In this document: in pieces, positions 1-29,107 of the stretch
Layout of the letters: the number at the start of each line of letters is the position of its first letter
Position numbering within the stretch: the stretch's first letter is position 1
Origin: a virus
IMG/VR virus record: IMGVR_UViG_3300047386_000118
Coordinates: 1 to 29,107 of that record
Direction: 5' to 3' (one strand)
Length of the DNA: 29,107 nt
Made by a program: the position numbers and the translations under genes
Notes under the pieces: generated by a model
The model's input: the letters and a program-made list of their open reading frames with translations, nothing else
The model's database searches: none
Told to the model about the DNA's origin: nothing

Positions 1-127
1 CGTTCAATTATGGAACTATCAAACCGCGTGTTTCAAATATGAGAAGAATTGACCAAATCATTGTTCATTGTACGGCAACACCCGCCGGACGTGAAACAAG
101 TGTTGACGAAATAAGAAGTTGGCATTT
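1..127. repeat. Terminal direct repeat marking a circular genome
   Basis: Bases 1-127 are identical to bases 28981-29107. A perfect end repeat of exactly 127 bp is typical of an assembly graph closed at k=127, so I read it as an artefact of circularity rather than a biological terminal repeat. It covers the end of the tail terminator gene and the first part of the amidase gene. The non-redundant genome is 28,980 bp. Confidence 0.93.
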
Positions 128-476
128 GCAAAGGGGTTTCTCTGACATTGGATATCATTTTGTCATTGGCCTTGACGGGTGCATTGAAGACGGCCGGCCA
201 ATTGAAAAAATTGGTGCGCATTGCAAAGGAAAAAATCGACATTCAATTGGCATTTGTTACGTTGGCGGAATGGACAAGGAAATGAAAAAATGGGTTGACA
301 CCCGAACGCCCGAACAATGTTTGGCACTTGAAGAACTACTTTGGCAACTCAAAGGATTGTTTCCGCATGCGGGAATCTATGGACACAACAATTTTTCGAC
401 AAAGGCGTGTCCAAGTTTTGACGCCGTTGAAGAATACAAACATATAACAACCCAAAAAGCCGCGCACAATGTCTAA
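39..476 (+). CDS. N-acetylmuramoyl-L-alanine amidase (endolysin, T7 lysozyme-like)
   Basis: Amidase_2 family enzyme that cuts the amide bond between N-acetylmuramic acid and L-alanine in peptidoglycan at the end of infection. The 145-residue protein has the T7 lysozyme signature with matching spacing: zinc ligands His10, His116 and Cys124 (T7 His17, His122, Cys130), plus Tyr39 and Lys122 in place of T7 Tyr46 and Lys128. There is no signal peptide, so it would need a holin; the next gene encodes a membrane protein and overlaps it by 8 bp. Its ATG overlaps the tail terminator stop (ATGA) across the circular junction, so it is translated with the head-tail joining genes. The family call is strong. 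Whether it also inhibits RNA polymerase, as in T7, cannot be told. Confidence 0.93.
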   Translation: MRRIDQIIVHCTATPAGRETSVDEIRSWHLQRGFSDIGYHFVIGLDGCIEDGRPIEKIGAHCKGKNRHSIGICYVGGMDKEMKKWVDTRTPEQCLALEELLWQLKGLFPHAGIYGHNNFSTKACPSFDAVEEYKHITTQKAAHNV

Positions 477-900
477 AAAAAAGCGATTTAAGGAAACGAA
501 AGTTGGAAAGTTTTTGAATCAAATCGGTTCAACCATTGGTTCGGGACTTGAAGACGTATTGCCGGATTCGGGCGTTTTGGGTATTGTAAAACGTTTAATT
601 GAAAAAGATGAAACAATTCCACAACCGGACAAAGAAACCGCGCTGAAGATGTTGGAAATGGATTTGGTTGAAATGCAAGAAGTCACAAAGCGTTGGCAAT
701 CCGACATGTCGGCAACGGGAACTTGGCTGACAAAAAACGTGCGCCCTTTGACACTTGTATTTTTTTCGGTTGCGTATGTAACGGGTTGGTTTTTGGAATA
801 TCCCTTGCAATCAATCCAAGGGGTTTTGTCACTTATTGTTGGCGCATATTTTGGAAGTCGTGGCATTGAAAAAGTCATGGGAAACAACCGTCACAAATAA
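469..900 (+). CDS. Putative holin (membrane protein after the amidase)
   Basis: The 143-residue protein has a charged, mostly helical N-terminal two thirds and two hydrophobic segments at the C-terminal end (about residues 94-109 and 113-130), followed by a basic tail. The GSGLEDVLPDSG-like N-terminal stretch and C-terminal membrane pair resemble the 3TM holin family of gene transfer agents and siphoviruses. The start overlaps the amidase end by 8 bp, the usual endolysin-holin pairing. Inference: it forms the membrane lesion that lets the amidase reach the wall. The topology is read by eye, and a structural role is an alternative. No terminator follows; a promoter for the next gene does. Confidence 0.62.
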   Translation: MSKKKRFKETKVGKFLNQIGSTIGSGLEDVLPDSGVLGIVKRLIEKDETIPQPDKETALKMLEMDLVEMQEVTKRWQSDMSATGTWLTKNVRPLTLVFFSVAYVTGWFLEYPLQSIQGVLSLIVGAYFGSRGIEKVMGNNRHK

Positions 901-923
901 AAAAAGTTCAAATTCAAATTTCG

Positions 924-931
924 TAAATTTG
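924..931 (+). promoter_or_regulatory. Bacteroidota-type promoter -7 box (TAAATTTG)
   Basis: TAAATTTG fits TAnnTTTG and lies 16 nt before the ATG at 948. The surrounding 16 bases (916-931) recur upstream of the portal gene, and 923-940 recur upstream of the prohead protease gene. I see no clear -33 TTTG. Confidence 0.6.
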
Positions 932-947
932 TAAAAAATACGGAATC

Positions 948-1220
948 ATGGCAAATGAACTGAAGTACACACACATTTTTCAACAAGTTTCTTTTGGGGA
1001 TTTTGGTTTCCGCATATTAAGTGAAGCCGAAACAAGTGTTTCCGGTGAACACTTTTGCGCAATTTCGCCCCTTGAAGATGCAACAATTGATTTCACTTCA
1101 AACACGTCGGGCGGTGATTCAAGCGCAACGGATTTGGAACTATTAACGGGAATGGCTATATATGGAAATTTTTCGGACATCACCGTTGATTCGGGAAAAA
1201 TAATTGCTTATTTGCGTTGA
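948..1220 (+). CDS. Small conserved phage protein of unknown function, tail fibre-linked
   Basis: A 90-residue, beta-rich acidic protein with few lysines. The pattern AISPLEDATIDF, then a Gly/Ser-rich turn, then GMAIYGNFSDITVDSG and a final IIAYLR strand resembles small proteins often found next to tail fibre genes in marine phages. I do not know a tested function. It starts 16 nt after a strong TAAATTTG box and is followed after one base by a 41-codon gene and then the fibre gene, so it probably belongs to the host-recognition cluster, perhaps as a small fibre or virion decoration component. Confidence 0.75.
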   Translation: MANELKYTHIFQQVSFGDFGFRILSEAETSVSGEHFCAISPLEDATIDFTSNTSGGDSSATDLELLTGMAIYGNFSDITVDSGKIIAYLR

Positions 1221-1221
1221 T

Positions 1222-1347
1222 ATGTTGGGAAATGGAAATGGTATTGCAAAAGCGTCGGTTCGGTTTTTAATTCAAGCCGGATTGTATTTTTGGAATAGAA
1301 TGTCAAAGGAATGGAATAAAGCAGCGAACAAATGGAATTCGCACTAA
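1222..1347 (+). CDS. Small basic protein, 41 aa, unknown
   Basis: ATG at 1222 is one base after the stop of the previous gene, and the TAA at 1345-1347 is 12 nt before the fibre start. The product has an amphipathic centre (SVRFLIQAGLYFWNRM) and a Trp/Lys/Asn-rich tail (KEWNKAANKWNSH). Support is the tight packing in the operon and use of an otherwise empty gap. No family is recognised, and chance openness cannot be excluded. Confidence 0.5.
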   Translation: MLGNGNGIAKASVRFLIQAGLYFWNRMSKEWNKAANKWNSH

Positions 1348-1359
1348 AAAAATAAAAAT

Positions 1360-3222
1360 ATGGCTTCACTTACGAACACAAAAATAAAAGATACTTACCC
1401 GGGATTGTTGAAGACAACCGACAATGCCGCCCTTGGTGGAACTTACAAATTAATCACCGACGGACTTGGAAATTCTTCCGGCGTTTATTTAGGAACGGGG
1501 GGCAATGTTGGAATTGGCGAAAACGTCCCTTCAAAACCGTTGACAATAAACAAAAACCAATCCGAAACCGTAATTTTAGTTCAATCCTCTGACACCGGTG
1601 TTTCGGGAATTTACCTTGGTGGACAAAGTGATTCAATCAAAGGTGGATTGGTTTGTAACAATTCAGACAATTCGATAAAATTACAAGGTTACAACAACGC
1701 AACACGTTTGTTTGTAAAATCAGACGGCAACATTGGAATTGGCGATACTGACCCGGGTGCAAAATTAGTAGTTGCGCAACCGCAAATTACAAGCGGGGGT
1801 TTTTCGACGCCTTTCATTGAATTAAAATCAACCGCACAAACAAACAACACCGGTTTGGTTGCAATGTCGTTTTCAACTTCAACCGCCGACAATTACGGAT
1901 ATTCAATTGGCGCGTTAAGAGGTTCTTCAGGTGGCGCAAGTTCATTTGTAATAAGTCATCATGATAATTCATTAACCGGTACGGAACGAATTCGTATCGA
2001 CTCGAGTGGCAACGTCGGTATAGGTACGACGAGTGTTGACGATAAACTTCATATTTTAGGTGATAGCGTTAAAATACAACAATTTGGTCAGGCGGGAATT
2101 GCTTTCAAATTCAATCACGGCAATAATTCTTCTTCAGGTTCGGACGTAAATTATTCCAACATAAAGTCATTGGTTACAAGCGGAAATACAAATTTTGAAA
2201 GTGGTGTGTTAACATTTGAAACAAGAAATTCGGGTACTACTTCAGAACGTATGCGCATAGATTCAAGCGGTCGAGTGGGTATAGGCACGTCGAGTCCATC
2301 GCATAGACTTGACCTTACAACTTCTGATACAACTTGGGCTGCTGCAATCAAAAACACAAATTCAACTAATGGGTTTGGTTTATTTTTACAAAGTGCAGAA
2401 TCGGCAAGTAAAGCCATTTTGGGTGCTTTTAGCGGAAGCAGCTATAAATTCTATGTAAGAGGGGATGGCAACGTCGGCATAGGTACTTCGAGTCCGACAG
2501 CAGATTTAAGCGTAGGTTCAACCTCTACATCATCAGGGGACGTTCACTTACGAACCACAAAAACAACATTCTCAATGACACCAAGCAACACCGATGCAGG
2601 TGGAATGTTTTTGGACGTTGGGTGGGCTTCGGGCGGTCAAGGTCCTTTTAAATTTGGTATTGGTGGAAGTGAGAAAATGCGCCTCGATTCGAGTGGGAAT
2701 GTTTTGATTGGCACTACAAATGCGGGTATATCTGCTTCATCAACAAGTTCAGGTATTTGTTTAATCAATGACGGTAGGGTTACTTCTTCAGCTATATCAA
2801 ACGCCGCGTCGATATTTAACAGAAATACGACAAATGGTGATTTAATTTTAATGAGAAGGGGCGGAAGTAATGTCGGTTCAATTTCTGTAACAACATCTGC
2901 AACCTCTTACAACACCTCATCTGACTATCGCTTAAAAGAAAACGTAGTCGATATGACAGGTGCTTTGGATAGGGTTGACCAACTTGAACCAAAACGCTTC
3001 AACTTCATTTCAGACACCGAAACAACCGTTGACGGGTTTATTGCACACGAGGTTCAAGGCGTAATTCCTGAAGCAGTAACAGGCGAAAAAGACGCCGTTG
3101 ACGACGAAGGAAATCCCGAATATCAAGGAATTGACCAATCGAAAATTGTTCCATTATTGGTTGGCGCAATCAAAGAATTAAAATCGGAAATCGAAACTTT
3201 AAAATCACAAATAAATTCATAA
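1360..3222 (+). CDS. Tail fibre with C-terminal S74 self-cleaving chaperone
   Basis: A 620-residue receptor-binding fibre. The shaft holds repeated motifs of the form SSGNVGIGTSSP (several copies between about residues 40 and 450), typical of beta-rich trimeric fibres. The last ~100 residues are an intramolecular chaperone (Peptidase_S74): the SDYRLKENV motif has Ser521 and Lys526, matching the Ser-Lys dyad that cuts just before the serine, followed by GFIAHEVQGVIPEAV and a C-terminal coiled coil (LLVGAIKELKSEIETLK). Known for the family: the chaperone drives trimerisation and is then released, leaving about 520 residues in the virion. The repeats are also direct repeats in DNA (around 1995, 2260, 2465, 2690), which favours domain shuffling. 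The A-rich leader (AAAAAATAAAAAT) supports this ATG. Confidence 0.9.
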   Translation: MASLTNTKIKDTYPGLLKTTDNAALGGTYKLITDGLGNSSGVYLGTGGNVGIGENVPSKPLTINKNQSETVILVQSSDTGVSGIYLGGQSDSIKGGLVCNNSDNSIKLQGYNNATRLFVKSDGNIGIGDTDPGAKLVVAQPQITSGGFSTPFIELKSTAQTNNTGLVAMSFSTSTADNYGYSIGALRGSSGGASSFVISHHDNSLTGTERIRIDSSGNVGIGTTSVDDKLHILGDSVKIQQFGQAGIAFKFNHGNNSSSGSDVNYSNIKSLVTSGNTNFESGVLTFETRNSGTTSERMRIDSSGRVGIGTSSPSHRLDLTTSDTTWAAAIKNTNSTNGFGLFLQSAESASKAILGAFSGSSYKFYVRGDGNVGIGTSSPTADLSVGSTSTSSGDVHLRTTKTTFSMTPSNTDAGGMFLDVGWASGGQGPFKFGIGGSEKMRLDSSGNVLIGTTNAGISASSTSSGICLINDGRVTSSAISNAASIFNRNTTNGDLILMRRGGSNVGSISVTTSATSYNTSSDYRLKENVVDMTGALDRVDQLEPKRFNFISDTETTVDGFIAHEVQGVIPEAVTGEKDAVDDEGNPEYQGIDQSKIVPLLVGAIKELKSEIETLKSQINS

Positions 3223-3226
3223 AAAA

Positions 3227-3541
3227 ATGGCAAATACTTATTCATGGGTTATTGGAAACCTAAACGCAAAAATCGAAAGTGACGGCATGCAAAATGTCAT
3301 TGAAACAATACATTGGCGACTGCAAGCAACCGACGAAAACGAAAACGTTGTTGAGATTTACGGTTCATGCGGACTTGACGCGCCGGAATCGGATTCATTC
3401 ATTTCATTTGATTCACTTACACAATCGGACGTTGAAGGGTGGCTTGAATCAATCCTTGACGTTGATTCATTGAAAGCCGGACTTGATTCGCAACTTGAAA
3501 GCATTGCAAACCCAACACACGTTGACTTGCAAATATCTTAA
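3227..3541 (+). CDS. Fibre-associated conserved small protein
   Basis: A 104-residue acidic protein starting 4 nt after the fibre stop. The beginning (NTYSWVIGNLNAKI, then NVIETIHWRLQATDENENVVEIYGSCGL) resembles a family of small proteins encoded beside tail fibre genes in many aquatic phages (I believe DUF7936, from memory). Predicted as a beta-sandwich head with a helical end (DVEGWLESILDVDSLKAGLDSQLE). Function unknown. Its place directly after the fibre suggests a fibre accessory or tip protein. Confidence 0.7.
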   Translation: MANTYSWVIGNLNAKIESDGMQNVIETIHWRLQATDENENVVEIYGSCGLDAPESDSFISFDSLTQSDVEGWLESILDVDSLKAGLDSQLESIANPTHVDLQIS

Positions 3542-3565
3542 TACTAATTTTTAAATTCTAAAATC

Positions 3566-3760
3566 ATGGGAAAAGAAAAAAAGACCCCCATTGAAATCGA
3601 CGGAAAAGAATACTTTTTTGAAGACTTAAAAGACGAACAAAAGGCACTTGTCAATCACATTGCAGACTTAGACCGTAAAATTGTAAATTCAAAATTCAAT
3701 TTGGAACAACTTGAATTCGGGAAAAACGCGTTTGTTGACGCCTTGAAAAAAACTTTGTAA
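3566..3760 (+). CDS. Small conserved phage protein (DUF6447-like)
   Basis: A 64-residue protein with a short beta start (IEIDGKEYFFEDL) followed by one long helix (EQKALVNHIADLDRKIVNSKFNLEQLEFGKNAFVDALKK). This pattern, DGKEY plus a LNHI..LD..I...K..LEQLE..KN.F...L helix, matches a family common next to fibre genes in marine phages, which I recall as DUF6447. No function is established. The stop is one base before the GTG of the next gene, so the two are likely coupled. Confidence 0.72.
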   Translation: MGKEKKTPIEIDGKEYFFEDLKDEQKALVNHIADLDRKIVNSKFNLEQLEFGKNAFVDALKKTL

Positions 3761-3761
3761 A

Positions 3762-4232
3762 GTGGGTATCATAAACGGAACAACTTTTTTGTTGTACAAA
3801 GACGACGTTGCAATCGGTCACACGTCCGAAACGGCGGTGTCTTTGAACGTTGATTTGCCAACAAGCACAACAAAGGAATCGGAAGGGTTTCAAGAAGTCC
3901 TTGCGGGCGTTCGTTCCGGTAGTGTTTCGGCGTCGGGTTTGGTAAACTATGACGACGCGGTAAACTTTGAAGAACTTGCGGACATGGTATTGACGCGCCA
4001 ACGTGCTGAATTCTTTTTCACACAATCGACCGGGGCGGGCGGTTTGGTTTTCCAAGGCGAAGGGTTTTTGACAAGCGTTGAACAAGTTGCGGACAGTGAA
4101 GTTGCAACAACCTTTGACATTGAAATTTCAATTACCGGATTGTTTTCAATTATTGACGAAACCGACGGTGAAGTTTGGAACGCCGCACAAGGAATTTGGA
4201 ATCAAATTGACATCAATTGGAATGAAATTTGA
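3762..4232 (+). CDS. Major tail tube protein paralogue A
   Basis: A 156-residue protein of the tail tube fold (TP901-1 major tail protein-like). It begins at a GTG one base after the previous stop; no better in-frame ATG exists upstream. The core runs GTTFLLYKDDVAIGHTSETAVSLNVDLPTSTTKESEGFQEVLAGVRSGSVSASGLVNYD. It aligns along its length with the next gene product (GHT/S, S.D/NLP..TTK.S.GFQEV.AGV.SG..S..GLV.YD), so the two are diverged duplicates. It differs by a Trp-rich C-terminal tail (EVWNAAQGIWNQIDINWNEI) that the paralogue lacks. It may be a minor or tip-proximal tube subunit, with the paralogue as bulk tube, or the reverse. Confidence 0.8.
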   Translation: MGIINGTTFLLYKDDVAIGHTSETAVSLNVDLPTSTTKESEGFQEVLAGVRSGSVSASGLVNYDDAVNFEELADMVLTRQRAEFFFTQSTGAGGLVFQGEGFLTSVEQVADSEVATTFDIEISITGLFSIIDETDGEVWNAAQGIWNQIDINWNEI

Positions 4233-4247
4233 CAAATTAAAAAAACG

Positions 4248-4255
4248 TATATTTG
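4248..4255 (+). promoter_or_regulatory. Promoter -7 box (TATATTTG) with upstream TTTG
   Basis: TATATTTG lies 24 nt before the ATG at 4280; TTTG at 4228-4231 is 16 nt further upstream. This gives the second tail tube gene its own strong transcript, as expected for an abundant virion protein. Confidence 0.65.
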
Positions 4256-4279
4256 TATAAAATTTAATATCATTAAACC

Positions 4280-4717
4280 ATGGCAACATCAGGAGTTTTT
4301 AACGGAACCGACCTCATTGTAAAACTTGATACAAGCGGCGGTACACTTGCAAAAGTTGGTCATACAACTTCATGTTCAATTTCACTTTCAAACGATTTGC
4401 CGGAAGCTACAACAAAAGATTCGGCGGGATTTCAAGAAGTGATTGCCGGTGTAATTTCCGGGGAAATTTCATTTGACGGTTTAGTTGTTTACGATGAAGC
4501 GGGTTCACCAACACCAAAGAACGCGATTGACCTTGCGGATTTCTTATTGGCGCGCACAAAACTTGACGTTTCATTTGGAACTGAAGAAACGGGCGACGCA
4601 ATTTATGAAGCTGAAGCGTTTTTGTCAAGTGTTGAAATTTCGGCGGAAATGGAAAGTCCCGTTTCTTATTCGGGTTCACTTACATTGACCGGTGCAATCA
4701 CAAAAGACACAAATTAA
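4280..4717 (+). CDS. Major tail tube protein paralogue B
   Basis: A 145-residue tail tube subunit of the TP901-1 type, paralogous to the preceding protein (shared GHT..., SNDLPEATTKDSAGFQEVIAG, SGEISFDGLVVYDE). The C-terminus ends with a beta strand pair (SPVSYSGSLTLTGAI) typical of the closing strands of the tube fold. It has a dedicated promoter 24 nt upstream, while paralogue A is read from the fibre operon. Therefore I infer that B is the abundant tube protein. The chaperone and tape measure follow in the standard order tube, chaperone, tape measure. Confidence 0.87.
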   Translation: MATSGVFNGTDLIVKLDTSGGTLAKVGHTTSCSISLSNDLPEATTKDSAGFQEVIAGVISGEISFDGLVVYDEAGSPTPKNAIDLADFLLARTKLDVSFGTEETGDAIYEAEAFLSSVEISAEMESPVSYSGSLTLTGAITKDTN

Positions 4718-4742
4718 TAAAATAACGTAAAAGGGGTACATA

Positions 4743-5120
4743 ATGGCAAACAGAAAAAGGGGATTTTACACCGTCAAACTTGGTGGGAAAAATCGCACGT
4801 TACATTTTAGCATGAATTTTTGGGCAAATTTCACCGACGAAATGGATTTGCCTATTGAACAAATCGGAAATGTTTTTCAGGGGGGCGTATCAATTTCAGC
4901 GATTCGCGCCCTTGTTTATTCCGCTTTGTTGGCAAATGAACAAGAACAAGGAAACGAAATTGATTTCACAATTTTTACCGTTGGCGCATGGCTTGAAGAC
5001 CTTGACGCAACCGAACTTGAAAAAATTGTTGAAGCAATGACCGAATCAAAAATACTTGGAAATGATTTGAACGCCGGTATAAAACGCAACGTCACAAAAT
5101 CGACTAAGGCGGGAAAGTAA
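4743..5120 (+). CDS. Tail assembly chaperone, short form (lambda G-like)
   Basis: A 125-residue tail assembly chaperone lying between tail tube and tape measure genes. The start has the small beta unit KRGFYTVKLGGKNRTLHFSMNFWANF, followed by helices (EQIGNVFQG, SISAIRALVYSALLANEQE, IFTVGAWLEDLDATELEKIVEAM). Known for this gene position: the short form coats the tape measure, and a minor longer form, made by -1 frameshifting, recruits tube subunits. The last three sense codons contain the slippery heptamer GGGAAAG, directly before the TAA. The start is the ATG in GTACATAATGGCA, 25 nt after the tube stop. Confidence 0.88.
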   Translation: MANRKRGFYTVKLGGKNRTLHFSMNFWANFTDEMDLPIEQIGNVFQGGVSISAIRALVYSALLANEQEQGNEIDFTIFTVGAWLEDLDATELEKIVEAMTESKILGNDLNAGIKRNVTKSTKAGK

Positions 5121-5455
5121 AAACCCGGCTGACTTGGAACCATTTACTTGACTACTATATTGGTCAAGTCGGGATTTCGCCAAATGAGTTTTGGCAATAT
5201 ACATGGTCAGAAAATCAATTGCTTGGTGAAGCGCACAACATCAAACAAAATTTGGAATGGGAACGAACGCGTTACATTTCAACAATGTTGTTCAATACCA
5301 ATTGCAACAAACGGGCGCAAATGATAACACCGGACAAACTTTTTCCGTTGCCACAAGACGTTTATTTGGAACGTGGCAAACCTAAGTCAGACCCGAAACA
5401 AGCAATGGAATTTTTGAAACGGGTTGAAAAACTGAAAAAAGAAAAAGGGCAATAA
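5108..5455 (+). CDS. Tail assembly chaperone T segment, made as a -1 frameshift fusion (GT-like, 4743-5455)
   Basis: This frame is open from 5108 (after TAA at 5105-5107) to the TAA at 5453-5455 but has no credible start codon near its beginning. Slipping back one base on GGGAAAG at 5111-5117 joins residue 125 of the short form to GTA at 5117, giving a predicted 237-residue protein. The added part starts VKTRLTWNHLLDYYIGQVG, then SPNEFWQYTW and LLGEAHNIKQNLEWERTR, like the C-terminal half of chaperones in gene transfer agents and siphoviruses. It ends with a Lys-rich helix. A gene caller may report only a truncated piece from the TTG at 5219, which would lack the conserved part. The terminator hairpin overlaps its stop codon. 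Confidence 0.85.
   Translation, partial: GGKVKTRLTWNHLLDYYIGQVGISPNEFWQYTWSENQLLGEAHNIKQNLEWERTRYISTMLFNTNCNKRAQMITPDKLFPLPQDVYLERGKPKSDPKQAMEFLKRVEKLKKEKGQ
5111..5117 (+). promoter_or_regulatory. Programmed -1 ribosomal frameshift site GGGAAAG
   Basis: G GGA AAG in the frame of the short chaperone, immediately followed by TAA at 5118-5120. It fits the X XXY YYZ rule and is the same heptamer used by phage lambda for gpG-gpGT. After slippage both tRNAs re-pair (GGG, AAA) and reading continues at GTA. Confidence 0.85.
5124..5173 (+). promoter_or_regulatory. Hairpin downstream of the frameshift site (probable stimulator)
   Basis: GACTTG (5131-5136) pairs with CAAGTC (5165-5170), and ACCA (5139-5142) with TGGT (5161-5164), with a 2-nt bulge between. 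CCC (5124-5126) can also pair with GGG (5171-5173). The main stem begins 13 nt, and the outer CCC arm 6 nt, after the heptamer, a distance compatible with stimulation of -1 slippage. Paired by eye; no energy was computed. Confidence 0.6.
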
Positions 5456-5467
5456 TGTCCTTTTTTT
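5442..5467 (+). terminator. Intrinsic terminator overlapping the chaperone T stop
   Basis: AAAAAGGGC (5442-5450) pairs with GTCCTTTTT (5457-5465) around the loop AATAAT, with one G-U pair, followed by a T run to 5467. The TAA stop at 5453-5455 sits in the loop. It separates the chaperone from the tape measure gene, which has its own promoter. Confidence 0.65.
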
Positions 5468-5473
5468 ATTTTG

Positions 5474-5481
5474 TATTTTTG
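5474..5481 (+). promoter_or_regulatory. Promoter -7 box (TATTTTTG) for the tape measure gene
   Basis: TATTTTTG lies 14 nt before the ATG at 5496 and directly after the T run of the terminator. The same phrase (TGTATTTTTGTT) also follows a terminator at 27051-27062. No good -33 element is seen. Confidence 0.55.
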
Positions 5482-5495
5482 TTGAAAACTTATCC

Positions 5496-7982
5496 ATGGC
5501 AAACACCTTGAAAGTAGTATTGACGGGCGACGCGTCGCAACTGAATTCGGCACTTAATAAAACAAGCGCACGTTTGAAGAATTTTGGTTCAAAGGCGCAA
5601 GCAATCGGTTCAAAGATTTCAAGGAATTTAACAATGCCGTTAACATTGGTTGGGGGCGCATCGGTTAAACTTGCGGTTGACTTTGACAAGTCAATGACAA
5701 AGATTGAATCCCTTGTTGGGATTGCGGGTGAAGAAGTTGCCAAAATGGGGGACACAGCCAAACAAATGGCAACCGACACCGGACGTTCAGCAACTGAAGC
5801 CGCCGACGCATTGTTTTTTATTACGTCCGCCGGTTTGGAAGGTTCTGAAGCCATGGACGTTTTGGACGCATCTTTACAAGCCGCCGCGGTTGGACTTGGT
5901 GACACCGCAACTGTTGCCGACCTTGCAACGTCCGCAATGAACGCATACGGTTCGGACACTTTGGGCGCATCAGACGCAACCGACGTTTTGGTTGCCGCGG
6001 TTCGTGAAGGTAAACTTGAATCAAGTGAACTTGCCGGCGCAATGGGTTCGGTTTTGCCAATTGCATCAAACATGGGTGTTTCATTCAACGAAGTGGGTGC
6101 GGCATTTGCGGCAATGTCCCGAACGGGTACGAACGCCGCGGTTGCATCAACACAATTGCGTGGAATCCTTAATGGTTTATTGAAGCCAACAAAAGACGCT
6201 GAAGACGCGCTTTCCGGAATGGGATTGTCGTCGGCGGGACTTCGTCAATCTTTGAAAGAAGACGGACTTTTGGCAACCCTTGAAATTTTAAAAACAAACT
6301 TTGAAGGCAATGACCAAGCCGCCGCAAAGGTGTTTGGAAACGTTCGTGCATTGTCCGGGGTTATGGATTTGTTGGGTGCGGGGGTTGATTCAACGCGTGA
6401 AATCTTTGCGGAAATGAACAACGTTCAGGGCGCAACGGCAACCGCATTTGAAGCAACATCACAATCGGCTTCATTTCAATTGCAAAAAGCATTGAACGGC
6501 GTTCGTAATTCATTGACCGAAGTTGGCGGAACTTTATTGTCGGCGGTATTGCCACACATTCAAAAATTCACAAGTTTCATTCAAGGATTGATTCAATCTT
6601 TTATGAACCTAAGTCCACAAACACAAAGTTTGGTTTTGGGACTTACTGCAATTGCCGCGGCACTTCCGGCAATTTTAAGCGTTGCGGGTGCATTAGCAAC
6701 GGCACTTGGTGCGATATTGACGCCCGCCGGACTTGTTGTTGCCGCGCTTGCGGCGGTTGCAACAATTGTTGTTCAAAATTGGGGTGCGGTCAAAAAGGGA
6801 CTTGTTGACGTTACAAACTATTTCATTGATTTGTACAATGAATCATTGGGTTTTCGTTTACTTATTGAGGGGTTTGTCGCATTATTCAAAACAATTTTTC
6901 GCGCCGGTGTTGCGCTTGTCAATGGTTTAATCAATCAATTCAAAATTGCTTTTAATTTTATCAAGGGACTTTTTTCAAATGTTGGTAAAATAATAGAAGG
7001 CGCGTTCACACTTGATAGAAGTTTGATTGCCGAAGGTCTTGCGGGACTTGGTGACGAACTCGAAAAAGGAGTTGACAAAACCGGACAAAACGTAAAAAAA
7101 GTTTTTAGCGACATTGGTTTTTCAGCTTCAGAAGAATTCAATGACGCATTTCAAAAATCAATGCGTCCTCAAAAGATTGCGAACGTTACTGAAGAAGGGT
7201 TGCAAATGGGTATTGACAATGTTGTTTCTTCAATAAAAAATAAAGTTGCCGGAATCTTTGCCGTTGGTGCGGGTGGAACTGCAACGGGCGGAACGACTGC
7301 GACGTCGGGGGGCGGTGACGCTGACCCAACATTTGGAAGTACTTTTGGCGGGGTTGATAGCGGAATTGTTGACCCTGAAACAATTGAATTCATTGACGAT
7401 TCGGTTGATTATGACGCATTGCATCAAGGTATTGACGCAACAGTTGCGAAAATGAATCAAATGAAAGCCGTTTCCGATTTAATGGGACAAGGCGTGCAAG
7501 ACGCATTTGGCGCAATGGGACAATCAATTGTTCAATCCCTTGGACTTGCTGACAATGCGTTCGGTGCATTCCTTTCGTCATTCATTACAAACGCAATGCA
7601 ATTTATTGCGGTGAATTTGGCTGAATCAATGTCATTCGGTGTTTCTTCAGCGGCAAAAACCGCCGCCGCCGCCGGGCCTGTTGGCGCGTTTGTACTTCCG
7701 GCGCTTATTGCCGGGGCAACCGCCGCGATTGGTGGGGCGTTCAAAAAGATTCCAAAGTTTGCCGACGGTGGTATTGTATCAACGCCAACCCTTGGAATGT
7801 TTGGTGAATATACCGGTGCGCGTCAAAATCCTGAAGTTGTTGCACCGCTTAATAAACTGACATCAATGATTCAACCAAGGGGCGCACAACAAGTTGACGT
7901 TGGCGGTTCATTCCAATTGCGCGGTCAAGACCTTGTCGTTGCATTGCAACGCGCTGAAACAAATCGTGGACGTATTAAATAA
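5496..7982 (+). CDS. Tail tape measure protein
   Basis: An 828-residue tape measure protein that sets tail length and lies in the tail lumen. The N-terminus (LKVVLTGDASQLNSALNKTSARLKNF) and the region FDKSMTKIESLVGIAGEEV, ATEAADALFFITSAGL and LNGLLKPTKDAEDAL are the TP901-type tape measure core (PhageMin_Tail, about residues 60-260). A hydrophobic stretch at about 370-425 (LGLTAIAAALPAILSVAGAL onward) and another near 705-745 may insert in the host membrane during DNA entry. At about 0.15 nm per residue a tail of roughly 120-125 nm is expected. A Gly/Thr-rich linker sits near residues 587-605. It is longest in the genome and follows the frameshifted chaperone, the standard order. Confidence 0.95.
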   Translation: MANTLKVVLTGDASQLNSALNKTSARLKNFGSKAQAIGSKISRNLTMPLTLVGGASVKLAVDFDKSMTKIESLVGIAGEEVAKMGDTAKQMATDTGRSATEAADALFFITSAGLEGSEAMDVLDASLQAAAVGLGDTATVADLATSAMNAYGSDTLGASDATDVLVAAVREGKLESSELAGAMGSVLPIASNMGVSFNEVGAAFAAMSRTGTNAAVASTQLRGILNGLLKPTKDAEDALSGMGLSSAGLRQSLKEDGLLATLEILKTNFEGNDQAAAKVFGNVRALSGVMDLLGAGVDSTREIFAEMNNVQGATATAFEATSQSASFQLQKALNGVRNSLTEVGGTLLSAVLPHIQKFTSFIQGLIQSFMNLSPQTQSLVLGLTAIAAALPAILSVAGALATALGAILTPAGLVVAALAAVATIVVQNWGAVKKGLVDVTNYFIDLYNESLGFRLLIEGFVALFKTIFRAGVALVNGLINQFKIAFNFIKGLFSNVGKIIEGAFTLDRSLIAEGLAGLGDELEKGVDKTGQNVKKVFSDIGFSASEEFNDAFQKSMRPQKIANVTEEGLQMGIDNVVSSIKNKVAGIFAVGAGGTATGGTTATSGGGDADPTFGSTFGGVDSGIVDPETIEFIDDSVDYDALHQGIDATVAKMNQMKAVSDLMGQGVQDAFGAMGQSIVQSLGLADNAFGAFLSSFITNAMQFIAVNLAESMSFGVSSAAKTAAAAGPVGAFVLPALIAGATAAIGGAFKKIPKFADGGIVSTPTLGMFGEYTGARQNPEVVAPLNKLTSMIQPRGAQQVDVGGSFQLRGQDLVVALQRAETNRGRIK

Positions 7983-7987
7983 AACAA

Positions 7988-10183
7988 ATGGCATACGGGG
8001 TAAAATATAGACTTGAATTTTCCGACGTTTTGGGAAACGGGAAAAAAATTGAAATCCTTAAAGATAACTATTCAGGCGCGGTGTTGCCTTTGGTTGGAAC
8101 GGCTGACCCGGTTTCAATTAAGTGGGAGGGCGATGAAGACTTTTATTCGCCAATAATTGGTTCGACTTGTACATTGAATTTATTTGTCACCGACGAGGTT
8201 CAATACGAAAATTTTTACGCGTTTGATGAAGAAGAATTTCAAGTCAAAATTTACTACAAAGACGCGTCAAACAATTATCAACTTTATTGGGCGGGGTTCA
8301 TTGTGACGGATTCCTACAAACAAGCAATGGCATCACCGCCGTATCAAATCAGTTTGCAAGCACATGACGGGATTGGACTTTTGTCAACTCAATTCATGGA
8401 AATACGCGACACCGATTTTCTGAAATTTACATCAAGTGAACCTTCAAGAACAATTGCGCAAAATTTAATTCAAGACTCAATTTCAAAAACAAACCTTGGT
8501 TTGAATGTTTACATTTCATTGAATCTTTTTTCGGATTTATCAAACAATCAAGTTGAACTTCAAAACGGCGGAAATGGTTTTCCTAAATATGATGACGAAT
8601 TGCAAATAATTGATTGCAAAACATTTATTGAAAATACTTTGCGCGGTTTTAATGCGCGTATTTTTCAGGCGCAAGGGCGTTGGTATATTATATCAAATTC
8701 CGAATATATTGACCATGATTTTTTTGACGACCAAGCCGACGGGACAATTTCGTCAAACATTCGCGATGCCGAAACAAAAATGTTGCAACAAAACAAATCG
8801 GAATCACCCGAATTCAGAATTTACAATACTTCAGGAAGTTTCACTTCTTCAACAACTGAAGACATTTTCCTTGAAACAAAAACCGATTTGACACCTTTGG
8901 GAAATGACCTTGTTGTTGAATATATTCCGCCGGCAAGAATAGTTGAGAACACCGAAAATTTTTCAGCATATAATTTACAATTGAATTCATTGATTAGTGA
9001 CCCGACATTTGAATTGCCAACATCGGCTTGGACAATAACTTCGGGGCGTGCTTCAATAGGTGAATATCCTTATTTGATTAGCGGAAAAAAATCAGCACGA
9101 ACAAATTTAAGCGTTGGAAACACTTCAACGTTTTCACAAATGTTGTCAACCGGAACGGGTGACAGAGATTGGGCGGCAAACACAAAAATAAAATTGGATT
9201 TCAACTATTATTTAGACGGCACACTTTCGTCAAGCGCACTTCCATTTGCAATTTTGTATCAAGTTTCAATCACATACGAAGTGAACACAATTCCAAGAAC
9301 TGACTATTTTAATGTTGAAACACAAGGTTGGGAATCCGCACCGGTCACAAACGTCGAAACCATTGAAGATGCAAACACATTTTCAAGTTTTTCAGCTGAC
9401 ATAAAATCTTTTGCAACTTATCGTCCGGACGCGTCAATGAGAGTTCGAATCGGACTTCCATATAAAGCAAGCGGGACTTCGTTTTCTTATTTATATTTAG
9501 ACGACGTGACATTTGGGTTTGAACGTACATTGTCGGACAATTTAGTTTCAACGCGCGAAAGAACGGTCAATTCAAACAAATTGGAATCCGAATACGTTCC
9601 GCATAAAAAAACATACGATTTAGTCAGGGCGCGCGACAAGGGTTCAAGTCAAACACCAACGGCGCAAGATACAATCACACAACAAAAAATGAACGACTAC
9701 CGTTCGCACGTTTCAAGATATGAAGGAACGTTCTACAATAATAACAAAACGCCCGTATCACCAAAAAACAAAATTTGGGTAAACTTTGCAAAAAAGTTTG
9801 TTACAACAAATCAAGCCGGAACAAACACCGATAAAATATATGTAAGCAATGTTGACATATTTAATGACAAAGAGGGTTGGTATGTCACAAACGATTCAAT
9901 CACAACACCAATTCAAATCACCAACGTTGTTTTGGGTTTTCCTTTAAGTTATTATGAAGTTGATACAAATATCACCTATTCAAGCGGCGACGTTTTTGCG
10001 TTTTCTGAATTTAATGCCGTCAAACTTCCGGTGTCAAACGAATATCCAACACACGAACCCGTTTCATGTATGATTGATTCAATGGAATACAACGTCAAGG
10101 CAAACACCGTTTCGGTTGTTATGCACGTTCCAAATCAAGACGACGACGTTTCAAGCACGTTCAAAGAAACTTCAAGGAAATAA
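7988..10183 (+). CDS. Large tail-tip / hub protein with a carbohydrate-binding-like insertion
   Basis: A 731-residue protein directly after the tape measure gene (5-nt gap), the place of distal tail and hub proteins. Residues 1-140 are beta-rich with the pattern YRLEFSDVLGNGKKIEIL, WEGDEDFYSPIIGSTCTLNL and YYKDASNNYQLYWAGFIVTD, similar to the first tail protein after the tape measure in other Bacteroidota phages. Residues about 335-512 look like an inserted jelly-roll: LISDPTFELPTSAWTITSG at the start and SYLYLDDVTFGFE at the end, the usual frame of carbohydrate-binding modules. I infer that it anchors the tail tip and touches surface glycans. No hydrolase motif was seen. A strong terminator follows, ending the late tail operon. 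Confidence 0.75.
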   Translation: MAYGVKYRLEFSDVLGNGKKIEILKDNYSGAVLPLVGTADPVSIKWEGDEDFYSPIIGSTCTLNLFVTDEVQYENFYAFDEEEFQVKIYYKDASNNYQLYWAGFIVTDSYKQAMASPPYQISLQAHDGIGLLSTQFMEIRDTDFLKFTSSEPSRTIAQNLIQDSISKTNLGLNVYISLNLFSDLSNNQVELQNGGNGFPKYDDELQIIDCKTFIENTLRGFNARIFQAQGRWYIISNSEYIDHDFFDDQADGTISSNIRDAETKMLQQNKSESPEFRIYNTSGSFTSSTTEDIFLETKTDLTPLGNDLVVEYIPPARIVENTENFSAYNLQLNSLISDPTFELPTSAWTITSGRASIGEYPYLISGKKSARTNLSVGNTSTFSQMLSTGTGDRDWAANTKIKLDFNYYLDGTLSSSALPFAILYQVSITYEVNTIPRTDYFNVETQGWESAPVTNVETIEDANTFSSFSADIKSFATYRPDASMRVRIGLPYKASGTSFSYLYLDDVTFGFERTLSDNLVSTRERTVNSNKLESEYVPHKKTYDLVRARDKGSSQTPTAQDTITQQKMNDYRSHVSRYEGTFYNNNKTPVSPKNKIWVNFAKKFVTTNQAGTNTDKIYVSNVDIFNDKEGWYVTNDSITTPIQITNVVLGFPLSYYEVDTNITYSSGDVFAFSEFNAVKLPVSNEYPTHEPVSCMIDSMEYNVKANTVSVVMHVPNQDDDVSSTFKETSRK

Positions 10184-10205
10184 ACGTCCCTTCCCTTGTT
10201 TGCTG

Positions 10206-10241
10206 ACCCCCAATTTCATTTTGAATGCGGGGGTTTTTTTT
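10206..10241 (+). terminator. Intrinsic terminator ending the tail operon
   Basis: ACCCCC (10206-10211) pairs with GGGGGT (10229-10234); inside, TTCA and TGAA can pair further. Eight T residues follow (10234-10241). It separates the late tail genes from the early/replication block. Confidence 0.88.
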
Positions 10242-10274
10242 AAAATAAATTTTTTTATTTAAAAATAATTTTTG

Positions 10275-10282
10275 TAAATTCG
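10275..10282 (+). promoter_or_regulatory. Weak candidate promoter box (TAAATTCG) for the early block
   Basis: TAAATTCG differs from TAnnTTTG at one base and lies 8 nt before the ATG at 10291, just after the tail operon terminator. Context demands a promoter here, but the match is imperfect. An overlapping AATTTTTG at 10267-10274 is another possibility. Confidence 0.35.
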
Positions 10283-10290
10283 CTTTGATT

Positions 10291-10686
10291 ATGAACAAAA
10301 AAGAAATCACAATCACACTTTCGCGAAACGAAATTGCCGAAGTGTTGTCAACAATTAGGAACGCAAAAACGCAATCCGAAAATTGGCATGAAAGCCAAGA
10401 ATTGGTTTTTCAAAAATTAAACACTATCATTCAAAATTTTGAAAATATGAATGGAATCTTTGAATGGCATTTCAAACAAGAATTGCAACGGTTGGAACTG
10501 AAACGTTTTGACGTGTGCAAAATCCTTGATTGTACAATGCCAACTTTAAAAAGTCGTGTCGAAAATCCCGGTTCGATTACGATTAATGAAATGAACAAAT
10601 TGGTCAATGCGGGATTTGACCGCCTTATATTTTTAAACAATGAAGAAAATCAACATCAAGGGGAAAGAGTACATTCCCGTCAATGA
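10291..10686 (+). CDS. Putative HTH DNA-binding protein (first early gene)
   Basis: A 131-residue protein, helical throughout. Residues about 70-110 (LKRFDVCKILDCTMPTLKSRVENPGSITINEMNKLVNAGF) look like a helix-turn-helix: a helix, the turn DCTMPTLKSR as recognition helix, then a third helix. The N-terminal half (NEIAEVLSTIRNAKTQSENWHESQ) may be a coiled dimerisation part. I choose the ATG at 10291 over a TTG two codons upstream. It is first in the early block after a terminator, so it could regulate this block, but a nucleoid or replication role is equally possible. Its end overlaps the next gene by 47 bp. Confidence 0.6.
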   Translation: MNKKEITITLSRNEIAEVLSTIRNAKTQSENWHESQELVFQKLNTIIQNFENMNGIFEWHFKQELQRLELKRFDVCKILDCTMPTLKSRVENPGSITINEMNKLVNAGFDRLIFLNNEENQHQGERVHSRQ

Positions 10687-11137
10687 ACGATTGATTCACT
10701 TTAATAATCAACCACAATTCAAAGGTTGGTCAATTGTTGAATCGGTTGTTTCAATAGACGAAAAAGAAGGAATTTTCAAAGTCACAATTGTAGATGACAA
10801 CGGCGCGGAAAAAGCGTCGGCGCATTCGCAAGAATACCGCGATAGTTCTTACATCAATAAAACGTCATTTGTTGAAAATGGTTTCACGTCCGCACTTGGA
10901 CGCGCGCTTGGTTATTTAGGAATCGGAATTGACACGTCAATCGCGTCGGCTGAAGAAGTCGCAAACGCCGTCAAGAATCAATCCAAACAAACCAAGCCGC
11001 AAGCGAAACCAAAACTTTCAAATGACCAATTGGAAAAAACTTTGAATGGGACACCGCACCAAGCGAAAAAGGTGTTTGAAAAATTCGAAGTCAGCGCGCA
11101 ACAACGCAAAAAAATCGTGCAAAAATTTAGCGCGTAA
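10640..11137 (+). CDS. Putative single-strand annealing recombination protein (Erf/Rad52-like)
   Basis: A 165-residue protein. The N-terminus has KGKEYIPVNERLIHF, beta strands (WSIVESVVSIDEKEGIFKVTIVDD) and then SSYINKTSFVENGFTSALGRALGYLGIGIDTSIASAEEV. The pattern 'NKTS..EN..TSA.GRALG.LGIG....IAS..EV' is characteristic of small Erf/Rad52-type annealing proteins in Bacteroidota and Firmicutes phages. After a Lys/Gln/Pro-rich linker, residues 130-165 form a short basic helical end (QAKKVFEKFEVSAQQRKKIVQKF). A RecE-like exonuclease is encoded 377 bp downstream, and an annealing protein plus exonuclease is a common recombination pair. Assigned from memory of the motif. Confidence 0.6.
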   Translation: MKKINIKGKEYIPVNERLIHFNNQPQFKGWSIVESVVSIDEKEGIFKVTIVDDNGAEKASAHSQEYRDSSYINKTSFVENGFTSALGRALGYLGIGIDTSIASAEEVANAVKNQSKQTKPQAKPKLSNDQLEKTLNGTPHQAKKVFEKFEVSAQQRKKIVQKFSA

Positions 11138-11174
11138 ACATTTATTTTTAACATTAATTTTAATTTTTTAACAC

Positions 11175-11456
11175 ATGGAAAACACAAAAACGCTTGTAAA
11201 CGGTTTAATCGTAAAGCAAAATCCAAGCCGACCGGACTTTGTCATTGGTTCGCTTTCATTTAAGATTGAAGACTTCGCGAAATTCGTGAAAGAACACAAT
11301 AAAAACGGTTGGTTGAATGTTGACCTTCTTACGTCAAAAGCGGGCAAACCTTACGCCGCTTTGAACACGTGGGAACCAAGTTCAAAATCGGAAGGTTTTG
11401 AAACGGTTGAAAGCGACCAAGTTGTCAAAGGAAACAACGACGACTTGCCGTTTTAA
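11175..11456 (+). CDS. Small protein with SSB-like acidic tip, possible ssDNA-binding protein
   Basis: A 93-residue protein of short beta strands (LIVKQNPSRPDFVIGSLSFKIEDFAKFV, GWLNVDLLTSKAGKPYAALNTW) that ends in GNNDDLPF. The final Asp-Asp-Leu-Pro-Phe copies the acidic tip of bacterial SSB proteins (usually DDDIPF), which docks repair and replication partners. It lies between the annealing protein and the exonuclease. I infer a small ssDNA-binding or partner-recruiting protein. The body is too short for a classical OB-fold SSB (about 110 residues), so this is a guess supported by tip and context. A GC-rich terminator follows. Confidence 0.5.
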   Translation: MENTKTLVNGLIVKQNPSRPDFVIGSLSFKIEDFAKFVKEHNKNGWLNVDLLTSKAGKPYAALNTWEPSSKSEGFETVESDQVVKGNNDDLPF

Positions 11457-11475
11457 TTTAGCAATCAAAGGGAAC

Positions 11476-11500
11476 GCCCCCCGGTCATTCGGGGGGTTTT
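11476..11500 (+). terminator. GC-rich intrinsic terminator
   Basis: CCCCCC (11477-11482) pairs with GGGGGG (11491-11496) over the loop GGTCATTC, followed by only four T residues. It may reduce rather than stop transcription into the exonuclease gene, since no clear promoter follows. Confidence 0.72.
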
Positions 11501-11513
11501 AAATTTACAAACA

Positions 11514-12275
11514 ATGAAGAAAATAAAAGATACAAACGAAGTTTATCATTCAAGCGACGCAATAAGCGCGTCGGGACTGAAATACATATATCAAAATTCA
11601 GTTCAAAAATTCTTGCAACGACAAGCATTTTCGTCAAAAGCAATGAACCTTGGTTCGGCGGTACATGCGGCAATGTTAGAACCGGCGGAATACATCAACG
11701 ATTTTCATGTCATGCCAAAGATTGACGGGCGCACAAAAGCCGGCAAAGAAGAAAAGGCAAAACATGAAGAAATGTCAAAGGGAAAAATACTTTTGACCGC
11801 CGACGAAAACGAAATTGTTTCAAGCATTTCGGGGAATTACAATTCCCATGAATTGGCGCGAAAGTATTGCACCGGGGAAATTGAAGTATCACACTACAAA
11901 CAATATGAAGGCGTTGACGTTCGCATTCGTCCGGACGTTATAAACTACAAAGAAGGATTCATTTCAGACGTTAAAACGTGTCAAGACAATTCACCAAAGG
12001 CGTTTCGTCGTGACGTTTACAAATTTGGTTACCCAATTCAGGCGGTGTTCTATTCGGAAATGTTGGGGATTGACCCTTCGGAATTCCGATTCATTGCCGT
12101 ACAAACCAAACACCCGTTTTCGGTTGAAGTTTATGCAATGAGTGAACAAATGATTGAATACGGGCGTGAAGGTTGGAAACAAGCGTTTCACGATTGGAAG
12201 TTTTATAAGGAAACGGGAATTGCACTTGGACACCAAACCGCTGAAGTAAAAGACGACGGCACACTAATTTTGTAA
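11514..12275 (+). CDS. RecE-like PD-(D/E)XK exonuclease
   Basis: A 253-residue nuclease related to the C-terminal part of exodeoxyribonuclease VIII (RecE; PDDEXK_12). Motifs in order: SASGLKYIYQNS near the start, GSAVHAAMLEP (His51), RIRPDVINYKEGFISDVKTCQD with Asp141, Asp152 and Lys154 as the catalytic core, then YPIQAVFYSEML, the QxxxY motif. RecE digests the 5' strand of duplex ends to leave 3' tails for an annealing protein. The putative partner is encoded upstream at 10640. It probably acts in recombination and concatemer formation during phage replication. The start ATG follows the terminator by 13 nt; the next gene starts 2 nt after its stop. Confidence 0.85.
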   Translation: MKKIKDTNEVYHSSDAISASGLKYIYQNSVQKFLQRQAFSSKAMNLGSAVHAAMLEPAEYINDFHVMPKIDGRTKAGKEEKAKHEEMSKGKILLTADENEIVSSISGNYNSHELARKYCTGEIEVSHYKQYEGVDVRIRPDVINYKEGFISDVKTCQDNSPKAFRRDVYKFGYPIQAVFYSEMLGIDPSEFRFIAVQTKHPFSVEVYAMSEQMIEYGREGWKQAFHDWKFYKETGIALGHQTAEVKDDGTLIL

Positions 12276-12277
12276 AA

Positions 12278-12664
12278 ATGGAAAAACACGACTTAATCAA
12301 AAAAAGAATCAATGAATTTTTGGACATTGATATTGACAAAAAAACAAGACAAAAGGAATTCGTTGAAGCGCGCATGATTTATTATTGGCTTTGTTTCTAC
12401 TTTACAAATATGAACTTGTCAAACATTGCAAAGACATTAAAAAAGAATCATGCAACGGTCATTCATGCGATTAAAAACTTTCCAATTTTTATGGACACCG
12501 ACAAAAAATTCAAGGAAAAATTCCTTGCAATTTATGAAACATTAAAAGAAGACGTTCAAAAAAAGACCGAACAAATGTCACTTCAGGAACTGACATTTCG
12601 GTACAATCAACTATTAATGGAAAACGGAAAGTTAAAAGAAACAATAAAAAATTTGCAAAATTAA
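12278..12664 (+). CDS. Stand-alone DnaA domain IV-like DNA-binding protein with coiled coil
   Basis: A 128-residue protein. Residues 30-70 resemble the DNA-binding domain IV of DnaA: a helix with EARMIYYWLCFYF, then MNLSNIAKTLKKNHATVIHAIKNF. N57-K66 (NHATVIHAIK) corresponds to the DnaA signature D/N-H-A/S-T-V-x-H-A. No AAA+ domain is present. The C-terminal 40 residues are a likely coiled coil (LQELTFRYNQLLMENGKLKETIKNL). Domain IV of DnaA binds DnaA boxes; a free version in a phage could mark the phage origin, compete for host DnaA boxes, or load host factors. It is packed between the exonuclease (2 nt) and a VRR-NUC nuclease (1 nt). Confidence 0.72.
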   Translation: MEKHDLIKKRINEFLDIDIDKKTRQKEFVEARMIYYWLCFYFTNMNLSNIAKTLKKNHATVIHAIKNFPIFMDTDKKFKEKFLAIYETLKEDVQKKTEQMSLQELTFRYNQLLMENGKLKETIKNLQN

Positions 12665-12665
12665 A

Positions 12666-13073
12666 ATGTTTTTGTTTAATTTTGATAAAACAAACAACTT
12701 GAAAGGTTTCAAAAAATTTTTAGGTGAAGAAGACAAACTTCAACGAAGTGTTGTCACATACTTAAATTGGGAATATCCTGAAGCGATTTTCACACATGTA
12801 CCAAATGAGGGACGCCGCACACCGTTTGAAAGATTTAAATTCAAGCACCTTGGTTCAAAAGCCGGCGTTCCTGATTTGATGATTTTCAACACAAATTGTG
12901 ATTTTAACGGTCTTGCAATTGAATTAAAAGTCGGACGCAACAAGCCGACCGAATCACAAATTCAATGGTTGGAATGGCTTAATCAATGCGGTTGGGAAAC
13001 GCATGTTTTGTACAATTTTGACGACGTCAAAAGTGTTTTGGATTTGTACTTTTTCAAGGTTAAAAACATTTAA
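12666..13073 (+). CDS. VRR-NUC domain nuclease
   Basis: A 135-residue PD-(D/E)XK nuclease of the VRR-NUC type. Visible motifs: EEDKLQRSVVTYLNWEYPE at the start, THVPNEGRR, GVPDLMIF with Asp70, then LAIELKVGRNKPTESQIQWLEWLNQCGW with Glu86 and Lys88. The TESQIQWLEWLNQCGW helix is the usual VRR-NUC end piece. Phage VRR-NUC proteins are believed to cut branched DNA as junction resolvases (family knowledge; not tested here). Branched DNA is expected from the recombination genes upstream. Overlaps nothing and leaves only 2 nt to the next start. Confidence 0.9.
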   Translation: MFLFNFDKTNNLKGFKKFLGEEDKLQRSVVTYLNWEYPEAIFTHVPNEGRRTPFERFKFKHLGSKAGVPDLMIFNTNCDFNGLAIELKVGRNKPTESQIQWLEWLNQCGWETHVLYNFDDVKSVLDLYFFKVKNI

Positions 13074-13075
13074 AA

Positions 13076-13333
13076 ATGAAATATCGAAACGTTTACTTTG
13101 ACGAATCAAATCAAAAAATACGTTGGACGCAAAGCGCGCCCGAGGGGTTTGTATTCAATTATGAATACGTCGGAAAAATGACCCGCGTTGAATTTGATTT
13201 ATTGATTGAAATCCTTTGGGATTTGTACGAAAACGACATCATTCCATTTGAAATGATATTGTCAAAATTCAGCGAAATAAGAATGTTTTGCGACAAGGTG
13301 AAGGAAATCATTGACGACCTTCAGGAAGAATAA
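13076..13333 (+). CDS. Hypothetical protein, 85 aa, replication block
   Basis: A small acidic protein: beta-like start (YRNVYFDESNQKIRWTQ) followed by helices (MTRVEFDLLIEILWDLYENDIIPFEMILSKFSEI, CDKVKEIIDDLQEE). It has no motif I recognise. It starts 2 nt after the VRR-NUC stop and ends 16 nt before the initiator start, so it is co-expressed with replication genes. It could be a small partner of the initiator or nuclease, but nothing in the sequence shows this. Confidence 0.7.
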   Translation: MKYRNVYFDESNQKIRWTQSAPEGFVFNYEYVGKMTRVEFDLLIEILWDLYENDIIPFEMILSKFSEIRMFCDKVKEIIDDLQEE

Positions 13334-13349
13334 AAGAAACAACGAAACA

Positions 13350-14291
13350 ATGAAATTCAACATGATATTCAAACCAAAGCGGTTTGATATATTCACACCC
13401 GTCCCGACTTCAATTTTTCGGATTCAAGGCATTTCCCTTGGGGCGGTTGGTTTGTATTGTTATTTGCTATCGCATGACAACGACAAGCCGGTGACCATTT
13501 CATTTTGTGCAAACAATTTTAAGGAAGGCAAAGATGCCATTCGCGCCCGGCTGAAGGAACTTGAAACCTTTGGTTTGGTTCGCCTTGAAACTGTAAAAAA
13601 TGAAGGTGTTTTTCGTGGGTATAACTATCATTTGATTGACCCCACCGCGTCGGAAAATCCGACACCCCGCGTTGGATTAGCCGCAACGGAAAATCCGACA
13701 CAAAGAAATATCTATAATGACAATATAAACTATAATGACAATATAAACTATAATGACAATATAAACTATAATGACAATATAGATAATATAAATAATATAA
13801 TAAATAAATATATTCCTCAAAATCCAAAAACGAAAGATTTTCCGCCGCATATTGAAAAAGCGTTTCCGCATTTTGTTGCATTGTTTCCAAAACGAAATCA
13901 ACCCAAAACCAAGGCGCAAAAACAAAAATGGTTGGATTGCCTTGATAAAATCGAACGCATTGACAAATACAACCTTCGCGAAGTTTATGAAGTTTGTAAG
14001 CAATTGCGTCAAGATGATTTTTGGCAAAACGTGTTTCTTAGCATTTTAAAGCTGCGTAACAACGACAAAAACGGCGTGAAGTATGTTGACCGCTTTATGG
14101 CGCAAAACGCGCTTAGAACGCGTCCTAATGCGTTCAAACGGGTTTCGGGACTTATTGACTTTGTAACGTATGAAGACAAAGGAAAAAAAATCGGGGCGAA
14201 AACAAACAATGGGAACTTGTATGACTATAATTTAAAACAAGTGCTTTCCGAAACTGAATACAACGAACTATTCAAATACTTATACAAATGA
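13350..14291 (+). CDS. Replication initiator-like protein carrying iterons in its gene
   Basis: A 313-residue protein (start at ATG 13350; a TTG 39 nt upstream lies within the previous gene and is less likely). Residues 12-100 form a winged-helix unit (VPTSIFRIQGISLGAVGLYCYLLSH, FCANNFKEGKDAIRARLKELETFGLVRLE, FRGYNYHLID), as in phage and plasmid initiators. Then comes a repetitive linker of NYNDNI units encoded by 18-bp DNA repeats, and a C-terminal helical domain (KNGVKYVDRFMAQ, ...LSETEYNELFKYLYK). The arrangement winged helix, iterons within the gene, and AT-rich DNA repeats the plan of lambda O. It likely binds these iterons to open the origin and recruits the primase-helicase encoded downstream. 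The stop overlaps the next gene by 4 bp. Confidence 0.8.
   Translation: MKFNMIFKPKRFDIFTPVPTSIFRIQGISLGAVGLYCYLLSHDNDKPVTISFCANNFKEGKDAIRARLKELETFGLVRLETVKNEGVFRGYNYHLIDPTASENPTPRVGLAATENPTQRNIYNDNINYNDNINYNDNINYNDNIDNINNIINKYIPQNPKTKDFPPHIEKAFPHFVALFPKRNQPKTKAQKQKWLDCLDKIERIDKYNLREVYEVCKQLRQDDFWQNVFLSILKLRNNDKNGVKYVDRFMAQNALRTRPNAFKRVSGLIDFVTYEDKGKKIGAKTNNGNLYDYNLKQVLSETEYNELFKYLYK
13713..13784 (+). repeat. Four 18-bp iterons, probable replication origin
   Basis: TATAATGACAATATAAAC occurs three times exactly in tandem (13713-13730, 13731-13748, 13749-13766) and a fourth time with two changes (13767-13784). The repeat keeps the reading frame and encodes NYNDNI units of the initiator. Four 18-bp iterons inside an initiator gene is the lambda origin plan. 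Confidence 0.88.
13785..13815. other. AT-rich stretch beside the iterons (candidate DNA unwinding element)
   Basis: From 13785 to 13813 the sequence is only A and T (AATATAAATAATATAATAAA and on). It directly follows the fourth iteron, on the same side as the AT-rich region of the lambda origin. It encodes the NINNIINKYI part of the initiator linker. Confidence 0.65.
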
Positions 14292-14671
14292 AAACAAACG
14301 ACAATTTTGCTTACGATTTGGAAGTCGGACAACGGGGCGAAAACATATTTGCCGAACTACTGACCGGAAAAAAAATTGAAGTCAAAACCGACTTCATTGC
14401 GTCCCGCACCGGGAATCTTTACATTGAATTTGAATGTTGGGGAAAACGAAGTGGACTTGCAACAACCAAGGCGGATTTTTGGGTTTTCCTAATCATGAAA
14501 CAAGGGACAAACAAAAGTTCATTTGGACTTGATGAAATTGAAATCATTAAGTTTGTCAGCACAAATCGACTGAAAACCATTTGTCGAGAATGGTTGAAAC
14601 ACAATGAAAAAATCAAAGGCGGTGACCAAAAAACCGCTTACGGTTGTTTAATTAAAATCAATGATTTATGA
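14288..14671 (+). CDS. PD-(D/E)XK nuclease-like protein
   Basis: A 127-residue protein with a restriction-endonuclease-like pattern: GQRGENIFAELL with Glu18, then KIEVKTDFIASRTGNLYIEFE with the Glu31-x-Lys33 motif, followed by SGLATTKADFWVFLIM. Such small proteins in phages are usually resolvase- or repair-type nucleases; the substrate here is not known. The start overlaps the initiator stop by 4 bp (ATGA) and its stop overlaps the next micro-gene by 4 bp, so it belongs to a translationally coupled chain. It is one of five PD-(D/E)XK-type proteins in this small genome. Confidence 0.72.
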   Translation: MKTNDNFAYDLEVGQRGENIFAELLTGKKIEVKTDFIASRTGNLYIEFECWGKRSGLATTKADFWVFLIMKQGTNKSSFGLDEIEIIKFVSTNRLKTICREWLKHNEKIKGGDQKTAYGCLIKINDL

Positions 14672-14796
14672 ATATATTTAAAAATGAAGTTTTGCAATTC
14701 AGTTTCTTTGTACTGTTTTGCTTTTTTACATGGGTTATATTTTTTGCTAATCTTGCAACGGCGTTTCACGATTGCAATAAATTTTGTATGCCATGA
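14668..14796 (+). CDS. Small membrane protein, 42 aa
   Basis: ATG overlaps the previous stop as ATGA. One hydrophobic segment (FSFFVLFCFFTWVIFFANLA, residues 11-30) is followed by a short tail with two cysteines (FHDCNKFCMP). Probably an inner-membrane microprotein. No family is recognised. Support comes from the 4-bp overlaps at both ends and the membrane pattern. Confidence 0.62.
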   Translation: MNIFKNEVLQFSFFVLFCFFTWVIFFANLATAFHDCNKFCMP

Positions 14797-14870
14797 AAAA
14801 ATTTGATTTGACGCCTATTGGCTTTTTTGGAATTTTGGTTTGTTTAATTTTTTTATTTTTTACACAATGA
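14793..14870 (+). CDS. Very small membrane protein, 25 aa
   Basis: Starts in an ATGA overlap with the previous gene and ends in another with the next. After MKKFDLTP comes one hydrophobic span (IGFFGILVCLIFLFF). It may pair with the 42-residue membrane protein, or it may serve mainly to carry ribosomes to the next start. Too short for a family call. Confidence 0.5.
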   Translation: MKKFDLTPIGFFGILVCLIFLFFTQ

Positions 14871-15001
14871 AAGATTGGGATTTTATTCAGGCGTGCAAAC
14901 ACTTTAAAACTTTGACCGCTTACGAATTTCGTGAAATACTACTGAACAAAGAACACCCGTTGAATAATTATGCGCGTGACTATTTTTATTCAATGGATTA
15001 A
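14867..15001 (+). CDS. Hypothetical protein, 44 aa
   Basis: Third member of the ATGA-linked chain. Soluble, helical, with many aromatic residues (WDFIQACKHFKTLTAYEFREILLNK, ending NNYARDYFYSMD). It ends 13 nt before the primase-helicase start. No family is recognised. Confidence 0.55.
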   Translation: MKDWDFIQACKHFKTLTAYEFREILLNKEHPLNNYARDYFYSMD

Positions 15002-15014
15002 TTAAAATGAAACA

Positions 15015-16697
15015 ATGATTGAAAAACTTGCAAACCTTGGAATAAATTTGAAGAATAGAACAAACGGGGAAATAAAAACAAAATGTCCCAAATGTTCACA
15101 CAACAGAAAAAACAAACACGACGAATCCTTGTCGGTTAACATTTCAACCGGACTTTACAATTGCCACAATTGCGGTTGGGCCGGCGGTGTAATGTTTCAA
15201 AAAAAATCGGAATACATAATTCCGGAAAAAGTGAACGCCGACGTGACTGAACGCGTATTGAAATGGTTTGACGGGCGCGGTATAACCGAACCGACCCTTG
15301 TTCATTGGCGCATTGGTGAATCACTTGAATACATGCCGCAAGTTGGTTCAAAGCGTCGTTGTATAAATTTCAACTACTTCCGGGACAATAAGATTGTGAA
15401 CGTCAAATTTCGTGACGGCGAAAAAAACTTCAAAATGACTTCCGGTGCTGAACTTATTTTTTACGGCATTGATAATATAAAAGAATCAAAAACATGTTAC
15501 ATTGTTGAAGGAGAAATGGACGCGCTTTCATTACATGAAGCCGGATTGTATTCGGTTTGTTCAGTTCCGAACGGCGCATCAAAAGGAAACGCCCGCCTTG
15601 ATTATTTGGACAACTGTTTTGAATACTTTAAAAACAAAACCGAAATCGTTCTTTGCACCGATAATGATGACGCCGGGTTGCAATTACGAAACGAACTTGC
15701 AAGGCGGTTTGGACAACACCGTTGCAAATACGTCGATTTTGGGGACTTTAAAGACGCCAACGAGGTATTGACTACAAAAGGTGCTGAAACGTTACGAAAC
15801 GTGATAAAAAGCGCGAAAAACTTTCCATTGGAAGGCGTGTTGAATGTCAATGATATTTGGGAAAACGTTTTGGCGTATAATGAAAAAGGCGTTCAGAATT
15901 ATTCAATCGGACTTGCGGAATCGGATTCGTTTTTTAAAATGTCATGGGGTGAATGGACAGTTGTGACCGGCGTTCCTAATTCAGGAAAGTCCGACATTGT
16001 TGACCAAATCTTTTGCAACGTTGCGACAAAATATGGATTCCGTTGCGCTATGTTTGCGCCGGAATCATTTCCTTACGAAGGGCATATAAAAAGGATTGCA
16101 AACAAACTGAACAACAAACTTTGCAACAATGATGACCTTGAAAATACAAAGGATTTCATTGAAGAACATTTTCATTGGATTCGGATTGACCTTGAGAATT
16201 TGACACTTAAAAACATATTGAATAAGTTCCGAGAACTTGTCTTTCAAAAAGGAATCAACGTTTTTTGCATTGACCCGTTTAACATGCTTGACCATTCGGC
16301 GCAAAGGGATTTTAGTTACATTGGAAAAATACTTTCCGAAATCACACAATTCGTTCAACAAACAAACACCCATTTGTTTTTGGTTGCGCACCCGCGAAAA
16401 ATTGAATCGGAAAATGGGGTGTATAAAAAGCCGACGTTGTATGACGTTTCGGGTTCCGCTGACTTTTTCAATAAAGCGTACAATGGTTTAATTGTTTACC
16501 GTTGCATTGGACAAAAGACAAGGTACAAATCCGACCTTGTGAAAATATACATTGAAAAAGTAAAGCGCAAGGAAAACGGTCAAATTGGTGATTTTGACGT
16601 TGCACCTGACTTTAATTCCGGCGGGGTTTACAAACCTATTGACAAAAATGACAAAGCGTTTGAAGTGATAACGGACAACACGAACATACCATTTTAA
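15015..16697 (+). CDS. Primase-helicase (T7 gp4-like)
   Basis: A 560-residue bifunctional replication enzyme. Zinc-binding primase part: CPKC (24/27) and CHNC (50/53). TOPRIM core: YIVEGEMDALSLHEAG with Glu165 and CTDNDDAGLQLRNEL with Asp216 and Asp218. DnaB-type helicase part: Walker A GVPNSGKS (319-326), Walker B INVFCIDPFNML with Asp420, and THLFLVAHPRK, the motif with the gamma-phosphate sensor. It unwinds the fork and primes the lagging strand. No DNA polymerase is encoded, so the host polymerase must be used. The start is the ATG in ACAATGATT; a three-codon reading frame (ATG AAA CAA TGA, 15007-15018) ends across this start. The acidic end NTNIPF recalls an SSB-type tip. Confidence 0.94.
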   Translation: MIEKLANLGINLKNRTNGEIKTKCPKCSHNRKNKHDESLSVNISTGLYNCHNCGWAGGVMFQKKSEYIIPEKVNADVTERVLKWFDGRGITEPTLVHWRIGESLEYMPQVGSKRRCINFNYFRDNKIVNVKFRDGEKNFKMTSGAELIFYGIDNIKESKTCYIVEGEMDALSLHEAGLYSVCSVPNGASKGNARLDYLDNCFEYFKNKTEIVLCTDNDDAGLQLRNELARRFGQHRCKYVDFGDFKDANEVLTTKGAETLRNVIKSAKNFPLEGVLNVNDIWENVLAYNEKGVQNYSIGLAESDSFFKMSWGEWTVVTGVPNSGKSDIVDQIFCNVATKYGFRCAMFAPESFPYEGHIKRIANKLNNKLCNNDDLENTKDFIEEHFHWIRIDLENLTLKNILNKFRELVFQKGINVFCIDPFNMLDHSAQRDFSYIGKILSEITQFVQQTNTHLFLVAHPRKIESENGVYKKPTLYDVSGSADFFNKAYNGLIVYRCIGQKTRYKSDLVKIYIEKVKRKENGQIGDFDVAPDFNSGGVYKPIDKNDKAFEVITDNTNIPF

Positions 16698-16728
16698 AAA
16701 ATTTTGTATAAAGTTAAAAAATAAAAAA

Positions 16729-16938
16729 TTGGACTACACAAAAGCATTTCGGGCGAAATCATGGTGCAATAAAAACGGCATCAAAATATACATTGTCGCA
16801 ACCAAAAAAGGATTGTTCATTGACATTTGGGACAATGGCAAAGTCACACGTTCGCCAAACATATATCGAAACAATAAAGATGCGTCCAAAAAGATTTGGG
16901 AATTGTATTCGTATCTTTGTGAAAAATACAAGTCATGA
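16729..16938 (+). CDS. Hypothetical protein, 69 aa (TTG start)
   Basis: Small basic protein with alternating strands: AFRAKSWCNKNGIKIYIVATKKGLFIDIWDNGKV, then a helix DASKKIWELYSYLCEKYKS. The start appears to be TTG at 16729, because no in-frame ATG exists before the conserved-looking body. The A-rich leader AAAATAAAAAA precedes it. The stop overlaps the next start (ATGA). Function unknown; it opens the second chain of micro-genes. Confidence 0.65.
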   Translation: MDYTKAFRAKSWCNKNGIKIYIVATKKGLFIDIWDNGKVTRSPNIYRNNKDASKKIWELYSYLCEKYKS

Positions 16939-17099
16939 TATTTTCGTTTAGCTTTTTTCCAATTGAAGGAATTGTGTTTGGTGTTCACTATATCAATTCA
17001 GACAACTATCCTGAATTGTTTCAAGAAGAAGTTGAACAAACGCATCATTCACTTCAGTTTTTTATTTTAATTTTTGGAATTTCAATTGTTTGGAAATGA
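16935..17099 (+). CDS. Small membrane-associated protein, 54 aa
   Basis: ATGA overlap with the gene before and after. Hydrophobic at both ends (MIFSFSFFPIEGIVFGV and LQFFILIFGISIVWK), with an acidic centre (DNYPELFQEEVEQTHH). It could be a hairpin membrane protein or have a single C-terminal membrane segment. No family is known to me. Confidence 0.52.
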   Translation: MIFSFSFFPIEGIVFGVHYINSDNYPELFQEEVEQTHHSLQFFILIFGISIVWK

Positions 17100-17224
17100 A
17101 ACACAACTTCACACAAAGCGTACAAAAACCCCGTAAACGTCGCAAAGGCGTTCATTCAAAGAATGCATCAAAAGGGCAAACCGGGTACAAACAACCAAGA
17201 CGGGGACAAGGGAAAAACAGATAA
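17096..17224 (+). CDS. Very basic small protein, 42 aa
   Basis: MKHNFTQSVQKPRKRRKGVH followed by a Lys/Gly/Gln-rich tail ending PRRGQGKNR. About a third of residues are Lys or Arg and none is acidic, so it likely binds nucleic acid. It starts in an ATGA overlap and ends 6 nt before the next gene. No family is recognised. Confidence 0.58.
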   Translation: MKHNFTQSVQKPRKRRKGVHSKNASKGQTGYKQPRRGQGKNR

Positions 17225-17230
17225 AACAAA

Positions 17231-17641
17231 ATGAGGTTTGAAAGTCAAAAAGACTTAGAACGCGAAACAAAAGCAATCAAAACATTTTGCGCCGCTTACA
17301 ATCTAAACTTTGAAAAACAAAGTGATTGGGACATTGACTTTGTTGTGTTCAATAGTGAATACAGAACGCATGTTGAAGTCAAAGGGCGGTTGCGATTGAT
17401 TAAGGATTGTTTCCCTTTGCCCTTAGCAATCCGAAAAATATATAAATTAAAAGAAGTCGCCGAAAATCCAATTGTCATTTGGGCGTGCTTTGACGGCATT
17501 GTTTATGCGAAATTGAATGACTTGATTGGTGAAATAAAAAAAGGCGGAAGGAAACCAAGACAAGGAAGTTCAAACGACATTGAAATCATGGCATACTATG
17601 CGAAACAAGAATCAATCAAGGTTTTAAAATATAACCCCTAA
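17231..17641 (+). CDS. PD-(D/E)XK nuclease-like protein
   Basis: A 136-residue protein with a clear core: KDLERETKAIKTFCAAYNLNF, then DWDIDFVVFNSEYRTHVEVKGRLR with Asp34/Asp36 and Glu49-x-Lys51, then NPIVIWACFDGIVYAKLNDL. The order helix, D, ExK, IVIWACFDG strand is a restriction-endonuclease-like fold, as in resolvases and some repair nucleases. Substrate unknown. It is the last gene of the replication block; a promoter and a small accessory unit follow. Other possibility: a catalytically inactive DNA-binding version, though the visible residues are intact. Confidence 0.72.
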   Translation: MRFESQKDLERETKAIKTFCAAYNLNFEKQSDWDIDFVVFNSEYRTHVEVKGRLRLIKDCFPLPLAIRKIYKLKEVAENPIVIWACFDGIVYAKLNDLIGEIKKGGRKPRQGSSNDIEIMAYYAKQESIKVLKYNP

Positions 17642-17686
17642 ATAAAAAAAAACTTAAAAAAAGTTTTGTAATTAAAAAAATTGTTT

Positions 17687-17694
17687 TATATTTG
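17687..17694 (+). promoter_or_regulatory. Strong promoter: TTTG - 18 nt - TATATTTG
   Basis: TATATTTG at 17687-17694 with TTTG at 17665-17668, an 18-nt spacer. This is the best full match to the Bacteroidota promoter form in the window. It drives the gene at 17716 (21 nt from box to ATG). Confidence 0.82.
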
Positions 17695-17715
17695 TACTAT
17701 CAAAATAAAACAACA

Positions 17716-17961
17716 ATGAAAAATCTAAATACAAAAACCGAAAACATTAAAAATCAAGCAATCAAGAACATTGAATTTCTATCTTCAAAAGAAGGTTGGA
17801 ACGAATTGAAAAACATTTTGTCAATGGCTGCTTTTGAAATGAATAAAAAAGAAAGAAAACAATTCTTTGAAATCATGAGAAATGAAGAAGAAAAAAAGAA
17901 TTTTTTAATTCATTTAATGGCGACCACTTCGCTTGAAGCCGCATTCCTTCAACAACAATAA
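17716..17961 (+). CDS. Hypothetical helical protein, 81 aa
   Basis: Start set at ATG 17716, downstream of the promoter; an in-frame TTG further upstream would lie within the promoter box. The product is almost wholly helical and highly charged: Lys/Asn-rich start, LSSKEGWNELKNILSMAAFEMNKKERKQFFEIMRNEEEKKNFLIHLMATTSLEAAFLQQQ. No motif is recognised. It is a self-contained unit with strong promoter before and GC-rich hairpin after, between replication and packaging blocks, so it may be expressed at a different time from both, for example early against the host. Confidence 0.68.
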   Translation: MKNLNTKTENIKNQAIKNIEFLSSKEGWNELKNILSMAAFEMNKKERKQFFEIMRNEEEKKNFLIHLMATTSLEAAFLQQQ

Positions 17962-17969
17962 AAACAACC

Positions 17970-17997
17970 GACCCCCGCAAGGGGGTCATTAATTTTA
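17970..17997 (+). terminator. Hairpin with GCAA tetraloop, probable terminator
   Basis: GACCCCC (17970-17976) and GGGGGTC (17981-17987) form a perfect 7-bp stem over the stable loop GCAA. The downstream ATTAATTTT is a poor T run, so it may be a weak terminator or an mRNA-end stabiliser. Confidence 0.65.
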
Positions 17998-18001
17998 AAC
18001 A

Positions 18002-18181
18002 ATGAAATCATTTACAAATATATTCGAAGTAACATTCAATCCTCAATCAGGTTTTGTATCTCACAAAGAAGGTAGAGTAACAATAGACATTTCACTTGAA
18101 AACGTACATAGTGTACAAAAAGCTAAAGAAGTTTTAGCCGACAAGGGAATACATGCATCAAGCATAAAAAGATTAGATTAA
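18002..18181 (+). CDS. Hypothetical protein, 59 aa, unusual codon use
   Basis: ATG at 18002 opens a 59-codon gene: MKSFTNIFEVTFNPQSGFVS, strands EGRVTIDISLENVHSV, and a helix VQKAKEVLADKGIHASSIKRLD. An alpha-beta small domain is likely. It uses AGA for arginine twice with GTA, TCA and TTA frequently, whereas neighbours favour CGT/CGC and GTT, which suggests recent gain. It sits between two hairpins with no promoter of its own, so it would be read through from 17716. Function unknown. Confidence 0.6.
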   Translation: MKSFTNIFEVTFNPQSGFVSHKEGRVTIDISLENVHSVQKAKEVLADKGIHASSIKRLD

Positions 18182-18194
18182 TAACATAAAAAAA

Positions 18195-18228
18195 AACCCG
18201 GACTTTCCACAAAAACAACGGGTTCTTT
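18195..18228 (+). terminator. Candidate terminator hairpin
   Basis: AACCCG (18195-18200) pairs with CGGGTT (18219-18224) across an 18-nt loop; CTTTT follows. Weaker than the second hairpin just after it; the two may act in tandem. Confidence 0.5.
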
Positions 18229-18232
18229 TGAA

Positions 18233-18256
18233 GACCGCCTTCGGGCGGTTTTTTTA
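18233..18256 (+). terminator. Strong intrinsic terminator with TTCG loop
   Basis: ACCGCC (18234-18239), TTCG loop, GGCGGT (18244-18249), then a T run to 18255. It isolates the terminase operon from upstream transcription. The terminase promoter box starts 5 nt after the T run. Confidence 0.9.
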
Positions 18257-18259
18257 TTT

Positions 18260-18267
18260 TATCTTTG
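18260..18267 (+). promoter_or_regulatory. Promoter -7 box (TATCTTTG) almost touching the small terminase start
   Basis: TATCTTTG ends only 4 nt before the ATG at 18272, so the transcript would start at or next to the start codon (leaderless or nearly so). No -33 TTTG is present; that position is occupied by the terminator stem. Confidence 0.6.
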
Positions 18268-18271
18268 CAAC

Positions 18272-18628
18272 ATGGCTACAAAAACCAACATACTAAAAAA
18301 CAATTTGATAAAAGCGTTGGAACAATCACTTGGCGTTGTGACAACTGCATGCAAAAAAGTGAAATGCAATCGGTCAACGTTTTATGACTACTACAACAAA
18401 GACCCAAAGTTCAAAGCGCAAGTTGATGCGATTCAAGACATTGCACTTGACTTTGTTGAATCCAAATTGTTTGAACAAATCAAAGACGACAATACAACCG
18501 CGACAATCTTTTATCTTAAAACAAAAGGAAAAAAACGTGGGTACATTGAACGCCAAGAAATCCAACACGACGGCACTATCGAATCAAAAATCATTGAATG
18601 GTCACCGGCAACGGAAAACGAAGGGTAA
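18272..18628 (+). CDS. terS: Terminase small subunit
   Basis: A 118-residue packaging protein. The N-terminal helix-turn-helix (LIKALEQSLGVVTTACKKVKCNRSTFYDYYNKDPKFKAQVDAIQDIALDFVESKL) and the following NTTATIFYLKTKGKKRGYIERQEI are diagnostic of small terminases of the Bacteroidota/PBSX-type group. It recognises phage DNA at the packaging start and regulates the large subunit. The large subunit gene begins 31 bp before its stop in another frame, so translation is coupled. The gene starts right after a terminator and a promoter box. Confidence 0.9.
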   Translation: MATKTNILKNNLIKALEQSLGVVTTACKKVKCNRSTFYDYYNKDPKFKAQVDAIQDIALDFVESKLFEQIKDDNTTATIFYLKTKGKKRGYIERQEIQHDGTIESKIIEWSPATENEG

Positions 18629-19779
18629 AAGAATTTTGCAACCGCCAATTTTATGAAGCGGTAAATTCAAAACAACGAATCAAGATATTCCAAGGCGGTT
18701 CACGTTCAGGGAAATCATGGGCGTTGATGCAATACTGTCTTTATTTAATCACAACCGAATCAAAACCAATCACAATTTCAATTGTCCGAAAAACATTGCC
18801 GGCGTTGAAACGTTCGGTTTTACGTGATTTCAATATCATTGCAAAATCACTTGGCGTTTATTACATGGGTGAATTCAACAAAACAGAATTGGTGTTCAAT
18901 TATAATGGACATACAATTGAATTCTTTTCAGCTGACGACGCGCAAAAGATACGTGGTTCAACGCGTGACGTCCTTTGGTGTGAAGAATGTAACGAACTAA
19001 ACATTGAGGATTTCCGCCAACTGTCAATGCGTACAAAGCGCGAAATCTTAATGTCGTTCAACCCTTCAGACCCCGTCCATTTCATTTATGACCTTTGTGA
19101 ACGTGACGACGCCGACTTGTTCATTTCAACCTATCGTGACAACAAGTTTATTGCGCCGGAAGTGAAAAAGGAATTGGAACGTTTGAAGAAACGCGACCCG
19201 GACTTTTGGCGTGTATATGGCGAGGGGCAACGCGCGGTGTTCAGTCAACGACAAATCTTTCGTGATTGGAACTACATTGACGAATCGGAATTTCCTGAAG
19301 AACTTGATTGGTTCATGGGTTGCGATTTCGGCTACACAAATGACGTCGCGGCGATTTGTTTGATTGCAAAGAAGAATGACAAAGTGTTTGTCAAAGAAGT
19401 ATTGTATAAAACGGGAATGACAAATCGCGACATTGCAAATCATTTAAAGTCGTTGGGACTTGAAAACCTTTTGATGTATTGTGATTCCGCCGAACCAAAG
19501 TCAATTGAAGAATTGCGTCAAATGGGAATCTTGGCAAAGGGTGCAATTAAAGGCGCGGGTTCAATCAATGCCGGATTGTCATTAATGAAGGAATTTGATT
19601 TCTACATTTCCAACAAAGCAACCAACGTCAAATCCGAACAAATGAAATACGTTTGGGAAGAATTGAAAGACGGTACAATCATAAATAAAGCATGCGACCG
19701 TGACAACCATGCCATGGACTGTTTGCGTTACGGATTGTATTCTAAATTCAAAAACCGAAACGAATTCTTTGTCATTTAA
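18598..19779 (+). CDS. terL: Terminase large subunit (Terminase_3 / PBSX-like)
   Basis: A 393-residue packaging motor and nuclease. ATPase part: Walker A GGSRSGKS (33-40), Walker B VLWCEE (125-130), and the coupling motif LMSFNPSDP. RNase H-like nuclease: GCDFGYTND with Asp243, YCDSAEPKSI with Asp296, and CDRDNHAMDCLRYGL (Asp367-Asp374 region). It pumps DNA into the prohead and cuts it. The length is slightly short compared with the usual 410-440 residues but all motifs are there. The ATG at 18598 lies inside the small subunit gene. Since the genome assembles as a circle, headful or cohesive-end packaging cannot be told apart here. Confidence 0.95.
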   Translation: MVTGNGKRRVKEFCNRQFYEAVNSKQRIKIFQGGSRSGKSWALMQYCLYLITTESKPITISIVRKTLPALKRSVLRDFNIIAKSLGVYYMGEFNKTELVFNYNGHTIEFFSADDAQKIRGSTRDVLWCEECNELNIEDFRQLSMRTKREILMSFNPSDPVHFIYDLCERDDADLFISTYRDNKFIAPEVKKELERLKKRDPDFWRVYGEGQRAVFSQRQIFRDWNYIDESEFPEELDWFMGCDFGYTNDVAAICLIAKKNDKVFVKEVLYKTGMTNRDIANHLKSLGLENLLMYCDSAEPKSIEELRQMGILAKGAIKGAGSINAGLSLMKEFDFYISNKATNVKSEQMKYVWEELKDGTIINKACDRDNHAMDCLRYGLYSKFKNRNEFFVI

Positions 19780-19786
19780 AATTTCG

Positions 19787-19794
19787 TAAATTTG
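19787..19794 (+). promoter_or_regulatory. Promoter -7 box (TAAATTTG) for the portal gene
   Basis: TAAATTTG lies 16 nt before ATG 19811; TTTG at 19768-19771 is 15 nt further upstream, slightly short. The 16 bases AAATTTCGTAAATTTG are identical to those before the gene at 948. Confidence 0.62.
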
Positions 19795-19810
19795 AACAAA
19801 ATTTTCTTTC

Positions 19811-22057
19811 ATGGCTTCATTACTTCAACGCCTTAGCAATCTAATCACAAAAAACGCGCAACAAACCGCCGCGGCATATAACAAGGCAATATATCAGTAT
19901 TTGGGTGAATCAATCATTTGGAATCCTGAAAACGACGATTCTTACATTCAACAAGGGTATCGAAAGAACGCGACAATTTATTCACTTGTTAACATTATCA
20001 CAAAAGCGGCAACAACCATTCCGTTTCAAGTGTACGAAAAAACAAATGAAAACGACCTAAAAAGATATAAGGCATTGACAAGCGGGACAATTGATTCCGG
20101 CGCACTTTATAAAGCCGAAATACTAAGAAAGCAAGCGTTGAACGAATTGGAAGGAACGCCGCTTCATGAACTGTTGGAACGTCCGAATCCTTCGCAATCT
20201 TACAATTCATTTTTGACTGAATTGATTGCATTCGGGAAACTTACCGGGAACCGTTATGTTTATGGGATTGCACCGGAAACGGGAATGAACCAAGGGCGTT
20301 ATTCTGAACTTTATGTTATGCCGTCGCAAGTCATGGAAATTGTTTCGGGCGGTTTTATGCAACCGGTCAAAGGATATCGAATTGAATACAACGGGACGTT
20401 TGATTTGCCCGCCGACGACATTTGCCATATAAAAGACTTTAACCCCTTTTACGACGGGACGGGTTCGCATTTGTACGGTCAATCCCCATTGCGTGCCGGA
20501 CTTCGTTCACTTACAACAAACAATGAAGCCGTCACAACGGGCGTGAAATACTTACAAAACCAAACGGCGCGTGGTGTTTTAATGAGTGAAGAAGGCGATT
20601 TGAATGAAATGCAAGCGCAACAATTGAAAGACAAATTCCGCCAACAATTCCAAGGTTCTTCAAACGCCGGTGATGTTATTATCACACCAAAAAAATTGTC
20701 TTGGGTGAACTTCGGATTGAACGCCGCGGACGTGTCACTTATTGAACAATACAACGCTTCAATAAAAGATTTGTGCAATGTTTACAATGTACCCGTTCAG
20801 CTATTGAATAACACCGAATCAAGCACTTACAACAACATGCGTGAAGCGAAAAAGGCGTTGTATCAAAATTGCGTTATTCCTGAACTTATCAAAGTACGCG
20901 ACGAATTGAACCGTTGGTTGGTTCCAAAGTTTGGTGACAATTTATTCCTTGATTTTGATTTCACTTCAATTCCTGAATTGCAAGAAGAAACGGAAAAAGT
21001 CGTTGGACAATTGACGCAAGCGTGGTGGTTGACGCCAAACGAAAAACGAATTGCGATGTCTTACGGTCAAGATGAAGACACCCCGGCACTTGATGATTAC
21101 TACATACCGGCGAACCTTATTCCAACACAAAACGTTGGTGTTGAAATGCCCGACCCCGAACCAATTGAAGACCCGAAAGACGACAAACCAATTGACGAAA
21201 TGGTCAAGCTATTCAAAGCACTTGTCCCGGGAATGACCGACGTATTCACAACGGTTGATGAAGCCGAAGCGCGTGCCGAAGAACTTGGCGGAACGGGACA
21301 CCATGAACATTCATTTGACGGTGAAACAGTTTACATGCCTTTTGATTCACATGAACTTTATGAAGCCGCACTTACTGAAGGCGACAAGTCAGAAAATGAA
21401 GAAGAAGAAAAAGAAATTTCGGAACGTTTGAAAGCCGCACTTGAAAACAAGGTTGAAGAACACAACGACGAAGTGGACAACGACCCTGACAAATCAACTG
21501 ACGTTGACACGTTGTTTGAAGTTTATGAACGTGGTGTTGGCGCATATAGAACAAACCCGGAATCAGTTCGACCGACTGTTTCGTCGCCTGAACAATGGGC
21601 AATGGGACGCGTGAATTCTTATTTGTTTGCACTTAGAAACGGAAAGTTTCGTTCAGGAAAACACGACACCGATTTGTTACCCGAGGGACACCCAATGAGT
21701 TCAAAAGAAGAAGAAGAAAAAAACGGGGACACGTTTGACAATTACCCACAAAGCGCAACCAACAACGCAAAACGAATGATTGAATGGCGCGAAAAATACG
21801 GTGACGAAGTTACTGCGGGAACGATGACGGGTTGGCGAAGGGCGCGCATGATAGCCGACCGCGAACCTTTGAATGTTGACATGTTGCGAAGAATCAATTC
21901 ATTCTTTGCACGTCATGAAGGCAACGAGAAAATCGCTGAACAATACAAAGAAACACCATGGAAAGACAACGGGTTCGTTTCATGGAATCTTTGGGGCGGA
22001 ACGCAAATGCGTGATTGGGTGAAAGAAACATTGTCCAAATTAGAAAATGAAATATAA
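19811..22057 (+). CDS. Portal protein with long C-terminal extension
   Basis: A 748-residue protein. Residues 1-430 are an HK97-type portal (YSLVNIITKAATTIPFQVYEK, HELLERPNPSQSYNSFLTELIAFGKLTGNRYVY, GQSPLRAGLRSLTTNNEAVTTGVKYLQNQ, NNTESSTYNNMREAKKALYQNCVIPEL). It forms the DNA channel of the head. Ordinary portals end near residue 430-480; here an acidic linker and about 250 more residues follow. These include FEVYERGVGAYRTN...SPEQWAMGRVNSYLFALRNGKF (about 575-617) and NAKRMIEWREKYGDEVTAGTMTGWRRARMIADRE (about 655-688), helical modules that I have seen in other phage virion proteins but cannot name with certainty. The extension may be packaged or may bind the membrane proteins encoded next. 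The next gene overlaps it by 11 bp. Confidence 0.92.
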   Translation: MASLLQRLSNLITKNAQQTAAAYNKAIYQYLGESIIWNPENDDSYIQQGYRKNATIYSLVNIITKAATTIPFQVYEKTNENDLKRYKALTSGTIDSGALYKAEILRKQALNELEGTPLHELLERPNPSQSYNSFLTELIAFGKLTGNRYVYGIAPETGMNQGRYSELYVMPSQVMEIVSGGFMQPVKGYRIEYNGTFDLPADDICHIKDFNPFYDGTGSHLYGQSPLRAGLRSLTTNNEAVTTGVKYLQNQTARGVLMSEEGDLNEMQAQQLKDKFRQQFQGSSNAGDVIITPKKLSWVNFGLNAADVSLIEQYNASIKDLCNVYNVPVQLLNNTESSTYNNMREAKKALYQNCVIPELIKVRDELNRWLVPKFGDNLFLDFDFTSIPELQEETEKVVGQLTQAWWLTPNEKRIAMSYGQDEDTPALDDYYIPANLIPTQNVGVEMPDPEPIEDPKDDKPIDEMVKLFKALVPGMTDVFTTVDEAEARAEELGGTGHHEHSFDGETVYMPFDSHELYEAALTEGDKSENEEEEKEISERLKAALENKVEEHNDEVDNDPDKSTDVDTLFEVYERGVGAYRTNPESVRPTVSSPEQWAMGRVNSYLFALRNGKFRSGKHDTDLLPEGHPMSSKEEEEKNGDTFDNYPQSATNNAKRMIEWREKYGDEVTAGTMTGWRRARMIADREPLNVDMLRRINSFFARHEGNEKIAEQYKETPWKDNGFVSWNLWGGTQMRDWVKETLSKLENEI

Positions 22058-22346
22058 CAAAAACGTTATGAAAGAACTTTCAAAACAAACGAAATTCAAC
22101 ATGTCAATCGAAACAATGATTTCGTTGGCGGGTGCGCTAATTATCGCAACGGGTTTTTATTGGAATTTAAAAGCACAAATTTCCGAAGCAATGTTGCAAC
22201 CCGCCCCCACAATATCGCGTGAGGAATTCGACATGAAAGACAACATGATTCGCAACGAGGTTATGAACAACCGGGAACTTATTGAAAAAAACTTTGAAAA
22301 ACTTGAAATCATTGAAGCGCGTTTGTATGAATTAAAAACCAACTAA
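22047..22346 (+). CDS. Small membrane protein with coiled coil, 99 aa
   Basis: One membrane segment (about residues 23-42, ETMISLAGALIIATGFYW) followed by a helical, charged C-terminal part with heptad-like pattern (FDMKDNMIRNEVMNNRELIEKNFEKLEIIEARLYELK). The ATG at 22047 lies within the portal gene end; ATG at 22068 (MKELSKQ) is an equally good start. The topology, a single N-terminal membrane span plus coiled coil, is that of an inner-membrane spanin, but no direct homology is seen. It is the first of three exported or membrane proteins encoded between portal and minor head genes. Confidence 0.72.
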   Translation: MKYNKNVMKELSKQTKFNMSIETMISLAGALIIATGFYWNLKAQISEAMLQPAPTISREEFDMKDNMIRNEVMNNRELIEKNFEKLEIIEARLYELKTN

Positions 22347-22347
22347 A

Positions 22348-22677
22348 ATGAAAACTTTGTTGCTTGTCTTATTGGCTTTGTTTGTCCCTACAAAAACAAT
22401 TCATGCGCCAATTGAAAGCAACGACATAACAGTTCTACAAATCAACGCCCGTTGGAATCAAAATAAAACAATCGACCTGAACGGATTGATTGGTTGCAAA
22501 GTTCAATTCGCTTGGTTGGAAAGTCAAAGCAATCAAATGAAATCAGAAATTCAAACCGTTCCGATAATTGTTGTTTATAGTAAAAACAAACCCGTCAAAC
22601 AATGGGCGGCGGATTTGTCATTTTCACTTGACGTTGATGTAAACGAAATACAAAATTTCATTGATAAAATAAGATAA
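22348..22677 (+). CDS. Exported thioredoxin-fold-like protein without CXXC, 109 aa
   Basis: N-terminal signal sequence (MKTLLLVLLALFVPTKTIHA, probable cleavage after residue 20). The mature part resembles a small thioredoxin fold: ITVLQINARWNQNKTIDL (the strand and W of thioredoxin), GCKVQFAWLESQ, TVPIIVVYSKNK with Pro72 in the place of the cis-proline, and LDVDVNEIQNFIDKI as the last helix. The CXXC active site is missing; a single Cys50 remains in the mature part. It is therefore probably a binding module acting in the periplasm. The start is 1 nt after the previous stop and the next gene starts 1 nt after its own. Confidence 0.62.
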   Translation: MKTLLLVLLALFVPTKTIHAPIESNDITVLQINARWNQNKTIDLNGLIGCKVQFAWLESQSNQMKSEIQTVPIIVVYSKNKPVKQWAADLSFSLDVDVNEIQNFIDKIR

Positions 22678-22678
22678 A

Positions 22679-23044
22679 ATGAACATTCACAAAGACAAAG
22701 AATTTCGCGGATATATTGGGGCGGGAATCATTTTTTTCCTTGTCATCGGACTTTTGTTGTTTCTTAGTTTTTATGAAGTCCCACAATCAAACAACGACAT
22801 TTTCAAAGTGATTGTCGGAATGCTTGTCGGTTCATTGTCTTTGGTGATTGCAACTTTTGTCGGCAAAGACCCTGAAGAAGTTTCCAAAATGAAAGCGAAA
22901 AACGAAAGTTTGGAAAAACAAGTTGCGCAAATCATTGACGAAAAAGACAAAATTGAAAAAACATTGCGCGACTTACAAACCGAAGTGATTGAAAAACTTT
23001 CCATTTCGGGCGTGAACTTTGAATTCAAAAACATAAAAAAATAA
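22679..23044 (+). CDS. Membrane protein with two spans and a coiled coil, 121 aa
   Basis: Two hydrophobic segments (about 12-31, YIGAGIIFFLVIGLLLFLSF, and 43-60, VIVGMLVGSLSLVIATFVG) joined by a short acidic loop, then a long coiled coil (EEVSKMKAKNESLEKQVAQIIDEKDKIEKTLRDLQTEVIEKL). This is a holin-sized protein and a possible second holin or antiholin, though the coiled coil is unusual for one. Tightly packed between the exported protein (1 nt) and the minor head gene (2 nt). Function not established. Confidence 0.65.
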   Translation: MNIHKDKEFRGYIGAGIIFFLVIGLLLFLSFYEVPQSNNDIFKVIVGMLVGSLSLVIATFVGKDPEEVSKMKAKNESLEKQVAQIIDEKDKIEKTLRDLQTEVIEKLSISGVNFEFKNIKK

Positions 23045-23046
23045 AC

Positions 23047-23952
23047 ATGCCAACACTAAGGGAAAAAGAAATTGTCAAAAAAGATTTCGTTGACGATTGG
23101 CGTTCGGCATTTTCAAAGCGACTTGGACGTGCTGAAAATCGCCTTGTTGCGCGTTTAAAGCGTTTCTACAAACGAAACTATTTTGAAGCGATTGACACGT
23201 TCATTCAAACAAATAACATTCAAACTGAAGGTTTATTTAAAACCGACGATTGGAAAAACATATACATTGCAATTTATACCGATATCGGAATGGACTTTGC
23301 GAAATGGTATGCAAACAATTTCCGGCGGTACATTCCAAAATCATTTGATTCGGAAAAACTTGAAGACGTGTTTCAACAAGCGTTCAATGCTTACGCCTTA
23401 CAACACGGCGGAACGCAAATTGTTTTGGTTCAAGGAACGGCACTTGAAACACTAAAAAAGATTTTGCAAAGACGAATGCAAGACCCCGAATTCAATTCAC
23501 TTGGCGAACGTGAACGCGCCCGGATATTGCGTTCAGAGTTCACACGATATTCAGATTTCCAAGCGCGTCGTTTGGTTCGTACTGAAGCGACAAACGCGGC
23601 AAACCTTGGCGTTGAAAAAGGCGCAACAACTTTGTTTCCGCCTGACCAATTAAACAAACGTTGGATAACTGCGCGCGACGGTCGTGTTCGTTCGTTTTTT
23701 GAAGGCGACAAAGCCGACCACGTTGAAATGGAAAGACACCCGGATATTCCTTTTGACGGGTTTTTTGACGTTCCGACTGTTTTCGGAAGTGATAAAATGC
23801 GACGCCCCGGTGACCCTTCAGGTTCGGCGGCAAATCGAATCAATTGTCGTTGCGGTATCATTCCAATTCCGATTGAAGGTGCGCAAGCGCGTGAAGGATT
23901 GACGGGGGTTGGTGTTGGCTTGTCCGGCGCGGGAACGTCGTCAATTGTCTAA
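23047..23952 (+). CDS. Minor head protein (SPP1 gp7 / Mu F family)
   Basis: A 301-residue head morphogenesis protein. The C-terminal Mu F domain is clear: QARRLVRTEATNAANLGVEKGA, RWITARDGRVRSFFEGDKADHVEMERHPDIPFDGFF and DPSGSAANRINCRCGIIPIPIEG. The long helical N-terminal half (LVARLKRFYKRNYFEAIDTF) is typical of portal-associated forms. These proteins sit inside the head at the portal and can enter the host with the DNA. The protein ends in a glycine/serine-rich tail. A promoter lies between it and the protease gene, so the head operon is boosted there. Confidence 0.88.
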   Translation: MPTLREKEIVKKDFVDDWRSAFSKRLGRAENRLVARLKRFYKRNYFEAIDTFIQTNNIQTEGLFKTDDWKNIYIAIYTDIGMDFAKWYANNFRRYIPKSFDSEKLEDVFQQAFNAYALQHGGTQIVLVQGTALETLKKILQRRMQDPEFNSLGERERARILRSEFTRYSDFQARRLVRTEATNAANLGVEKGATTLFPPDQLNKRWITARDGRVRSFFEGDKADHVEMERHPDIPFDGFFDVPTVFGSDKMRRPGDPSGSAANRINCRCGIIPIPIEGAQAREGLTGVGVGLSGAGTSSIV

Positions 23953-23964
23953 ATTAAAAATTTG

Positions 23965-23972
23965 TAAATTTG
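23965..23972 (+). promoter_or_regulatory. Promoter -7 box (TAAATTTG) for protease and capsid
   Basis: TAAATTTG lies 14 nt before the ATG at 23987. The 18 bases GTAAATTTGTAAAAAATA (23964-23981) are identical to 923-940. Its position suits strong expression of protease and major capsid. Confidence 0.68.
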
Positions 23973-23986
23973 TAAAAAATAAAAAT

Positions 23987-24670
23987 ATGTCTATTTTATT
24001 TAAGACCGCACCCGTTGGGGAATTGCTTGACGCCGATGAGAAGGCGGGCATTGTCAAGGGTTACGGTTCATATTTTGGAAATAAAGATTCCGACAACGAC
24101 GTGATTGTCAAAGGTGCTTACAAAAAGACCATTGAAGAAAACGGCGAACGTGTGAAATACTTATATCAACACGACATGTTCAAACCAATCGGAAAAATGG
24201 TTGAACTATATGAAGACGACAAGGGACTTGTTTTCGTTGCCGAGGTTGCAAAAACGCAACTTGGAATGGACACGATTGAACTAATGAAAGCCGGCGTCAT
24301 CACCGAAAATTCGGTTGGAATCATGCCAATACAAAAACAACAAAAAGGGGATATTCGCGAAATATCTGAAGTCAAATTGTACGAAATAAGCGCGGTCACA
24401 ATTGCCGCCAATGACCAAGCGAAAATCCTTGATGTAAAAAATGAAGCGTTGACAAAGCAACATTGTGAACGTTTTGAAAAACTTGCCAAGCTAATACGCA
24501 AAGGCAATATATCGGACGAAATGGGATTGTCCATTGAAGCCGAACTTTTAAAGCTAAAATCATTGTTTGAACAATTCACAACGCCGGTTGAGGAAACCAC
24601 GTTGCCGAAAAACGCGGTTGATGCTGACGAACCTTTTAATTATATGTTAAACATTTTCCAAAAACTTTAA
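23987..24670 (+). CDS. HK97-type prohead protease (peptidase S78)
   Basis: A 227-residue maturation protease that trims the capsid protein and itself. The reading frame is open 26 codons further upstream, but those codons cover the minor head gene end and the promoter, so I start at ATG 23987. Motifs: GYGSYFGNKDSDNDVIVKGAYKKTI, YLYQHD with His62, and LMKAGVITENSVGIMP with Ser109, the His/Ser pair of S78, then YEISAVTIAAND. The last ~60 residues are helical and acidic and may act as an internal scaffold or be cut off. The capsid gene starts 2 nt after its stop. Confidence 0.92.
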   Translation: MSILFKTAPVGELLDADEKAGIVKGYGSYFGNKDSDNDVIVKGAYKKTIEENGERVKYLYQHDMFKPIGKMVELYEDDKGLVFVAEVAKTQLGMDTIELMKAGVITENSVGIMPIQKQQKGDIREISEVKLYEISAVTIAANDQAKILDVKNEALTKQHCERFEKLAKLIRKGNISDEMGLSIEAELLKLKSLFEQFTTPVEETTLPKNAVDADEPFNYMLNIFQKL

Positions 24671-24672
24671 TC

Positions 24673-25830
24673 ATGGAAGAAAACACAAAAAATCAAATTG
24701 ATGCGATTGCAAAAGAAATCGAATCTAAATTTGAAAACGTTGCGTCAACTAACAAAGACGAATTCAACGCGTTGACTGAAAAATTCAACGACCTGAATTC
24801 AAGAATTGACGCACAAGAAGTAGCGACTAAAAAATTTAATGAAAGTCGTGAACCAAAATCATTCAGAAATACATTAACAAAAGCAATTTCCGAAGGTGCG
24901 ATTGACGCCCTTAAAAACGGAAACGCCCGTTCAGCTAAGTTCGAAATCAAAGCGGACATGACAACCGGTGCGGATTTTACCGGCGAAGTTATTGCGGCGG
25001 ATAGGGTTAGCGGTTACAAATTTGACCCCACCCGTTCTACGCACGTTCGTCAACTTATTCCAACGGGTTCAACTGCGTCTGACGTAGTTCGTTTCGTAAA
25101 GGAAAGCGGATATTCAAACGGTGCTGCGGCAACGTCTGAAGGTTCGACCCTTACTCAATCGGATTTTGACATGACCGCAAGCGATGCAAACGTTCAGAAA
25201 ATTGGAACGTACTTCAGAATTTCTGAAGAAATGCTTGCCGATACACCACAATTGACAAGTTATTTGTCAGCGCGTGCGCCTGAAAAACTATTGGAAGTTG
25301 AAGACACGCAAATTCTAAGCGGAACCGGTGTTTCCCCACAATTAAGTGGTATCATTACCGATTCAGCTGATTTCGCGGCGGGTGGCTTTGCCAACGCTAT
25401 CGAAAGCGCAAATGAATTTGACGTTTTGACTGTTGCAATGAATCAATTGTCACTTTCAAACTATCAAGCAAATTATATTATGATTAATCCAACGGATTTC
25501 CACAAGATATTGTTGCTTAAGGATTCAAACAACAACTACTTGAAAGACCAATGGTATCAAGGACTTGAACCAAGAATCAATGGCGTTCCCGTAGTTCTTT
25601 CAACTGCAATCACTTCCGACAAATATCTAATCGGAAACTTTAGCGTTGGAACACAACTTTGGGTTCGTGACAATGTTTCTGTTGAATTCTTCAGAGAAGA
25701 CGGAACCAATGTCCGCGATGGATTCGTAACGTGCCGCGTCATGGAACGCGTTGCGCTTACCAACTACCTACCAAACGCATTTGTAAACGGTGATTTCAGC
25801 GTTGACAAAGCCGCGCTTGAAACTGCTTAA
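24673..25830 (+). CDS. Major capsid protein (HK97 fold)
   Basis: A 385-residue capsid protein. The first ~75 residues form a charged helical scaffold (NQIDAIAKEIESKF onward, then EFNALTEKFNDLNSRID), the delta domain that the protease removes; the cut is likely near residue 80-100. The mature body has the Phage_capsid pattern: STHVRQLIPTGSTASDVVRFVKESG, FRISEEMLADTPQLTSYL, LEVEDTQILSGTG, INPTDFHKILLLKDSNNNYL, GVPVVLSTAI, YLIGNFSVGTQLWVRDNVSVEF and CRVMERVALTNYLPNAFV. A terminator follows, so capsid transcripts end here and the accessory genes use their own promoters. Confidence 0.95.
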   Translation: MEENTKNQIDAIAKEIESKFENVASTNKDEFNALTEKFNDLNSRIDAQEVATKKFNESREPKSFRNTLTKAISEGAIDALKNGNARSAKFEIKADMTTGADFTGEVIAADRVSGYKFDPTRSTHVRQLIPTGSTASDVVRFVKESGYSNGAAATSEGSTLTQSDFDMTASDANVQKIGTYFRISEEMLADTPQLTSYLSARAPEKLLEVEDTQILSGTGVSPQLSGIITDSADFAAGGFANAIESANEFDVLTVAMNQLSLSNYQANYIMINPTDFHKILLLKDSNNNYLKDQWYQGLEPRINGVPVVLSTAITSDKYLIGNFSVGTQLWVRDNVSVEFFREDGTNVRDGFVTCRVMERVALTNYLPNAFVNGDFSVDKAALETA

Positions 25831-25850
25831 TCAATAAGCAATTAGACCAT

Positions 25851-25880
25851 AAAAGGGGCGCATTTGTGTCCCTTTTTTTT
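25851..25880 (+). terminator. Intrinsic terminator after the capsid gene
   Basis: AAAAGGG (25851-25857) pairs with CCCTTTT (25870-25876); GCGC and GTGT between them can add four more pairs around the loop ATTT. The T run continues to 25880. Confidence 0.85.
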
Positions 25881-25954
25881 GTGTCCTATATTCGTAGAAA
25901 TAAAAAATTTTCTTTTTTTTTAAAATTTATTTGCAATTAATAGAATTATTTTAT

Positions 25955-25962
25955 TATCTTTG
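25955..25962 (+). promoter_or_regulatory. Promoter: TTTG - 21 nt - TATCTTTG
   Basis: TATCTTTG at 25955-25962 with TTTG at 25930-25933. It starts the accessory island between capsid and connector genes. The first ATG after it (25975) opens a four-codon frame, ATG AAA CAA TTA TGA, which overlaps the gene start at 25986. Confidence 0.75.
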
Positions 25963-25985
25963 ACATATCAAACAATGAAACAATT

Positions 25986-26228
25986 ATGAAAAAATCAGCG
26001 GCACAAATCAGAATCAACGAGAAAATCAAGTTCTCTGACGCATTCGGAACTCACACTTTGAAAGTGAATGAACAACTTCAAAGCAGTATATACAATAGTC
26101 AAGTCAAGATTGTCGGGACTGTAATGTCGACAACTTGCAAATCAATTGGCACAATGGAATCATTTGTTGTTGTAGGGAAGAATTATGAAAGATATTTTAA
26201 ATTCAAAACTAAAATTCAAATCGTATAA
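25986..26228 (+). CDS. Hypothetical protein, 80 aa, accessory island
   Basis: Small basic protein, mainly strands: QIRINEKIKFSDAFGTHTLKVNEQLQSS, VKIVGTVMSTTCKSIGTMESFVVVGKNYERYFKFKTKIQIV. No family is recognised. It has its own promoter and a strong GC-rich hairpin right after its stop, the signature of a moron-type gene inserted in a structural operon. ATG 25986 overlaps the stop of a four-codon leader frame (25975-25989). Confidence 0.68.
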   Translation: MKKSAAQIRINEKIKFSDAFGTHTLKVNEQLQSSIYNSQVKIVGTVMSTTCKSIGTMESFVVVGKNYERYFKFKTKIQIV

Positions 26229-26237
26229 TAAAAACCC

Positions 26238-26258
26238 GGCGGGGTTCGCCCCGCCTTT
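26238..26258 (+). terminator. Strong hairpin with TTCG loop
   Basis: GGCGGGG (26238-26244), TTCG, CCCCGCC (26249-26255): a perfect 7-bp GC stem. Only TTT follows before AAATTTAAAA, so termination may be partial. Confidence 0.75.
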
Positions 26259-26270
26259 AAATTTAAAACA

Positions 26271-26381
26271 ATGAAGAAATTTGAACAAATGATTTATGTT
26301 GGCGTTTACTCAATTGGTGTTGGCGCGTTGATTGTTGGATTCCTTGCGTTCGCCGCTTGGTTTGATACGATTGTATTATGA
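26271..26381 (+). CDS. Small membrane protein, 36 aa
   Basis: MKKFEQMIYVGVYSIGVGAL followed by IVGFLAFAAWFDTIVL: one membrane helix covering most of the protein. It starts 15 nt after the hairpin, in a typical A-rich leader, and ends in an ATGA overlap with the next gene. Function unknown. Confidence 0.58.
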   Translation: MKKFEQMIYVGVYSIGVGALIVGFLAFAAWFDTIVL

Positions 26382-26527
26382 CTTTAATTCAGCAAATAAA
26401 AGAACAGTTGAAGGAATTGGAATCCAAATCGGATTTCATGACCGTACACGATAAAATATTTTTGTCAAGGGTTTCGAAGAAAATTGAAGACCTTGAACAC
26501 CGCATTCGGCGAAAGTCGGATTTTTAA
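26378..26527 (+). CDS. Small coiled-coil protein, 49 aa
   Basis: Starts in an ATGA overlap with the membrane protein. Almost a single charged helix with heptads (LIQQIKEQLKELESKSDF, KIFLSRVSKKIEDLEHRIRRK). It may partner the membrane protein upstream. No family is recognised. Confidence 0.58.
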   Translation: MTLIQQIKEQLKELESKSDFMTVHDKIFLSRVSKKIEDLEHRIRRKSDF

Positions 26528-26561
26528 TTTTGGTTTTTTTATTACTATGTTTCATGTTGAA

Positions 26562-26591
26562 AACCCGTTGAACATTCAGCGGGTTTTTTTT
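26562..26591 (+). terminator. Intrinsic terminator
   Basis: AACCCG (26562-26567) pairs with CGGGTT (26580-26585), with TGA and TCA pairing inside around ACAT, and T residues to 26591. Confidence 0.85.
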
Positions 26592-26592
26592 G

Positions 26593-26600
26593 TAATTTAG
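26593..26600 (+). promoter_or_regulatory. Weak promoter box (TAATTTAG)
   Basis: One mismatch to TAnnTTTG, 19 nt before ATG 26620 and directly after a terminator. Needed by context, but the match is imperfect. Confidence 0.35.
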
Positions 26601-26619
26601 TTACAACCAACAAAAACAA

Positions 26620-26994
26620 ATGAACGTCAACCAAAAAGGTTGTTTCGCTGAATACAAATTCGCGACCGTCGCAATGGAATGCGGTTTGAATGTTTCAATG
26701 CCTTTGCTTGATTCTTCAATTTACGATTGCATTGTTGAACATGAAGGTTGTCTTTCAAAAGTCCAAATCAAAAACGCAAATGACCGGGTACAATCCGAAG
26801 TCAAAAAAGGTGTTCACATTTCATTGCGTCCAAATGGAACGTTTTACAATTCACATTTGATTGACATTTTTGCAATCTATATTTTTGACGGTTTCTTTAT
26901 TATTCCAAATGAAGAACAACGCGCCTTCAGGTTTATTCAGGGCGGAAAGTATTCGAATTTTTTTAATAACTTTGCACCATTCTTCAATCAGTAG
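26620..26994 (+). CDS. PD-(D/E)XK endonuclease (PDDEXK_11-like), accessory
   Basis: A 124-residue protein with the order known for PDDEXK_11 (relatives include the group I intron enzyme I-Ssp6803I): KGCFAEYKFATVAMECGLNVSMPLLDSSIYDCIVEHEGCLSKVQIKNAN. Key residues: Glu11, Asp36 and Gln49-x-Lys51, a QxK form of the ExK motif that occurs in this group. A solo gene with a terminator before and a terminator/promoter after, in the middle of the head genes, suggests a mobile or moron gene, perhaps a free-standing homing-type nuclease or one that attacks competing DNA. Specificity cannot be read from the sequence. Confidence 0.78.
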   Translation: MNVNQKGCFAEYKFATVAMECGLNVSMPLLDSSIYDCIVEHEGCLSKVQIKNANDRVQSEVKKGVHISLRPNGTFYNSHLIDIFAIYIFDGFFIIPNEEQRAFRFIQGGKYSNFFNNFAPFFNQ

Positions 26995-27018
26995 GATTTT
27001 TTTCATTGTTTCATTAGG

Positions 27019-27051
27019 AAAAAGCGTCGAATTTGTTCGGCGTTTTTTTTT
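27019..27051 (+). terminator. Long-stem intrinsic terminator
   Basis: AAAAAGCGTCGAA (27019-27031) pairs with TTCGGCGTTTTTT (27036-27048) around TTTG, with two G-U pairs, then more T residues. It closes the accessory island. Confidence 0.85.
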
Positions 27052-27052
27052 G

Positions 27053-27060
27053 TATTTTTG
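27053..27060 (+). promoter_or_regulatory. Promoter -7 box (TATTTTTG) for the head-tail joining operon
   Basis: TATTTTTG lies 19 nt before ATG 27080, immediately after a terminator; TTTG at 27032-27035 is 17 nt upstream, within the terminator loop. The same arrangement is found before the tape measure gene. Confidence 0.65.
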
Positions 27061-27079
27061 TTAAATAAAATCATTAATC

Positions 27080-27265
27080 ATGAAAGTAAAAATGACAAAG
27101 CGCATCAAGCATGGTTCGAACTTGTTTGAAGTCGGTGAAGTTTACACCGTCGGCGCAATCACCGGGCATTCATGGGTTTCAAAAGGTTATTGTGAAGAAC
27201 ACAAAGAAGAACCCAAACCCAAGGCAAAAAAGGTAAAAAAAGCGGAACCCAAAATTGAAGAATAA
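27080..27265 (+). CDS. Small head-operon protein with Lys-rich tail, 61 aa
   Basis: A short SH3-like beta unit (KVKMTKRIKHGSNLFEVGEVYTVGA, SWVSKGYCEE) followed by a Lys/Pro/Glu tail (EPKPKAKKVKKAEPKIEE). Small proteins with this build are often encoded just before the connector gene in siphoviruses; none has a firm function that I know. It overlaps the connector start by one base (TAATG), so the two are coupled. It could be a minor capsid or assembly factor. Confidence 0.68.
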   Translation: MKVKMTKRIKHGSNLFEVGEVYTVGAITGHSWVSKGYCEEHKEEPKPKAKKVKKAEPKIEE

Positions 27266-27810
27266 TGCGACAAATTGAAATCGTATCGACAACGGGTTCG
27301 GAATTGATTACAACTTCAGACGTCAAAGATTACGTTCGTATTGACACGACCGCTGACGACACGTTGATTGACCGCATGATTGTCCAAGCGCGCATTTGGT
27401 GTGAAAACTACATTTCGCGCGACATAGTTGCAAAAGAACGGAAGTATTATTTGGACGTCGTTGAAGGGTTTATTCAAATTCCTTTTGCGCCCGTTGCATC
27501 AATTGCAAGTGTGACCGTTCAGGGTTCGACCGCTGAATATCAGGAAAAAGGATTGAACAAAGAACAAATCATTTTGACAAGTGGTGTGAATCAAGTTTTG
27601 TCCGGTTCCAATACGCCGTATGCAAAAGAAGTTCTTATCACTTATACAACGGCGGGATTGTCGGACGATTTAATCAAACAAGCATTGCTTCAAATGGTTT
27701 CAACTTACTATGACAACCGCGCTGACTTTGTTGAAGGCGGTCGCATATTGAATGAAATACCAACAAACGTGAAGTCAATTTTGTCTTCATATAAACAAAT
27801 GTTTGTATAA
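27265..27810 (+). CDS. Head-tail connector (HK97 gp6-like adaptor)
   Basis: A 181-residue adaptor that would bind under the portal. The helical start is typical: ITTSDVKDYVRIDTTADDTLIDRMIVQARIWCENYISRDI, then PFAPVASIASVTVQG, LITYTTAGLSDDLIKQALLQMVSTYYDNRADF and a final helix. The pattern 'S..DVK..LRID...DD.LI...I..AR...E.Y..R' is the gp6 signature. The start codon overlaps the preceding stop by one base and the stop overlaps the next start by one base. Confidence 0.88.
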   Translation: MRQIEIVSTTGSELITTSDVKDYVRIDTTADDTLIDRMIVQARIWCENYISRDIVAKERKYYLDVVEGFIQIPFAPVASIASVTVQGSTAEYQEKGLNKEQIILTSGVNQVLSGSNTPYAKEVLITYTTAGLSDDLIKQALLQMVSTYYDNRADFVEGGRILNEIPTNVKSILSSYKQMFV

Positions 27811-28133
27811 TGCAAAGCGGTGATTTCAATTCGCGAATTAAGATTTTGCGCCTTGCTAAGACCGCGGACGGTTTTGGGGGCTTTACATCAACCGAATCAA
27901 CCATTGCGACGGTTTGGTGCAAACAAGTCGAGAAACGCGGGGAAATCGAACAAGAAGGCGGATTGCGGCAACGTAAACTTGAAATTGAATTGCAATTCAG
28001 GAAAAAGACCGCCGACCAAATTTTGGATTCGGACATTTTGCAATTTGACGGTGCAAGCGAAAAAATGAGAATCAACGACCGAATTGATTCGGTTGAAGAC
28101 TTTTTCACAACAATCAAAGCGACTGAAATATAA
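27810..28133 (+). CDS. Head closure / head-tail joining protein
   Basis: A 107-residue beta-rich protein of the Phage_H_T_join (SPP1 gp16-like) family: MQSGDFNSRIKILRLAKTADGFGGFTSTESTIATVWCKQVEKRGEI, then a helix-strand part LRQRKLEIELQFRKKTADQI and DRIDSVEDFFTTIKATEI. These proteins seal the filled head and give the tail a landing site. One-base overlaps with both neighbours (TAATG) keep the joining proteins at matched amounts. Confidence 0.85.
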   Translation: MQSGDFNSRIKILRLAKTADGFGGFTSTESTIATVWCKQVEKRGEIEQEGGLRQRKLEIELQFRKKTADQILDSDILQFDGASEKMRINDRIDSVEDFFTTIKATEI

Positions 28134-28588
28134 TGGCAAAATTCCAATACACCCGCGTTTATGTTGACCCCATTGATTTGAAAGAACTTGAATCAAAAAT
28201 GAAACGTTTGTTTAAACTTTCAAAACAAGAGTTGTCAAATGAGGTTGGAACGTGGGGACTTACAACGCAACGCCTTGCAAAGGAACGTGTCCCGAAAGAC
28301 AACAACGACTTGATGAAGTCAATCAAAGCACAACGCAAAGGTGATGAAGCGGTTGTTGAAGCGGGCATGAATTATGCGCCTTATGTTGAATTTGGAACGG
28401 GGCGAAATGTTGATTTGTCCGAACTTGACGAACTTGGAATTCCGCAATCGTATGCGTCGCAATTCAAAGGCAAAGGAATCAAGGAAGTCAATTTGCCGGC
28501 GCGTCCTTATTTGTACAATTCAGCGCGCCAAGCATTGCACGAAATGTTGTCAAACATGAATCGTAAAATTAAAAACATTGTCAAATGA
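28133..28588 (+). CDS. Neck / tail completion protein (HK97 gp10-like)
   Basis: A 151-residue protein of the HK97 gp10 family: VGTWGLTTQRLAKERVPKDNNDLMKSIKAQRKGDEAVVEAGMNYAPYVEFGTG is diagnostic (the 'YA.YVEFGTG' strand above all). The C-terminal PARPYLYNSARQALHEML matches the family's PFL..A end. It takes part in the head-tail interface. The next gene overlaps by 4 bp. Confidence 0.9.
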   Translation: MAKFQYTRVYVDPIDLKELESKMKRLFKLSKQELSNEVGTWGLTTQRLAKERVPKDNNDLMKSIKAQRKGDEAVVEAGMNYAPYVEFGTGRNVDLSELDELGIPQSYASQFKGKGIKEVNLPARPYLYNSARQALHEMLSNMNRKIKNIVK

Positions 28589-29022
28589 AAGACCCAATTC
28601 GTTTTGTCCGCAAAGGAATCCTTGACGCCCTTGACGGGAATGTTCAATTGGATTCGGTTGACGTGCCGGTTTATGGGCGCGTCCCTTCAAATGCGTCGTT
28701 TCCTTACATTCGCGTGTATTCACTTGAAACAAACGAAATTGACAACAATCGTGATTCATACAATACCGAAGTCATTACACGAATTGAAGTCAATACGCGT
28801 TTTGATTCCGACACCGGGGGTGAACTTGATTGTAATATAATAACCGACAAAATTGCGCAAATCGTGCGCACACGTTCAGGCGGTTATGTTGACCTTGGTT
28901 CAAATGGTTTCAAAATATACACTTCGGAAATCGAATCAATATCGTATGTTGAAGACGACATGATTGACAAAACTTATTTTCGTTCAATTATGGAACTATC
29001 AAACCGCGTGTTTCAAATATGA
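28585..29022 (+). CDS. Tail terminator / tail completion protein (DUF3168-like)
   Basis: A 145-residue protein in the usual place after gp10. IRFVRKGILDALDGNV, VPVYGRVPSNASFPYIRVYSLETNEIDNN and NTEVITRIEVNTRFDSDTGGELDCNIITDKIAQIV fit the tail terminator fold (strands around a helix pair), which caps the tube at its head end. The gene ends at 29022 (position 42 of the circle) and overlaps the amidase start by 4 bp, so the lysis gene is directly coupled to head completion genes. Confidence 0.82.
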   Translation: MKDPIRFVRKGILDALDGNVQLDSVDVPVYGRVPSNASFPYIRVYSLETNEIDNNRDSYNTEVITRIEVNTRFDSDTGGELDCNIITDKIAQIVRTRSGGYVDLGSNGFKIYTSEIESISYVEDDMIDKTYFRSIMELSNRVFQI

Positions 29023-29107
29023 GAAGAATTGACCAAATCATTGTTCATTGTACGGCAACACCCGCCGGACGTGAAACAAGTGTTGACGAAATAAGAAGTT
29101 GGCATTT
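28981..29107. repeat. Second copy of the 127-bp terminal repeat
   Basis: Identical to bases 1-127. It completes the tail terminator gene (to 29022) and repeats the amidase start (29019 onward, cut off by the window end). It should not be counted as a second amidase gene. Confidence 0.93.

Follow-up and report, generated by a model that had tools for sequence, protein, structure and literature searches.

The initiator gene and its replication module

The window, by which we mean the whole stretch of DNA that was analysed, is a virus fragment of 29,107 bases with a siphophage-like gene order across it. The protein-coding features of its replication module that matter here are the following:

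12278–12664, plus strand: small protein with a helix-turn-helix of the DnaA domain IV type (Bac_DnaA_C, 1.5e-12), in the same module as the initiator and present in all relatives covering that region
13350–14291, plus strand: putative replication initiator gene, 313 aa, with a winged helix (aa ~20–98), a disordered linker (aa ~101–161) and an O-like C-terminal domain
13524–13556, plus strand: predicted recognition helix EGKDAIRARLK (aa 59–69; helix 61–73 in the model), in which K61 and D62 are the positions that covary with the box sequence in homologues
13929–14060, plus strand: segment of the C-terminal domain (aa 194–237), by sequence comparison homologous to lambda O aa 220–263 (DDFW..LS..KLR)
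15015–16697, plus strand: primase-helicase (Toprim + DnaB-like; matched by phrog_239 at E 6e-90 and by Toprim and DnaB_C in Pfam), which is probably the partner loaded onto the origin

The first ~100 residues of the 313-aa protein are predicted to form a winged helix. In an AlphaFold model, pLDDT was 73–88 across most of this domain and <37 in the linker, i.e. the ~60 residues that house the boxes and 18-mers described below are predicted to be disordered. In PHROGs, the protein matched DnaD-like helicase loader and replication initiation families (1e-12 to 1e-8). Pfam gave a sub-threshold match to HTH_36 alone and none to RepA_N, and a structure search gave no match at E ≤ 0.001, the weak winged-helix matches being to primosome DnaB, RctB domain 1 and AbfR2. 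The PHROG matches, the synteny with the primase-helicase and the O-like C-terminal domain together indicate that the encoded protein is a replication initiator.

Close relatives of the initiator are encoded at 12 IMG/VR loci, and a protein search of public genome contigs returned no relative. Locus L002 was counted as the same phage, since a single base in 6,924 sets it apart from the window. Relatives that are long enough have in common the module exonuclease VIII – DnaA_C – VRR_NUC – initiator – primase-helicase – terminase. Within it, identity is 74–94% for the initiator and 63–66% for the DnaA_C-type protein of most relatives (82% for that of L011), whereas their module neighbours have diverged far less (85–99% identity in L003–L011); it looks as though the two DNA-binding proteins were diversifying in step.

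A tandem 18-bp array in the linker

The DNA elements of the linker region are listed here, with a strand given for the array only:

13650–13662: box 1, perfect dyad TCGGA-AAA-TCCGA (TCGGAAAATCCGA), read as SENPT; proposed initiator-binding site and sole perfect copy in the window
13672–13684: box 2, degenerate (TTGGATTAGCCGC) and read in a different frame (VGLAA); weak, and belonging to repeat family D4
13686–13698: box 3, near-perfect dyad ACGGA-AAA-TCCGA (ACGGAAAATCCGA), read as TENPT; identified from the D4 repeat and the comparison of relatives
13703–13815: AT-rich tract (A+T 87%), a candidate DNA-unwinding element; DNA stability is lowest here in the window and in the loci of the relatives tested
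13713–13784, plus strand: four tandem 18-bp units (YNDNIN ×4 in the protein), the copy-variable part of the AT tract, from Tandem Repeats Finder and the comparison of relatives
13783–13814: A/T-only run of 32 bases, from the sequence

The original prediction had described four tandem 18-bp units, three of them exact, in the middle of a winged-helix initiator gene, in frame and forming the linker of the protein, and all of this was confirmed by Tandem Repeats Finder and the open reading frame. The program placed the array at 13712–13781 with a score of 140 (period 18, 3.9 copies, 100% match); no tandem array in the window is stronger, and this one is far above chance expectation. In register, TATAATGACAATATAAAC occurs three times, at 13713, 13731 and 13749, and the fourth unit at 13767, TATAATGACAATATAGAT, matches it at 16/18 positions; the array is in frame within the ORF 13350–14291. 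The A/T-only run predicted to follow the repeats is present, at 32 rather than about 29 bases.

When copies were counted at a match of at least 15/18, there were four in the window, three in L011, two in each of L004, L005 and L012, and one each in L003 and L007. L006 has two copies that are diverged and out of register, and L008 and L009 have none though the replication module is kept; L010 is likewise without repeats there. These copy changes in 18-bp steps look like slippage held in frame. The 18-mer is AT-rich, reaches a self-complementarity of at best 10/18 in any rotation and sits in one reading frame throughout, and a scan of IMG/VR contigs found it in tandem pairs in no phage outside the window's clade.

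Dyad boxes upstream of the array

Directly upstream of the array are three imperfect 21-nt repeats (family D4; 13645–13665, 13667–13687 and 13681–13701), which were not part of the original prediction. They read CCGCGTCGGAAAATCCGACAC, CCGCGTTGGATTAGCCGCAAC and CCGCAACGGAAAATCCGACAC and contain the dyad TCGGAAAATCCGA, which is perfect in the first repeat, poor in the second and nearly perfect in the third; box 2 may be a half-site or nothing. Box 1 is unchanged, codons included, in every relative read at this place, the most distant of them with 74% protein identity, and box 3 decays to ACGGGAAATCCGA or ..ATA in L007–L010. The dyads, which are GC-richer than the 18-mers, are retained among the relatives and partly degenerate in the most diverged. 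Over aa 101–119, 1 of 12 conserved-residue codons varies, compared to 89 of 191 outside the linker and boxes (Fisher p 0.013); pairwise synonymous tests were each weak (p 0.03–0.19). Codon shuffling of the window gene alone produced two boxes in 2.8% and one perfect box in 9.4% of cases, so the case for the boxes leans on the relatives. This comparison points to repeated sites inside the gene that are conserved as DNA, and the dyads at 13650–13698 are likely to be sites for the initiator.

The AT tract is the least stable DNA of the locus

Another feature that the original prediction did not contain is that positions 13713–13812 are the least stable 100 bp in the whole 29-kb window. Its least stable 60, 80, 100 and 110 bp all fall in the AT tract, and in 7/7 relatives tested the least stable 60 bp (of 4.5–8.9 kb) lay at the matching place, whatever the number of 18-mers. 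An adjacent AT-rich region that would serve for unwinding, as in the lambda O plan, is present. The longest A/T-only run of the window (40 bases, at 10234–10273) is a direct repeat of 20 bp and separates the tail genes from the replication genes.

Boxes and recognition helix covary among homologues

Since an alignment of the whole winged-helix family showed no conserved stretch, we used a consensus winged-helix query, with which 80 loci were chosen by protein only, giving 68 unique genes. Their linkers contain repeated xENPT, xEKPT or VENQ-like units followed by an AT-rich, QLNTK-like tract. We counted 43 perfect 5+3+5 dyads in the 68 linkers, compared to 11.3 ± 3.2 after codon shuffling. The same comparison gave no excess in the winged-helix part (12 versus 11.1) and a smaller one downstream of the linker (26 versus 12.3); some of this smaller excess may come from the linkers of longer proteins. 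Sites resembling TCGGANNNTCCGA occurred 33 times in linkers and 0 times elsewhere in these genes (codon-shuffle mean 9.9, maximum 20). The least stable 50 bp of the gene lay in the linker in 62/68 homologues (32% expected by length) and was centred ~32 bp past the last box (median). Direct repeats in the AT tract were detected at p 0.05 in 30 of 64 homologues, some of the stretches still including boxes; as this is about half of them, it is common for boxes to have AT-rich repeats next to them, as they do in the window.

The boxes of the homologues hold the form nnnGA-AAA-TCnnn, with arms that vary by clade (TCGGA, ACGGA, TTGGA, CAGGC, TAGGA, GTTGA, GTAGA and CTAGA). An acidic residue at position 4 of the recognition helix goes with GG in the arm (27/30 versus 3/14), and K/R at position 3 goes with CGG (17/22 versus 3/22). 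This covariation was noticed after the fact. Among protein-selected genes, with one gene kept per 75%-identity cluster (28 clusters), it reached p 0.002 for residue 4 and GG and p 0.01 for residue 3 and CGG; at 60% identity clustering (11 clusters) it was not significant. A partial Mantel test in which the rest of the domain was held constant gave r 0.17 (p 0.006). The window helix EGKDAIRARLK has K and D at the two positions and its boxes carry CGGA, matching the prediction of the rule. It is about an even call, in our judgement, whether, throughout a large family of phage initiators with a winged helix, the origin boxes are carried in the linker DNA of the initiator gene itself, in any frame, with helix residues 3 (K/R) and 4 (D/E) predicting the arm (CGG and GG, respectively). 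The covariation across the family is the more novel part of this work, the origin plan itself being of a known kind.

Dyads in distant phages and genomes

A pattern scan of IMG/VR that was blind to genes (two TCGGANNNTCCGA within 30 bp) returned 30 loci, and 12 of these lay in linkers of winged-helix initiator-like genes, several assignments being made by inspection because the profile score was weak. The 42 good sites in those 12 genes were distributed over frames 0, 1 and 2 as 21, 13 and 8. Depending on the frame, a site is translated as SENPT, VGKSD or SRKIR; in L047 all three follow one another, and in L055 too one dyad box is read in all three frames within a single gene. A box that is found in three frames is not explicable as a protein motif. 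In 11 of the 12 genes, the A+T content goes up in the 60 nt from the last site. We found no paper that prints the TCGGA dyad in such a role, in a literature search largely without subscription journals.

Dyad pairs also occur outside initiators, at 18 of the 30 viral loci and at ~24 of the 28 loci that a stricter pattern found in public bacterial genomes, where ~4 lie in initiator-like genes (L148, L150, L171 and probably L164). As most genomic loci are outside initiators, the TCGGA dyad is not exclusive to origins.

The settings of individual pairs were diverse. L160 (680–735) and L170 (7194–7249) have TCGGA dyad pairs directly upstream of similar XRE-type regulators of Lachnospiraceae, and these are probably operators. 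L036 (4939–6108) and L171 (3–317) encode initiators that look like RepA_N rather than the HTH_36 type, with TCGGA dyads in two frames placed right behind the DNA-binding domain. Six identical TCGGAAAATCCGA boxes with 33-bp spacing are present in an initiator-like gene of a GC-rich phage (L042, 9329–10657; VGKSDHS.SPL repeats). On Bacteroidales contigs (L154, L158, L166, L168 and L169) we saw paired TCGGAATTTCCGA / TCGGAAATTCCGA (~39–55 bp), apparently outside clear genes.

Comparison with lambda O and plasmid initiators

In lambda, as in the window, the origin or its candidate lies in the middle of the initiator gene (gene O in lambda), and palindromic, GC-richer boxes are directly followed by an AT tract. 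The boxes differ: the window has two to three of the form TCGGA-N3-TCCGA, with centres 22 and 14 bp apart, whereas lambda has four of the TCCCTC type, 20–24 bp apart. Unlike that of lambda, the AT tract of the window holds a tandem 18-mer array. Run through the same scripts, the annotated lambda iterons fall in frames 0, 2, 2 and 1 and are followed by the lambda AT tract. Two iterons and the AT tract are enough for unwinding in lambda (PMC7466680).

The best family matches of the winged-helix half of the window initiator are of the DnaD-like/HTH_36 type rather than lambda O's own, and the N-terminal half of lambda O had no significant match to the window initiator. Profile comparison showed homology between the C-terminal domain of the window initiator and that of lambda O. 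Against a profile built from the clade, an Arthrobacter phage and phage phi18:3, lambda O reached 34.4 bits, compared to at most 8.3 among 500 shuffled decoys, and phrog_2514 matches both the window initiator and lambda O; BLASTP alone gave a weak match (E 0.004). Shared ancestry of at least this domain is therefore likely. The original prediction had left the choice between convergence and a very old shared plan, and of these the second is favoured and convergence is not. Among ten module proteins scanned in PHROGs (the window being a fragment), there was no match named as lambda P, and a primase-helicase is present instead.

The Rep proteins of staphylococcal plasmids pSK41 (RepA_N) and pPR9/pUSA03 (HTH_36-type N-domain) resemble the window initiator in having a winged-helix N-domain, boxes in the linker DNA and a separate C-domain. 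They differ from it in that they serve plasmid replicons, have another box sequence and carry a DnaD-like, not an O-like, C-domain that recruits DnaG. pSK41 Rep binds four boxes mid-gene and its linker peptide is dispensable, and Rep of the pPR9 type, which has an HTH_36 domain, sustains a mini-replicon (PMC5703833). The pUSA03 rep gene (L144, 101–1060) has four 15-bp GTGTCAAAAGGACAC-type dyad boxes distributed over three frames, and AT-rich repeats of 15 bp (DFIDT) come after them; going by sequence, its anatomy is origin-like and the same as the window's. The DnaD-like/HTH_36 phage initiators (phrog_186, phrog_270, phrog_2514 and phrog_428) also have the domain order of the window initiator and, like it, a linker with repeats of the xENPT/xEKPT type and, after these, an AT-rich tract of the QLNTK type; their boxes form sequence classes by clade. 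None of the papers that we found describes an origin for this family.

A candidate replication origin inside the initiator gene

Anatomy and comparison support the originally predicted origin-like element inside the initiator gene, with AT-rich DNA adjoining it as in lambda O, and the site is very probably the replication origin of the phage. We infer binding, melting, helicase loading and origin activity as follows. The winged helix would bind the dyad boxes at 13650–13698 (two good, one degenerate) that are encoded in its own linker, and binding beside the AT tract (13703–13815) would strain and melt the tract. The 18-bp repeats would be part of the unwinding element, perhaps of its single-strand contacts, and would grow or shrink in 18-bp steps by slippage with the frame kept. 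The O-like C-terminal domain would then bring the replicative helicase, probably the phage's own primase-helicase 0.7 kb downstream. The whole model, with the origin inside the initiator gene, the initiator on the dyads and the AT tract unwound, 18-mers included, appears probable to us. A GC skew switch near 13.7 kb, which had been suggested as a check, gave no support, the skew being positive on both sides. DnaA boxes were rejected as origin marks (26 matches at one mismatch versus 35 expected).

The original prediction took the 18-mers themselves for iterons; on this reading, the initiator would bind them as in lambda, and their copy number would just vary among relatives. They are tandem, number four and adjoin an A/T-only run, and the number of iterons is variable in known phages (4 in lambda, 6 in Stx phages; PMC7466680), so varying copy number alone is insufficient against this reading. 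However, the count runs 4, 3, 2, 2, 2, 1, 1, 0 among relatives with the same module, and the absence of any copy from relatives that keep the rest of the module weighs against the 18-mers as iterons. Unlike the boxes of the homologues, they are AT-rich, hardly self-complementary and always in one frame; they form tandem pairs in no other IMG/VR phage, and dyads of the family type, which are kept instead, adjoin them. Given the copy number of 0–4, the composition, the missing symmetry and the single frame, we rejected this role for the 18-mers as improbable. Relatives with a conserved initiator and no repeats had been named as evidence against an origin here; such relatives exist as far as the 18-mers are concerned (L008–L010), but the dyads and the AT tract are still there.

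It is also unlikely that the region is no origin at all but an Asn-rich disordered linker with a neutral minisatellite, its ENPT motifs conserved as protein. The linker is indeed disordered in the AlphaFold model, and even high-GC actinophages with a poor dyad are among the homologues in which ENPT/EKP-like peptides recur. Yet one DNA box yields SENPT, VGKSD or SRKIR depending on the frame, and in L047 and L055 a single gene has all three; the dyads exceed those of codon shuffles, the boxes covary with the helix, and in every locus tested DNA stability is lowest in the AT tract. The pairs flanking XRE-type regulator genes in some genomes (L160, L170) would suit boxes that form an operator, for transcription control by the initiator or another regulator, with the origin elsewhere. 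We consider this very unlikely, since the boxes of the window lie deep inside coding sequence and constantly beside the stability minimum, they covary with the initiator's own helix, and lambda O and pSK41 Rep provide a precedent for an origin role. Operator and origin roles are not exclusive, as binding could do both.

To our knowledge, replication origins are known by experiment in few phages and in hardly any of Bacteroidota. An origin in the initiator gene, with the dyads as binding sites, would correct the target for footprinting, as an experiment designed around the 18-mers might not reach the sites that are bound. If the model is true, the origins of the window phage and of many phages with DnaD-like/O-like initiators would be locatable from sequence alone, and the joint change of initiator and origin, which are the same DNA, would become testable. 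If the box/helix rule were true across the family, the origin position and specificity of thousands of phages would be readable from one gene.
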